43,266 nt of DNA from a virus. The notes beneath the pieces were generated by a model that was given only the letters and a program-made list of their open reading frames with translations, ran no database searches and was not told the DNA's origin. The position numbers and the translations under genes were made by a program. Positions within the stretch are counted from its first letter, which is position 1, and every line of letters starts with the position of its first letter. Shown piece after piece: positions 1-43,266 of the stretch. The stretch lies in the IMG/VR virus record IMGVR_UViG_3300006071_000023, positions 1-43,266 of that record. One strand, written 5' to 3'.

Positions 1-10
1 AGCGTGCGGC

Positions 11-34
11 TGCGACTGGGGCGACCTGGTCGCA
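11..34 (+). other. Stable hairpin with GNRA-type loop upstream of the terminator
   Basis: Bases 11-20 pair with 25-34 (outer stem TGCGAC/GTCGCA, two G-T wobbles inside) around a GCGA tetraloop of the GNRA class. It lies nine bases before an intrinsic terminator and downstream of the NusG-like gene in the circular map. It could be an RNA target for antitermination, comparable in position to the put RNA of HK022 or the qut region of lambda, or simply part of a compound terminator. The pairing is seen; the role is inference. Confidence 0.5.
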
Positions 35-42
35 GCAAGTTT

Positions 43-64
43 CGCCCGAACGGGCGTTTTTATT
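43..64 (+). terminator. Intrinsic terminator at the early/late junction
   Basis: Stem CGCCC (43-47) and GGGCG (52-56) with loop GAAC is followed directly by TTTTTATT (57-64), a textbook rho-independent terminator on the plus strand. A further perfect hairpin follows at 65-79 (CCAGGC, loop GCT, GCCTGG). In the circular genome this lies about 190 bp after the NusG-like gene and about 390 bp before the HNH gene. It therefore separates early from late transcription. The same structure is repeated at 43199-43220. Confidence 0.85.
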
Positions 65-129
65 CCAGGCGCTGCCTGGATTAGGTGTCTCGGGCCGATC
101 TCACTTCGGATGAACGTGTGAGGCTCACC

Positions 130-258
130 CTAGAAACCGAAGTCGTATTGGTGTGGTTTCGATCGATGATGGGCGCGAACATGCTCCCATCGCTTCAATC
201 GATAGCGCTCGTAAGCGCGAACCAACACAATCTTCGGCCGCTCGATGGCGATATCCAT
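130..258 (-). CDS. Small basic protein of unknown function, 42 aa
   Basis: An ATG at 258-256 is preceded at ideal distance by an excellent Shine-Dalgarno (AAAAGGAG on the minus strand, complement of 266-273). The frame runs 42 codons to a TAG. The protein starts MDIAIERPKIVLVRAYERYR and is rich in Arg, His, Lys, Tyr and Trp, with no membrane segment. It lies alone on the reverse strand between the late-operon terminator and the HNH gene. No family is recognised. The strong ribosome site and coherent codon use support it as real; it could be a DNA- or RNA-binding peptide, but that is a guess. Confidence 0.6.
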   Translation of the reverse strand: MDIAIERPKIVLVRAYERYRLKRWEHVRAHHRSKPHQYDFGF

Positions 259-447
259 CGTGCTACTCCTTTTCGATCAAGCGGATGGAGGTCCGCCGCC
301 CAGCCGGCATAGCGCCAGCTTGTCGCACATGGCCCGCACGGTTGCGGTGATCGATCAGGGGTCGAGGTCGGCCCGAGACAACGCGAGACAAGTCTGAGTC
401 TCAACTCCAGATCAAGTGCCCGTGTCGTTGAAGCCGTTGGAGCTATC
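259..447. other. Noncoding stretch before the late operon
   Basis: No convincing gene is seen on either strand. Short frames exist (for example minus-strand frames ending at 268-290) but lack a ribosome site and a coherent composition. The stretch holds the leader of the 42-codon reverse gene and presumably the untranslated leader of the late operon; no clear sigma-70 promoter is visible. Confidence 0.4.
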
Positions 448-783
448 GTGTCGATTGCACCGCCAATATTCAGGTCGCATGGCGGTGCTGATCGGCAGGT
501 ATCCAATCGGCGATATGATCAGGAGCGTGCGGCCAATCGCCCCTCTCGCGCCTGGTATCAGTCCAAGCGCTGGAAGCAGATACGCAGTGCTCAACTGCTC
601 GCCGAGCCGATTTGCAGGTTCTGTGATGAGGCCGGTCTCTCCACTCTGGCCACGGTCTGCGATCATATCGAACGACACTGCGAGAACGAGGATGCGTTCT
701 GGGCTGGCCCGTTCCAGTCGCTCTGCGCCAGCTGCCACTCCAGCGTCAAACAGCGCCTCGAGGTCAGCTGCCGACGCGGCTGA
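448..783 (+). CDS. HNH homing-type endonuclease, packaging-associated
   Basis: A 111-residue protein with the HNH zinc fold: CRFC (C56, C59), the DH pair D72-H73 in CDHIERH, N80, and CASCH (C93, C96, H97). Small HNH nucleases directly upstream of the terminase genes are typical of HK97-like cos phages, where they (HK97 gp74) act with terminase in DNA cleavage for packaging. The GTG start is chosen because GGAG lies 5 bases upstream (439-442). It is the first late gene, and 139 bp separate it from the small terminase. The family call is firm; the packaging role is inferred from position. Confidence 0.88.
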   Translation: MSIAPPIFRSHGGADRQVSNRRYDQERAANRPSRAWYQSKRWKQIRSAQLLAEPICRFCDEAGLSTLATVCDHIERHCENEDAFWAGPFQSLCASCHSSVKQRLEVSCRRG

Positions 784-922
784 ACCTGTTGGAGGGCCAA
801 CAGCCTGCCGGGGGTAGGGGGGTTCAATTCCTTGGGACGAGCGGGGCCGAACACCGGCCCCCAAGACGAAAAAATCTGGCGCGAAATTCTGGCTGGATAT
901 TTTTTTTTGAGGAGACAGGAAA
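784..922 (+). other. Candidate cos / terminase-recognition region
   Basis: A 139-bp gap between the HNH gene and terminase small subunit, long for this compact operon. It carries a G-rich tract (GGGGGTAGGGGGG, 809-821) and a perfect 7-bp inverted repeat GGGGCCG (843-849) / CGGCCCC (855-861) around AACAC. It ends in a run of nine T (900-908) just before the GAGGAG ribosome site of the next gene. cos sites of HNH-encoding siphophages commonly lie here. No overhang can be read from sequence alone. Confidence 0.4.
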
Positions 923-1552
923 ATGGGCCGCCGCCCTGACAATCCAGACGTCCAGGCGGCCAAGGGCTTCCCAGGTCGCCGCAAAAGCAAAGTCGAGAAG
1001 CGGATGGAGGAGCTGGCCAAGGTCGCTCATCTGCTCGCCGCCGCGCCGACGTCGGATGGTGACGCCCCCGCGTTGCTGACCACGCCGGAGTTCGCGCCGA
1101 CGCTGGCCATCTGGAAGCGTCTGGCGCCGGAGCTCGTCCGGACGAACCGCCTGCCCTCGGAATCGCGCGACTTCTTCGCCGCGCTCTGCGTCTACACGGC
1201 CGCCTACTGGAGCTACGCCCAGGACATCGCCCTCAACGGCGAATTCCAGCGGGTGAAGCGCACCAACGGCAGCTGGGAGGAGAAGTGCCGGCCGTCGGTG
1301 TCCCTGCGCGACGCCGCCTTCGACAACATGCTGAAACTCGCGCCGAAGTTCGGGATGACCCCGCTCGACATGTATGCGCTCTACAAGGATCAGGCGTCCG
1401 CCGCCCATTCGAACCCGGGCCTCTTCCCGGCGCGCGACGGCGCTTCGCCGCCGCCTGCGGCGGCCGAGCCCGACGAGACCTTGGCAGTGCCTGGCGGCCT
1501 TCTGGGCGCCGCGGCGCGGTTGAGGTCGGAACCCCCGGCGGGCCGGGCCTGA
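923..1552 (+). CDS. terS: Terminase small subunit, P27 family
   Basis: A 209-residue protein that opens with the P27-family signature GRRPDNPDVQAAKGFPGRRK, then a charged helical region and a Pro/Ala-rich tail. Small terminases bind the packaging site and load the large subunit onto DNA; the basic N-terminus is the likely DNA-binding part. The ATG is preceded by GAGGAGACAGG. It stands between the HNH nuclease and the large terminase, only three bases before the latter, as in other HK97-type packaging modules. Length is a little above the usual 150-180 because of the low-complexity C-terminus. Confidence 0.9.
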   Translation: MGRRPDNPDVQAAKGFPGRRKSKVEKRMEELAKVAHLLAAAPTSDGDAPALLTTPEFAPTLAIWKRLAPELVRTNRLPSESRDFFAALCVYTAAYWSYAQDIALNGEFQRVKRTNGSWEEKCRPSVSLRDAAFDNMLKLAPKFGMTPLDMYALYKDQASAAHSNPGLFPARDGASPPPAAAEPDETLAVPGGLLGAAARLRSEPPAGRA

Positions 1553-1555
1553 CCC

Positions 1556-3292
1556 ATGAGCGAACCGGGTTCGCCGGACGCTGGCGACAATGACGCGCCG
1601 CTGCCCAGCTGGCTTGCGGCCTATGCACAGGACGAGATCTACGAGTGGGCCGTGCTGGCCTGGCGGCGCGCCGCCGCGGTCAAGGGCGCATGGTTCGATG
1701 AACGACTGGCGGAGGGTGTTGTCCGGGAATGGCCGGAGTGGGCGAGGCTGACAACTGACCGGTTCGCCGGCATGCCCTTCGTGCTCCTGCCCTGGCAGGA
1801 GCTGATCGTGAGGCTCCTGGTCGGCTGGATGACGCCGAGCGAACTGCTCGATCCGATCACCCACAAGACCACCATCGCCTACGGACGGCTCTTCCGCCGG
1901 CTCCTGCTGTGGATCCCGAGGAAGAACGGAAAGACGGAGTTCCTGGCGGCGCTGGGCCTGATGTTCATGGCCATGGACGCGCTGCCCAAGTGTGAGGGCT
2001 ACGTCTTCGCCCGCGATGAGGACCAGGCCCGCGTCACGCTCGAGCGGATGAAGTCCATCGCCGCGAACTCGCCGTCGCTGAAGAACGAGACGATCCAGCA
2101 TCGCTCGGGCATCTACTTCCGGCAGCTGCTGGGCGGGTTCGTGCTCTTGACCGGCGCCGCCGAAGGAAAGCACGGCAAGATGCCGTCGGTGATCGTCGGG
2201 GACGAGATCCACGAATGGCGTTCGCTCTCGATCGCCAACACGCTTCGCCAGGGCACCGGCACCCGCCTTGAGCCCATCGAGCTCTACGGTTCGACCACGG
2301 GACGCAAGTCCAACCTGATCGGCTACGGCGTCTGGGAAGAGACGCTGGGCATCCTGAAAGGCCACATCCACGATCCAAACACACTGCCCGTCGTCTTTGC
2401 CGCGCCCCCGGATGCAGCCTTCACGGACGAGCAAGCCTGGCGGCTCGCAAACCCCACGCTGGGCCTGTCGCCGACCATCGACTATCTGCGGCGCGAGGCG
2501 CACCTGGCGGCCAACAACCCGCGCAAGGAAGCCGAGTTCCGGTGCTACCACATGAACCAGTGGGTCGATGAGTTCACCCGCTGGCTCGACATCCGCAAGT
2601 GGGACGCCTGCGCGCCGGACAAGACGGCTTGGAAACGGTTCCCGGCAGAGCTCCGCGGCAAGCGGGCCTTCGGCGCCTTCGACGTGTCGTCCACCCGCGA
2701 CGTGACCGCGCTCACCTGGTTGTTTCCGCCGCAGGACGGTGTGGACCGCTGGAGACTGATCGCCCGGTTCTGGGTCCCTGAGGCCACCCTCGAGGAGCGC
2801 GTCCGCGACGATCGAGTGCCTTATGACCGCTGGGTCGAGATGGGCGCGCTGGAGACCACGCCGGGCGACTATGTCGACCAGAACTATGTCCTGCGGGCGA
2901 TCCTCGAGGGCCAGAGCGAATTCGATGTGGAGCGCGGCGGCTTCGATCCCTGGAACGCCCGCAAACTGATCGCGGATCTGCACGAACAAGGCGTCGACCC
3001 TGATCTTTGGATGGAGATGCGCCAGGGCATCCTGACCCTGGGCGAACCGTCCAAGCACTTCGAGCGCCTGGTCTATTCGGGCCAGCTCGATCACGGCGGG
3101 CACCCGATCCTTCGCTGGATGGCGGGCAACGTCGTCGTCCGGTTCGACGAGAACCTCAACTTTGCGCCGGCCAAGAAGCGCTCGCGCGAAAAGATCGACG
3201 GCATCGTGTCCACGGTCATGGCTGTCGGACTGGCCTGTGTTGGAGAAGAACAAGTGATCTCGACAGGCTCTGACGCGTTGGTGGTGCTCTGA
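1556..3292 (+). CDS. terL: Terminase large subunit (packaging ATPase-nuclease)
   Basis: A 578-residue large terminase of the HK97 type. The N-terminal ATPase shows the Walker A IPRKNGKTE (120-128) and Walker B SVIVGDEIHE (211-220; D216, E217). The C-terminal RNase H-like nuclease shows its spaced acidic residues: D376 in FGAFDVSSTRD, D464 in GGFDPWNARK and D548 in EKIDGIVS. It powers translocation of DNA into the prohead and cuts genome ends. It follows terS closely and its TGA overlaps the ATG of the portal gene by one base, indicating translational coupling. Length and domain order are normal. Confidence 0.97.
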   Translation: MSEPGSPDAGDNDAPLPSWLAAYAQDEIYEWAVLAWRRAAAVKGAWFDERLAEGVVREWPEWARLTTDRFAGMPFVLLPWQELIVRLLVGWMTPSELLDPITHKTTIAYGRLFRRLLLWIPRKNGKTEFLAALGLMFMAMDALPKCEGYVFARDEDQARVTLERMKSIAANSPSLKNETIQHRSGIYFRQLLGGFVLLTGAAEGKHGKMPSVIVGDEIHEWRSLSIANTLRQGTGTRLEPIELYGSTTGRKSNLIGYGVWEETLGILKGHIHDPNTLPVVFAAPPDAAFTDEQAWRLANPTLGLSPTIDYLRREAHLAANNPRKEAEFRCYHMNQWVDEFTRWLDIRKWDACAPDKTAWKRFPAELRGKRAFGAFDVSSTRDVTALTWLFPPQDGVDRWRLIARFWVPEATLEERVRDDRVPYDRWVEMGALETTPGDYVDQNYVLRAILEGQSEFDVERGGFDPWNARKLIADLHEQGVDPDLWMEMRQGILTLGEPSKHFERLVYSGQLDHGGHPILRWMAGNVVVRFDENLNFAPAKKRSREKIDGIVSTVMAVGLACVGEEQVISTGSDALVVL

Positions 3293-4674
3293 TGGCGCTC
3301 AGGTCTTCATGGGTGCAGCGGCTGGGCAGTCTGTTCGCGGACACCGGCGGCCAGGACAGCGCGCCGGTCGGACCCGACCCGACCAAGGACTGGTGGTGGT
3401 GGCAGCAGGCCTCGCTGATGACGACGGCCGGCCTTGCCGTCAGCGACACACAGGCCCTCCAGCTCGATGTGGTCCAGTCGATCCTGGAGCGCCTCAGCGG
3501 CACCGGCTCGACCCTTCCGCTCATGGTGTTCAAGCGCGATGGCGGTGAGAGGGCCCCGGCGCCCGATCACCCGCTCTACAAGGTGATCCACTCCAGGCCG
3601 AACGACCGCCAGACCTTCCAGGAGTTCTGGCAGGAGATCTTCACGCACTTGGCGTTCTGGCGGAACGTCTATTGCGAGATCATCCCTGGCGACGATTACG
3701 CCATTGGCCAGTTGATCCCGATCCACCCCACGCGGCTGCAGCAAATTGTGCGCGGCGCGGACGGGCGGATCTACTACACCTTCCAGGCGCTGGCGCCGGC
3801 GGCTGGCCATGTGACCTACCGCGATGACGAGATCTGGCATGTCCGCAAGCCCCGACTGACCACGGACGGCCTGCGCGGGCTGTCGATGGTGGAGACCTCG
3901 CGAGAGACCTTTGGCCGCGCGCTGGCGGTGGAGCAGTTCGGATCGACCTACTTCCGCAACGGCGGCGCCGGCGGCGGGGTGCTCAAGCATCCGGGCAACT
4001 TCAAGACGACGGAGATGCGCGATGAGTTCCTGGACGCCTGGCGCGCCGGCGGCTCGGGCCTCAACCGCCACAAGGACCGACTTCTCCTGCACGGCGTCGA
4101 CTACACGCCGTTCACCGTCAAGAACGACGAGGCTCAGTTCCTCGAGACCCTGAAGGAAATGGCCGTCAAGGTCTGCCGGCTCTGGAACATGCCGCCGCAC
4201 ATGGTCGGCCAACTCGACCGGGCGACCAACAACAACATCGAGCAGCAGTCGCTCGAGTACGTGGTCTACACGCTGGGGCCCTGGATCAACGCCCTGGAGC
4301 AGGCCGCCGCGCGCGATCTCCTGCAGGGCCCCGACGCCGACGACTACTTCGTCGAGTTCAACGTTGCAGGCCTTCTGCGCGGTGACTTCAAGACCCGGAT
4401 GATGGGTTACGCCCAGGCCCGTCAGTGGGGCTGGTTCAGCGTCAATGACATCCGGCGTCTCGAGAACATGGCCCCGATCGGCGAGGCCGGCGACCGCTAT
4501 CTGGAGCCGATCAACATGCGCTCCTCCGAAGCGGCGGCCGACGCCGAAGAGGCGGGCGAGGGCCTGCCTGACGATGACAATCCTGCCGCGCCGCCGCCCC
4601 AGACGGACATGGACCCGGCCGACGACAACGACGACCCACAGAACGCCCCGAAGGAAAAGACCGATGAAGCCTGA
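3292..4674 (+). CDS. Portal protein, HK97 family
   Basis: A 460-residue portal protein, the dodecameric ring at the head vertex through which DNA enters and leaves. Typical features are the early LPLMVFKRDG, the FQEFWQEIFTHLAFWRNVYC helix region, and RLWNMPPHMVGQL near residue 300, a hallmark of HK97 portals. The C-terminal 60 residues are acidic and Pro-rich, as usual. It starts in a TGATG overlap with terL and overlaps the protease gene by 11 bp, so the three are translationally coupled. Confidence 0.96.
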   Translation: MALRSSWVQRLGSLFADTGGQDSAPVGPDPTKDWWWWQQASLMTTAGLAVSDTQALQLDVVQSILERLSGTGSTLPLMVFKRDGGERAPAPDHPLYKVIHSRPNDRQTFQEFWQEIFTHLAFWRNVYCEIIPGDDYAIGQLIPIHPTRLQQIVRGADGRIYYTFQALAPAAGHVTYRDDEIWHVRKPRLTTDGLRGLSMVETSRETFGRALAVEQFGSTYFRNGGAGGGVLKHPGNFKTTEMRDEFLDAWRAGGSGLNRHKDRLLLHGVDYTPFTVKNDEAQFLETLKEMAVKVCRLWNMPPHMVGQLDRATNNNIEQQSLEYVVYTLGPWINALEQAAARDLLQGPDADDYFVEFNVAGLLRGDFKTRMMGYAQARQWGWFSVNDIRRLENMAPIGEAGDRYLEPINMRSSEAAADAEEAGEGLPDDDNPAAPPPQTDMDPADDNDDPQNAPKEKTDEA

Positions 4675-5482
4675 TCTTTCCATGCTGCTGGCGTCGGCGG
4701 CCGCGACCGAACTGATGTCGCTGCTGGCCGATGGTGAAGCCGTTCTGGCGCTCGATGTGAACTTTCTGGGCCGGGCTGCGCGCGCTGAAAACCTCGCGGC
4801 GCCGCGAGCGCACGGCGTCGCCGTCCTGCGCATGCATGGCTCGATCAAGCCGCGCGGCTACAACAGCACCGAGGAGTTCCGCCAGCGCCTCGACACGGCG
4901 ATGAACAACTCCGACATCGGCGCGATCGTGCTGGACGTGGACAGCCCCGGCGGCGCCGTCGCCGGCACGGCCGAAACGGCGAACGCGGTTCGCGCGGCGG
5001 CCAAGATCAAGCCGGTCTACGCCATCGCCGACACGCTGGCAGCATCGGCGGCCTATTGGATCGCCTCCCAGGCTTCGCAGCTCTGGGTGACCCCGTCGGG
5101 CCATGTCGGATCGATCGGCGTGATCGGCATGCACATGGACATTTCCCGGATGCTGGACTCCGCCGGCGTCACGCCGACGATCATCACGGCCGGTAAGCAC
5201 AAGGGCGAGCAATCGCCGTTCGCGCCGCTGTCAGAGGATGCCCAGAGCCATATCCAGTCGATGGCCGATCAGGAGCACGCGAACTTCATGCGTGCGGTCG
5301 CCGAGGGCCGCAAGGTCCCGGTCGCCACGGTCGCCAATGACTTCGGCCAGGGCCGCATCATCGCTGCCGACCAGGCCCTGAAACTGGGCATGGTCGACCG
5401 CGTCGGCACGATGGCGGAGCTGCTGTCGAGCCTTCGAACCAAGGGCGGCACGGTCCGTCGCCGCGCTGATTTCACGTTCTAG
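4664..5482 (+). CDS. Prohead maturation protease, S49 (SppA-like) family
   Basis: A 272-residue serine protease that trims the capsid scaffold domain during head maturation. S49 features visible: DSPGG (93-97, oxyanion region), AASAAYWIAS with the likely nucleophile S128, HVGSIGVIG (147-155), and the basic GKHK (177-180) where the general-base lysine is expected. The ATG at 4664 has AAGGAAAAG upstream and lies inside the end of the portal gene. The next gene is the major capsid protein, whose N-terminal coiled-coil domain is the expected substrate. Similarity to ClpP-type prohead proteases is possible, but AASAAYW favours S49. Confidence 0.92.
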   Translation: MKPDLSMLLASAAATELMSLLADGEAVLALDVNFLGRAARAENLAAPRAHGVAVLRMHGSIKPRGYNSTEEFRQRLDTAMNNSDIGAIVLDVDSPGGAVAGTAETANAVRAAAKIKPVYAIADTLAASAAYWIASQASQLWVTPSGHVGSIGVIGMHMDISRMLDSAGVTPTIITAGKHKGEQSPFAPLSEDAQSHIQSMADQEHANFMRAVAEGRKVPVATVANDFGQGRIIAADQALKLGMVDRVGTMAELLSSLRTKGGTVRRRADFTF

Positions 5483-5511
5483 ATCAAGTCTTCGTCTTCG
5501 CCCTTCGCGTT

Positions 5512-5543
5512 GCCCAGACGCGGAGTGGTTTGAGCGTCTGGGC
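5512..5543 (+). other. Strong mRNA hairpin between protease and capsid genes
   Basis: Perfect 10-bp stem GCCCAGACGC (5512-5521) / GCGTCTGGGC (5534-5543) with a 12-base loop and no T-tract, in the 91-bp gap before the capsid gene. Without a U-run it is unlikely to end transcription fully. It may stabilise a processed capsid mRNA or reduce readthrough. Related hairpins follow the capsid gene and the next gene. Confidence 0.6.
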
Positions 5544-5573
5544 ATCTCCCGCAAACCTGAAAGGACTGGTCCG

Positions 5574-6896
5574 ATGAAGGATCTCAAGAAGCTGCGCCAA
5601 AAGCGCATTGACGCCGCCAATGCGGCCCGCACCAAGAACGCCACGTTCAATGCGCTCGGCGCCAAGGCGAACCGCACTGACGACGAGAACACCACACTCG
5701 ATGCGCTCGACGCCGAGCTGAACGCACTCGCCGCCGAGATCGAAGCCCTCGACGCCGACATCGCCGCCGAAGAAGCGCGCGCGCGCCGGGCCTCGCTGTT
5801 CTCGGCGCCGTCGCCGGGCGCCCTGATCGTTCCGGCTGGCGCCGCCGGCCGCACCCGTGAGCCGAACCCCGAAACGACCTTCGGCTTCCGCAGCATCGCC
5901 GATTTCGCCAATGCGGTTCGCATGAGCGGCCAGGGCGTGCTGGATGAGCGCCTGAGCGCGGCAACGCCTGCGACCTTCAACCAGAACAACGGGACCGGCG
6001 GCGAAGGTTTCCTGGTTCCCCCGGACTTCTCCCGCGAGATCTGGTCGATCGTGTTCACCCCGGACGACTTCCTGTCCATGGTCAGCCCGGAACCGACCGC
6101 CAGCAATGCGGTCTTCAAGCCCAAGGACGAAAGCACGCCCTGGGGGTCCTCGGGCGTTCAGGCCTACTGGCGCAACGAGGCGGCCGGCATGACGCCGTCC
6201 AAGTTCAGCGTCAGCGGTGAACTCATGACCCTGCATGAGCTCTACGCCTTTACCGCGGCCACCAATGAGGTGCTCACCGATGCGCCCATGCTGCAGAACC
6301 GACTGACCGTCCAGGCCGGCCGGGCCCTGAGGTGGAAGGCGTCGGATGCGGTCATGTGGGGTAACGGCGCCGGCCAGCCGCTCGGCTTCATGAACTCCAA
6401 GGCGATGATCAAGGTGGCCAAGGATGCTGGCCAGGCGGCTGCCTCGATCACGACCAGCAATCTGGGCAACATGCTGGCCCGCATTCTGCGCTATGGCGGC
6501 TCGCCGATCTGGACCGCCAACCAGGACATCATTCCGCAACTCATGCAGCTGCAGATCGGCAACTACCCGGCGTTCCTGCCGATCAACCAGCCGCTGGCCG
6601 GCTCCCCGTTCACCCATACCCTGCTCGGCTATCCGATCATGTTCACCGAACATGCCCAGACGCTCGGCACGACCGGTGACCTGGTGCTGGTGAACCTCGA
6701 CGGCTACTACGCCGCGACCAAGGCCGAAGGCGGCATCGACTTCGCCCAGTCGATGCACCTCTACTTCGACACCAACATGACGGCTTTCCGCTGGACCTTC
6801 CGTCTGGCCGGCCAGCCGATCCTGAGTGCTCCGGTCGCTCCCCAGAACGGCGCCAACACGAAGTCGCACTTCATCTCGTTGGCGACCCGCGCCTAA
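5574..6896 (+). CDS. Major capsid protein, HK97 fold
   Basis: A 440-residue HK97-type coat protein. Residues 1 to about 75 form an Ala/Glu/Lys-rich coiled coil, the scaffolding delta domain removed by the upstream protease. A flexible linker follows, then the coat proper from about residue 140 (GTGGEGFLVPPDFSREIWS), with the E-loop region and typical DAVMWGNGAGQPLGFM. AAAGGACTGG lies upstream of the ATG. It forms the icosahedral shell. Hairpins flank the gene on both sides, fitting high expression of a discrete message. Confidence 0.96.
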   Translation: MKDLKKLRQKRIDAANAARTKNATFNALGAKANRTDDENTTLDALDAELNALAAEIEALDADIAAEEARARRASLFSAPSPGALIVPAGAAGRTREPNPETTFGFRSIADFANAVRMSGQGVLDERLSAATPATFNQNNGTGGEGFLVPPDFSREIWSIVFTPDDFLSMVSPEPTASNAVFKPKDESTPWGSSGVQAYWRNEAAGMTPSKFSVSGELMTLHELYAFTAATNEVLTDAPMLQNRLTVQAGRALRWKASDAVMWGNGAGQPLGFMNSKAMIKVAKDAGQAAASITTSNLGNMLARILRYGGSPIWTANQDIIPQLMQLQIGNYPAFLPINQPLAGSPFTHTLLGYPIMFTEHAQTLGTTGDLVLVNLDGYYAATKAEGGIDFAQSMHLYFDTNMTAFRWTFRLAGQPILSAPVAPQNGANTKSHFISLATRA

Positions 6897-6903
6897 CCAG
6901 CCT

Positions 6904-6955
6904 GACGCCGTTCGGCGTCGATCTTGGCCGGGGCGGTGCTGATCCGTCCCGGCCA
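6904..6955 (+). other. Tandem hairpins after the capsid gene
   Basis: Two perfect inverted repeats: GACGCC (6904-6909)/GGCGTC (6914-6919) with loop GTTC, and TGGCCGGG (6925-6932)/CCCGGCCA (6948-6955). No T-tract follows either. They occupy the 91-bp gap after the major capsid stop codon. A role in 3'-end protection or partial attenuation is inferred. Confidence 0.55.
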
Positions 6956-6987
6956 TCACCCCCCTCATCTTCAGAAGGAATGCGCCC

Positions 6988-7434
6988 ATGTGGCCCGAAA
7001 AACCCTCTCACCAGGCCGCCGTGATCGGCGCCATCGCTCCTCAGTCCGCCACGACCGTGCAAGTCACGGGCTGGCTGTCCGCGGCGAGCTTCGTCTACTA
7101 CCTGGCCAAGATCTCCACCGGCGTCATCTCGGCCAGCGGCACGGTCGACGCCAAGATCCAGCAGGCGCAGGACGCGACCGGGACCGGTGCGAAGGACATC
7201 GCTGGCAAGGCGATCACCCAGCTCACCCAGGCGTCCGGCGGCTCGAACAAGGTCGCGCTCATCAACCTCAAGGTCGATGAGCTCGATGTCACCAACGGCT
7301 ATCAGTTCATCCAGCTGTCGGTGACGCCGGCCGTCGCCGCGGCGCTGATCGAGGCCGACCTGTTCGGCTTCTTCCCCGCCTACGGCCCGGCCGACACCAA
7401 CCCCGCGGCCATCCAGGCGCAGACCATCGCCTGA
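6988..7434 (+). CDS. Probable head decoration protein
   Basis: A 148-residue protein immediately downstream of the capsid gene, where decoration or head-stabilising proteins normally lie. It is rich in Ala, Val, Thr and Gly, with probable beta strands (ATTVQVTGWLSAASFVYYLA and KVALINLKVDELD), and has no membrane segment despite hydrophobic stretches. AGAAGGAATG precedes the ATG. The call rests mainly on position and size; a specific family is not recognised. Its own strong hairpin follows at 7449. Confidence 0.5.
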   Translation: MWPEKPSHQAAVIGAIAPQSATTVQVTGWLSAASFVYYLAKISTGVISASGTVDAKIQQAQDATGTGAKDIAGKAITQLTQASGGSNKVALINLKVDELDVTNGYQFIQLSVTPAVAAALIEADLFGFFPAYGPADTNPAAIQAQTIA

Positions 7435-7448
7435 TCGCCTGACCAGAG

Positions 7449-7471
7449 CACCGGGCCGTCGCGGCCCGGTG
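7449..7471 (+). other. Perfect 10-bp hairpin after the decoration-like gene
   Basis: CACCGGGCCG (7449-7458) pairs fully with CGGCCCGGTG (7462-7471) around TCG. There is no T-tract. It is the third gap in a row in the head operon to hold a strong stem, which suggests a shared function such as mRNA stabilisation or processing. Confidence 0.6.
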
Positions 7472-7498
7472 TCCACCCCTTCCTGAGAGGAAGCCCCC

Positions 7499-7732
7499 AT
7501 GCTCTTGAAATTCACTCATCCTGTGCGGGTCATCCGCGCCGACGGTTCCGAGGCGACCTTCGCCAACTGCATTGTGGATCTCGGCGACATCACCGTCGTG
7601 CCCGCCGGCGCCGAAGTCGTCGACGCATCTGCGTTGATCGTCGAACCCGCTCCGGCCCCGGTCATCGAGCCGGCTCAGACCGGCCAGCCTGACGCTGGCG
7701 ACCCGGCGCCTGCCGTCGACGCCCCGGTCTGA
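7499..7732 (+). CDS. Small structural-region protein, unknown
   Basis: A 77-residue protein with a GAGAGGAAG ribosome site. The first 50 residues form probable beta structure (LLKFTHPVRVIRADG and DITVVPAGAEVV), and the tail is rich in Pro, Ala and Asp. It lies between the decoration-like gene and the first head-tail connector. No family is recognised. Small proteins here are often minor head or connector accessories; that is inference only. Confidence 0.6.
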   Translation: MLLKFTHPVRVIRADGSEATFANCIVDLGDITVVPAGAEVVDASALIVEPAPAPVIEPAQTGQPDAGDPAPAVDAPV

Positions 7733-7746
7733 GTTGAGGCCGCGCG

Positions 7747-8331
7747 ATGGCGATCCGGACCATCCTGCCGCCAACGCGCGGCCTTATCTCGCTGAACGAA
7801 GCCAAGGCGCAGCTGCGCGTGGATTTCGATGACGATGACGACCTGATCTCGGCCATCATCCTGTCCGCCTCGGCACTGGTCGAGGCCAGCGTTCAACGGC
7901 GCTATATTCCGCAGCAGATCGAGTGGATCACGGACGTGTGGAAGGACAAGATGGTCCTGCCCGTGGCGCCCGGCGGCGACTCCCAGAGCGCCGTGATCAA
8001 TTCTGTCGTCTACACCGACACCACCAGCACGCAGCGCATCCTGGACCCATCCCTGTGGTGGGACCGTCCAGCCAGCGACACCCGGTCTCTCGTGCGGCGC
8101 TGGTATGCGGTCTATCCGCTCCTGGGCGACGGGCCGGAACGCATCGTCATCAACTTCAGCATCAAGTCCACGAGCGTGGTCTCGCCCCTGGCGAAGCACG
8201 CGACGAAGATGCTGGTGAGCCACTTCTACAAGAACCCGGACGCCGTCGTCGGCGTCGAGAACCGCGACTCCTCGACCGAGATCCCGTTCGGCGTCGAGCA
8301 GCTTCTCAGCCCAGAGCGCTGGTATCAGTGA
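7747..8331 (+). CDS. Head-tail connector protein, gp6-like
   Basis: A 194-residue protein with the usual opening of gp6/YqbG-type connectors: SLNEAKAQLRVDFDDDDDLI followed by a helix (SASALVEASVQRR), then a beta-rich middle and a helical end. These proteins form a ring under the portal that closes the head and receives the tail. Position after capsid and decoration genes and before the adaptor and gp10-like genes fits. The ATG follows closely on the preceding gene. Confidence 0.85.
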   Translation: MAIRTILPPTRGLISLNEAKAQLRVDFDDDDDLISAIILSASALVEASVQRRYIPQQIEWITDVWKDKMVLPVAPGGDSQSAVINSVVYTDTTSTQRILDPSLWWDRPASDTRSLVRRWYAVYPLLGDGPERIVINFSIKSTSVVSPLAKHATKMLVSHFYKNPDAVVGVENRDSSTEIPFGVEQLLSPERWYQ

Positions 8332-8344
8332 AGGACGCCCAGAC

Positions 8345-8563
8345 ATGGAAGCGACAGTGAACGTGCGGTTCGTCCGCGACTTCGATTTCTTCCCGGGGGA
8401 CCAGACGACGGTCACCTATTACGCCCGGCCCGATGTGGTCGAGGTTTCCAGGACGGTTGCCGACCTGGCGATCGCGGCCGGCGCCGCTGAGCCCGTGACA
8501 GAGGAGCCAGAGCATGATCCCGACGCCGTCAGCGGGAAAGCTGCGATCGAGCCTGAGGTTTGA
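8345..8563 (+). CDS. Small protein of the connector module, unknown
   Basis: A 72-residue protein. The first 40 residues look beta-rich (ATVNVRFVRDFDFFPGDQTT) and the end is acidic (EEPEHDPDAV). It overlaps the following adaptor gene by 50 bp in another frame. That overlap, with the next gene's ribosome site inside it, suggests coupled translation. No family is recognised. Its compact position between two connector genes supports a real, small structural or assembly protein. Confidence 0.6.
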   Translation: MEATVNVRFVRDFDFFPGDQTTVTYYARPDVVEVSRTVADLAIAAGAAEPVTEEPEHDPDAVSGKAAIEPEV

Positions 8564-8888
8564 GCGTCAGGGCGCGGTGACCAATGTCGGCGGCGTCGCG
8601 ATCTCAGACTGGTCCTCGCCGACCGAGATCGTCGCCAGCCGGCGGGCCTTCGTGGATCCGCGCAAGGGCTCTGAAGAGGTCATTGCCGGCCGGATGGCGG
8701 GCAAGACCGATTACACCATCTGGGTCCGGTTCGACCCGAAACTCGCGTCGATCACGAACGCCGTTCGCGCCGTCAATAACCGCACGGGCGAGATCTACAA
8801 TCTCGGCCAGCCGATCGATCCCAACAACTCCCGCCAATGGTTGCTGATCCAGGCGACCTCGGGGGGCAACGCCAACGGGGAGGGGTGA
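8514..8888 (+). CDS. Head-tail adaptor (stopper), SPP1 gp16-like
   Basis: A 124-residue protein matching the phage head-tail joining family: short N-terminus (GKLRSSLRFERQG), central GSEEVIAGRMAGKTDYTIWV, and the conserved RTGEIYNLGQPIDPNNSRQW ending. Such proteins seal the portal channel after DNA filling. The ATG is preceded by GAGGAG within the previous gene. Gene order connector, adaptor, gp10-like, DUF3168-like, tail tube is the standard HK97 one. Confidence 0.82.
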   Translation: MIPTPSAGKLRSSLRFERQGAVTNVGGVAISDWSSPTEIVASRRAFVDPRKGSEEVIAGRMAGKTDYTIWVRFDPKLASITNAVRAVNNRTGEIYNLGQPIDPNNSRQWLLIQATSGGNANGEG

Positions 8889-8889
8889 C

Positions 8890-9384
8890 ATGGCCAAGAC
8901 CCAAGGCCTCGAGAAGCTTCTGGCCCAGCTCGATGAAATCCCCCGCCAGCTGCGGCAGGAACTTGCCGCCGTCGTTCAGTCAGAAACTGAAGCCCTGGCC
9001 CTGAAGGTCGCCGCGGCCTGCGCCGTGCCCCAGATCGCCGAGATGGTCCGCGCCGAGCGCGCCGCCAATGTCCAGGGTCGGGAGGTGTTCAGGTCGCGGT
9101 TGATCTCGGGCAGCGTCGTCGGCGCCAAGGGCCACGTCTACAACTCGCGCTGGGAGGAGTTCGGAACCTCTCCCCACAGCCTGGCCAAGGGCTCGCGCGT
9201 CGCCATCAAGAACCGCGACGGGACCATTCGCCGGCGGGGCAAGTTGTCCGACGCCAAGGGTGGCTGGCACCCGGGCGCGAGGGCCCGTCCATACTTCTGG
9301 CCGACCGTTCGCGCCTGGAAGCCGACCATCAAGCGCCGCATCACCGCAGCGTGCCGCAAGGCCATCAAACAGGCAGTTCAATGA
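8890..9384 (+). CDS. HK97 gp10-like tail/neck protein
   Basis: A 164-residue basic protein of the HK97-gp10 type: N-terminal helical LEKLLAQLDEIPRQLRQEL, central YNSRWEEFGTSPHSL, and PGARARPYFWPTVRAWKPTI near the end, the usual signature. The family joins tail to head. The gene begins two bases after the adaptor stop codon and overlaps the next start by four bases (ATGA). Confidence 0.85.
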   Translation: MAKTQGLEKLLAQLDEIPRQLRQELAAVVQSETEALALKVAAACAVPQIAEMVRAERAANVQGREVFRSRLISGSVVGAKGHVYNSRWEEFGTSPHSLAKGSRVAIKNRDGTIRRRGKLSDAKGGWHPGARARPYFWPTVRAWKPTIKRRITAACRKAIKQAVQ

Positions 9385-9818
9385 CGACGCCGGTCAACGC
9401 CGATCCGAGCTATGACATTCAGGTCGCGATGGCCGCGGCGCTTCTGGCCGACAGCGCAGTGACGGCGCTCGTCGGCCAGAACGTCGTCGATCCGCTGGCC
9501 GCGCCGAACACGTCATATCCGCTCATCGAGATCGGCGACGACCAGGTCATCGGCACGGCGGATCAGAGCGCGGCCGGATCAGAAGTCTATTCGACGATCC
9601 ATGTCTGGGCCAACGGCCCGTGGGGTCGCCTTGTGGCCAAGCAGATCGTCGACCAGGTGCGCCGCGTGCTCAGTGAGCCGCTGACTCTGGCCAATCATCA
9701 GATGAACTCCGCGCTCTTTCACAGCGCACGCTTCTTCGTCGACACCGACCCGACCGACCAAGGCCAGATCGCCCATGGCGTCGTGGTCTTCCAGTTTCGG
9801 ACGCTCCCGACCGTCTAG
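9381..9818 (+). CDS. Tail completion / terminator protein, DUF3168-like
   Basis: A 145-residue protein, MTTPVNADPSYDIQVAMAAA onward, with features of the DUF3168 tail-terminator group: early LLADSAVTALVGQNVVDPLA, YPLIEIGDDQV, then STIHVWANGPWGRLVAKQI. It caps the growing tail tube at the length set by the tape measure. The ATG is in a four-base ATGA overlap with the gp10-like gene, and the tail tube gene follows. Confidence 0.8.
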   Translation: MTTPVNADPSYDIQVAMAAALLADSAVTALVGQNVVDPLAAPNTSYPLIEIGDDQVIGTADQSAAGSEVYSTIHVWANGPWGRLVAKQIVDQVRRVLSEPLTLANHQMNSALFHSARFFVDTDPTDQGQIAHGVVVFQFRTLPTV

Positions 9819-9879
9819 GACGGCGGCTGCGGGCCGAGGCCTACCCTCACTTCATTGACGTCAACCTGGAGACCTTCCC

Positions 9880-10326
9880 ATGACCGCGAGCTATCCCGGC
9901 CAACTTGATACCGTCGCCCTTCTCATTCAGATCGGCGACGGCGGATCGCCAGAGGTGTTTGCGCACCCGGTGCTGATCAACCAGCAACGCTCCTACAGCA
10001 AAAAGTCGACGAGCCAGGCCACGGTCGTGCCGCGCACCGATGACCCGACGCAGCCCGGCAAGACCGTGCGCCTCCCGGTCGCCACCGACAGCGAGATCTC
10101 CGGCGACGGCATCATGGATGCCGCGTCGGCCAAGATCTACAATGACAAGGTGGGCACCATCATGAACATCAAGGTTCAGCTGGGCAGCGCGACCGGCAAC
10201 CTGATCGTCACCGGCCCCTACACCCTGGAAGACTTCACGATCACGGGCCAGAAGAAGGGCGACCTGGTCACCGTGGCGCTGAAGTTCGCCCAGGCCGACG
10301 ATCCGACCTCCTCGGCGCACGCCTGA
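9880..10326 (+). CDS. Major tail tube protein
   Basis: A 148-residue protein with the composition of tail tube subunits: beta-rich, YPGQLDTVALLIQIGDGGSP at the start, KIYNDKVGTIMNIKVQLG in the middle, and the ending FTITGQKKGDLVTVALKFAQ. It stacks as rings around the tape measure. It lies directly before the tail assembly chaperones, the invariant siphophage order, and its stop overlaps the chaperone start by one base (TGATG). Confidence 0.85.
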   Translation: MTASYPGQLDTVALLIQIGDGGSPEVFAHPVLINQQRSYSKKSTSQATVVPRTDDPTQPGKTVRLPVATDSEISGDGIMDAASAKIYNDKVGTIMNIKVQLGSATGNLIVTGPYTLEDFTITGQKKGDLVTVALKFAQADDPTSSAHA

Positions 10327-10835
10327 TGGCGGTCAAGGCAAATGGCGGCCTGGCGATCACCCTGCCGTGGGGTGACGCCGACCGCACCTTCCGCCTTCGC
10401 ATTGGCGAGTGGCGCAAGATCGAGGCGCGCACGGGCGCAGGCCCTGAGGAACTGGCCGCGCGGCTTTCGCCGTCGGTCAACGCCATCGAGAACAACCTGC
10501 CCGTGGCTCATGCGGCCGCCCTTGGCATGGTCGGCCGCTGGCGGGTCGATGATGTCCGCGAGGTGATCCTGCAGGGTCTGCTCGGCGGCGATCCGGACCT
10601 CGGTCCGGTCGGCGCGGCGACGCTGGTCAACACCTGGGTCGATGAGCGCCCGCTGCGGGAGAACGTCCAGGTGGCGTTCGCCATTGTCATGGCCTCGATC
10701 GCCGGCGTGGCCGAGGACCGTGACCTGGGGGAGCCCAAAGGGGAGGCGGACCCGACCCCGACGCGCTCCCCAACGGACGGATTCGATGGGGGGACGTCTA
10801 CCGCCGCGGCGCCCGCGCCGGTTTCCGTCCCGTAG
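10326..10835 (+). CDS. Tail assembly chaperone, gene-transfer-agent type
   Basis: A 169-residue protein. Residues 1-60 match the gene-transfer-agent tail chaperone family: GGLAITLPWGDADRTFRLRI, then GEWRKIEARTGAGPEELAAR. The end is low-complexity (Thr, Pro, Ala). Chaperones of this kind keep the tape measure soluble until tube assembly. The frame contains GGGGGG at 10788-10793, where a -1 slip would join it to the next short frame (see the following entry). Confidence 0.82.
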   Translation: MAVKANGGLAITLPWGDADRTFRLRIGEWRKIEARTGAGPEELAARLSPSVNAIENNLPVAHAAALGMVGRWRVDDVREVILQGLLGGDPDLGPVGAATLVNTWVDERPLRENVQVAFAIVMASIAGVAEDRDLGEPKGEADPTPTRSPTDGFDGGTSTAAAPAPVSVP

Positions 10836-10978
10836 ACGTCGATCAAATGACCTTCTGGGAGTTCAAGGTCGCCTGCGAAGGTTTCGAGAGCTTCCACTGC
10901 GCCCCCACAGACGAACCGGGTTCGTCGTCGCCGGACTCCGCCTCCTTCTGGAAGGCGATCGGCGTTCAAATGCATTGA
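10793..10978 (+). CDS. Second tail chaperone segment, reached by -1 frameshift
   Basis: From GAC at 10793 a frame one base behind the chaperone gene reads DVYRRGARAGFRPVDVDQMT, then FWEFKVACEGFE, and stops at 10976-10978. A helix-Gly-Pro-Met-Thr-Trp-Glu-Phe pattern is typical of the second tail chaperone, translated by slippage in most siphophages and separate in gene transfer agents. The frame is open upstream to 10724, so a -1 slip on GGG GGG (10788-10793) would fuse the parts. Alternatively the ATG at 10847 starts a separate 43-residue protein. The tape measure gene follows eight bases later. Confidence 0.68.
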   Translation, partial: DVYRRGARAGFRPVDVDQMTFWEFKVACEGFESFHCAPTDEPGSSSPDSASFWKAIGVQMH

Positions 10979-10985
10979 GGATCAC

Positions 10986-13580
10986 ATGGCCGAACGGACC
11001 GATCTCGAGCAACTGGTGTTCAGCCTTGAGGCAAGCGCCACGAAGATGAACAAGTCCATGAAGGAGGCGGCCGGGTTCATCAAGACCCAGACGTCCCTCA
11101 TGGAAAAGCAGATGGAGCAATCCGGCCAGAAGGCCTGGAGCAACTTCTACAAGCACTCCGGCAAGGAAGGCGCGGCGGCCTTCGGCAATGCCCGTCTCCA
11201 GATCATGGAGCTGGAGCACGTCCTGCGATCGGCGTCAGATGCCATCGCCTCGGGCGCCAATCCCATGCGCGTGCTGGCGCAGGAAGGCGGGCGCATCGCG
11301 CAGGTGCTGGGCAACGGCGGACTGGGCGGCGTTCTGCGGGGCGTCGTGTCGATGTTCCCGCCGGTCGTGATGGGTGTGGTCGCCGTTGGCGCCGCGCTCT
11401 ACGCCACGGCCTCCGCCGCGATGGCCTATGAGAGCGAGCAGCGCAAGGTCGTCGTGGCGCTGCTGGGCACGGCGGCGGCGTCCGGCATGACGATCCAGTC
11501 CCTCGACGACATCGTCAGCGCGGCCGACAAACTCAATCACCAGACCGAGGTGACGACCCGGAACATGGCGCTGATGTTCGCCGGCCACGGCGTCGAGGGC
11601 GTGGACAACATCAAGCAGGCCACATCGATCGTCGAGGACCTGGCGGTCTCTCTGGGCGTCAAGGCCCCTGAGGCTGCCGACCTGCTGGCCAAGGCGTTGC
11701 AGCATCCAGAGCAGGGCGTGAAGAGCCTCAACGAGGTGATGCGCGGCTTCGTGTCCGGCGCGCAGATGCACATGATTGAGCAGCTGGCCGCGACGGGCCG
11801 GGAGGGGCAAGCCCAGACTATCATGCTCCATGCTCTGAGTGAGGCCGTGGCCGGCAATGCAGAGCAGATGAGCAGTTGGAACAAGATGTGGCGCGACTTG
11901 GCGGTCAACATCGGCAACGCCTCGAATAACCTCGGCAATTTCTTGGCTCACCTGCTCGGCTACAATGATGTGTCAGACCTGCCCAAGCTCCGCGAAGAGC
12001 TTGCCGAATGGACGGCGCGGAAAAATGCGGCTGACAAGGGCTCTCGCGCATACAAGGTCGCCGAACAGGGCGAACGCGTCGTTCAGGCTCTGATCACCCC
12101 TCTGCAAGCCATCCTCGACAAGCAGACCGAACGCGGTGTCAAAAGAACGTCGGACCTGGAGGACCAACACCTTCAGGAGGTCAAGGATCGCGCGGACCCC
12201 AAGCGCGCGCAGATCGAGATGTACACCGCCGACATCGCGCGCCTCAAAAAGGCGATCGCTGATGACGCCAAGGCCGGAAAGGATACGACGGATGACCGAA
12301 AGTACCTGGCTGGCGCCGAGGCGAACCTTGAGCGCGCAAAGCGCCGCGAAACCCACATCCCGGGTTCTGGCGGAACGGACCAGACGGACAGCCAGAACAA
12401 GAGTGCGGCCGATGCTCTGAACAAGGCGCGGCTGGACCTGGCTCGCGCCGTTGCGCTCCAGGTCAAGGACGAGCAGCGCAAGACCGATCTGGAGAAGGCC
12501 GCAGTCGATGCGAATTTGACGAAGGAGCTCATGGATCTCGACGCCAAGGAAGTCGAGATCAAGAAGTCCAAGATTGATCGGAACCGACAGTCGCAGCTCA
12601 ACGATATCGAGGCGGCAAAATGGACGACGATCAACGCCGCGCTCGAAAAGAAGGCCGCCCTGGATCGGGCGCTGCGGGCCGAGCGTGACAAGGCCGATCG
12701 CACGATCGCCGATGAGATCGGCCGGGCGCGCATTGGCGAATTGCAAGATGCGCTGGGCCTGGTGAAAACCCAGGGCGAGCGCCACGATCTGCAACTGAAA
12801 ATCCTGGAGGCCGAGCAGCGCCAGGCCGACATGATCCTGGAGCAAAACCGTCAGCTAGCCCTGAAGGCCGACCCCACGCGGTCCGCCAAGATCAACAGCG
12901 AGTATGACGAACTGAAGGGGCTCCAGGACCGCCAGTATGCGAACAAGCGCGCGGGCGTCGAGGAGTCCACGCTGTCGCCCTGGGCCAATTGGGCGAAGGA
13001 CGCCACGCTGTCATCCAAGGAGGTCGGCGAGGCGGTCCAGTCCTATGCGGTCAAGAGCATGGACGAGTTCAACTCTGGCCTCGCCGACGCCATCGCCAAC
13101 GGCAAGGATCTCGGGGCGACGATGAAGTCGATCCTGCGCCAGATGGAGGCCGACCTGATCCGGTATCTGGCCAAACAGGCCGAGGTCGGACTGTTCGGCG
13201 ACGGGAAGGGCTCCGCAGGCAGCCTGTCGTCCCTGGCGGCCTTCCTGCCGCACTTTGCCGGCGGCACCAGCTCCGCGCCCGGCGGCGCGGCCCTGGTCGG
13301 CGAGCATGGGCCGGAGATCGTCAACATTCCGCGCGGTGCGGAGGTCATCCCCAACCACGTGGTCCGCAGTCTGTCCTCCCCCAGCCTGACCCGTGCCGTG
13401 GGCGGCGGCCCGACGACGATCAGCCTTCATGCGACCTACGATCTCAGCGGCGCGGTGACGAGCCAGGAGGTCAGGGCGATGATCATCCGGTCGCACCAGG
13501 AGGCCGTCGCCAAGGCGGTCGACATTGCCCGCCGCGGCGCCGCGGCGGCCGCCAACTCCGACTATCTCCTCAAGAGGTAA
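10986..13580 (+). CDS. Tape measure protein
   Basis: An 864-residue tape measure protein that sets tail length and enters the host during DNA delivery. It starts with a helical charged region, has a hydrophobic segment at about residues 110-145 (GVLRGVVSMFPPVVMGVVAV), then long Ala/Lys/Glu/Asp coiled coils (300-650). It ends with the common GGAALVGEHGPEIVNIPRG motif. At about 0.15 nm per residue a tail near 130 nm is expected. It follows the chaperones, as always in siphophages. Confidence 0.95.
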   Translation: MAERTDLEQLVFSLEASATKMNKSMKEAAGFIKTQTSLMEKQMEQSGQKAWSNFYKHSGKEGAAAFGNARLQIMELEHVLRSASDAIASGANPMRVLAQEGGRIAQVLGNGGLGGVLRGVVSMFPPVVMGVVAVGAALYATASAAMAYESEQRKVVVALLGTAAASGMTIQSLDDIVSAADKLNHQTEVTTRNMALMFAGHGVEGVDNIKQATSIVEDLAVSLGVKAPEAADLLAKALQHPEQGVKSLNEVMRGFVSGAQMHMIEQLAATGREGQAQTIMLHALSEAVAGNAEQMSSWNKMWRDLAVNIGNASNNLGNFLAHLLGYNDVSDLPKLREELAEWTARKNAADKGSRAYKVAEQGERVVQALITPLQAILDKQTERGVKRTSDLEDQHLQEVKDRADPKRAQIEMYTADIARLKKAIADDAKAGKDTTDDRKYLAGAEANLERAKRRETHIPGSGGTDQTDSQNKSAADALNKARLDLARAVALQVKDEQRKTDLEKAAVDANLTKELMDLDAKEVEIKKSKIDRNRQSQLNDIEAAKWTTINAALEKKAALDRALRAERDKADRTIADEIGRARIGELQDALGLVKTQGERHDLQLKILEAEQRQADMILEQNRQLALKADPTRSAKINSEYDELKGLQDRQYANKRAGVEESTLSPWANWAKDATLSSKEVGEAVQSYAVKSMDEFNSGLADAIANGKDLGATMKSILRQMEADLIRYLAKQAEVGLFGDGKGSAGSLSSLAAFLPHFAGGTSSAPGGAALVGEHGPEIVNIPRGAEVIPNHVVRSLSSPSLTRAVGGGPTTISLHATYDLSGAVTSQEVRAMIIRSHQEAVAKAVDIARRGAAAAANSDYLLKR

Positions 13581-13586
13581 GCTGAC

Positions 13587-14294
13587 ATGACCCTCCCGGT
13601 CTGGCCGTGGCGCCTGCTTTTGCCGGCGTCCCAGAAGACGCGTCTGGTGAACCAGGCGATCAGCGGCGGCATCTCGATCGCCGGCATGACGCAGACGATC
13701 GTGTCGTCCGGCGGCGGCCACTGGGTGTCTGACCTCTCCGGCATCAACCTCCAGACGCCCGATCAGATCCGCTGCGCGCGGGCCTGGTCGGCGCTGCTGG
13801 ACGCCGGCGCGACCTCGCTTGTCCTGCCGTTCTGGGACCTGGCGCAGGCGCCGCGCCCGACCATCGGGGGCGTGGCGGTCAAGCCGTCCCTCCCGGCGAT
13901 CACGGCGTCGGACTACTTCAACAATCCCGTCGGGTTCACGACCGCGCTCATGTCCTCGACTTGCATCGGTGCGGTGGCTCTGCGGGCGACCTCGATGGTG
14001 ATCAACATCGCCACGGGATCTGCGCTGTGCGGCGGGGAATACTTCTCGATCAACCACGCCGGGTGCGGGTGGCGGCTCTATCGGATCGCCCAGGTCACGG
14101 CCGTCAGCGGCTCGCAATACACCTGCACGATCCGCCCGCCCCTGCGCGAGGCCATCGCGACCGGCACGGCGCTGGAGTTCGACGTGCCCCGCTGCACCAT
14201 GAAACTCGTCGCCGGCCGGTCCGACAGCCTCGATCCAGACGTCGGACTTGGCCGGTTCGGCAAGGTCGACGTGGCGTTCGAAGAGGCCTTCTGA
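13587..14294 (+). CDS. Minor tail / distal tail protein
   Basis: A 235-residue protein directly after the tape measure, the position of distal tail (Dit-like) proteins that begin the tail tip. It starts MTLPVWPWRLLLPASQKTRL, is beta-rich, and ends RFGKVDVAFEEAF, the kind of end seen in distal tail proteins. Its stop overlaps the next start by one base (TGATG). The ribosome site AAGAGGTAAG overlaps the tape measure stop. The exact family is not certain. Confidence 0.6.
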   Translation: MTLPVWPWRLLLPASQKTRLVNQAISGGISIAGMTQTIVSSGGGHWVSDLSGINLQTPDQIRCARAWSALLDAGATSLVLPFWDLAQAPRPTIGGVAVKPSLPAITASDYFNNPVGFTTALMSSTCIGAVALRATSMVINIATGSALCGGEYFSINHAGCGWRLYRIAQVTAVSGSQYTCTIRPPLREAIATGTALEFDVPRCTMKLVAGRSDSLDPDVGLGRFGKVDVAFEEAF

Positions 14295-14899
14295 TGTCGA
14301 CCTCTTTCTCCTCGGCTGCCCAGACGCAGCTCCTCGGCGGCACGATCCGGCCTGCGATCTTCTTCCGCATGGCGCTGAACGACGGCAGCGTCATTCGGCT
14401 CTGGGGCGGGGTGGGCGACTTCAGCCTGCCGGCAAACGCGTTCGACGCGGCTGCGCAAACCTACCGCGGCCTTGGCCAGATCAACGATATCCCGGTGATG
14501 CAGCAGCTGCTGGGCGGCGCGGCAGAGCGGGTGAGTTTCACCATGTCCGGGGTCGACGCGACGACGGCGGCGCTGGCCGACAGCGAGGCGAACCTCGTTC
14601 GCGGCGCGCAGATCCAGGTGGGCCTGGTGCTGTTCGACAACGGCTGGCAGCCGCTCACCATCACGGGGTCGAGCATCATCCGCTGGTGCGCCGAGTATGA
14701 GGCCGACAGCCCCGGCGGGGCTCATGACGGCACGCGCTGGACCATCTCTCTCTCGGCCGCCTCGGCCTTCTCCGGCCGGCGCCGGTCCCTGATCTCACGC
14801 TACACGCCCCAGGACCAGCGCAAGCGGTCCGCCACAGACGCCTTCTGCGACAAGACGCCGCAGATCTCCGTTGGCACCAGCATCCTGTTCGGACCATGA
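14294..14899 (+). CDS. Minor tail tip protein
   Basis: A 201-residue protein of mixed beta character: IRPAIFFRMALNDGSVIRLW, then VSFTMSGVDATTAALADSEA, ending with a Cys-containing tail. It is the second gene after the tape measure and precedes the NlpC/P60-like gene, matching the position of lambda L-type or gene-transfer-agent tip proteins. A role in the tail tip hub is inferred from synteny. It overlaps its neighbours by one and four bases. Confidence 0.6.
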   Translation: MSTSFSSAAQTQLLGGTIRPAIFFRMALNDGSVIRLWGGVGDFSLPANAFDAAAQTYRGLGQINDIPVMQQLLGGAAERVSFTMSGVDATTAALADSEANLVRGAQIQVGLVLFDNGWQPLTITGSSIIRWCAEYEADSPGGAHDGTRWTISLSAASAFSGRRRSLISRYTPQDQRKRSATDAFCDKTPQISVGTSILFGP

Positions 14900-15297
14900 A
14901 CGACGATCTCTCCGACTACCTGCAATCCATCGCCGACAAGCCCTTCGCCTGGGGACAGCTGGACTGCGCCCTGTTCGCGGCCGGCTGGGTCGAGTGGTGC
15001 ACGGGCATCGACTGCACGCTTGGCCTTCGTGGCCGCTACCGCACGCAGTTGGGGTGCGGGCGTCTCCTCAAGCGGGAAGGGGGGCTCCTCGCGCTCACGC
15101 AACGTGGGGTGCGGGTCGCTGGCCTGCGCCCGACCAAGGAGCCTGCGCGCGGCGACGTCGGCGTCTGTGACGTCGTCACGACTTCGGGCGTTGGCCACGC
15201 CGTCGGCATCTGCGTCGGCGCCGGCCGATGGGCCTTCCTGGGGCTCAACGGCGTGCTTGTGACGCCTGCGCCTCACGTCGCGGCCTGGGAGTTCTAG
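14896..15297 (+). CDS. NlpC/P60-like tail tip peptidase (DUF6950-like)
   Basis: A 133-residue protein with a Cys-His layout like NlpC/P60 peptidases: the Cys motif PFAWGQLDCALFAAGWVEW (C24) near the N-terminus and GVGHAVGICVG later, where the partner His is expected. Phage proteins of this group sit beside the host-specificity gene and may cut peptidoglycan peptides during entry. It starts in an ATGA overlap and is followed at once by the 1436-residue tail protein. Active-site assignment is by eye. Confidence 0.75.
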   Translation: MNDDLSDYLQSIADKPFAWGQLDCALFAAGWVEWCTGIDCTLGLRGRYRTQLGCGRLLKREGGLLALTQRGVRVAGLRPTKEPARGDVGVCDVVTTSGVGHAVGICVGAGRWAFLGLNGVLVTPAPHVAAWEF

Positions 15298-15298
15298 G

Positions 15299-18200
15299 AT
15301 GCCTCAAGCTATTGCCGCAGCTGTCGTCGCTGTTGCTGACTATGCCGCCGCCGCAGCGACCGGCAGCATCGTCGCAGCGGGGCTCGATGTTTCGTTCTCG
15401 ACGGCGCTCCTGATCGAGGGCTCGCTTTCCTTGGGGATTCAGGCCGGGATCTATGTCGGCATCAGTGCCGGCGTCGCCGCGCTCACCGCGCCGAGCGTGC
15501 CCAAGCCCGAAGCGGTCGCCCTGACGAAGAAGCAGCCGATCCCCAGCCGGCAGACCGGGTGGGGCAGGGCGCGCCTCGGCGGCGCCTACATGCTCTACGA
15601 GGGCAACCGTTCCAACGCCTGGGTCGTTCTGGCGCTCCATGACGGCCAGGTCGACGGGTTCGAGCAGTTCTATCTCCACGACGACCGGGTGATCCTCGAC
15701 GGCTCGGGCTGGGCCAACAGCCGCTATGACCTCGACAACAACCCGACATCAGCGACCTACGGCCAGTATGTCTATGTGAACGACGGCCAGCGCTATGCGC
15801 CGAACCACGTCAAGATCCTCGCGCGTACCGGCGCCTCGCCCGAAACAGCCTATTCCGAGATCACGGCCGCCGTGCCGTCCTGGTCCAGCAATTGCCGGGG
15901 CGATGGCATCGCGAGCCTCGCCATGCTCTGCAATCAGGGCCAGGCGAAGTATTTCACGGAGGACTATCCGAACGGGCTTCCCAGCCCGTCCGTCGTGACC
16001 CGGCTCAAGAAGATCTGGGACCCCCGGGACGTGACGCAGTTGCGGACCAGCCCGTCGACCTGGAAATGGTCGGACAACCCGATCCTGGCGCTCCTGGACT
16101 ACCTCTGGGCCGATCCCCATGGTCCGCAGCTGGACTACACCTCACGCCTCGCCCCGGTGATCTCGGACATCTCATCCGAGGCCACGTACTGCGACAACCT
16201 CATCCCGCTCAAGGCCGGCGGGACCGAGAAGCGCTACCGCCTGGGCGGGGTCTACGATCACCAGAACCATCCGGCCGATGTGATCAAGCAGATCCTGTCG
16301 ACCATGGACGGCTGGATAGCCCAGCGCGGCGACGGCGCGCTGATCATCAAGGCCGGGCGCTATGACGCGCCGACCGTCACGCTCTCGAGCGAATACATCC
16401 TGTCCTACTCCTGGTCGCGCTATGTGCCCGATGAGGAGGCCGTCAACACCCTCGATCTCTCGTTCTGCTCGCCGCTCCACAACTACTCCGAAATCCAGAC
16501 GGACAGTTGGACAGACGACGCCGACATCGCTCAGCGGGGCGTCGTTCGTTCGCAATCGATGTCGTTGCCCTGGGTCCAGTCCAATGCGCAGGCGCGGCGT
16601 CTCGCCAAGCGGCGCATGTCGCAGCTGGGCGCGCAGATCCGCGGAACCGTGAAGGCCAACCTCTACGGCATGGATATCCTCGAGAACCGGTATTTCACGC
16701 TCAATATCCCGGACGTGGCCTGCCTGACCGGGCTTATCTGCGAGATCGATCCGAACGGCAAACCCGAGCTGAACCTGATGGACATGACCGTCACGATTCC
16801 GTGGATCGCGGCGGACCCGAATGTCGACAGCTGGAACGCCACGCTCGAGGAGGGCGCCGGCGTCGCCCTGGTGGCCAAATGGTCGAGCGAGACGCTTCCC
16901 GTCCCGACGATCGTCAGCGTCGTCCCGGTCTACGCCAGCGCGGCTGACGGGGGCGGCACGCGCCTCGTGGTCACCATCGCCAACAGCGGCCGAGCCGACC
17001 AGAGCTATGGCGTGCGCTGGAAAGACGCGAGCGAAGTCTCCTATGTCGAGGCGGTCTATACCGGGCCGTTCGCGACGTCTGGCAATATCTCGATCACCAC
17101 GGGCCTGGTGAAGAACAACGCCACGCTCGATGTCAGCGTCGAGCTGATCAGTGGCGCCGGGATATATTCTGGCTGGTGCTCTGACGTCGTTGTGACGACC
17201 TCTGCGAACGCGGCCTATCAGGGGACGCTGATCCCCGTTGGCGGCAATGTCGTCTCGAAGCCGTCCTTCGAGGATGGCTTGGCCGGCCAATGGACGCCGA
17301 CCAGCCCGGGCACGCAATCGATCGTCACTGTGACCGGCCAGACCTTTACGAAGGCACTGCAGCTCACCCCGGCCAGCGCTGCGATGGCGTCGACGTGCGA
17401 TGATCCGGTCGCGATCAATCACCGGGGCTTCAGCGTCGTCGCGGGCGACAAGTTCTTCATCGACGTGATGGTCGACACCTCGACGATGACCAGCGGTCAA
17501 TCGGCGCTGATCGGCCTGGACGGCGGCAACGATGCCGGGACCTATGTTGGCTCGTCGCCACAATTGAACATCAGCACCGTTGCCGGCTGGACGCGCTACA
17601 CCGGTTCGGGCGTGATCCCCGCCGGCGTGACGAAGGTCCGGCCATTCGTCTATGTGACCGGCGGCACCGGCGCGGTCCGCTTCTCCAACCTCTATATCGG
17701 CAAGAGCCAGCCCGGTTCGGACGTGACCCTTGGCGTCGTTTCTGGCGCGACGGGCAATCGGGTACCCCTGTCGCAATTCGAAAAGGGCACAACGGGCTGG
17801 TTCAGCTACTCGGCCATGCTGACCTCGACCGCCTTGGCGACGACCGGATCGCAACTTGTGGGGCTGCTTTACACCGGCACGGCCGCGGCCGCCGGCAATG
17901 GCGGCAATCCGTATTCGCAGCAATTCTCAGTCACCTCTGGCGAGCAGCTTGCGGTTTCGGCCCTGATCTCGACCGGCGGCAACACCGTCGCCTACATGAA
18001 CATCGCGTGGATCAATTCGGCGGGGACGCAATTCCAGGTCAATCAGGTCGGCCCAACCGTCAATGCCGGCGCGACGCAGCAGCTTTGCCAGGGCATGATC
18101 ACTGCGCCCGCTGGCGCTGTGAAAGCTTACTTCTACACCTATGGATACGCGGTCGCTGCCGGCGGCGTCGCCTTCACGACTTACGTGCCCCAGGTGATGG

Positions 18201-19609
18201 GTGTCGCAACGGGCGCGACCCTTTTCCCCTCATTCTCGCCTGGCCCGGTCTCGATGCTGGGGTCGGACGTGACCGCGGCGAACACTGCCGCCGCCGTCGC
18301 TGGCCAGACCGCTTGGGCGACCTACAGCGCGCTTTCGCCCGGCCAGGTCGCGGCGCCGGGGGCGAACCTGGTGTTCGATGGCGGCCTGTCGCTGCGGGCC
18401 AGCCGCTGGGGCCTTTCGACGTGGTCGTGGGGCTTTGGCGGTGACATCGGCCCCTATATCGCGACCGCGACCGGAGGCGATCAAGCGGCGAGCGACAAGT
18501 TCACCGTATATGCGAACAATAGCTACACCGCGCAGGTCTGGGCCGCATCGAGCACGTCCGCGACCGGAACCAGCCGCCCCTACATCTACATCGCCTGGTA
18601 TGATGCCAGCGGCACGACCTCGGTCGGTACGTCAGCCTTCGCCTATATCGGGTCGGGCTACAGCTTGGTCACGGTCAGCGGCGTTGCCCCCAGCACCGCG
18701 GTCTATGGCCGCGTGATCATCAATTCGAACTCGCTCAGTTACGGCTCGTATTGCTGGGCCTCTAAGTTCAAGTGCGAGTTCGGCCCGACCGCAACGCCCT
18801 TCAACGATGCCACGACCAGCGGCGCGCTCTATGCCGATGGGTCGAACATCGAAGCTCTGAAACCGGCCCAAGCCGGCGCGGACGTGACCGCCTATCACGT
18901 GGCCTCGTCGATCGCGAACCAGGGCTACCTTGCGGTCCTGAACAGCCTGGCCTACGGCAGCACCTATCTGACGGGCTTCGGAAGCCTGGCGCCGGCCAAC
19001 TACGCCTCGACGGCTGCGAACCAGATCTACAGCCCGACGCTTGGTTATCTGGTCGACGCCGGGACCAACGGTATCGTCACCGGCCAGAACGTCGCCGCTG
19101 CGATCGCCAATCAGGCGCCGGCCGCAACCGACAACACGATCCAGTCCGGCGCCACGAACAACCTCATCACGCTGGCTTCCAACATCGGACCGAGCACGAG
19201 CACTGGCATCGGCGCATCGGCGTTCGCCGACTATATTGCCCTGGCGATGCCCGCCAACCTTGTGTCGAGCGGCAGCTGGCTCCTGACTGCGGTCATGCCG
19301 GCGTTCAGCTGGACGGCCGCTGCCGGCGGCGCGACGCTCAGTTGGCGGATCGTGGTGCGCGCGTCGAGTGGCTCCAATCCCCAGGTGATCGCTTCGGGGT
19401 CCTGGACCCTGGCGAGCGGTCCGGCGAACACCCCCAGCCCGACGAACCTGCTGCTCGGTCGAGCCTTCACCAATCCGGCCGGAGCCAGCACCGGGGCGTG
19501 TGTTGTGGCGCTTCAGTTCGCGGTGTCGGCCGGCGCGATCACCCTCAACTTCAACAACAGCAACCAGGCCTACAACGGCGGGATGCTGTCCGCGACCTTC
19601 CTCAAATAG
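15299..19609 (+). CDS. Host-specificity / tail tip attachment protein, J-like
   Basis: A 1436-residue protein, the largest in the phage. Residues 1-70 include hydrophobic helices (ALLIEGSLSLGIQAGIYVGI). The stretch 80-550 is the conserved hub part, with NAWVVLALHDGQVDGFEQFY and the domain around WADPHGPQLDYTS. From about 600 onward lie repeating beta-sandwich, carbohydrate-binding-like modules rich in Gly, Ser, Thr and Ala (three copies of a pattern like NVVSKPSFEDGLAGQW). The architecture matches lambda gpJ-type central fibres that contact the receptor. The ATG lies one base after the preceding stop. Confidence 0.85.
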   Translation: MPQAIAAAVVAVADYAAAAATGSIVAAGLDVSFSTALLIEGSLSLGIQAGIYVGISAGVAALTAPSVPKPEAVALTKKQPIPSRQTGWGRARLGGAYMLYEGNRSNAWVVLALHDGQVDGFEQFYLHDDRVILDGSGWANSRYDLDNNPTSATYGQYVYVNDGQRYAPNHVKILARTGASPETAYSEITAAVPSWSSNCRGDGIASLAMLCNQGQAKYFTEDYPNGLPSPSVVTRLKKIWDPRDVTQLRTSPSTWKWSDNPILALLDYLWADPHGPQLDYTSRLAPVISDISSEATYCDNLIPLKAGGTEKRYRLGGVYDHQNHPADVIKQILSTMDGWIAQRGDGALIIKAGRYDAPTVTLSSEYILSYSWSRYVPDEEAVNTLDLSFCSPLHNYSEIQTDSWTDDADIAQRGVVRSQSMSLPWVQSNAQARRLAKRRMSQLGAQIRGTVKANLYGMDILENRYFTLNIPDVACLTGLICEIDPNGKPELNLMDMTVTIPWIAADPNVDSWNATLEEGAGVALVAKWSSETLPVPTIVSVVPVYASAADGGGTRLVVTIANSGRADQSYGVRWKDASEVSYVEAVYTGPFATSGNISITTGLVKNNATLDVSVELISGAGIYSGWCSDVVVTTSANAAYQGTLIPVGGNVVSKPSFEDGLAGQWTPTSPGTQSIVTVTGQTFTKALQLTPASAAMASTCDDPVAINHRGFSVVAGDKFFIDVMVDTSTMTSGQSALIGLDGGNDAGTYVGSSPQLNISTVAGWTRYTGSGVIPAGVTKVRPFVYVTGGTGAVRFSNLYIGKSQPGSDVTLGVVSGATGNRVPLSQFEKGTTGWFSYSAMLTSTALATTGSQLVGLLYTGTAAAAGNGGNPYSQQFSVTSGEQLAVSALISTGGNTVAYMNIAWINSAGTQFQVNQVGPTVNAGATQQLCQGMITAPAGAVKAYFYTYGYAVAAGGVAFTTYVPQVMGVATGATLFPSFSPGPVSMLGSDVTAANTAAAVAGQTAWATYSALSPGQVAAPGANLVFDGGLSLRASRWGLSTWSWGFGGDIGPYIATATGGDQAASDKFTVYANNSYTAQVWAASSTSATGTSRPYIYIAWYDASGTTSVGTSAFAYIGSGYSLVTVSGVAPSTAVYGRVIINSNSLSYGSYCWASKFKCEFGPTATPFNDATTSGALYADGSNIEALKPAQAGADVTAYHVASSIANQGYLAVLNSLAYGSTYLTGFGSLAPANYASTAANQIYSPTLGYLVDAGTNGIVTGQNVAAAIANQAPAATDNTIQSGATNNLITLASNIGPSTSTGIGASAFADYIALAMPANLVSSGSWLLTAVMPAFSWTAAAGGATLSWRIVVRASSGSNPQVIASGSWTLASGPANTPSPTNLLLGRAFTNPAGASTGACVVALQFAVSAGAITLNFNNSNQAYNGGMLSATFLK

Positions 19610-19628
19610 CGCTTTCGGAGGCTTCCCC

Positions 19629-20042
19629 ATGTCCATCCAAACCTCGACCGATCTCTATGGAACGCTTAACGCAATCAGGAGCGTCGGTGATAACCTGAGC
19701 GACCCGCACAAGGCGGCCTTCGACAAGGCCATGGCGTTCGGCGTGCCCCCCGTCCAGATGACGGACGAAGCGACCGAGGCGCTCTATGCGGCCGTCAAGC
19801 AAGACGCGACGCTGACGGGCGAGGCGCTGATCGCGGTGGCGACCGCCTGCAAGCAGGTCGGGTTCCTCATGACCACCTATAGCTGGCACGGCAAAGCCCA
19901 GCGCTGCGCGGACATGGGCGCGGCTATGGAGGCGGTCGTCGCCGGCACGGCCCCCGCGGATGCGGGCGGCCCGGACATCGACGAGCGCTTCGCCCCGCCG
20001 CCGATCTTGACGCCGGCGCCGGGCACGGAAGCCGGCCACTAG
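19629..20042 (+). CDS. Hypothetical protein after the tail fibre
   Basis: A 137-residue protein, start chosen at MSIQTSTDLYGTLNAIRSVG with a GGAGG ribosome site upstream. It is mainly helical for 100 residues and ends in a Pro/Ala tail. It has no signal or membrane segment. It lies between the host-specificity gene and the lysis cluster; a tail accessory or chaperone role is possible, but no family is recognised. Confidence 0.6.
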   Translation: MSIQTSTDLYGTLNAIRSVGDNLSDPHKAAFDKAMAFGVPPVQMTDEATEALYAAVKQDATLTGEALIAVATACKQVGFLMTTYSWHGKAQRCADMGAAMEAVVAGTAPADAGGPDIDERFAPPPILTPAPGTEAGH

Positions 20043-20071
20043 ACCCAATCCCCCCAAATAAGGATTTCCTT

Positions 20072-20374
20072 ATGTCCAACGTGACCCCCGCGCCGACGAG
20101 AACCGTCGTGCGCCCGACGCTAGGCGCGGAGGCGACGCTCGTCGCTGTGCTCGTGGCCCTTTGCATATTCGCCTTGAGCTTCGCCTGGGCGCTGACTTTC
20201 CAGCCCTGGCCCGAGAGCGTCGCGGCCGACCGGATCAAATATCTGGGGTGGTCGCTGCTGCTGGCCATCGGGGGAATCCTTCTGATCGTCGTGGCGCTGG
20301 CGTCGCCGTGGATGGGCACCGTCAAGGCCTCGGGCCTCGGCGCGAACCTGGAAATCGAAGGGGGCAAGGCATGA
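20072..20374 (+). CDS. Two-span membrane protein, possible holin
   Basis: A 100-residue protein with two clear membrane spans: about 20-43 (TLVAVLVALCIFALSFAWAL) and 59-80 (WSLLLAIGGILLIVVALASP). It is the first gene of the lysis cluster and lies just upstream of the muramidase, so a holin or lysis-timing role is plausible. The ATG follows AAGGATTTCCTT. Its stop overlaps the next start (ATGA). Small membrane proteins without a known motif cannot be assigned firmly. Confidence 0.55.
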   Translation: MSNVTPAPTRTVVRPTLGAEATLVAVLVALCIFALSFAWALTFQPWPESVAADRIKYLGWSLLLAIGGILLIVVALASPWMGTVKASGLGANLEIEGGKA

Positions 20375-20640
20375 GCGAGCCGGGCGAAAACGCACATCCC
20401 CTCGGCGGCCTGATGCGGGCCGAAATCCTGGGCCTCATCCTGGCGATCCTGGCGCAATCCGCCGGGGCGATCTGGTGGGGGAGCCAGCTTACCGCCCGCG
20501 TCCAGGCGCTGGAGGCGAAAGTCACGGCCAGCGCCGCGCAGGGGGAATCCATCGCCCGGATCGATGAGCGGACGAAATACATGGACGAGCGCGTCGCACG
20601 CATCGAAGCGGCCTTCGAGGGAAAGGGCAGCAAGCCGTGA
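20371..20640 (+). CDS. Single-span membrane protein with coiled coil, lysis-associated
   Basis: An 89-residue protein with one N-terminal membrane span (AEILGLILAILAQSAGAIWW) followed by a heptad-like region (LTARVQALEAKVTASA and RIDERTKYMDERVARIEAAF). This layout resembles XhlA-type haemolysin accessory proteins or small holin partners. It sits between the two-span protein and the muramidase, overlapping both by four bases (ATGA, GTGA). A holin-partner role is inferred. Confidence 0.55.
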   Translation: MSEPGENAHPLGGLMRAEILGLILAILAQSAGAIWWGSQLTARVQALEAKVTASAAQGESIARIDERTKYMDERVARIEAAFEGKGSKP

Positions 20641-21179
20641 GCCCCCCGATTCTCACCCCCATCGCCCGCTTCAACCGCTCCTACGCCCTCGTGAAGATCG
20701 ATGAGGGCGGCTCGAAGTTCACCAACAGCCCCAAGGACGCCGGCGGCCCGACGCGCTGGGGTGTCAGCCTGGCCGCCCTGACGGAGTGGCGCGGCCATCC
20801 CTGCACGGCTGACGACGTGGCCCAGCTGCAGGAGGCGGAGGCTGGCGAAATCTACCATGTGAAATACTGGCCGCCCGGCGACCAACTTCCCGCCGGCGTG
20901 GACTACATGGTCTTCGACGCGGCCGTGAATTGCGGGCGGATCAAGGCCGGCCGGTTCCTTCAGACCGCCCTGAAGCTGGGCCAAGTCGACGGGATCATCG
21001 GGCCGCAAACCCTGGCCGCCGTCGCCGCCGCCGATCCGGTCGCGCTGATCGAGCCGATGCGCGCGGCCCGGGCGGCCTTCTACCAGTCCTGCCAGGACTT
21101 CCCCACCTGGGGGAACGGCTGGCTCAAGCGCAACACCCGCGTCGCCCTCGCAGCGACGGCGTGGGCCAAGAAAGGATAG
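20637..21179 (+). CDS. Endolysin, GH108 N-acetylmuramidase
   Basis: A 180-residue glycosyl hydrolase of family 108. Its signature is visible near the start: DEGG with the catalytic Glu E23, then NSPKDAGGPTRWGVSLAAL. The peptidoglycan-binding part follows from about 95 (KAGRFLQTALKLGQVDGIIG). It cleaves the glycan strands of the wall at the end of infection. No signal peptide is seen, so a holin is needed. The GTG start overlaps the previous stop (GTGA), and the spanin genes follow. Confidence 0.92.
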   Translation: MSPPILTPIARFNRSYALVKIDEGGSKFTNSPKDAGGPTRWGVSLAALTEWRGHPCTADDVAQLQEAEAGEIYHVKYWPPGDQLPAGVDYMVFDAAVNCGRIKAGRFLQTALKLGQVDGIIGPQTLAAVAAADPVALIEPMRAARAAFYQSCQDFPTWGNGWLKRNTRVALAATAWAKKG

Positions 21180-21182
21180 ATC

Positions 21183-21596
21183 ATGGGCTTACCCGCATCC
21201 CTCATCGCATCACCCTTGTTCAAGGTGTTTGCAGATCCACGCATGATCGCAGTGCTCGGGCTGACCCTGGCGCTCGGCATTGAGTCCGTGCGGCTGAACA
21301 TCGCCGCCGACCATCTCAAAGCCGCCCGCGCGGAAGCGGCGCAGTCAAAGGCGGATCTCTTCCGGGCCAACGAGAACGTGGCCGCGCTTCAGGCTTCGCT
21401 GAAGGATCAGAACGCCACGATCACAAGCTGGAAGGCTGTGGCTGACGCCGCGCAGGCAAAATCGGCCCAGGATCGCGCTGTGGCGGCCAAGGCGATGAGC
21501 GCCGCCCAACAGCGCGCCGGAGCCATCATGGCCGCCCAGACCCCGCCGGGCGACGACTGTCAGGCCGCCAAGGCCTTGCTCGCGGAGTTCAAGTGA
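21183..21596 (+). CDS. Inner membrane spanin, Rz-like
   Basis: A 137-residue protein with an N-terminal membrane span (MIAVLGLTLALGIESVRLNI), then a long periplasmic coiled coil rich in Ala, Lys, Asp and Gln, ending in DDCQAAKALLAEF with a Cys near the C-terminus. This is the standard architecture of inner membrane spanins, which link to an outer-membrane lipoprotein to disrupt the outer membrane. The partner lipoprotein is two genes away rather than overlapping, which is unusual. Confidence 0.8.
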   Translation: MGLPASLIASPLFKVFADPRMIAVLGLTLALGIESVRLNIAADHLKAARAEAAQSKADLFRANENVAALQASLKDQNATITSWKAVADAAQAKSAQDRAVAAKAMSAAQQRAGAIMAAQTPPGDDCQAAKALLAEFK

Positions 21597-21916
21597 TGGG
21601 CGCCATTGGTCCCTACCTTCGATCCTTCGACGGCGGGAAGCTCGGCTTCTGGTGCCCAGGCTGCGAGGGCGTGCACGCGTTGCGCATTCGCCCGGCTGAT
21701 CGGTCGCCCTCATGGGAATATAACGGCAACCCGGCCGCGCCGACTTTCCGGCCGTCGGTGCTCGTCACCGTTCGATGGAGCGAAGATGATCCCGCCGAGA
21801 AGGACGAGATTTGCCACAGCTTCGTCACTGACGGGCAAATCCAGTTCTTGGGTGACTGCACCCACAAGCTAGCTGGGCAGACCGTCCCGCTTCCAGAGTT
21901 CAGAGGTGAAGAATGA
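21596..21916 (+). CDS. DUF6527-like Cys/His-rich protein between the spanins
   Basis: A 106-residue protein with the DUF6527 pattern: FWCPGCEGVHALRI, SWEYNGNPAAPTFRPSVLV, then CHSFVTDGQIQFLGDCTHKL and AGQTVPLP. The Cys and His residues suggest metal binding. It is common in phages, often mislabelled as ammonia monooxygenase, and its function is unknown. The TGATG start favours ATG 21596; the GTG three bases earlier is possible. It overlaps the outer spanin gene by four bases. Confidence 0.8.
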   Translation: MGAIGPYLRSFDGGKLGFWCPGCEGVHALRIRPADRSPSWEYNGNPAAPTFRPSVLVTVRWSEDDPAEKDEICHSFVTDGQIQFLGDCTHKLAGQTVPLPEFRGEE

Positions 21917-22209
21917 AGCGCGCTCTCATCGTCGCCCTGGCCTTGGGCTTGACCTCATGCGCGGGCACGACCCCGCCGCCGCCGGTGATCCAGATCCAGA
22001 AGGTCGAGGTCCCGGTCCCCGTGCCGTGCGTGAAGGACAAGCCCGTGGCGCCGGACTATCCCGCCACTGACGCTGCCCTGAAGGCCGCACCGACGATCAC
22101 CAGGACGCTGCAGCTCCTGTTGGCGGACAGACTTCTGAGCCGGGCTTTCGAGGCCCAGCAGAGCGCCGTGATCGACGCCTGCGCAGCACTGCCTCAGCCA
22201 ACCAACTGA
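21913..22209 (+). CDS. Outer membrane spanin lipoprotein, Rz1-like
   Basis: A 98-residue lipoprotein: signal peptide MKRALIVALALGLTSCAG with lipobox LTSC, Cys at residue 16. The Pro-rich mature part includes VEVPVPVPCVKDKPVAP, typical of Rz1-like proteins, and a short helical C-terminus. It would pair with the Rz-like protein across the periplasm and fuse the membranes in the last step of lysis. It overlaps DUF6527 by four bases (ATGA). Confidence 0.8.
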   Translation: MKRALIVALALGLTSCAGTTPPPPVIQIQKVEVPVPVPCVKDKPVAPDYPATDAALKAAPTITRTLQLLLADRLLSRAFEAQQSAVIDACAALPQPTN

Positions 22210-22230
22210 TCACGGGAAGGAGCGGGGAGC

Positions 22231-22539
22231 ATGAACGGTTACACCCTCATCATCGGCGACACCTTCGTCGCCAACATCAACTACACCGACGCCGCTGGTG
22301 CTCCGCTCAACCTGGCGACGGCGGGAATCACGCTATCGGCCAGGGTCGTCTTTTCTGACGAGGCGACCTCGGTTGACCTGCCGGTGACGATCGCGGACCA
22401 GACGGCCTCACCCGGCCAGGCGTCCATCCTGGAACAAACCACGAACTGGTCGGTTCCCGGCAAGGCGACGCTGACGATCAAGGCCGCCCAGGGCGAGATC
22501 GTCAAAAGTGCGCGAACCACGTTCACCGTCACTGACTGA
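22231..22539 (+). CDS. Baseplate/tail accessory beta-sandwich protein
   Basis: A 102-residue beta-rich protein. LIIGDTFVANINYTDAAGAP followed by ITLSARVVFSDEA is reminiscent of the N-terminal domain of BppU-like upper baseplate proteins, which attach receptor-binding proteins to the tail tip. It overlaps the next gene by one base (TGATG). The family assignment is tentative, resting on the strand pattern and on its place at the head of the receptor-binding locus. Confidence 0.5.
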   Translation: MNGYTLIIGDTFVANINYTDAAGAPLNLATAGITLSARVVFSDEATSVDLPVTIADQTASPGQASILEQTTNWSVPGKATLTIKAAQGEIVKSARTTFTVTD

Positions 22540-22967
22540 TGATCACGCTGGAGTTCGAGGAGCTGGGGCTGGCGACGCTCAGCTTTCCGTCAGACGGTCA
22601 GCTGGCGGTTTCATTGCCGTCGCAGGTGCTGCGCGTCGATCTGGCGGCCGCGCCCGTTCTCCTGGTCGACGTCGGGGCGGCGCCCAACCTGTGCGTGGAT
22701 CTACAGCCCGCGCCGATCATCGAGTTGAGCCTGGCGGCGGGGTTTCCGGGCTACACGCCGCCAGCCCTGCTCAACCCGGTCTTCTCCTACAATACCGACG
22801 GCACGCTGGCGCAGATCGCCTACGAGGGCGGGGCCCTGAAGGCGTTTGCCTATGACGCGGGCCTGTTGGCGTCCGTCACCGAACATGCCGCGGACGGCAC
22901 GGTGACCACGAAAGTCTTCCACTACACGGACGGTGTTTTGACCTCTATCGCCCAGGCGATCGCATGA
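22539..22967 (+). CDS. Tail accessory protein with YD-like repeats
   Basis: A 142-residue protein. The first half has repeated short strands ending in Val-Asp (LRVDLAAAP, LLVDVGAAP, LCVDLQPAP). The second half has Tyr-rich repeats: FSYNTDGTLAQIAYEGGALK, FAYDAGLLASVTEHAADG, FHYTDGVLTSI. These resemble YD/Rhs-type repeats, which often bind carbohydrate. It is coupled to the previous gene and precedes the AT-rich fibre gene. A link in the receptor-binding apparatus is inferred. Confidence 0.5.
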   Translation: MITLEFEELGLATLSFPSDGQLAVSLPSQVLRVDLAAAPVLLVDVGAAPNLCVDLQPAPIIELSLAAGFPGYTPPALLNPVFSYNTDGTLAQIAYEGGALKAFAYDAGLLASVTEHAADGTVTTKVFHYTDGVLTSIAQAIA

Positions 22968-23052
22968 CGTGCTCATGTTCATCAGATGCGCTTGTGGTCG
23001 AACTTAGCGATATCGACGTTTGTGATGTATCAGCATAAGTGAAAACAGAAAT

Positions 23053-25212
23053 ATGACCTTTTCTATTTCAGGCAACACTATCACCCAAAGTGGAACGGAC
23101 ACGTCTTTAGCAAGCCTGTCGTCTGTTTCTGGTGTCACCGTCTTAACGGTTGGGCCATCAACTCTCTTCCAAAAGAAATACTATGTGCTGCCTGCAAACG
23201 CATCGCTTGTGTATAACAACTTAACAATCGACCCAAAAATCGAGTGCCTTGTGCTTGGGTCGGGAAATACAACAATTGCTCCCGCATCAAATTCGGCAGT
23301 TTTGCAAATTGGAAAGCCAATAACACAAAATGGCTTTACCTACGCCTCGGCTGGCGAGGCCATAATCTCGCAATCAAACTCGGGAAATGCCTATCAGATA
23401 ACTGCGGGTGTGAACTTCTATCAAGGCACTCTATACTGGTATTCCGGTATCATTCGGGTCTCAACATATTCCAGCTTCGGCGGAAACAACACTTATAGTA
23501 ATAATGGCGTCATCACTGGATATTTGACCGGGTATATTGGCCCGAACGCTGTTTTAGAGGTCATCTACCCACCAACTGGGCAAGTGACTGAGGCCAACCA
23601 AATGGGATTTGGCCCAGCTGCTAGTCTGGTCATTGATGGCCTTACTGTCAGAGGTTACGGCACCAGTCCACAGTCCGCGTTGATTATTTTCAACACCAAT
23701 GTGGTGTTAACAACGCCGCCAGTATTCAATCTGCAAGGTGTTGCTGGACTGACTTATGGAGCGACGTCCGGGTCTGAATCAAATCCCGTGACCACAAGTC
23801 AAGCTCCGAATGCAAGACAGGGCACGTTTCTGTCGATCTACGGATTTAAGTCTAACGCAAGTGCAAAAGGGTTAAATCTATTTGCGGGATCGCTGCTGCG
23901 CGGGGTCAATCTATCCGTCGGGTCTGCAATTCCAATAGTTCCGCACAACATTACAGCCGGGCAGACCCAAGGGTATGTGGAGGTGCGCAACGAAGCGAAA
24001 TTTACATTCAAGTCACAAGCCGGGGTGCTGATCCAGGGCGTGGTTGTCTATATGAAAGACACCAACAACGGTCAAAGGCGCATCTATAACCTTTGCCAAC
24101 AGTCCATCAATAATACGGCGGACAACATATATATTCAGTCGTCAGACTCGACCGGCGTGGCCCAGTTCATGGGCACGTCCAATTCAATTTTGCTCTGCGC
24201 CGTCGCCCACTTGGTCGCGAACAGCGACTTCACAAACAATGCTGGTGAAAACATCAAAGACCTTCGGTCTAAAACGAATACCGAGGGTGCAGATGATTTC
24301 ACGTTTTATGCCTGGCACTACAACTATAGCGTCCTTCCCATCAACGTTGTTTTGCACAGCGACACGACGCCGTTCACGCTGAGCAACACGCTGATCACTG
24401 ACCCTTATGTGACTCTCACGTCCTCGGCGGCGGCGGCAAAACTCGCATCGAATTTCGCTGTTTCCACAACCGGCCCAGGCACTATCACCGTCCGCGCGTC
24501 GTCGTCCTTTGACGACTTGTACGACTGCATGAAGGCCTACAAGGTTTCTCCGACGCAAGCGAACCTGGAGTTCTTAGGAATAACAAATCAAATTATCAAT
24601 GCCAGCGGCAACATTGCAGATGCTGGCTCTGTAAATATTATTGGACTTGAGTATTTCACTTCCGGTTCAAAGATGACGACCATTAAATCAACCGGTGCGT
24701 TGACCGCCAATGGTGCGATTTCGAATGGCCTCTCGATTATTGGCAACGTGGCCCAAGCCACGCCAACCAATTTAACAAATGTCACGATCAGCGGAAATCT
24801 TACCTACAATACAAACACTCCCGTAACTGTCACTCTGACCAATTGCACGATTACAGGAACAATCAGCAATAGCGGGACTGGTCTGATAACCGTTGTCCTG
24901 GCCAACTCGACCATTGGAGCGGCTGGCTCAAATGTTGTTTCCTACGGGTCTGCGCCTGTTTCATTGTCGAATGTCGTCATCGGTTCGAATTGGGCCGTAG
25001 TCGACGCGACGACCAATGCCGTCATTGCAAGTGGAACAGCTGCAACCAGCGCGGTGTCATTCACCTATTTGTGGTCAGCGGACAAAAGCGTGAAGGTCAG
25101 GGTCCGGTATTACGGATCGACTAAATACATTCCGTATGAAGCGTCCGGCGTTATTACTAGCGCGGGCTTGTCGATTGTTGTCAATCAAATCCAAGACACG
25201 ATAGGGTCGTAA
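23053..25212 (+). CDS. AT-rich tail fibre / receptor-binding protein
   Basis: A 719-residue protein rich in Asn, Ser, Thr, Gly and Val, with repeated short strands suggestive of a beta helix (NLTNVTISGNLTYNTNTPVT and TLTNCTITGTISNSG). The start module FSISGNTITQSGTDTSL resembles the starts of the two fibre genes downstream. The C-terminus (SVKVRVRYYGSTKYIPYEAS) resembles the end of the next large fibre gene. The DNA is strikingly AT-rich against its neighbours, especially the first 1.3 kb, so recent acquisition is likely. No good ribosome site is seen. Confidence 0.7.
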   Translation: MTFSISGNTITQSGTDTSLASLSSVSGVTVLTVGPSTLFQKKYYVLPANASLVYNNLTIDPKIECLVLGSGNTTIAPASNSAVLQIGKPITQNGFTYASAGEAIISQSNSGNAYQITAGVNFYQGTLYWYSGIIRVSTYSSFGGNNTYSNNGVITGYLTGYIGPNAVLEVIYPPTGQVTEANQMGFGPAASLVIDGLTVRGYGTSPQSALIIFNTNVVLTTPPVFNLQGVAGLTYGATSGSESNPVTTSQAPNARQGTFLSIYGFKSNASAKGLNLFAGSLLRGVNLSVGSAIPIVPHNITAGQTQGYVEVRNEAKFTFKSQAGVLIQGVVVYMKDTNNGQRRIYNLCQQSINNTADNIYIQSSDSTGVAQFMGTSNSILLCAVAHLVANSDFTNNAGENIKDLRSKTNTEGADDFTFYAWHYNYSVLPINVVLHSDTTPFTLSNTLITDPYVTLTSSAAAAKLASNFAVSTTGPGTITVRASSSFDDLYDCMKAYKVSPTQANLEFLGITNQIINASGNIADAGSVNIIGLEYFTSGSKMTTIKSTGALTANGAISNGLSIIGNVAQATPTNLTNVTISGNLTYNTNTPVTVTLTNCTITGTISNSGTGLITVVLANSTIGAAGSNVVSYGSAPVSLSNVVIGSNWAVVDATTNAVIASGTAATSAVSFTYLWSADKSVKVRVRYYGSTKYIPYEASGVITSAGLSIVVNQIQDTIGS

Positions 25213-25214
25213 AA

Positions 25215-25439
25215 ATGGACATCTCACCTTCTCAGGAAAATCAACATCTCTTTTGGACGGCCGTCACAAAGGACCGAGCGGATCTAACGCCGGAAGAATT
25301 TAGAGCCATCGTCGCCTGCTTCGGCTGGATGGATGACGACGAGCGAACGCGGTTCGCCATCAAGCGCGCAGACCTCACCGACGCTGAGATCCAGAACTAT
25401 GCCGCCCTCCACCTCCTCAACACCTATTTCCCGGAGTAA
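25215..25439 (+). CDS. Small acidic protein between fibre genes
   Basis: A 74-residue helical acidic protein, MDISPSQENQHLFWTAVTKD onward, without membrane segments. It begins two bases after the AT-rich fibre stop and ends seven bases before the next fibre gene. Its G+C content is intermediate. Its place between fibre genes suggests a fibre chaperone or assembly factor, as many tail fibres need one, but nothing in the sequence proves this. Confidence 0.6.
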   Translation: MDISPSQENQHLFWTAVTKDRADLTPEEFRAIVACFGWMDDDERTRFAIKRADLTDAEIQNYAALHLLNTYFPE

Positions 25440-25445
25440 TCACCA

Positions 25446-27119
25446 ATGGCCATTTCCTCGGACTGGATCATCGATCCGGTAAACTATCGCATCGCCCACA
25501 ACCCGGCCGGCTCGACCACGGTCTACACGGTCAACGCGCTTTACTCCTACCTAGAGAGCGTGTTCGCAGGCGTGGGCTACATCCAGTATCCGCCGCCCAT
25601 GTCGGCCTCGACGCCGACCTCCTACACGATGATCAATCACTGGTTCATCGATGAGGCGAGCCTGCAATATCTCTCTGGCGGCGGCATCGCCACCAGCGGC
25701 TGGGACAACAGCCTTTCGCCGGGGCTTGGGATCATGCTCCTCCAGTTCGGGAGCACCTACACGCCGGCCGTGGCCTCCGACATCGGCAAGACCGTCGTCC
25801 AGGGCGCCAACTCGGGCACGCTGCTGGCCTATAACAACACCGCCGGCCTGTGGTGGGTCCGGGCCGGCACGGGGACGATCGGCGCCGGGGCTACCACCAT
25901 CACCGGCGGCACGGGCGCCGGGACGTCGACGGCCGTCTCCACGGGTGAGAGCCTCTTCTCCAACCTCTACACCCTGGGCTCTCCCCTGCAGGCCGGTACG
26001 CAGCTCTACATCAGCCAAGGGGTCAACACCCTGATCTCGTCCTACTGGTCGTCTGGCCACGTGGACCTGGTGTTGCCGGTGCAGCGGGCAGGGGCCCTGA
26101 TCAACTCTGGGAACGTGACGGTCTATGCCCGCGAGTATGGCAACACGGACAACTATTTCACGATCAACCTGTCTGCCGGCGGCCGTAACCCGGTTCCGCT
26201 CTCGACCTCGGTCGACACCTCGATCGTCGACAGCGCCGCCACGGTCGCAGCCTTCGCCACCGTACCGACGCTGGCCTATGGCACGGCTGCCCATGACCTC
26301 AACAATGGTGGCGGGGCCAAGAACTACGACCTGGCGATCAACTGCAACGGCATGACCGTGCTCAAGGTCTATGAGTGGCTGCAATACATCACCGGGCGCG
26401 GCCAGACGGCGGCCACTTACACCAACGGGACGCAGGGCCAGCTATTCCTGGGCCTGCCCGGCTATACCCCGGTGCCAACCGCGCCCTTCGGCACCTTCGC
26501 CGGCGGCAAGTTCTTCGCGGCCCAGGGCGTTTGGCTCTACAACATGGCGGCGGCCGATATCCAGAACTACCAGTTGACCGCCAATGACGGGTCGACGCAG
26601 ATCCCGCCGAACATCCAGTCGATCACCGTGTCCAACCTGGTGGCCGGCGACCAGGTGCTCGTGGCGCGCTCGACCGGCGCGGGTTCCACGACGATCAATT
26701 ATTCGAGGTACACGCTGGCCGCCGCCGGCAATGCCAGCGGCTCGGGCACTGTGGTCGTCAACGGGGCCATCAGCGCCGATGAGCCTCAGAGCGGCACCCT
26801 GCGCATCAGGAACGCGTCTGGCGGCTTCGACCGCTATCCCTACACCAGTTGGTCGGGGTCGACGTTCACCCTGTCCGGGACGCTCTCGGCGAACTACAAT
26901 GGGGCCACGATGTGGGTGCCCCTGATTGACCAGGCCGCGGCTGGATCCAGCGTCTCGACACAGCTTATCGTGTCTGCGCCGATCTATGACGTGGTCCGCG
27001 TGCGGCGCTATGCCAGCGGCGCCGGGAACTCGATCCAGCCGTTCGAGACGTCCGGCACGGTGTCGCTCACCGGTCAATCAGTCTCCGCGATCCGAACGAC
27101 GGACGCGGTCGCTACCTAG
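25446..27119 (+). CDS. Tail fibre protein
   Basis: A 557-residue protein rich in Gly, Ser, Thr and Ala. It opens SDWIIDPVNYRIAHNPAGST, then TVYTVNALYSYLE, a short cap module found in similar form in the following gene. The middle is beta-rich, and the C-terminal part (VVRVRRYASGAGNSIQPFET) resembles that of the AT-rich fibre. It is G+C-rich like the rest of the phage. A structural role in a side fibre is inferred from context and composition. Confidence 0.65.
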   Translation: MAISSDWIIDPVNYRIAHNPAGSTTVYTVNALYSYLESVFAGVGYIQYPPPMSASTPTSYTMINHWFIDEASLQYLSGGGIATSGWDNSLSPGLGIMLLQFGSTYTPAVASDIGKTVVQGANSGTLLAYNNTAGLWWVRAGTGTIGAGATTITGGTGAGTSTAVSTGESLFSNLYTLGSPLQAGTQLYISQGVNTLISSYWSSGHVDLVLPVQRAGALINSGNVTVYAREYGNTDNYFTINLSAGGRNPVPLSTSVDTSIVDSAATVAAFATVPTLAYGTAAHDLNNGGGAKNYDLAINCNGMTVLKVYEWLQYITGRGQTAATYTNGTQGQLFLGLPGYTPVPTAPFGTFAGGKFFAAQGVWLYNMAAADIQNYQLTANDGSTQIPPNIQSITVSNLVAGDQVLVARSTGAGSTTINYSRYTLAAAGNASGSGTVVVNGAISADEPQSGTLRIRNASGGFDRYPYTSWSGSTFTLSGTLSANYNGATMWVPLIDQAAAGSSVSTQLIVSAPIYDVVRVRRYASGAGNSIQPFETSGTVSLTGQSVSAIRTTDAVAT

Positions 27120-27130
27120 GGCGGGGGCCA

Positions 27131-27592
27131 ATGGCGTTCTCATTCGACTTCGTGAACCAGCGGATCAACGTCAGCGCCGACCAGACGGTCGTGGACTGCC
27201 AGGCCCTCTATGACGCCATCGTCGCGGCGCAGAACTCGCCAGAGGGCATGGCATATCCCACGATCGCCCTGGCCTCGGGAAAGCAGGTCCTGTCGTCTGG
27301 GGTTGCCGTCGCCATCACGGTGCAGCTGCTGGACGGGTGGCAACTTGTTTTCGCTCCGGGTTCCTACACCGCGCGGGTGTCTGGTGGGAACCTGATCGGG
27401 GCGCTCGTTGACCCAGTCGCCTATTCCGCCGGCGTGCAGGTCATGCTGACGCTGGCGGCGGCTGCGACAATAGTCGGCATCGGGGGCTCGATACCAACCG
27501 CGGCCGAGACGGCGGCGGCGGTCGAGGAGCAGCTGGCGCCGCAGCTCGCGGCCATCCAGGCTATGACGAACCTCATCCCCGCGGGGCTCTAG
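27131..27592 (+). CDS. Short fibre-associated protein
   Basis: A 153-residue protein. FSFDFVNQRINVSADQTVVD followed by CQALYDAIVAAQ parallels the start of the 557-residue fibre. The end is helical (AAETAAAVEEQLAPQLAAIQ), possibly a trimerising coil. It is the last plus-strand gene of the late operon, and its end overlaps by four bases the end of a reverse-strand gene. A head-to-tail cluster with the two larger fibre genes suggests one assembly. Confidence 0.6.
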   Translation: MAFSFDFVNQRINVSADQTVVDCQALYDAIVAAQNSPEGMAYPTIALASGKQVLSSGVAVAITVQLLDGWQLVFAPGSYTARVSGGNLIGALVDPVAYSAGVQVMLTLAAAATIVGIGGSIPTAAETAAAVEEQLAPQLAAIQAMTNLIPAGL

Positions 27593-27828
27593 GGGCGATC
27601 GAAATGCGAGGTCATGCCGAGGCGGCGATCGAGGTAGTTTAGAGTATGAGGAGCCAGCCTATCGTGCTGCTGAGTTCCGACAACCGTGACCGACAAACCT
27701 GACGGTGCGGTTATCGTCCAAAACACCGAACCATGAATTCCGCCATAGCCGGTCTGGCATGTGCATCCATTGGCCCTTGCCCACATCAAATAGGCGCCGA
27801 ATGACGTTGAGCCGAAAGGGTAGGACAT
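27589..27828 (-). CDS. Possible toxin partner of the HicB-like protein
   Basis: A 79-residue protein with FGAYLMWARANGCTCQTG, then HGSVFWTITAPSGLSVTVV, and HDRLAPHTLNYLDRRLGM. The spacing of a Gly-His-Gly-Ser stretch, a basic/hydrophobic strand and a final leucine-rich helix recalls HicA mRNA interferases, but similarity is remote and the usual catalytic His context is not exact. It lies nine bases downstream of the HicB-like gene in one operon. The function is inference; it may be only an associated protein. Confidence 0.55.
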   Translation of the reverse strand: MSYPFGSTSFGAYLMWARANGCTCQTGYGGIHGSVFWTITAPSGLSVTVVGTQQHDRLAPHTLNYLDRRLGMTSHFDRP

Positions 27829-27837
27829 TGAACAGGC

Positions 27838-28098
27838 TTAGGCGGCGAGGCGGACCTCAGCATTTTCCAATGCACTGGCCAGCGCAGATCCGTGATCCCA
27901 CAACGCGTGGAAAACATCAGGAGCCGGCGGCAACGCATCGATATTGCCCATCTCGGCCTCAAGGATCAAAGCGTCCTCGAAACGGCGCTGCAGCGTCTCA
28001 ATGTCCTGAGCTTGAACGGAGATATCGTGCTCGAGGCATTGGGCCACGAAGATGTCATCCTGCTTCGCGATGATGATTCGGAGAGCTTCGAATTGCAT
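27838..28098 (-). CDS. HicB-like antitoxin-family protein
   Basis: An 86-residue protein with the HicB/RNase H-like fold pattern: MQFEALRIIIAKQDDIFVAQ followed by CLEHDISVQAQDIETLQRRF and a helical end. HicB antitoxins neutralise HicA toxins and often repress their own operon, but this one has no added DNA-binding domain. The ATG at 28098 is chosen over an upstream TTG because it starts the conserved domain. A consensus -35 box lies 53 bases upstream. With its partner it forms a cargo pair on the reverse strand next to attP. Confidence 0.7.
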   Translation of the reverse strand: MQFEALRIIIAKQDDIFVAQCLEHDISVQAQDIETLQRRFEDALILEAEMGNIDALPPAPDVFHALWDHGSALASALENAEVRLAA

Positions 28099-28150
28099 GT
28101 CAAGAGCCTTGTTACGCCAGACATTCCTAAATGGAAGTTTGCCCAAAGGT

Positions 28151-28156
28151 TGTCAA
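28151..28156 (-). promoter_or_regulatory. -35 box of a probable promoter for the HicB-like operon
   Basis: TTGACA reads on the minus strand here, a perfect sigma-70 -35 element, about 55 bases before the HicB-like ATG. The -10 region 17 bases on (CATTTA) is weak, as alphaproteobacterial promoters often are. It would let the cargo pair be expressed in the prophage independently of phage repression. Confidence 0.4.
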
Positions 28157-28262
28157 GCGACCATTAACGGCGGCATTTCGCAACGATTGAGTGCGTCATG
28201 CAATTTTTGCTTAAGCCGATTCCCGAAATTGTCAGCGCGGCGTTGGAGTTTCGACGCCTGCG

Positions 28263-28523
28263 TTATCCGACGCCCCAGCCCTTGCCTCGCATGCCGGCAT
28301 AGTGGTCCTCAATGCACGGCCGCGCTGAGATCCCGCGCCGGTCGCGCCCTCGAGTACCGCACGCCGAGCACACCAGACGATCTTCGATGTCCGCGAACCC
28401 GGTTCGCGAACCGAATTTCTTGACGGCCTCGACCGGGTCCATCAGCACGCGCCGGCCGCATCCGCAAGAGATGTCCAGCCGCTGGCCGGCGGCGACCAGG
28501 TCGGAAAGAATGGGGGCGCGCAT
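28263..28523 (-). CDS. Zinc-finger protein of unknown function
   Basis: An 86-residue protein with two pairs of cysteines, CGCGRRVLMDPVEAV and LVCSACGTRGRD, forming a likely zinc ribbon, and a final stretch around CIEDHYAG. Similar small Cys-rich proteins are frequent in alphaproteobacteria and their phages; the function is unknown. It lies between the HicB-like gene and attP, on the same strand as both the cargo and the integrase. No clear ribosome site precedes the ATG, so leaderless translation or a later start is possible. Confidence 0.65.
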   Translation of the reverse strand: MRAPILSDLVAAGQRLDISCGCGRRVLMDPVEAVKKFGSRTGFADIEDRLVCSACGTRGRDRRGISARPCIEDHYAGMRGKGWGVG

Positions 28524-28543
28524 AGGCGCAAGTTCATGAATTG

Positions 28544-28571
28544 TTCTGGATCGTCAATCCGTCATCCAGAA
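28544..28571. repeat. Inverted repeat near attP
   Basis: A perfect 8-bp inverted repeat, TTCTGGAT (28544-28551) and ATCCAGAA (28564-28571), with a 12-base spacer holding TTGACG on the minus strand. It lies about 50 bp left of the tRNA-like attachment core. It may be an operator for the adjacent zinc-finger gene, or an arm site for integrase or excisionase. Confidence 0.4.
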
Positions 28572-28621
28572 AAAGCTGTTGCACAGGGCCTTCTTAACCC
28601 TCTGAAATCATTCACCCGATC

Positions 28622-28671
28622 CCAGATTGTGGCTCTGGAGGTCCTCAGTTCGAACCTGAGAGGTGGTACCA
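28622..28671 (+). other. attP: attP core: 3' half of tRNA-His(GTG) with A73
   Basis: The sequence folds as the last 50 bases of a tRNA: anticodon stem CCAGA/TCTGG around TTGTGGC (anticodon GTG at 28629-28631, His), variable AGGTC, T-stem CTCAG/CTGAG around TTCGAAC, acceptor strand AGGTGGT, discriminator A (28668), then CCA. Only the 3' half is present, so it is not a functional tRNA but a typical attP core that would restore the host tRNA-His gene on integration. Base A73, instead of the usual bacterial C73, marks an alphaproteobacterial tRNA-His. The integrase gene ends 40 bp away. Confidence 0.85.
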
Positions 28672-28683
28672 TTCTAAGCAATT

Positions 28684-28720
28684 GAGGCCGTTGGGGTTTT
28701 CCCGGCGGCCTCATTTTGTT
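28684..28720 (+). terminator. Hairpin after the tRNA-like attP core, probable tRNA terminator
   Basis: GAGGCCG (28684-28690) pairs with CGGCCTC (28706-28712), followed by ATTTTGTT. It probably terminates transcription of the host tRNA-His once the phage is integrated, and it shields the integrase gene from readthrough. It overlaps the last codon and stop of the integrase gene on the other strand. Confidence 0.65.
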
Positions 28721-29874
28721 CCAGAGGTGCTCGTTGCACTTTCGTTGCAGTCTCGTTGCACTTTCCTGTTCCGGTCCTGTTCCCGGAGATTCGTGATCTT
28801 GATGTGAGCGTCGTCGCTCATGCGAATCCGGTCCGCCTGGCGGCGATATTGGGCGAAGCTGTTGGGGCTTCCGTGGCCCAGCAGAGCGGCGCCCTGGGCG
28901 TCTGTGCAGCCCGCCAGGGCCGCTTCGACGCCTCGGGTATGCCGAAGGCCGTGAAAGTCGAAATCGGCCGTCTGGAGCCGTTTCTCGCGGTGCAGCTTGC
29001 CGATAAGCTTGGCCAGCTCTTGGCCGACCCCGTCTTCGGTGTAGCGCTCGCTCGAGCGGTTGTAGACCAACGTCGTCGCTGGCAGGCGGGTGACGCCCTT
29101 CCGAAGATCCTCCGCCGCCTGCCAGCGCGTCAGGGGCTGCGTCTCCGGGGTCTGGTCGAGCCAACTCGTCAACTGAGGATCCTCGGGGATGTCGACCGGC
29201 ACCCGGCGCTTTCCCGACAGGAACATCAGGCGGCCGTCCTTCCGCGCAGATCGCGGAAGCTTGACCAGGTCGCCGCGGCGCACGCCGGCGTAGCGCGCGA
29301 TCGCGACAGCCCTGGCCAGCCCGAACCGCCGCTCGGCGATCGCCGTCTCGATCACCAGGGTGACGACGTGCGCGGGCCAGACGCCGTGCGGCTCTGGCGA
29401 CGTCGCCGGCCGGCGAACCTCTGGGATGAAGGCGAAGGGGTCGGACGTGACGCCGTTGGCGATCAAAGCGGGCCGCAGCACGTTCCTGAGCACCTGCATC
29501 CGCACATTGGCCGCTCGATGGCCCTTCTTCGACCAGGTGTCCCGAGCGCGCTGCAGGAACGCCGGCGTGAAGCTGACGATCGGCATGTGACCAAAGGTGT
29601 CGGTCAGCTCGTTCAGGAGCAGCCGATATTCATACTTGGTCGACTCGGCGAGGTTCCGAAAATCTGGGCTCTCAAGCTCGTACCGGCGCAGGGCCAGCAA
29701 GAGCGTTCCTGGCGCCACGCGCGCGGGCTGAAGCGCCGCGATCATCGCCTCGACCTCGCGCTCCAGCTCGGCCGAGCCTTCCGCGCTCGTCAGCCGAAAG
29801 GACGGAAGACCCTTCTTGCGGAGATAGAGCTCGACCTGGCCGTTCGGGCGGACGACGCGGTTGACATATCGCAT
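28711..29874 (-). CDS. int: Tyrosine recombinase integrase
   Basis: A 387-residue site-specific recombinase. Catalytic residues: first Arg R199 in YAGVRRGDL, H308-x-x-R311 in FHGLRHTRG, H334 in LLGHGSPNS, and nucleophile Y343 in FAQYRRQ. The N-terminus (1-60) looks like an arm-binding domain, and 80-150 is the core-binding SAM-like domain. The ATG at 29874 is chosen over an upstream one because it begins the recognisable MRYVNRVVRPNGQVELYL and lies four bases after the excisionase stop, with GAGGT before it. It is last in its operon and points at attP. Confidence 0.96.
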   Translation of the reverse strand: MRYVNRVVRPNGQVELYLRKKGLPSFRLTSAEGSAELEREVEAMIAALQPARVAPGTLLLALRRYELESPDFRNLAESTKYEYRLLLNELTDTFGHMPIVSFTPAFLQRARDTWSKKGHRAANVRMQVLRNVLRPALIANGVTSDPFAFIPEVRRPATSPEPHGVWPAHVVTLVIETAIAERRFGLARAVAIARYAGVRRGDLVKLPRSARKDGRLMFLSGKRRVPVDIPEDPQLTSWLDQTPETQPLTRWQAAEDLRKGVTRLPATTLVYNRSSERYTEDGVGQELAKLIGKLHREKRLQTADFDFHGLRHTRGVEAALAGCTDAQGAALLGHGSPNSFAQYRRQADRIRMSDDAHIKITNLREQDRNRKVQRDCNESATSTSGTK

Positions 29875-29878
29875 GAGG

Positions 29879-30172
29879 CTACCTCGAGGCGCGGCGCCCT
29901 CGGCGCTCGGCCAGGTGAATCGCAAGATCCTCAGGGCTCATGGCGGACGATGGCTCGGACGCGGTCGAGCATTCTCCGCGCGCCGGCAGCATGTCAATCA
30001 GCCGGTCGAGATCCGCGCGCTTCCACACGACGCCACGGAGCGGCCGGAGGTCCACCGCGGCGATCTTGTATTGTGCGGTCAGGGCCGCGAACTGGGTCTC
30101 ACCGACGCTCAGATAGGCGGCAGCCATCTCGCGGGACATGAGGGCTGGCCAGTTGGGTAGGGCGCCGATCAC
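29879..30172 (-). CDS. xis: Excisionase-like DNA-binding protein
   Basis: A 97-residue protein with a MerR/AlpA-like helix-turn-helix: ALMSREMAAAYLSVGETQFA, then GVVWKRADLDRLIDML, the wing and recognition pattern of many excisionases. It lies directly upstream of the integrase in the same operon, and overlaps the preceding gene (GTGA). The GTG start at 30172 is chosen for its GGGAAGG ribosome site; a longer reading lacks one. It should direct integrase toward excision. A pure regulator is the alternative. Confidence 0.8.
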   Translation of the reverse strand: MIGALPNWPALMSREMAAAYLSVGETQFAALTAQYKIAAVDLRPLRGVVWKRADLDRLIDMLPARGECSTASEPSSAMSPEDLAIHLAERRGRRASR

Positions 30173-30582
30173 CGTATGCCTTCCCATTCTTCGCGGATGG
30201 CGTCGACATGTCGGCCGACTGCCATGTCGGATAAGCCCAGCGCCGAGGCGCATTCCCTGTTCGTGCAGCCGAGGTGTTCTGCAAAGTAACGGCGAACGCG
30301 GTCTCGGTTTGCAAGCCCGATCTGCGCTCCAAGGTTTCCCTTCTTCGTTGGGTCGCTTAAGCGATCGGCGGGGGCGTCAAAGCGTTGACTAACACCGTCT
30401 GAGCGTTGAGTAGATGCGCTGCGGTTCCATGCGGCGGCGTAAGTTGACAGCCGCCAGATGGTTCCTTCCAGCGGACAAACATGGGAGGCGGAGTTATCAT
30501 CCGCCGGGTGGGTGAAGCTGTCTCCGTCGATCACCATTTCCGCCGAGCACAGCGGGCACGGCTCAAGGCTACACTCAGCCAT
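30169..30582 (-). CDS. Lar-like zinc ribbon fused to a helix-turn-helix
   Basis: A 137-residue protein with two parts. Residues 1-52 match the Lar-like pattern (EPCPLCSAEMVI, then SHVCPL and AAAWNRS), a zinc ribbon best known from restriction-alleviation proteins of lambdoid phages. Residues 88-136 form a winged helix-turn-helix (RVRRYFAEHLGCTNRECASA and LGLSDMAVGRHVDAIREEW). The fusion suggests a regulator rather than a simple anti-restriction factor. Start ATG 30582; its end overlaps xis by GTGA. Confidence 0.6.
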   Translation of the reverse strand: MAECSLEPCPLCSAEMVIDGDSFTHPADDNSASHVCPLEGTIWRLSTYAAAWNRSASTQRSDGVSQRFDAPADRLSDPTKKGNLGAQIGLANRDRVRRYFAEHLGCTNRECASALGLSDMAVGRHVDAIREEWEGIR

Positions 30583-30805
30583 GGTGACGCTCCTGAGCGA
30601 GTTCCGCCGCGCGATCGGTCGCAGCATCTGCGATCGCCTGGATCACCAGCGCCTGGCGTCGACCGTCGCCGGGGAACTCCAGCAGCGCGGCGCCCAGCAA
30701 AAGGCTCTGGACCAGCACCAGGACGCCAGCCTTGCTGCCGCCCGCAGCGGCGACCAGGTCGCGGAAGACGCGCGTGACCGTCTCGTTGTGGACGTCTGGG
30801 GTCAT
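30575..30805 (-). CDS. Small helical protein, unknown
   Basis: A 76-residue Ala/Leu-rich protein, MTPDVHNETVTRVFRDLVAA onward, with GGAGG before a TGATG overlap at its start. A GTG three bases upstream is an alternative start. It is part of the overlapping reverse-strand operon and overlaps the Lar-like gene by eight bases. The hydrophobic middle (VLVLVQSLLLGAALLEF) might be a membrane helix or the core of a helical bundle. No family is recognised. Confidence 0.6.
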   Translation of the reverse strand: MTPDVHNETVTRVFRDLVAAAGGSKAGVLVLVQSLLLGAALLEFPGDGRRQALVIQAIADAATDRAAELAQERHHG

Positions 30806-31416
30806 CACTCGTCCTCCGTTTCACCCCGAAAATATATGCTGAGGCAGTCCCGCCGGCCTTTGTGATGCTTGTTCGCGTGGGTCTGCGGCTGGAATTGGAA
30901 GTCGATCGGCAGGCCGGTGAGCTTCGATAAGCGCTCGGAGATCGAGATCGTCATCCAGAGCCAGCGCGGGTCCACCTCCCAATGGATGCCGGCATGGGGG
31001 AACAGCGCTGTGAACGCGGAATCCTTCATGATCATCCGAACGTCGACGTCGCGCCAATCAGGCCGATCGAGCGCCGAGCCGACGAGATAGACGCCATAGC
31101 TGTTGAACGCTCGCGCGAGATCCTGGCAGGCCGACTGTAGGGCGAAGATTGCCGGGGCCCCGACATAGCTGACCTTTTGTCGCTTCACCTTCGTCTCGGC
31201 GAGCTTCCCCTCGAGCTCTTCGATCCGCTGGCGAAGCATGTTGCGTTCGACGTCTATCGGCGAAGCAGGGCAGACGGCGCCGCCGGCGACGCCGGTTCCA
31301 CGGCACGCCGGGCAGTCGATGTTTCCTGGAGCCGATGGCGTTTCCAGGTCGATCTTGCCCGTGCCGTGGCAATCTGGGCAGATCGGCACCGTCGCCGATT
31401 CCAAAGTGTCCGTCAT
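30805..31416 (-). CDS. Zinc-knuckle plus nucleotidyltransferase-like protein
   Basis: A 203-residue protein. Two CxxCxGTG motifs (CPDCHGTG at 13-20 and CPACRGTG at 35-42) resemble DnaJ zinc knuckles. A short coiled coil (55-80) follows, then a domain with the polymerase-beta nucleotidyltransferase pattern: VGSAL with G113-S114, DVDV with D123 and D125, and a third acidic site in IDFQF (D172). The family transfers nucleotides to proteins, RNA or small molecules; no substrate can be read. Starts in an ATGA overlap. It is novel as a fusion, to the reader's knowledge. Confidence 0.6.
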   Translation of the reverse strand: MTDTLESATVPICPDCHGTGKIDLETPSAPGNIDCPACRGTGVAGGAVCPASPIDVERNMLRQRIEELEGKLAETKVKRQKVSYVGAPAIFALQSACQDLARAFNSYGVYLVGSALDRPDWRDVDVRMIMKDSAFTALFPHAGIHWEVDPRWLWMTISISERLSKLTGLPIDFQFQPQTHANKHHKGRRDCLSIYFRGETEDE

Positions 31417-31559
31417 TGCGTGATGCTCCAGCGATAGACGTCGGTCAGCCAGAGAACGAACTGGCCGTATGGCGAATTGAACCGGACGCGGAAGGGCTGA
31501 TGGAACACGATCCACTTGGCGACGCGGCCGATGGCGAGCTTGGCGCGCTGCTCGATCAT
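31413..31559 (-). CDS. Very small protein, 48 aa, unknown
   Basis: A 48-residue protein, MIEQRAKLAIGRVAKWIVFH onward, basic at the start and rich in aromatic residues later (FNSPYGQFVLWLTDVYRW). It is translated through four-base ATGA overlaps on both sides, which is the main support for it. No membrane span or family is evident; it could be a small inhibitor or accessory. Confidence 0.55.
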   Translation of the reverse strand: MIEQRAKLAIGRVAKWIVFHQPFRVRFNSPYGQFVLWLTDVYRWSITQ

Positions 31560-31708
31560 ATCGCCGCCCTCAGGCGGCTCGCGTGGTCGTGGATCCAGTC
31601 CATGGCGTCGGCGATGTTGGAGAAAGCGGCGACATAGCGGCCGGCGAAGATCACGGCCCAGGGCGACCAGAGGCAACGCTGAAACCTGATGCGGTAGGGT
31701 CGGCTCAT
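31556..31708 (-). CDS. Very small protein, 50 aa, unknown
   Basis: A 50-residue protein, MSRPYRIRFQRCLWSPWAVI onward, then FAGRYVAAFSNIADAMDWIH. The first half is probably a beta hairpin and the second a helix. ATGA overlaps at both ends place it firmly in the operon. It resembles its 48-residue neighbour in being basic and aromatic (compare FRVRFNS with YRIRFQR), so the two may share an origin. Confidence 0.55.
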   Translation of the reverse strand: MSRPYRIRFQRCLWSPWAVIFAGRYVAAFSNIADAMDWIHDHASRLRAAI

Positions 31709-32292
31709 CGCTCGACCCTCCTGAAAGTCAGCGCCCAGACCCAAGGATTTTCGTCCCAAGCGCCGGAGCCATTGATGTGCTCCCAGAGAGCGGCGAAGAT
31801 CGCCTTGGGCGTCCCGATGTCATCGAAGTCTCCGGGAACGCAGCCCTCTGCCAATGCATCGGCCTCGCTGATCTCCTGCAGGCGCTCCACCCGGATATCG
31901 GTGATCTCCAGCGTGATCCGGCTAAGTTTGCGGGGCATGAAGAGCGGCGAGCGCCAGCGAATCTCGCTGTCGTTCGAGGGGATGTTATCCATGCCCCGCG
32001 CCTCGGCATCCTGCCGCCAATTCGCGCGGTAGATTGTCACTTGATCGTTCGGCCAAGCGAATGCCTCCCGCACCCATAGCCGATCGCCGACCTCAAACCT
32101 GCAGGGTGCGAGCTGGTCACGCGAGCACATGAACCCGGACTCAGTCTCCGTCATGATCCGCTCGCCGTTGGCGATAAGGTCATGGACGGTGAGTCCGCGG
32201 GCCGGTTTCGCAATGCGCCGGGTCTGCGTCTTCGTTCCAGCCAAGATTGCGCGGATGCTGGTCGCGCCGAAAATGATTGGCGGCCCGCTCAT
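31705..32292 (-). CDS. ASCH-domain-like phage protein
   Basis: A 195-residue protein with the hallmark of the ASCH-like phage family: IIFGATSIRAILAGTKTQTR at the start, then FEVGDRLWVREAFAW and later RITLEITDIRVERLQEIS followed by ADALAEG. ASCH domains bind RNA; in phages the role is unknown, and some annotations call it morphogenetic. It overlaps ParB and the next small gene by four bases each. Length and pattern are normal for the family. Confidence 0.85.
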   Translation of the reverse strand: MSGPPIIFGATSIRAILAGTKTQTRRIAKPARGLTVHDLIANGERIMTETESGFMCSRDQLAPCRFEVGDRLWVREAFAWPNDQVTIYRANWRQDAEARGMDNIPSNDSEIRWRSPLFMPRKLSRITLEITDIRVERLQEISEADALAEGCVPGDFDDIGTPKAIFAALWEHINGSGAWDENPWVWALTFRRVER

Positions 32293-33872
32293 TCCTCCTC
32301 TCCCGCGTCATCATCGGCGTCGTCGGCCGGCGCCGGCGGCTCAACTGGCAAGCCCTGGATAAGGTTCATTGCCATCGCGATCGCCTCGATGGCGACGTCG
32401 TCGTAGGTGTTGACGTGCTTGCCGTTCCTCGACCAGCTGAAGCCGGTCGAGGTCCACGCGCCGTCCAGGCCGACCCGCGCCAAGAACTCTTTGAACGCCA
32501 GAAGCGTAGCGCTCGTGCCGTGCCAGTCCATCCGGAATTGGCGGATCGCCGCCTCCCGCTCCTGACGAACGCGCTTTTCCTCGGAAGCCTTCGCTGCCTG
32601 GGCGGCTTGCCGCGCGGCGCGATCCGCCAGCATCTTCCGGCCTTCCTCGTTCGGCTCGTAGGGACCGTTCAGCCACGCGGTCGAGTAGCGCTGGCCGAGA
32701 TCAGGATCGATGCCGGCCCGGGCGCGCAGCGTGTCGATCGCCACCGAAAGGCTGTGCTCGTCCTGGGGATTGCAGCCGATGGCCAGCAAGGCATTGACAG
32801 CCGACCAAGCGCGCTGGACGCGAATGCGACCGTCGAGCCCCGAGATGTCTGGCCGATAAATCAGCCCAGCGTCGACCAGCGGCTGCCAAGCTTCGGGCGG
32901 GACGTTGGGATCGATTTGCGCAGAATGTGTTCCTTCCACCCTATAGGAGTGAACGATCTCGGCGACGGCCAGCAGCATCCAGTCTGGAAAAGCGTCGTCA
33001 TCCGCGGAGTCGAACATCTCCGGCTGATCACCGTCGCCGTCGTCGGCCGTTTGGTGAGCCTGGACAAGGTTTCGCGCGGCCGTGACCGACAGATAGTCCT
33101 CGTCGTCCTTCGGCAACGTCATGCGCTCGAGGAGGTTCGGCTCAAGTTGCAGCAGCTGCAAGCGCTGTTGCACGACCCGCTGGGTCACGCTGACGCGCTG
33201 GGAGATCTCCAGCGTCGTCATGCCGGCGTCGACCAGCGCCTTGAAGGCCTGGGCCTCCTCGACCGGGTTAAGCGCTCGGCGCTGCAGGTTCTCAGCCAGC
33301 GCGCGCAACCGGTGTCCGAGGTCGTCGGTCTCGATGACCTGGCAGGGGATCACGCGATCTTCCGGCCAGTCGCCGTCGCGGATCGCCGCCTGGCTGGCGC
33401 GCCAACGGCGCTCGCCGGAGATTAGACGATACATCGGGACGCGAGCGCCGTTCGCGTCCCTGACGACCGCTTCCTCCTCCTCGGCCGCGGCGCGAACAAC
33501 GAGGTTCTGCAACAGCCCGTTCTGCAAGATGTCCTGGCGAAGGGCGTCAAGCTCTTCGTCGAACTCCTCGCTCGAGAAGTCCCGACGCGGGTTGAGTGGG
33601 TCGGGAATGATCTGGAACGGCAGGAGGCCGACGAAACCAGCGAGCGGCGCCGTGCGGCCGGCGGCGACGTCCAGCGCGGCGAGCGCTCGGTGTCCCTCGT
33701 CGGTCAAGGTGAGATCGGGATAGGTGACCACGCCGAGATCCGCGAGGCGCTCGATGGAGCGCTTCATGTTGTCGCGGCGCCGATCGAGCCGATCGGCAAG
33801 CGCTCCAATATCTTCGACGCCAGCGGCGATCGCGCGCAGGACGTCTTCGTTTTCAATGGCTGCTACGTGCAT
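32289..33872 (-). CDS. parB: ParB-like partition protein with added N-terminal HTH
   Basis: A 527-residue ParB/Spo0J-type protein. Residues 1-75 look like a winged helix (VLRAIAAGVEDIGALADRLD). Residues 85-200 form the ParB CTPase domain, with NPRR (94-97), GERRWRA (153-159) and ENLQRR (194-199). Residues 218-242 are the DNA-binding HTH (LEISQRVSVTQRVVQQRLQL). A long charged C-terminal half follows. ParB proteins slide on DNA from parS sites. No ParA ATPase gene is found in the phage, so it may work alone, as a regulator or with a host ParA. Confidence 0.88.
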   Translation of the reverse strand: MHVAAIENEDVLRAIAAGVEDIGALADRLDRRRDNMKRSIERLADLGVVTYPDLTLTDEGHRALAALDVAAGRTAPLAGFVGLLPFQIIPDPLNPRRDFSSEEFDEELDALRQDILQNGLLQNLVVRAAAEEEEAVVRDANGARVPMYRLISGERRWRASQAAIRDGDWPEDRVIPCQVIETDDLGHRLRALAENLQRRALNPVEEAQAFKALVDAGMTTLEISQRVSVTQRVVQQRLQLLQLEPNLLERMTLPKDDEDYLSVTAARNLVQAHQTADDGDGDQPEMFDSADDDAFPDWMLLAVAEIVHSYRVEGTHSAQIDPNVPPEAWQPLVDAGLIYRPDISGLDGRIRVQRAWSAVNALLAIGCNPQDEHSLSVAIDTLRARAGIDPDLGQRYSTAWLNGPYEPNEEGRKMLADRAARQAAQAAKASEEKRVRQEREAAIRQFRMDWHGTSATLLAFKEFLARVGLDGAWTSTGFSWSRNGKHVNTYDDVAIEAIAMAMNLIQGLPVEPPAPADDADDDAGEEE

Positions 33873-33876
33873 GGGT

Positions 33877-33972
33877 TCACACCGGGAGGAAGAAGCCGAA
33901 CGCCATGGCGCCGGCGATGAGGATGACGATCGCGGTCCAGCCGCGCAGGGTGAGGGGATTGGCTCGGATCAT
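33877..33972 (-). CDS. 31-residue membrane peptide
   Basis: A 31-residue peptide, mostly one membrane span (WTAIVILIAGAMAFGFFLPV) after a short basic start. It is translated through an ATGA overlap with the gene before it and ends four bases before ParB. Single-span peptides of this size in phage operons can act in exclusion or regulation; nothing here says which. Confidence 0.5.
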   Translation of the reverse strand: MIRANPLTLRGWTAIVILIAGAMAFGFFLPV

Positions 33973-34295
33973 GCGGCGACCCTCCGCGCCTCGAGGACGC
34001 GTGTGATCGCCTCCTTCAGCGACAGGGTCTGCTCGCCCTTGCCGGTGAACACGATCCGACTTTCCTCGATGCGAGGATGATCCGCCGGGCTGTCGGCCGC
34101 GATGAACCGAACGCCGATCGAGGTCCGCTGCTCGTCGGGCTGGTCGCCCCAGACGCACATGTCGTCGCTGAACTGCAGCTTGCGCTGGCCGCGCATGTCC
34201 AGCAGCCGGCGGGCGATGTCGGCCAGGCTGTCGCACACGACCGGATCAAGCGGGTTGTCGATGATGCAGTAGGGCGGGTAGGGTGAGCCGGTCAT
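33969..34295 (-). CDS. Hypothetical early protein
   Basis: A 108-residue protein, start at MTGSPYPPYCIIDNPLDPVV (ATG 34295). It is mixed alpha-beta with a charged end (LSLKEAITRVLEARRV). A longer start 15 codons upstream is possible but gives low-complexity sequence. It begins 33 bases from the divergent plus-strand gene at 34328, so a short divergent promoter may lie between them. No family is recognised. Confidence 0.6.
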   Translation of the reverse strand: MTGSPYPPYCIIDNPLDPVVCDSLADIARRLLDMRGQRKLQFSDDMCVWGDQPDEQRTSIGVRFIAADSPADHPRIEESRIVFTGKGEQTLSLKEAITRVLEARRVAA

Positions 34296-34327
34296 ATCGA
34301 CCACCCCGCCGGCCAGGAGCCCGCCGC

Positions 34328-34501
34328 ATGACGATGACAATGACTGAAATGGAACAGCGACTTGAGAGCCTCGAGTACAACTTTGCGGCGCTCGGAACCG
34401 TCGTCTCGCTGCTGATACTGGATGCCGACAAGCTCAGTCCGACAGAATGGAAACGGCGGGCACAAGCAGCCCTCGCCGCCATCAAGCAGGGCGCCGAATA
34501 G
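34328..34501 (+). CDS. Small helical protein, possibly truncated by an amber codon
   Basis: A 57-residue protein, MTMTMTEMEQRLESLEYNFA onward, with AGGAG eight bases before the ATG. It ends at TAG (34499-34501), but the same frame stays open and protein-like for 26 more codons (GLFEEIEIERKALPALADVL) to a TGA at 34580-34582, seven bases before the end of the opposing gene. This suggests an 84-residue ancestor cut by a nonsense mutation, or amber readthrough. It opposes its neighbours in the operon. No family is known. Confidence 0.5.
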   Translation: MTMTMTEMEQRLESLEYNFAALGTVVSLLILDADKLSPTEWKRRAQAALAAIKQGAE

Positions 34502-34588
34502 GACGGGCTGTTCGAGGAGATCGAGATCGAGCGCAAGGCGCTGCCGGCGTTGGCGGACGTTCTTTCTGTGGCGTTGGACTGACACCTA

Positions 34589-34930
34589 TCAGCCCTCCCG
34601 ACGATCTGTCGGCGCATAGTCACGCCGGAACTGCGCTCCTGTGCGGAGCACCTTTCCGTCGGCGTCCTTCCCGCAGCGAATGATCTGGCGGTCTGCGAGT
34701 GCGTTACCGAAGGGTGTCAGACTGAGCGGGCGCTCGACGCCTTGCTGGTCGCACCATTGCCGATAGTCGGCGTAGAGGTCTTTGGCCCGCGTTGTAGCGC
34801 CTTCGACCACGACCAATCGTTCGTCAAACCACTGCGAAAAGGTCGACCTGGACATCTCCGCGCTCTCTTCAGCGGTCGCAGGCGGCGCGGGGAGTGCGGC
34901 GCCGCAGTTCGGGCAATTTCGGTAGTTCAT
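34589..34930 (-). CDS. Stand-alone copy of the D5-helicase C-terminal domain with zinc motif
   Basis: A 113-residue protein. It begins with a half zinc ribbon (CPNCGAALPAPPATAE). Residues 30-102 match the C-terminal domain of the phage's own D5-type helicase (40542-42077, residues 416-488): about 46 of 72 residues agree by eye, including FGNALADRQ and IRCGKD. In D5/P4-like proteins that domain is a winged helix thought to bind DNA. The protein has no ATPase part. A regulator or competitor of replication is inferred. ATG 34930 lies in an ATGA overlap. Confidence 0.8.
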   Translation of the reverse strand: MNYRNCPNCGAALPAPPATAEESAEMSRSTFSQWFDERLVVVEGATTRAKDLYADYRQWCDQQGVERPLSLTPFGNALADRQIIRCGKDADGKVLRTGAQFRRDYAPTDRREG

Positions 34931-35136
34931 TGGGTTGCTCCAAGCAGGCAATGATGGTCGTTGGGGGGATTGGCCACGCCAAGGATCGGCGTTGCCGGCA
35001 CGAACGAGAGGCACTCACAGCGCAGCTGACGCGGCGAGAAATCGCCAGCCATGGTGACGTCGACCGCGAGTCTTGCGTCCGGGTTCCCCGACACGGGCAT
35101 CGTGATCATGTTCGAGATGTTGAGACCGCCGCTCAT
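34927..35136 (-). CDS. Hypothetical protein, 69 aa
   Basis: A 69-residue protein, MSGGLNISNMITMPVSGNPD onward, with a probable short beta sheet (ARLAVDVTMAGDFSPRQLRC) and two Cys. ATGA overlaps at both ends (35133-35136 and 34927-34930) support it. No membrane part or family is seen. It lies between the operon's first gene and the helicase-domain paralogue. Confidence 0.55.
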   Translation of the reverse strand: MSGGLNISNMITMPVSGNPDARLAVDVTMAGDFSPRQLRCECLSFVPATPILGVANPPNDHHCLLGATQ

Positions 35137-35522
35137 TGGACGGTCGCCGATCCGAAATCGCCTGCGCAGATCTTCGCCTTGGTCGCGGCCAATCCGAGAT
35201 TGAACAGGTCCAGTTGAATGGCGAGGCCGACCGCCAGGTCACGGCCGGTGAACGCCGTCGGCGCCAGGGTTTCGCCGACGTCCTGCGCGGTGTGGGTGGA
35301 GATCAACCACTCCTTGTCGCCAATGCCGACATAGACGATCGGGGTCGGCGCGCACCCCTCGCGCTGGCGAACCAGCGGGAATGCCTGAAGCGAACCAGGT
35401 TCGCCATTGATCGCCGCAATGATGTTCTCAACCACGGCCAGGTTCGGAGAGGCCGATCCGGAGGGTGTGAAATCGGCCAAGCTGGCCATTGAATTTCGTT
35501 GCAAATTTCGGGCGGATGACAT
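35133..35522 (-). CDS. First gene of the leftward operon, unknown
   Basis: A 129-residue protein with LAVVENIIAAINGEPGSLQA and TPIVYVGIGDKEWLISTHTA, mixed alpha-beta. The ATG at 35522 is taken because AGGT lies just upstream; a second ATG 11 codons later is possible. It is the first gene after operator cluster A and so the likely first product of the leftward operon, the place lambda uses for N. No antiterminator features (arginine-rich region) are present. No family is recognised. Confidence 0.6.
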   Translation of the reverse strand: MSSARNLQRNSMASLADFTPSGSASPNLAVVENIIAAINGEPGSLQAFPLVRQREGCAPTPIVYVGIGDKEWLISTHTAQDVGETLAPTAFTGRDLAVGLAIQLDLFNLGLAATKAKICAGDFGSATVQ

Positions 35523-35685
35523 CTGGACCTACCGTTTCTGCTCCCTGCGTCCATTACGCGACGGCCAGTTACGGACTATTCGTCCATTTCGTCAATCGGC
35601 AAAGTCCATTTACCGATCGAATATGCCATTAACGTGGACTATTCCTGCAGTTGCATATCGAGGCGGAACGGATACAAAATGCGGG
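35523..35685. promoter_or_regulatory. Left operator/promoter region (OL-like)
   Basis: The gap between the divergent leftward operon and the exported-protein gene carries GTCCAT at 35549, 35582 and 35604, the related GTGGAC at 35634, and the 9-mer GGACTATTC twice (35573, 35636). The 35573-35585 site is a dyad, GGAC-N5-GTCC. TTGACG on the minus strand (35595-35590) is a likely -35 for the leftward promoter, with the dyad just downstream. TTGCAT (35651) and TACAAA (35673), 16 bases apart, may be the plus-strand promoter. The same motif recurs beside the Cro gene. Confidence 0.65.
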
Positions 35686-36450
35686 ATGATGTGGAAGATA
35701 TTTTCAGTCGTGCTGGTGCTCGGAACTCTGTCGGCGACGGCCGGGCAGGCGCGCGCTGCGCACCAGTTGAGCCATTCGAAGGCTGCCGAAGTGGGCTGGC
35801 ATGACGCGGTTAAGTGTCTGGTTATCGAAAACCTAATGTCGACCGGGTCGAAGTTCTCTTTTGAGCCACTTTGCGAAAAAGACGTCCGAACCAGATCGTT
35901 TTCGTTCGTCGCCGTATCTGGAGCTCGGGAGGCAGGCGCCGATGATGTGCCGCCATATTGGGATTACAAAGACGGGGTCCTGACGATTGGCCTCGCGGTC
36001 AAGACATACGCCACTTATCCTGGCAACGACCGATATTCGATGCAGTTCCTAATGAACAAGTCGGTCACTGGGAAAGGAACTTATCGGGCCCAAAACGCAT
36101 TCGCGGCTAAGACCGTTGTGCAGCGTCGCGAGATCGAAGAAGTCTACGGTGTTGTTGGGGCTGAGGACCCGGCGGCGAAAGAAATTACTATTGCGATGAC
36201 TGAAAGCGAGGCCAGAAAAGCGGCTCCATTCATTGACGTAAAATATTTTGTTCACATCGTCACGGCGCCTGATGGGCGGATCGGGGCTTATAACTTCGAG
36301 ACCAGTGGGCCAACATTCAATGAGCCATACGAAGATATTTCGCGAACATTTTTCATATATTTGAAAATAGATCGAGTGGAGATTTATGACAGCTTCCACA
36401 AGAAAATGGTCAAGACTGTAGAATTTACTACAGACGACAAAACACATTGA
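35686..36450 (+). CDS. Exported protein, lysogenic cargo
   Basis: A 254-residue protein with a clear signal peptide (MMWKIFSVVLVLGTLSATAG, cleavage expected near QARAA) and no later membrane span, so it should reach the periplasm. The mature part is mixed, with Tyr-rich strands. Its base composition is lower in G+C than its neighbours. It stands alone on the plus strand between the operators and the repressor, overlapping the repressor end by 23 bp, the place where prophage cargo genes are often found. The function is unknown. Confidence 0.65.
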   Translation: MMWKIFSVVLVLGTLSATAGQARAAHQLSHSKAAEVGWHDAVKCLVIENLMSTGSKFSFEPLCEKDVRTRSFSFVAVSGAREAGADDVPPYWDYKDGVLTIGLAVKTYATYPGNDRYSMQFLMNKSVTGKGTYRAQNAFAAKTVVQRREIEEVYGVVGAEDPAAKEITIAMTESEARKAAPFIDVKYFVHIVTAPDGRIGAYNFETSGPTFNEPYEDISRTFFIYLKIDRVEIYDSFHKKMVKTVEFTTDDKTH

Positions 36451-37027
36451 GGATCGATTTCACGCTCGCTCCGTCGTAGCTAAGTTCTTCTTCTGGATTG
36501 TATTGAAATGCATAGACTCGACCGTTCTTTTGGCCGCGATAAGTCTTGATTACGCCACTGCCATCATGGAACTCGATCAATACGTCTCGATCTCTGATTG
36601 GTGGCACGTGCCGTTGAATGACAAGCATTTCGCCTTCGAAGATCCGGGGCTCCATGCTGAAACCTATAGTCTTCACCACGAAGTACTCGCCTCTAAGCGT
36701 GAGGCCCATTGGCAGATCGATCCAGTCGATGATTCCGCCAGGGTTCATTGCCACCCGATCCCCATTCGAGGCTGCGGCATAGCCATAGACGGCAACTCGA
36801 TTGCTGGGCGGCGGGGCGCCTTGAGTGGGCCCCTGAGACGGATCGAACGAATCCATCACGTCCGCAATTGTGCGCGCCTGGGAAACGTTGAGCGGGTCAT
36901 CCGTCTTTAGCTTCCGATTAAACTGGCTCGCGTCCATGTCGATCGCTTTGGCGACAAACGATTTCGCGCCACGAGGCATCACGCGCAGGGCCTCGGACAA
37001 TTCCGACCATGTGGACAAAAGTTCCAT
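36428..37027 (-). CDS. Lysogeny repressor, S24/LexA-like
   Basis: A 199-residue CI/LexA-type repressor. The N-terminal helix-turn-helix spans about 20-57 (AKSFVAKAIDMDASQFNRKL). The C-terminal S24 peptidase-like domain has the serine S124 in GFSMEP and lysine K161 in GVIKTYRG. A canonical Ala-Gly cleavage bond is not evident; the linker reads VYGYAAASNG. ATG 37027 is taken over an upstream TTG. No ribosome site is seen, so the message may be leaderless, as for lambda cI. It should hold both operator clusters in the prophage. Confidence 0.93.
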   Translation of the reverse strand: MELLSTWSELSEALRVMPRGAKSFVAKAIDMDASQFNRKLKTDDPLNVSQARTIADVMDSFDPSQGPTQGAPPPSNRVAVYGYAAASNGDRVAMNPGGIIDWIDLPMGLTLRGEYFVVKTIGFSMEPRIFEGEMLVIQRHVPPIRDRDVLIEFHDGSGVIKTYRGQKNGRVYAFQYNPEEELSYDGASVKSILNVFCRL

Positions 37028-37092
37028 GGCCGAAAATATCGCAGGGGGCGCCGTGGCGAAGCTATTGACGGAAAGACCCAAATCAGATCACC

Positions 37093-37145
37093 AAAATGGA
37101 CATAACGTCACAGACGGATAGTCCATATGGGACAAATAGTCCATA
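37093..37145. promoter_or_regulatory. Right operator region (OR-like)
   Basis: Between the divergent repressor and Cro-like genes, ATGGAC occurs at 37096 and GTCCAT at 37121 and 37139. The 10-mer ATAGTCCATA occurs twice, at 37118-37127 and 37136-37145, 18 bp apart. Between them ATGGGAC (37127-37133) forms a partial dyad with the first copy. The motif matches the left cluster at 35549-35644. Two of the sites overlap the start codon and first codons of the Cro-like gene. Repressor and Cro binding is inferred from motif and position. Confidence 0.7.
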
Positions 37146-37384
37146 AGTCGCGCCAAGAGCGCCCCGAAACGCCTGCTGATCGTATCATTCGGGCCCTCGG
37201 TGCCCGACGCGTAGCAGAGATCACGCAGTTGACCACTGATGCCGTGAGAAAATGGCAGCGTCGGCGCGCGACTGGCGGCGGCGGCGGATTGGTGCCTGCA
37301 CAATACCAGCAGCTGCTCCTGAACGAGGCTCGCGCCGCCGGATTGGAATTCGCTGCCGAAGATCTCATCGGGCCAGAGTTCTGA
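37127..37384 (+). CDS. Cro-like repressor
   Basis: An 85-residue DNA-binding protein. The stretch ADRIIRALGARRVAEITQLT and TDAVRKWQRRR forms a Cro/YdaS-type helix-turn-helix, with a short Gly-rich linker and helical tail. It is divergent from the S24 repressor, as Cro is in lambda. Its ATG lies inside an operator copy and lacks a ribosome site, so translation may be leaderless or weak. It is the first rightward early gene. Length and position fit a lytic switch protein. Confidence 0.85.
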   Translation: MGQIVHKSRQERPETPADRIIRALGARRVAEITQLTTDAVRKWQRRRATGGGGGLVPAQYQQLLLNEARAAGLEFAAEDLIGPEF

Positions 37385-37442
37385 TGCCCCCGCGCCTCCC
37401 TTCAACCCGGCCGAGCGGGCGGCCTAACCTCGGAGAACGAGA

Positions 37443-37649
37443 ATGTTCGATAACGCGCCCTTGGCTCTGGTCGGCGAACTGGGACCGGAACTCATCTTTT
37501 CGCAGGACCCTGGACGAGTCGCGTCTCGATTTTGCGAAGAATGTGGTCGGTCTGTTCGCGCACAGCGGCCTCGCGGCCGGGCGTTGGTCGGTGCTCGAAT
37601 TCTTCGCCTTTGGTCCAGGCTGGCCGGGTATCATCCAGCATCTGAGTGA
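37443..37649 (+). CDS. Doubtful short reading frame with tape-measure-like motif
   Basis: A 68-codon frame with a good ribosome site (GGAGAACGAG). It opens MFDNAPLALVGELGPELIFS, where LVGELGPEL closely echoes the LVGEHGPEI end of tape measure proteins. After about residue 22 it becomes arginine-rich and overlaps, antisense, the more convincing reverse gene at 37492. Only the first 20 codons look like protein. It may be a gene remnant or a very short real peptide. Confidence 0.3.
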   Translation: MFDNAPLALVGELGPELIFSQDPGRVASRFCEECGRSVRAQRPRGRALVGARILRLWSRLAGYHPASE

Positions 37650-37800
37650 TCATCTCTTTCGAGCCCGGGATCATATACAGCAGGTTCGAAAGGATTTGCT
37701 CGGTGACATACTCAAGTGCGCTGTGGCGGTTCGCCAAGAATTCTATTTGTGCTTCGAGATCGACAATCCGTTGTTCGAATTCGGTATGCATTTGAAACAT
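37492..37800 (-). CDS. Coiled-coil protein, unknown
   Basis: A 102-residue protein on the reverse strand, MFQMHTEFEQRIVDLEAQIE onward, strongly helical with heptad-like Leu/Ile spacing, then a Lys/Arg/Glu-rich end. Base composition is more AT-rich than around it. The start is uncertain: ATG 37800 is taken, with a TTG 7 codons earlier and another ATG 3 codons later. It reads against the rightward operon, suggesting prophage-stage expression. A competing antisense frame is less protein-like. Confidence 0.55.
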   Translation of the reverse strand: MFQMHTEFEQRIVDLEAQIEFLANRHSALEYVTEQILSNLLYMIPGSKEMITQMLDDTRPAWTKGEEFEHRPTPGREAAVREQTDHILRKIETRLVQGPAKR

Positions 37801-37865
37801 CCGTGCTGGAGTGAAGTTCAACTTAGCGATGAGTCTTGGCTCCGGTCTACTGGCAAGGTGCGGAA

Positions 37866-38237
37866 ATGACCCCGCTTCCGGTCACCAAGGCTGACATCGA
37901 GGCGTGGCGGGCTCTGATGACCCGCGTTCGCGGCGTCGTCGAGCAGGGCCGCCAGCTGCGGCTTCTGACGGTCGCGCAGCGCGCCTACCGCGCGGTGCTT
38001 CCGCTGCCGCCTTATGACCGGACCAACCCGTTCGAGCGCCTGGCCGACGCGGCCAAGCAGTTCGCCACCGACGACACGCCGCTCGGCCGGCACACGGCCA
38101 AGAACCTGCTGGCCAGCAACTACCGCGACTGCCTCCGCCTGTGGCCCGACGTGTTCGACAGCACGTCGCGGCCAGGTGCGGCGGCGCAGCGCGAGCGGCA
38201 TTGGATCAAACGAAGGGATATCGGCGATGTCGATTGA
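37866..38237 (+). CDS. Early protein, unknown
   Basis: A 123-residue protein, MTPLPVTKADIEAWRALMTR onward, helical and basic, with a charged C-terminus (QRERHWIKRRDIGDVD). AAGGTGCGG precedes the ATG. It is the first full gene of the replication operon after Cro and is coupled through a mini reading frame to the next gene. It might be a DNA-binding accessory of replication. No family is recognised. Confidence 0.65.
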   Translation: MTPLPVTKADIEAWRALMTRVRGVVEQGRQLRLLTVAQRAYRAVLPLPPYDRTNPFERLADAAKQFATDDTPLGRHTAKNLLASNYRDCLRLWPDVFDSTSRPGAAAQRERHWIKRRDIGDVD

Positions 38238-38289
38238 AACCCGCGGGGGGATTTCGACGGGCCGGATCAGGGAGGAGGGCGCACGATGA
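38227..38289 (+). CDS. 20-codon coupling reading frame
   Basis: ATG at 38227 lies inside the end of the previous gene; 20 codons follow (MSIETRGGISTGRIREEGAR) to a TGA overlapping the next gene's ATG. The GGGAGGAGGG inside it is the ribosome site for that gene. It may serve only to carry ribosomes across the gap. It is too short to judge as a functional peptide. Confidence 0.3.
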   Translation: MSIETRGGISTGRIREEGAR

Positions 38290-38708
38290 AGTCAGATGCC
38301 GCCTGGGCGCGTGAGGTCAATGCGACCTTTCCGACGCCCGATGAATACGCCAAGGCCATCGTGCTGGCGGCGATTGACATGTGCGAGTTGTCGCTCCTGG
38401 TGAAACAGCCGGACGACGTGTTGCGCGGCGTCGTGTGCTTTCGCGGGCGATGGGTAGCGTGGCAGGCCCTGTGTGCTGTCCACCTCAAGGCCAACCCGCG
38501 GCTCATCGGCCGCCCGATCGGCTGTGGACCCGACCCCATCGGCACCTTCTGGAGCGTGCGCTCTCAGACCTGGTGGAGCGATGCGCGGGTCAGCGGCCTG
38601 GTCGCGGCGCTTGCGTCGGGCGCACCGCTCGAGCCGACGCGCACACCCCAGACGGCCTACCGAGTGATGACGCAGGTTCGCGACCGGATCGAGGAGCGCC
38701 TCTCGTGA
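38286..38708 (+). CDS. Early protein, possibly DnaA-domain-IV-like
   Basis: A 140-residue protein with a strong GGAGGAGGG ribosome site. The stretch RGRWVAWQALCAVHLKANPR, then LIGRPIGCGPDPIGTFWSV loosely follows the DnaA DNA-binding pattern (Arg-Trp-Ala, Ile-Gly-Arg, Gly), but the DHTT signature is missing. Its place upstream of methyltransferase, primase and helicase genes suits a replication or regulatory role. The DnaA idea is weak. Its end overlaps the next gene (GTGA). Confidence 0.6.
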   Translation: MKSDAAWAREVNATFPTPDEYAKAIVLAAIDMCELSLLVKQPDDVLRGVVCFRGRWVAWQALCAVHLKANPRLIGRPIGCGPDPIGTFWSVRSQTWWSDARVSGLVAALASGAPLEPTRTPQTAYRVMTQVRDRIEERLS

Positions 38709-39400
38709 CCGCGAACCGCTACGCGCTGAGGGCGTCTCGCGAACCCGGTTCGCGTGACGATCTGGACTTCTTCCCGACGCCACCTTGGGCGACGCGGGCC
38801 TTCCTCGAGAAGCTGGAAAGAGAAGTCGATGCCTCCATTCCGAACCGGACAGCTTGGGAGCCCGCGTGTGGTCAAGGCCATATGGCAATTCCCCTCGCGG
38901 AGCGATTTCGGACTGTTAGCGCATCAGACATCATGCAGCACGTTTGGACGCCCGGAACCCAGGCGACGTTCAAATCCTATGGAAGCTGGCCGCCTGGTCC
39001 GTCGATAGATTTTCTAGACATGCGGATGTCGCCGGCACCCGACTGGATCATCACCAACCCGCCGTTCAACTTGGCGGCTGACTTTGCGGTCGCTTGCCGA
39101 TCTCGCGCCTCAATCGGCTTTGCTTTGCTGGTGCGGTCAGTCTGGGCGGAATCGATTGGCCGCTACGACGCCATTTTCCGTGAGATGCCTCCGACGCACA
39201 TCTGGCAATTTGCGGAGCGCGTGCCGATGGCCAAAGGCCGATGGATTCCGGCGGGTTCGACTGCGACGGCCTATTCGTGGTTCGTCTGGGACGTTCGAAA
39301 AATCGGCTCCGGCACCGAATTTGGCTGGATTCCGCCCGGGCAACGCGCGCTCTACCATCGCGAGTCCGACGTGGATCTGTTCAACGGCGGCGACGCATGA
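38705..39400 (+). CDS. DNA adenine-type methyltransferase
   Basis: A 231-residue SAM-dependent methyltransferase. DFFPTPPWATRAF (21-33), the SAM-binding motif I WEPACGQGHM (51-60) and the catalytic NPPF (118-121) mark an N6-adenine (or N4-cytosine) DNA methylase. Such phage enzymes protect DNA from restriction or mark it for regulation. The GTG start overlaps the previous stop (GTGA), with GAGGAG upstream. No paired restriction enzyme is nearby, so it is an orphan. Specificity cannot be read. Confidence 0.85.
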   Translation: MTANRYALRASREPGSRDDLDFFPTPPWATRAFLEKLEREVDASIPNRTAWEPACGQGHMAIPLAERFRTVSASDIMQHVWTPGTQATFKSYGSWPPGPSIDFLDMRMSPAPDWIITNPPFNLAADFAVACRSRASIGFALLVRSVWAESIGRYDAIFREMPPTHIWQFAERVPMAKGRWIPAGSTATAYSWFVWDVRKIGSGTEFGWIPPGQRALYHRESDVDLFNGGDA

Positions 39401-40545
39401 CGGTTGATCGTTCGGTCGCCGAGATCTTCAACCAGGCGCGACGCGCTGACGTGGAGGCTGTCGCTGGGGTGAAGCTCTGGCGCGCCGGGCGGCGGCTGCG
39501 CGGCGAGTGCCCGCTCTGCGGCGGGTCGTCGGGCAAGCGGGCCGATGGGTGTTTCTCTGCGGATCCGCGCAGCGGTCTCTGGAAGTGCTGGAAGTGCGAC
39601 GCCGGCGGCGATGTGATCGAGCTCGAGCACCGGCTGCGAGGTCTGCCAGGTGAAATGCCGCTCGATGCGGCCAAGCGCCTGATTGGCGAGGAGCGCCGGG
39701 CGCCGCTCAATCCGCCAGTGCGCCAGGAACTCGAGGAAGCCAATGACTTCTCTGCGCGTGTCGCCGACGAGCTATGGAAGTATGCACGGCCCGCCGCCGG
39801 CACGATCGTCGAGGCGTACCTGCGCCAGCGGGGTCTGGCTGATTGGGTGATCGCTCAGGCGGTCCGATTCCTGCGGTTTCATCCGGCTGCCTATCATTCG
39901 GGGTCGTTCGCGGCTGGAGCAAGGTTCCCAGCCATGATCGGTCGGCTGCGCACGCCAGAGGGGCCAACCGACGGCATCCACGTCACCTATCTCGCGCCAG
40001 GCGGTGCGGGTAAGGCCAAGATCGCGCCGGCCAAGAAGATGTGGGGGCCGCAGTCCCTGAATGGCGTCCGCGGCGGCGTCTGGCTTGCCGGGACGACCGG
40101 GAAGGGCCCTTTGGTCGTCGGCGAGGGCATCGAGACCACCTTGGCCGCGGGCCAGCTCGTCGCCGGGCAACCGTGCCGCATGGTCGCGGCGCTCTCGCTT
40201 GGAGGCCTGCAAGGCGGCGCATTAGCGGACCGCTTCGGCCGTTACAGTCCCGATGTCATCACGGCCGATCCTGATCGGCCGGCCTTCACCTGGCCAGAGC
40301 CGGAAAAGCGGCCATGGGGCGAGGTGCTGATCGCCGTCGATCGCGACATGAGCCCTGTGCCAATGAAGGTGCGCAAGTTGGGCGGCGGGACGGCCGAGGT
40401 TCAGGTCGATTCGGACGCCAGGGCGCGGATCTGCGCCGGCCTGGCCATTCAGGCATGGAAATCAGCGCGTGCGCCCGTGGTTAGAGCCATCGCGCCCGGC
40501 GCTGGCAGGGACTTCATTGACGAGCTGCGGGAGCGACTGGCGTGA
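39397..40545 (+). CDS. Zinc/Toprim DNA primase
   Basis: A 382-residue primase. The zinc-binding part has CPLCGG (C38, C41) and CWKC (C64, C67). A central linker follows (RPAAGTIVEAYLRQRGLADW, about 131-150). The Toprim domain has GEGIETTL (242-249, catalytic Glu) and VDRD (314-317, metal-binding Asp). It makes primers for phage replication with the helicase encoded immediately downstream (GTGA overlap). The ATG overlaps the methyltransferase stop (ATGA). Confidence 0.92.
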   Translation: MTVDRSVAEIFNQARRADVEAVAGVKLWRAGRRLRGECPLCGGSSGKRADGCFSADPRSGLWKCWKCDAGGDVIELEHRLRGLPGEMPLDAAKRLIGEERRAPLNPPVRQELEEANDFSARVADELWKYARPAAGTIVEAYLRQRGLADWVIAQAVRFLRFHPAAYHSGSFAAGARFPAMIGRLRTPEGPTDGIHVTYLAPGGAGKAKIAPAKKMWGPQSLNGVRGGVWLAGTTGKGPLVVGEGIETTLAAGQLVAGQPCRMVAALSLGGLQGGALADRFGRYSPDVITADPDRPAFTWPEPEKRPWGEVLIAVDRDMSPVPMKVRKLGGGTAEVQVDSDARARICAGLAIQAWKSARAPVVRAIAPGAGRDFIDELRERLA

Positions 40546-42077
40546 GTGCGGATGGCGGATCATACAGCTTCGGTTCAGCGCCATCGCCCGAAGAGCTCGC
40601 ACAGTTCGAGCTGAACGACTTCGGCAACGCCATGCGCCTGGCGCGCATGGTCGGCGCCGAGATCAATCCTGACGGGACTGTCGACACGGCCGGCGCGACG
40701 CTGCTCTATGTGCGCGAACTGGGCTCGTGGATCGGCTGGAACGATAAGCACTGGGACCTGAAGCTGGGCGGGCGTCTGGCGCAGCGGATGGCGCACCGCG
40801 TCGCCCAGACGCTGATCGCGCAACAGCCGTTCCTGGCTGCTCGCATCCCCAAGGCCGACAAGGAAATCTGGTCGTTCATCCGCGCCAGTGGCAATGCCGG
40901 CAAGGCGTCGTCCATGTTGGAGATCGCCGAGTCCTATCTACAGGTGGACCTCGACGAGTTCGACAAGGATCCGCTCGCGCTGACCGTTCAGAACGGGACC
41001 CTGAAGTTCCGCCGCGCGCCTGGAGACGGCTGCATCGTCAGCTTCGGACCGCACGATCCGATCGACCGCATCACCCGGATGGCCCACGTCGTGTATGATC
41101 CTGATGCGGCGGCGCCCGTTTGGGAGGCGAGCCTTCGCCAGTGGCAACCGTTGCCAGAGATGCAGGGCTACCTCCAGCGGCTGTCGGGCTATGTGGCGAC
41201 AGGCCACATCCACGAGCAGGTCTTCGTGATCCTGCAAGGCAAGGGCAGGGACGGCAAATCGACCTTCGTCGGGGCCCTGCGCGAGCTGCTCGGCGACTAT
41301 GCCGGCGTTTCGGACGTCAAGACCTTCCTCGACATCGGCCAGCGTGGCGGCAACGACGCCTCGCCGGACCTGGCGCGCCTGGCCGGCGATTGCCGTCTGG
41401 TGAGCGTGGCAGAGCCGCCTCGAGGGGCGAAGCTGGCCGAGGCGATGATCAAGAGCTTCACGGGCGGCGCGCCAATCCTGGCGCGGTTTCTGCGGCGTGA
41501 CCCGTTCGACTTCCTGCCCAAGCCCAAGGTCATCATGGAGTGCAACAGCCGTCCTGTGATCCGCGGTGACGACGAGGGCATCTGGCGACGAGTGCGCCTG
41601 ATCATGTTCGAGCACCAGGTCGGGCCGGACAAGGTCGACAAGTCGCTCGCTGCGAAAATCCGCCTGGAATATTCCGGGGTGCTCAACTGGATCATTGGTG
41701 GCATCGGCGATTGGATGAGTGAGGGGCTTCGCGAGCCGGATCGGGTGGCCGCGACCATGGATGACTACCGCAAAGGGGCGAGTCCATTTGGTGAGTGGTT
41801 CCTCGAGCGGCTGGAGCTGGTCGAGGATGCCAAGACGCCCGCGAAGCACCTCTATTCCGACTACAAGGAATGGTGCGAGGCGGCCGGCATAGAGCGGCCG
41901 ATCAGCCAGACAGCCTTCGGCAACGCGCTGGCCGACCGCCAGGTGATCCGATGCGGCAAGGATCGCCAGGGCAACGTGCTGCGCATGGGCGCGCGCCTGC
42001 GGCCGAAACTCGACGCGCCACTCGATGTTCCGGGCGCCGGCGGCCCTTCAGGAGGCGATGATGATGTCTTCGCGTGA
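40542..42077 (+). CDS. D5-type SF3 replicative helicase
   Basis: A 511-residue phage/plasmid primase-helicase family protein. The D5 N-terminal domain spans about 60-210. The SF3 ATPase has Walker A GKGRDGKST (233-241), Walker B-like RLVSVAEPP (285-293), and motif C IMECNSRP with N335. The C-terminal winged-helix domain (416-488) is repeated as a separate protein at 34589-34930. It unwinds DNA at the origin, probably at the iterons just downstream. The GTG start overlaps the primase stop. Confidence 0.94.
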   Translation: MSADGGSYSFGSAPSPEELAQFELNDFGNAMRLARMVGAEINPDGTVDTAGATLLYVRELGSWIGWNDKHWDLKLGGRLAQRMAHRVAQTLIAQQPFLAARIPKADKEIWSFIRASGNAGKASSMLEIAESYLQVDLDEFDKDPLALTVQNGTLKFRRAPGDGCIVSFGPHDPIDRITRMAHVVYDPDAAAPVWEASLRQWQPLPEMQGYLQRLSGYVATGHIHEQVFVILQGKGRDGKSTFVGALRELLGDYAGVSDVKTFLDIGQRGGNDASPDLARLAGDCRLVSVAEPPRGAKLAEAMIKSFTGGAPILARFLRRDPFDFLPKPKVIMECNSRPVIRGDDEGIWRRVRLIMFEHQVGPDKVDKSLAAKIRLEYSGVLNWIIGGIGDWMSEGLREPDRVAATMDDYRKGASPFGEWFLERLELVEDAKTPAKHLYSDYKEWCEAAGIERPISQTAFGNALADRQVIRCGKDRQGNVLRMGARLRPKLDAPLDVPGAGGPSGGDDDVFA

Positions 42078-42310
42078 CGGACACTTGACGGACAGTTGGA
42101 CAGTTTGGGGGCGGCTTCCGGGCAACCCTCGGCGAAGAACGGATAGTTCAGCTGTCCGTCGGGCAAAAACCGTCCGTCGCGCAAGGTGTTGTTTGTAAAA
42201 GGGAAACGGACAGTCCGGACAGTTCGGACAGTTTTCCGGGGTGACGCATATGCGATCATGCGCATGCGGGGCGTATGCGGAGGTGTGGGTGTCCGTCCGT
42301 GGTGTCCGTC
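42075..42310. repeat. Iteron cluster, candidate replication origin
   Basis: The gap after the helicase gene holds many copies of one motif. GACGGACA occurs at 42076 and 42087 (11 bp apart), and its complement TGTCCGTC at 42153, 42290 and 42303. CGGACAGT occurs three times exactly nine bases apart (42207, 42216, 42225), with GGACAGTT at 42090 and 42098. ATGCG occurs four times at 42250-42279. Such direct and inverted repeats beside replication genes are typical of phage and plasmid origins. Binding by the helicase or its stand-alone domain is inferred. Confidence 0.65.
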
Positions 42311-42364
42311 TCTGTGTGTGGTGGTGTTGTGGTGGGTATCCTTGTCAGGATTAGGGGTGATGAA

Positions 42365-43006
42365 ATGAGCAAAGCGACTGCCGAAAATCGAAAGATGGAA
42401 ATCACTTCGACGAAGGCTGGCGTTTTCACGGCGGCCGACTGTTCCGTGGAAAAGCTCCTCGGACCGGCCAGCGGCCTTGGCATGGCCGGCTCCTGGGCGC
42501 TTCTGTGGCTGCACACCTTCTGCGAGGCGATGGCGATCGAGAACGTCGAGGCCCAGCAGTTCGGGGTCTACATGCCGATGTTCTGCGAGCGCCTGCCTGG
42601 TGGCCTGATCGATCGCCGGCCGCTGCTGCGCAACTACATGTTCGTGCGCGTTGGCGAGGACAGGATCGCCGATGGCAGCTGGGCAAAGCTGTTTAATACC
42701 CGTGGCGTCAAGACCGTGTTCACGGTGTCCTCGATGCGGCCTGCGTTCATCCGCGACGCTGACATCCAGCAGCTGCGCCAGGCTGAATTGGCTCGCGCCA
42801 GCGCGGCAACGGTGATCGCTGACACGCCCTGGAAGGAAGGCGACCGTGCGCAGATCTTCGATGGTTCGTTCGCCGGATTTTCCGCAATCGTCGATTACCC
42901 TATTGACAGGGATCGCGTTTATGTTCTTCTTTCGTTCATGGGCCGACAAACCCGCGTTGAAGTGTCCCGTTCGCACTTGACCCCCTTGCGAGGTCAAGTG
43001 CGGTAG
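42365..43006 (+). CDS. NusG/RfaH-like transcription factor, probable antiterminator
   Basis: A 213-residue protein with the two NusG domains: an NGN-like part (about 42-130, WALLWLHTFCEAMAIENVEA, then FGVYMPMF and RPLLRNYMFVRV) and a KOW part (155-206, WKEGDRAQIFDGSFAGFSAI). AGGGG precedes ATG 42365. Specialised NusG paralogues bind RNA polymerase and prevent pausing or termination on chosen operons. It is the last early gene and lies before the terminator that guards the late operon, so late antitermination is the likely job. Confidence 0.85.
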   Translation: MSKATAENRKMEITSTKAGVFTAADCSVEKLLGPASGLGMAGSWALLWLHTFCEAMAIENVEAQQFGVYMPMFCERLPGGLIDRRPLLRNYMFVRVGEDRIADGSWAKLFNTRGVKTVFTVSSMRPAFIRDADIQQLRQAELARASAATVIADTPWKEGDRAQIFDGSFAGFSAIVDYPIDRDRVYVLLSFMGRQTRVEVSRSHLTPLRGQVR

Positions 43007-43156
43007 CCATTCGGCCCTGTCCTAGCGATCAACATTCCAGAAATCCCGAGCGAACGGCGTGCGCTTGATGAGACGGCCCAGAGGTTGGCCCGATCGTAGT
43101 TCGCCTAGTAGGCCCAGCCCGCGGCGGTGCGGTGTCCCGGTCACGTTCCCGGTCTG
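43007..43156 (+). other. Noncoding stretch after the NusG-like gene
   Basis: No convincing gene, promoter or repeat is seen on either strand. A 29-codon plus-strand frame (from 43071) is arginine- and proline-rich and lacks a ribosome site. The stretch leads into the hairpin and terminator block at the genome junction and may be part of a regulatory leader. Confidence 0.4.
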
Positions 43157-43266
43157 AGCGTGCGGCTGCGACTGGGGCGACCTGGTCGCAGCAAGTTTCG
43201 CCCGAACGGGCGTTTTTATTCCAGGCGCTGCCTGGATTAGGTGTCTCGGGCCGATCTCACTTCGGA
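43157..43266. repeat. Direct terminal repeat, right copy
   Basis: Identical to bases 1-110. It contains the second copy of the GNRA hairpin (43167-43190), the intrinsic terminator (43199-43220) and the third hairpin (43221-43235). It shows that the window is one full genome read past its starting point, or has true terminal repeats. Confidence 0.95.

Follow-up and report, generated by a model that had tools for sequence, protein, structure and literature searches.

Why would a phage carry, in addition to the DNA-binding domain at the end of its initiator helicase, a second copy of that domain as a gene of its own? The question is raised by a 113-aa open reading frame (ORF) in a 43,266-nucleotide IMG/VR virus record, analyzed over its whole length (here called the window). 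A sequence-only reading of this DNA had matched the ORF to the C-terminal domain of the D5 helicase that the phage itself encodes, and the match holds beyond chance: 50 of 82 residues are identical to helicase residues 414 to 495 (BLASTP, E = 1e−31), including 46 of 73 over the stretch originally claimed. The coding strand, which had been left unstated, is the minus strand (Table 1). The predicted protein narrowly reaches the PF03288 (Pox_D5) profile (21.5 bits versus a gathering score of 21.4), and profile searches found neither D5_N nor the AAA+ motor (DUF5906). As in a truncated initiator, the DNA-binding part is present and the activity domain is absent. There are two copies of the domain in the window, with no third, and they lie on opposite sides of the immunity region, as had been noted, with the repressor and cro-like genes between them.

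The free copy has near its N-terminus the Cys-x-x-Cys motif that had been described as an addition (CPNC, residues 6 to 9), and this motif has no counterpart in the helicase copy. We considered a zinc ribbon, but the matches were too weak (Zn_ribbon_3, E = 0.067) to establish a zinc domain. A profile search of the first 28 residues recognized no partner-binding domain, searches with Pfam-type and PHROG profiles found no Bro-N or Phage_pRha N-terminal domain in the protein, and a library of anti-phage defence systems gave no match to it.

The AF2 model of the free protein, built from a 26-row alignment, is a winged helix. Its elements are a helix that extends to residue 38, strand 46-48, helix 49-63, a recognition helix at 71-80, and a wing formed by strands 84-88 and 94-97. 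The 28 N-terminal residues, CPNC included, are modelled with low confidence. The best solved structures for the model are the DNA-binding domains of RFX5 (Z = 10.8) and RFX1 (Z = 9.1). The origin-binding domain of the P4 alpha protein (PDB 1KA8) follows with Z = 8.6 (2.5 Å over 79 aligned residues), and the C-terminus of AsfvPrimPol comes next (Z = 7.2). A weak resemblance to RFX1 was noted earlier for the C-terminal domain of vaccinia D5 (PMC9611036). The free protein is thus like the P4 domain in predicted fold and in profile, and domains related to the latter read origin iterons. The P4 domain, however, is the tail of a primase-helicase, whereas the protein of the window stands free, begins at a start codon of its own, and carries a CPxC head.

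Table 1. Features of the window that bear on the free-standing domain (a dot marks features without strand)
Feature	Position	Strand	Basis
Stand-alone D5/P4-type origin-binding winged-helix protein (predicted), 113 aa	34589..34930	-	ORF, BLASTP, fold
Winged-helix core, residues 31-100	34631..34840	-	AF2 model, pLDDT about 90
Lys88 codon, wing position tracking iteron type in relatives	34667..34669	-	
Codons of Cys-Pro-Asn-Cys (CPNC), residues 6-9	34904..34915	-	
69-aa ORF, overlapping the free-domain start by ATGA	34927..35136	-	no PHROG match
GGAG, ribosome-binding-site-like, 7 nt before the free-domain ATG	34938..34941	-	sequence
129-aa ORF, first in the leftward operon	35133..35522	-	ORF list
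Operator-like GGACTATTCGTCC before the leftward operon	35573..35585	.	identical motif to the 37130 site
CI/S24-type repressor	36428..36991	-	Peptidase_S24 6e-07; phrog_4 repressor 4e-08
Cro-like small HTH gene	37127..37384	+	position, weak HTH match; homologues in L164, L170
Second exact operator-like site, repressor/cro region	37130..37142	.	motif search
D5/P4-type initiator helicase, 511 aa	40542..42077	+	D5_N 6e-21, DUF5906, Pox_D5; phrog_1156 6e-106
Origin-binding domain within the helicase, residues 414-488, paralogue of the free copy	41781..42005	+	BLASTP
Iteron array (CGGACAGT and variants, partly at 9-bp spacing), presumed replication origin	42078..42308	.	repeat search
NusG-like antiterminator, just past the iteron array	42362-43006	+	PF02357 1.7e-06; phrog_6386 3e-14

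The free copy descends from a helicase domain rather than from a regulator. By identity over the core alignment it is closest to the phage's own helicase (61%, against 48 to 53% for the helicases of the four nearest relatives), and among these helicases its residues V42, E43, K50, and Y56 are shared with that of its own phage alone. In a tree of 39 domains it groups with the helicase domains, while the domains fused to regulators fall on the other side of a branch with 97/97 support and are thereby ruled out as its source. The tree does not fix its exact branching point within the helicase domains, and the free copy and its own helicase as exact sisters have a p-AU of 0.29. The branch of the free copy is longer than that of the helicase copy (0.62 versus 0.13), and five positions that are otherwise constant among close helicases have changed in it (P30T, G32S, K46T, Q71L, and R100Q); one of the five lies where the recognition helix begins. 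The recognition helix and the wing are otherwise well kept. Differences between the two copies fall mostly at third codon positions (20, 15, and 39 at the first, second, and third positions), with a dN/dS of 0.20, and both copies are therefore under purifying selection. Taken together, these sequence comparisons indicate a genuine duplicate that arose within this helicase lineage and has been under selection.

If the free copy is selected, what DNA might it read? The sequence-only reading had pointed to iterons near the end of the helicase gene, and they are evident there: CGGACAGT repeats lie directly 3′ of the gene, in a segment with eight occurrences of CGGACA/TGTCCG, the most in any 250-bp stretch of the window. 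Beyond 28 kb, CGGACAGT occurs only at this origin. In most relatives an array likewise lies directly 3′ of the helicase gene, with a differing sequence. Iteron class, read from the 450 bp that follow the helicase gene, was tabulated against the wing residue (L003, L029-L031, L161, L163-L172, L004, L032, L045, and L046, among others), and 26 helicases have an unambiguous class. At the wing column that corresponds to Lys88, lysine goes with GGACA in all 15 cases, arginine with GAACA in seven cases and GGACA in one, and methionine with AGACA in all three. The residue thus matches the class in 25 of the 26 helicases, with classes that were defined after inspection, and this column is the best associated of the whole alignment. 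In a tree built from the helicase without this domain, the iteron classes change five times, with about four independent switches, and the wing residue follows the class in nearly all pairings (sign test, 4 pairs, P = 0.125). Because the pairs are few and the classes were set after inspection, we regard the link between wing and iteron as a strong lead and not as proof.

The free copy has kept both Lys88 and the wing sequence of its helicase, RCGKD. Given that this lysine goes with CGGACA iterons, the free protein is predicted to read the origin of its own phage, and we consider it probable, from this correspondence, that it binds these iterons. The descent from the helicase lineage and the kept wing lysine also make competition at the origin, as had been proposed, a reasonable mechanism.

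We propose, as the best single reading and a tentative one, that the free protein competes with the helicase at the origin and restrains initiation. Both the protein and the helicase would bind the CGGACAGT repeats that follow the helicase gene, the former perhaps as a dimer through its Cys pair. Without an AAA+ motor it cannot open DNA, and a reading head of this kind should occupy the iterons and hold the helicase back. Helicase loading would then be restrained or timed early in infection or induction, once the repressor leaves the leftward promoter. Iteron binding, net inhibition, timing, and dimerization are what we infer. The analysis itself shows the homology, the predicted fold, purifying selection, the position of the iterons, the correlation of wing and iteron, and the operator-like site described below; against the proposal stand the changed constant positions, the absence of a second copy from nine related records, the post hoc wing/iteron link with its P value of 0.125, and a mismatch in phage SFQ01.

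Known initiators offer partial precedents for such a protein. The isolated C-terminal domain of SCCmec Cch2 is sufficient for specific binding (SCCmec Cch2; SaPI Rep, PMC7581432). Cch2 and SaPI Rep resemble the system in the window in that the domain is the C-terminus of a D5-type helicase and the repeat-bearing origin lies directly 3′ of the helicase gene. The isolated Cch2 domain is, however, a laboratory construct, whereas the free domain of the window occurs naturally as a gene. R6K pi30.5 and pIGRK RepR', which are short forms of initiators that retain the DNA-binding part, are negative regulators in those plasmids (PMC6854812). Like them, the protein of the window is a shorter version of an initiator with its DNA-binding part. 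They arise from internal starts within the initiator gene, whereas it is encoded by a gene of its own, which has diverged and lies at a distance of 6 kb in a different operon, and its inhibitory role would follow by analogy.

The same winged helix could instead be re-used on operators, as in Bro-N/Rha proteins, to control early or immunity genes. Eight regulators from Sphingomonad genomes (Bro-N or pRha) end in this D5 domain, which demonstrates its use outside helicases, and for five of the eight the prophage also has a D5 helicase, 12 to 16 kb away. That the free copy lies in the phage's regulatory half, and that some of its contact-side residues have changed, would also suit transcriptional control. 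Yet the free copy has no Bro-N or pRha head and falls outside the regulator clade. It keeps the helicase's wing lysine, and the 33.5- to 38-kb region contains a single CGGACA, close to where the repressor gene begins. We consider transcriptional regulation unlikely, though it is the alternative that fares best. The domain-bearing antirepressor-type proteins recorded were L087, L088, L089, L090, L151, L152, L153, and L154. No iteron-like clusters were evident near the regulator genes of L087, L088, and L151 beyond the origin, and in the regulator cases of G685 and G455 no D5 helicase was present within the flank searched.

Binding to iterons could also help initiation, if the free protein marked or bent the origin, or recruited a partner through its Cys knuckle, and so raised helicase loading. 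Its predicted target is the same as the helicase's and its expression is probably early, and a parallel comes from Efquatrovirus, a group of lytic enterococcal phages. A structure search with the fold of the free protein also returned small viral proteins, among them CO47_0147 of phage AUEF3, which over 42 residues has 20 identities (48%) to the helicase C-terminus of the same phage (two-sequence comparison, E = 2e−07). The CO47_0147 gene is stand-alone and heads the early operon, with an iteron array of TGAAGAACA alongside; its relatives occur in twenty-three records, and the synteny holds in those opened. The likeness to the protein of the window is by fold only, with no recognizable sequence match. 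Phage SFQ01, whose helicase and iterons are both of L1 type, carries a NASRA1-type small protein; its iterons follow the helicase type and not the small-protein type, which cautions that not every free domain need read iterons. Against a helper role stand the lack of a recognizable partner-binding domain in the first 28 residues and the close relatives that have the same iteron layout without the gene, in which it is dispensable. We regard such a role as improbable. Stand-alone winged-helix genes were seen in L185 (30387-30812) and L186-L198 of Efquatrovirus.

When is the free copy made? The gene had been assigned to a lysogeny operon, and it was from the prophage that the free domain had been thought to block replication or exclude superinfecting relatives. 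The operon start argues otherwise. The window has two exact copies of the operator-like motif GGACTATTNGTCC, one in the repressor/cro region (37130) and one (35573) in the gap that separates the leftward operon from the divergent gene; on the minus strand this second copy sits between TTGACG and a weak −10-like GTAACT. An identical site is found in L164, whose repressor is 52% identical, at position 1020, the corresponding place beyond the repressor gene. We read the 35573 region, from its motifs, as a putative repressor-controlled leftward early promoter, like lambda PL. Its predicted transcript would run through the free domain and a ParB-like protein (32289-33872) toward the integrase (28711-29925). 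Because the operon start shares the site with the repressor/cro region, the operon is probably shut off in the prophage and active early, and the free-domain gene appears more likely to be an early gene than a lysogeny gene. Two further genes were noted: the NusG-like antiterminator gene past the iteron array, conserved in several relatives, and an ORF on the plus strand (35685-36450, part of frame 35407-36450), convergent to the repressor gene, with a signal-like N-terminus (MMWKIFSVVLVLGTLSATAGQARA), which is possibly a lysogenic-conversion gene.

A blocker made in the lysogen could act on relatives, since Sphingomonad prophages often have CGGACAGT origins (L004, L032, L045, L096, L098, and L099). 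The gene, with its conserved operator-like site, should be repressed in that state, and superinfection exclusion would then need another promoter; the defence library offered no match either. Thus, of the earlier proposal, the origin competitor stands as a reasonable mechanism and its expression in the prophage is not supported, and we hold a lysogen-made blocker to be distinctly improbable.

Relatives of the helicase in named genomes are Sphingomonas prophages, and the host is therefore likely of Sphingomonad type. A survey of whether related phages keep both copies had been proposed; none of nine related records of 34 to 42 kb, whose completeness is not given, has a second one (G007, G1070-G1073, and G1076-G1079), and none was found in shorter, closer related records. 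A search of about 1,070 genomes of Alphaproteobacteria (398 at family level, 295 at genus level, and 385 at class level, with some overlap) yielded no other stand-alone copy of this subfamily; the ORFs shorter than about 330 aa that were inspected are regulators, helicase fragments, or contig ends. The free protein had no match in known phage collections and one weak match in plasmid collections, and the literature searched holds no description of stand-alone D5 domains. One candidate, a 126-aa domain frame in L030 (9878-10255), was rejected as a second natural free domain, since a deletion and a frameshift in the helicase gene explain it; the broken helicase leaves its origin-binding domain as a separate frame, through either a real split or an assembly error. 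Two small phage families match the domain, phrog_15267 (66 positions) and phrog_34460 (80 positions), and may contain further stand-alone copies. A decaying, functionless duplicate would account for the lack of a copy in any relative examined and for the longer branch, but is very improbable given the intact ORF with its GGAG and ATGA coupling, the low dN/dS, and the well-kept recognition helix and wing.

A broader conjecture, which we consider doubtful for now, is that unrelated phages have repeatedly made the initiator's reading head a trans-acting origin regulator, and that a wing code of D5 proteins (Lys for GGACA, Arg for GAACA, and Met for AGACA) predicts the origins so controlled. The cases behind it are this phage, Efquatrovirus, and the fusions in Sphingomonad prophages. 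If the proposed restraint of initiation is true, the initiator would have given rise to a dedicated brake in the phage, in natural parallel to plasmids in which truncated initiators control copy number. The match of wing and iteron would make it possible to predict from sequence which origins members of the large D5/P4 helicase family recognize, and would give a testable role to phage winged-helix proteins that are small and unannotated.
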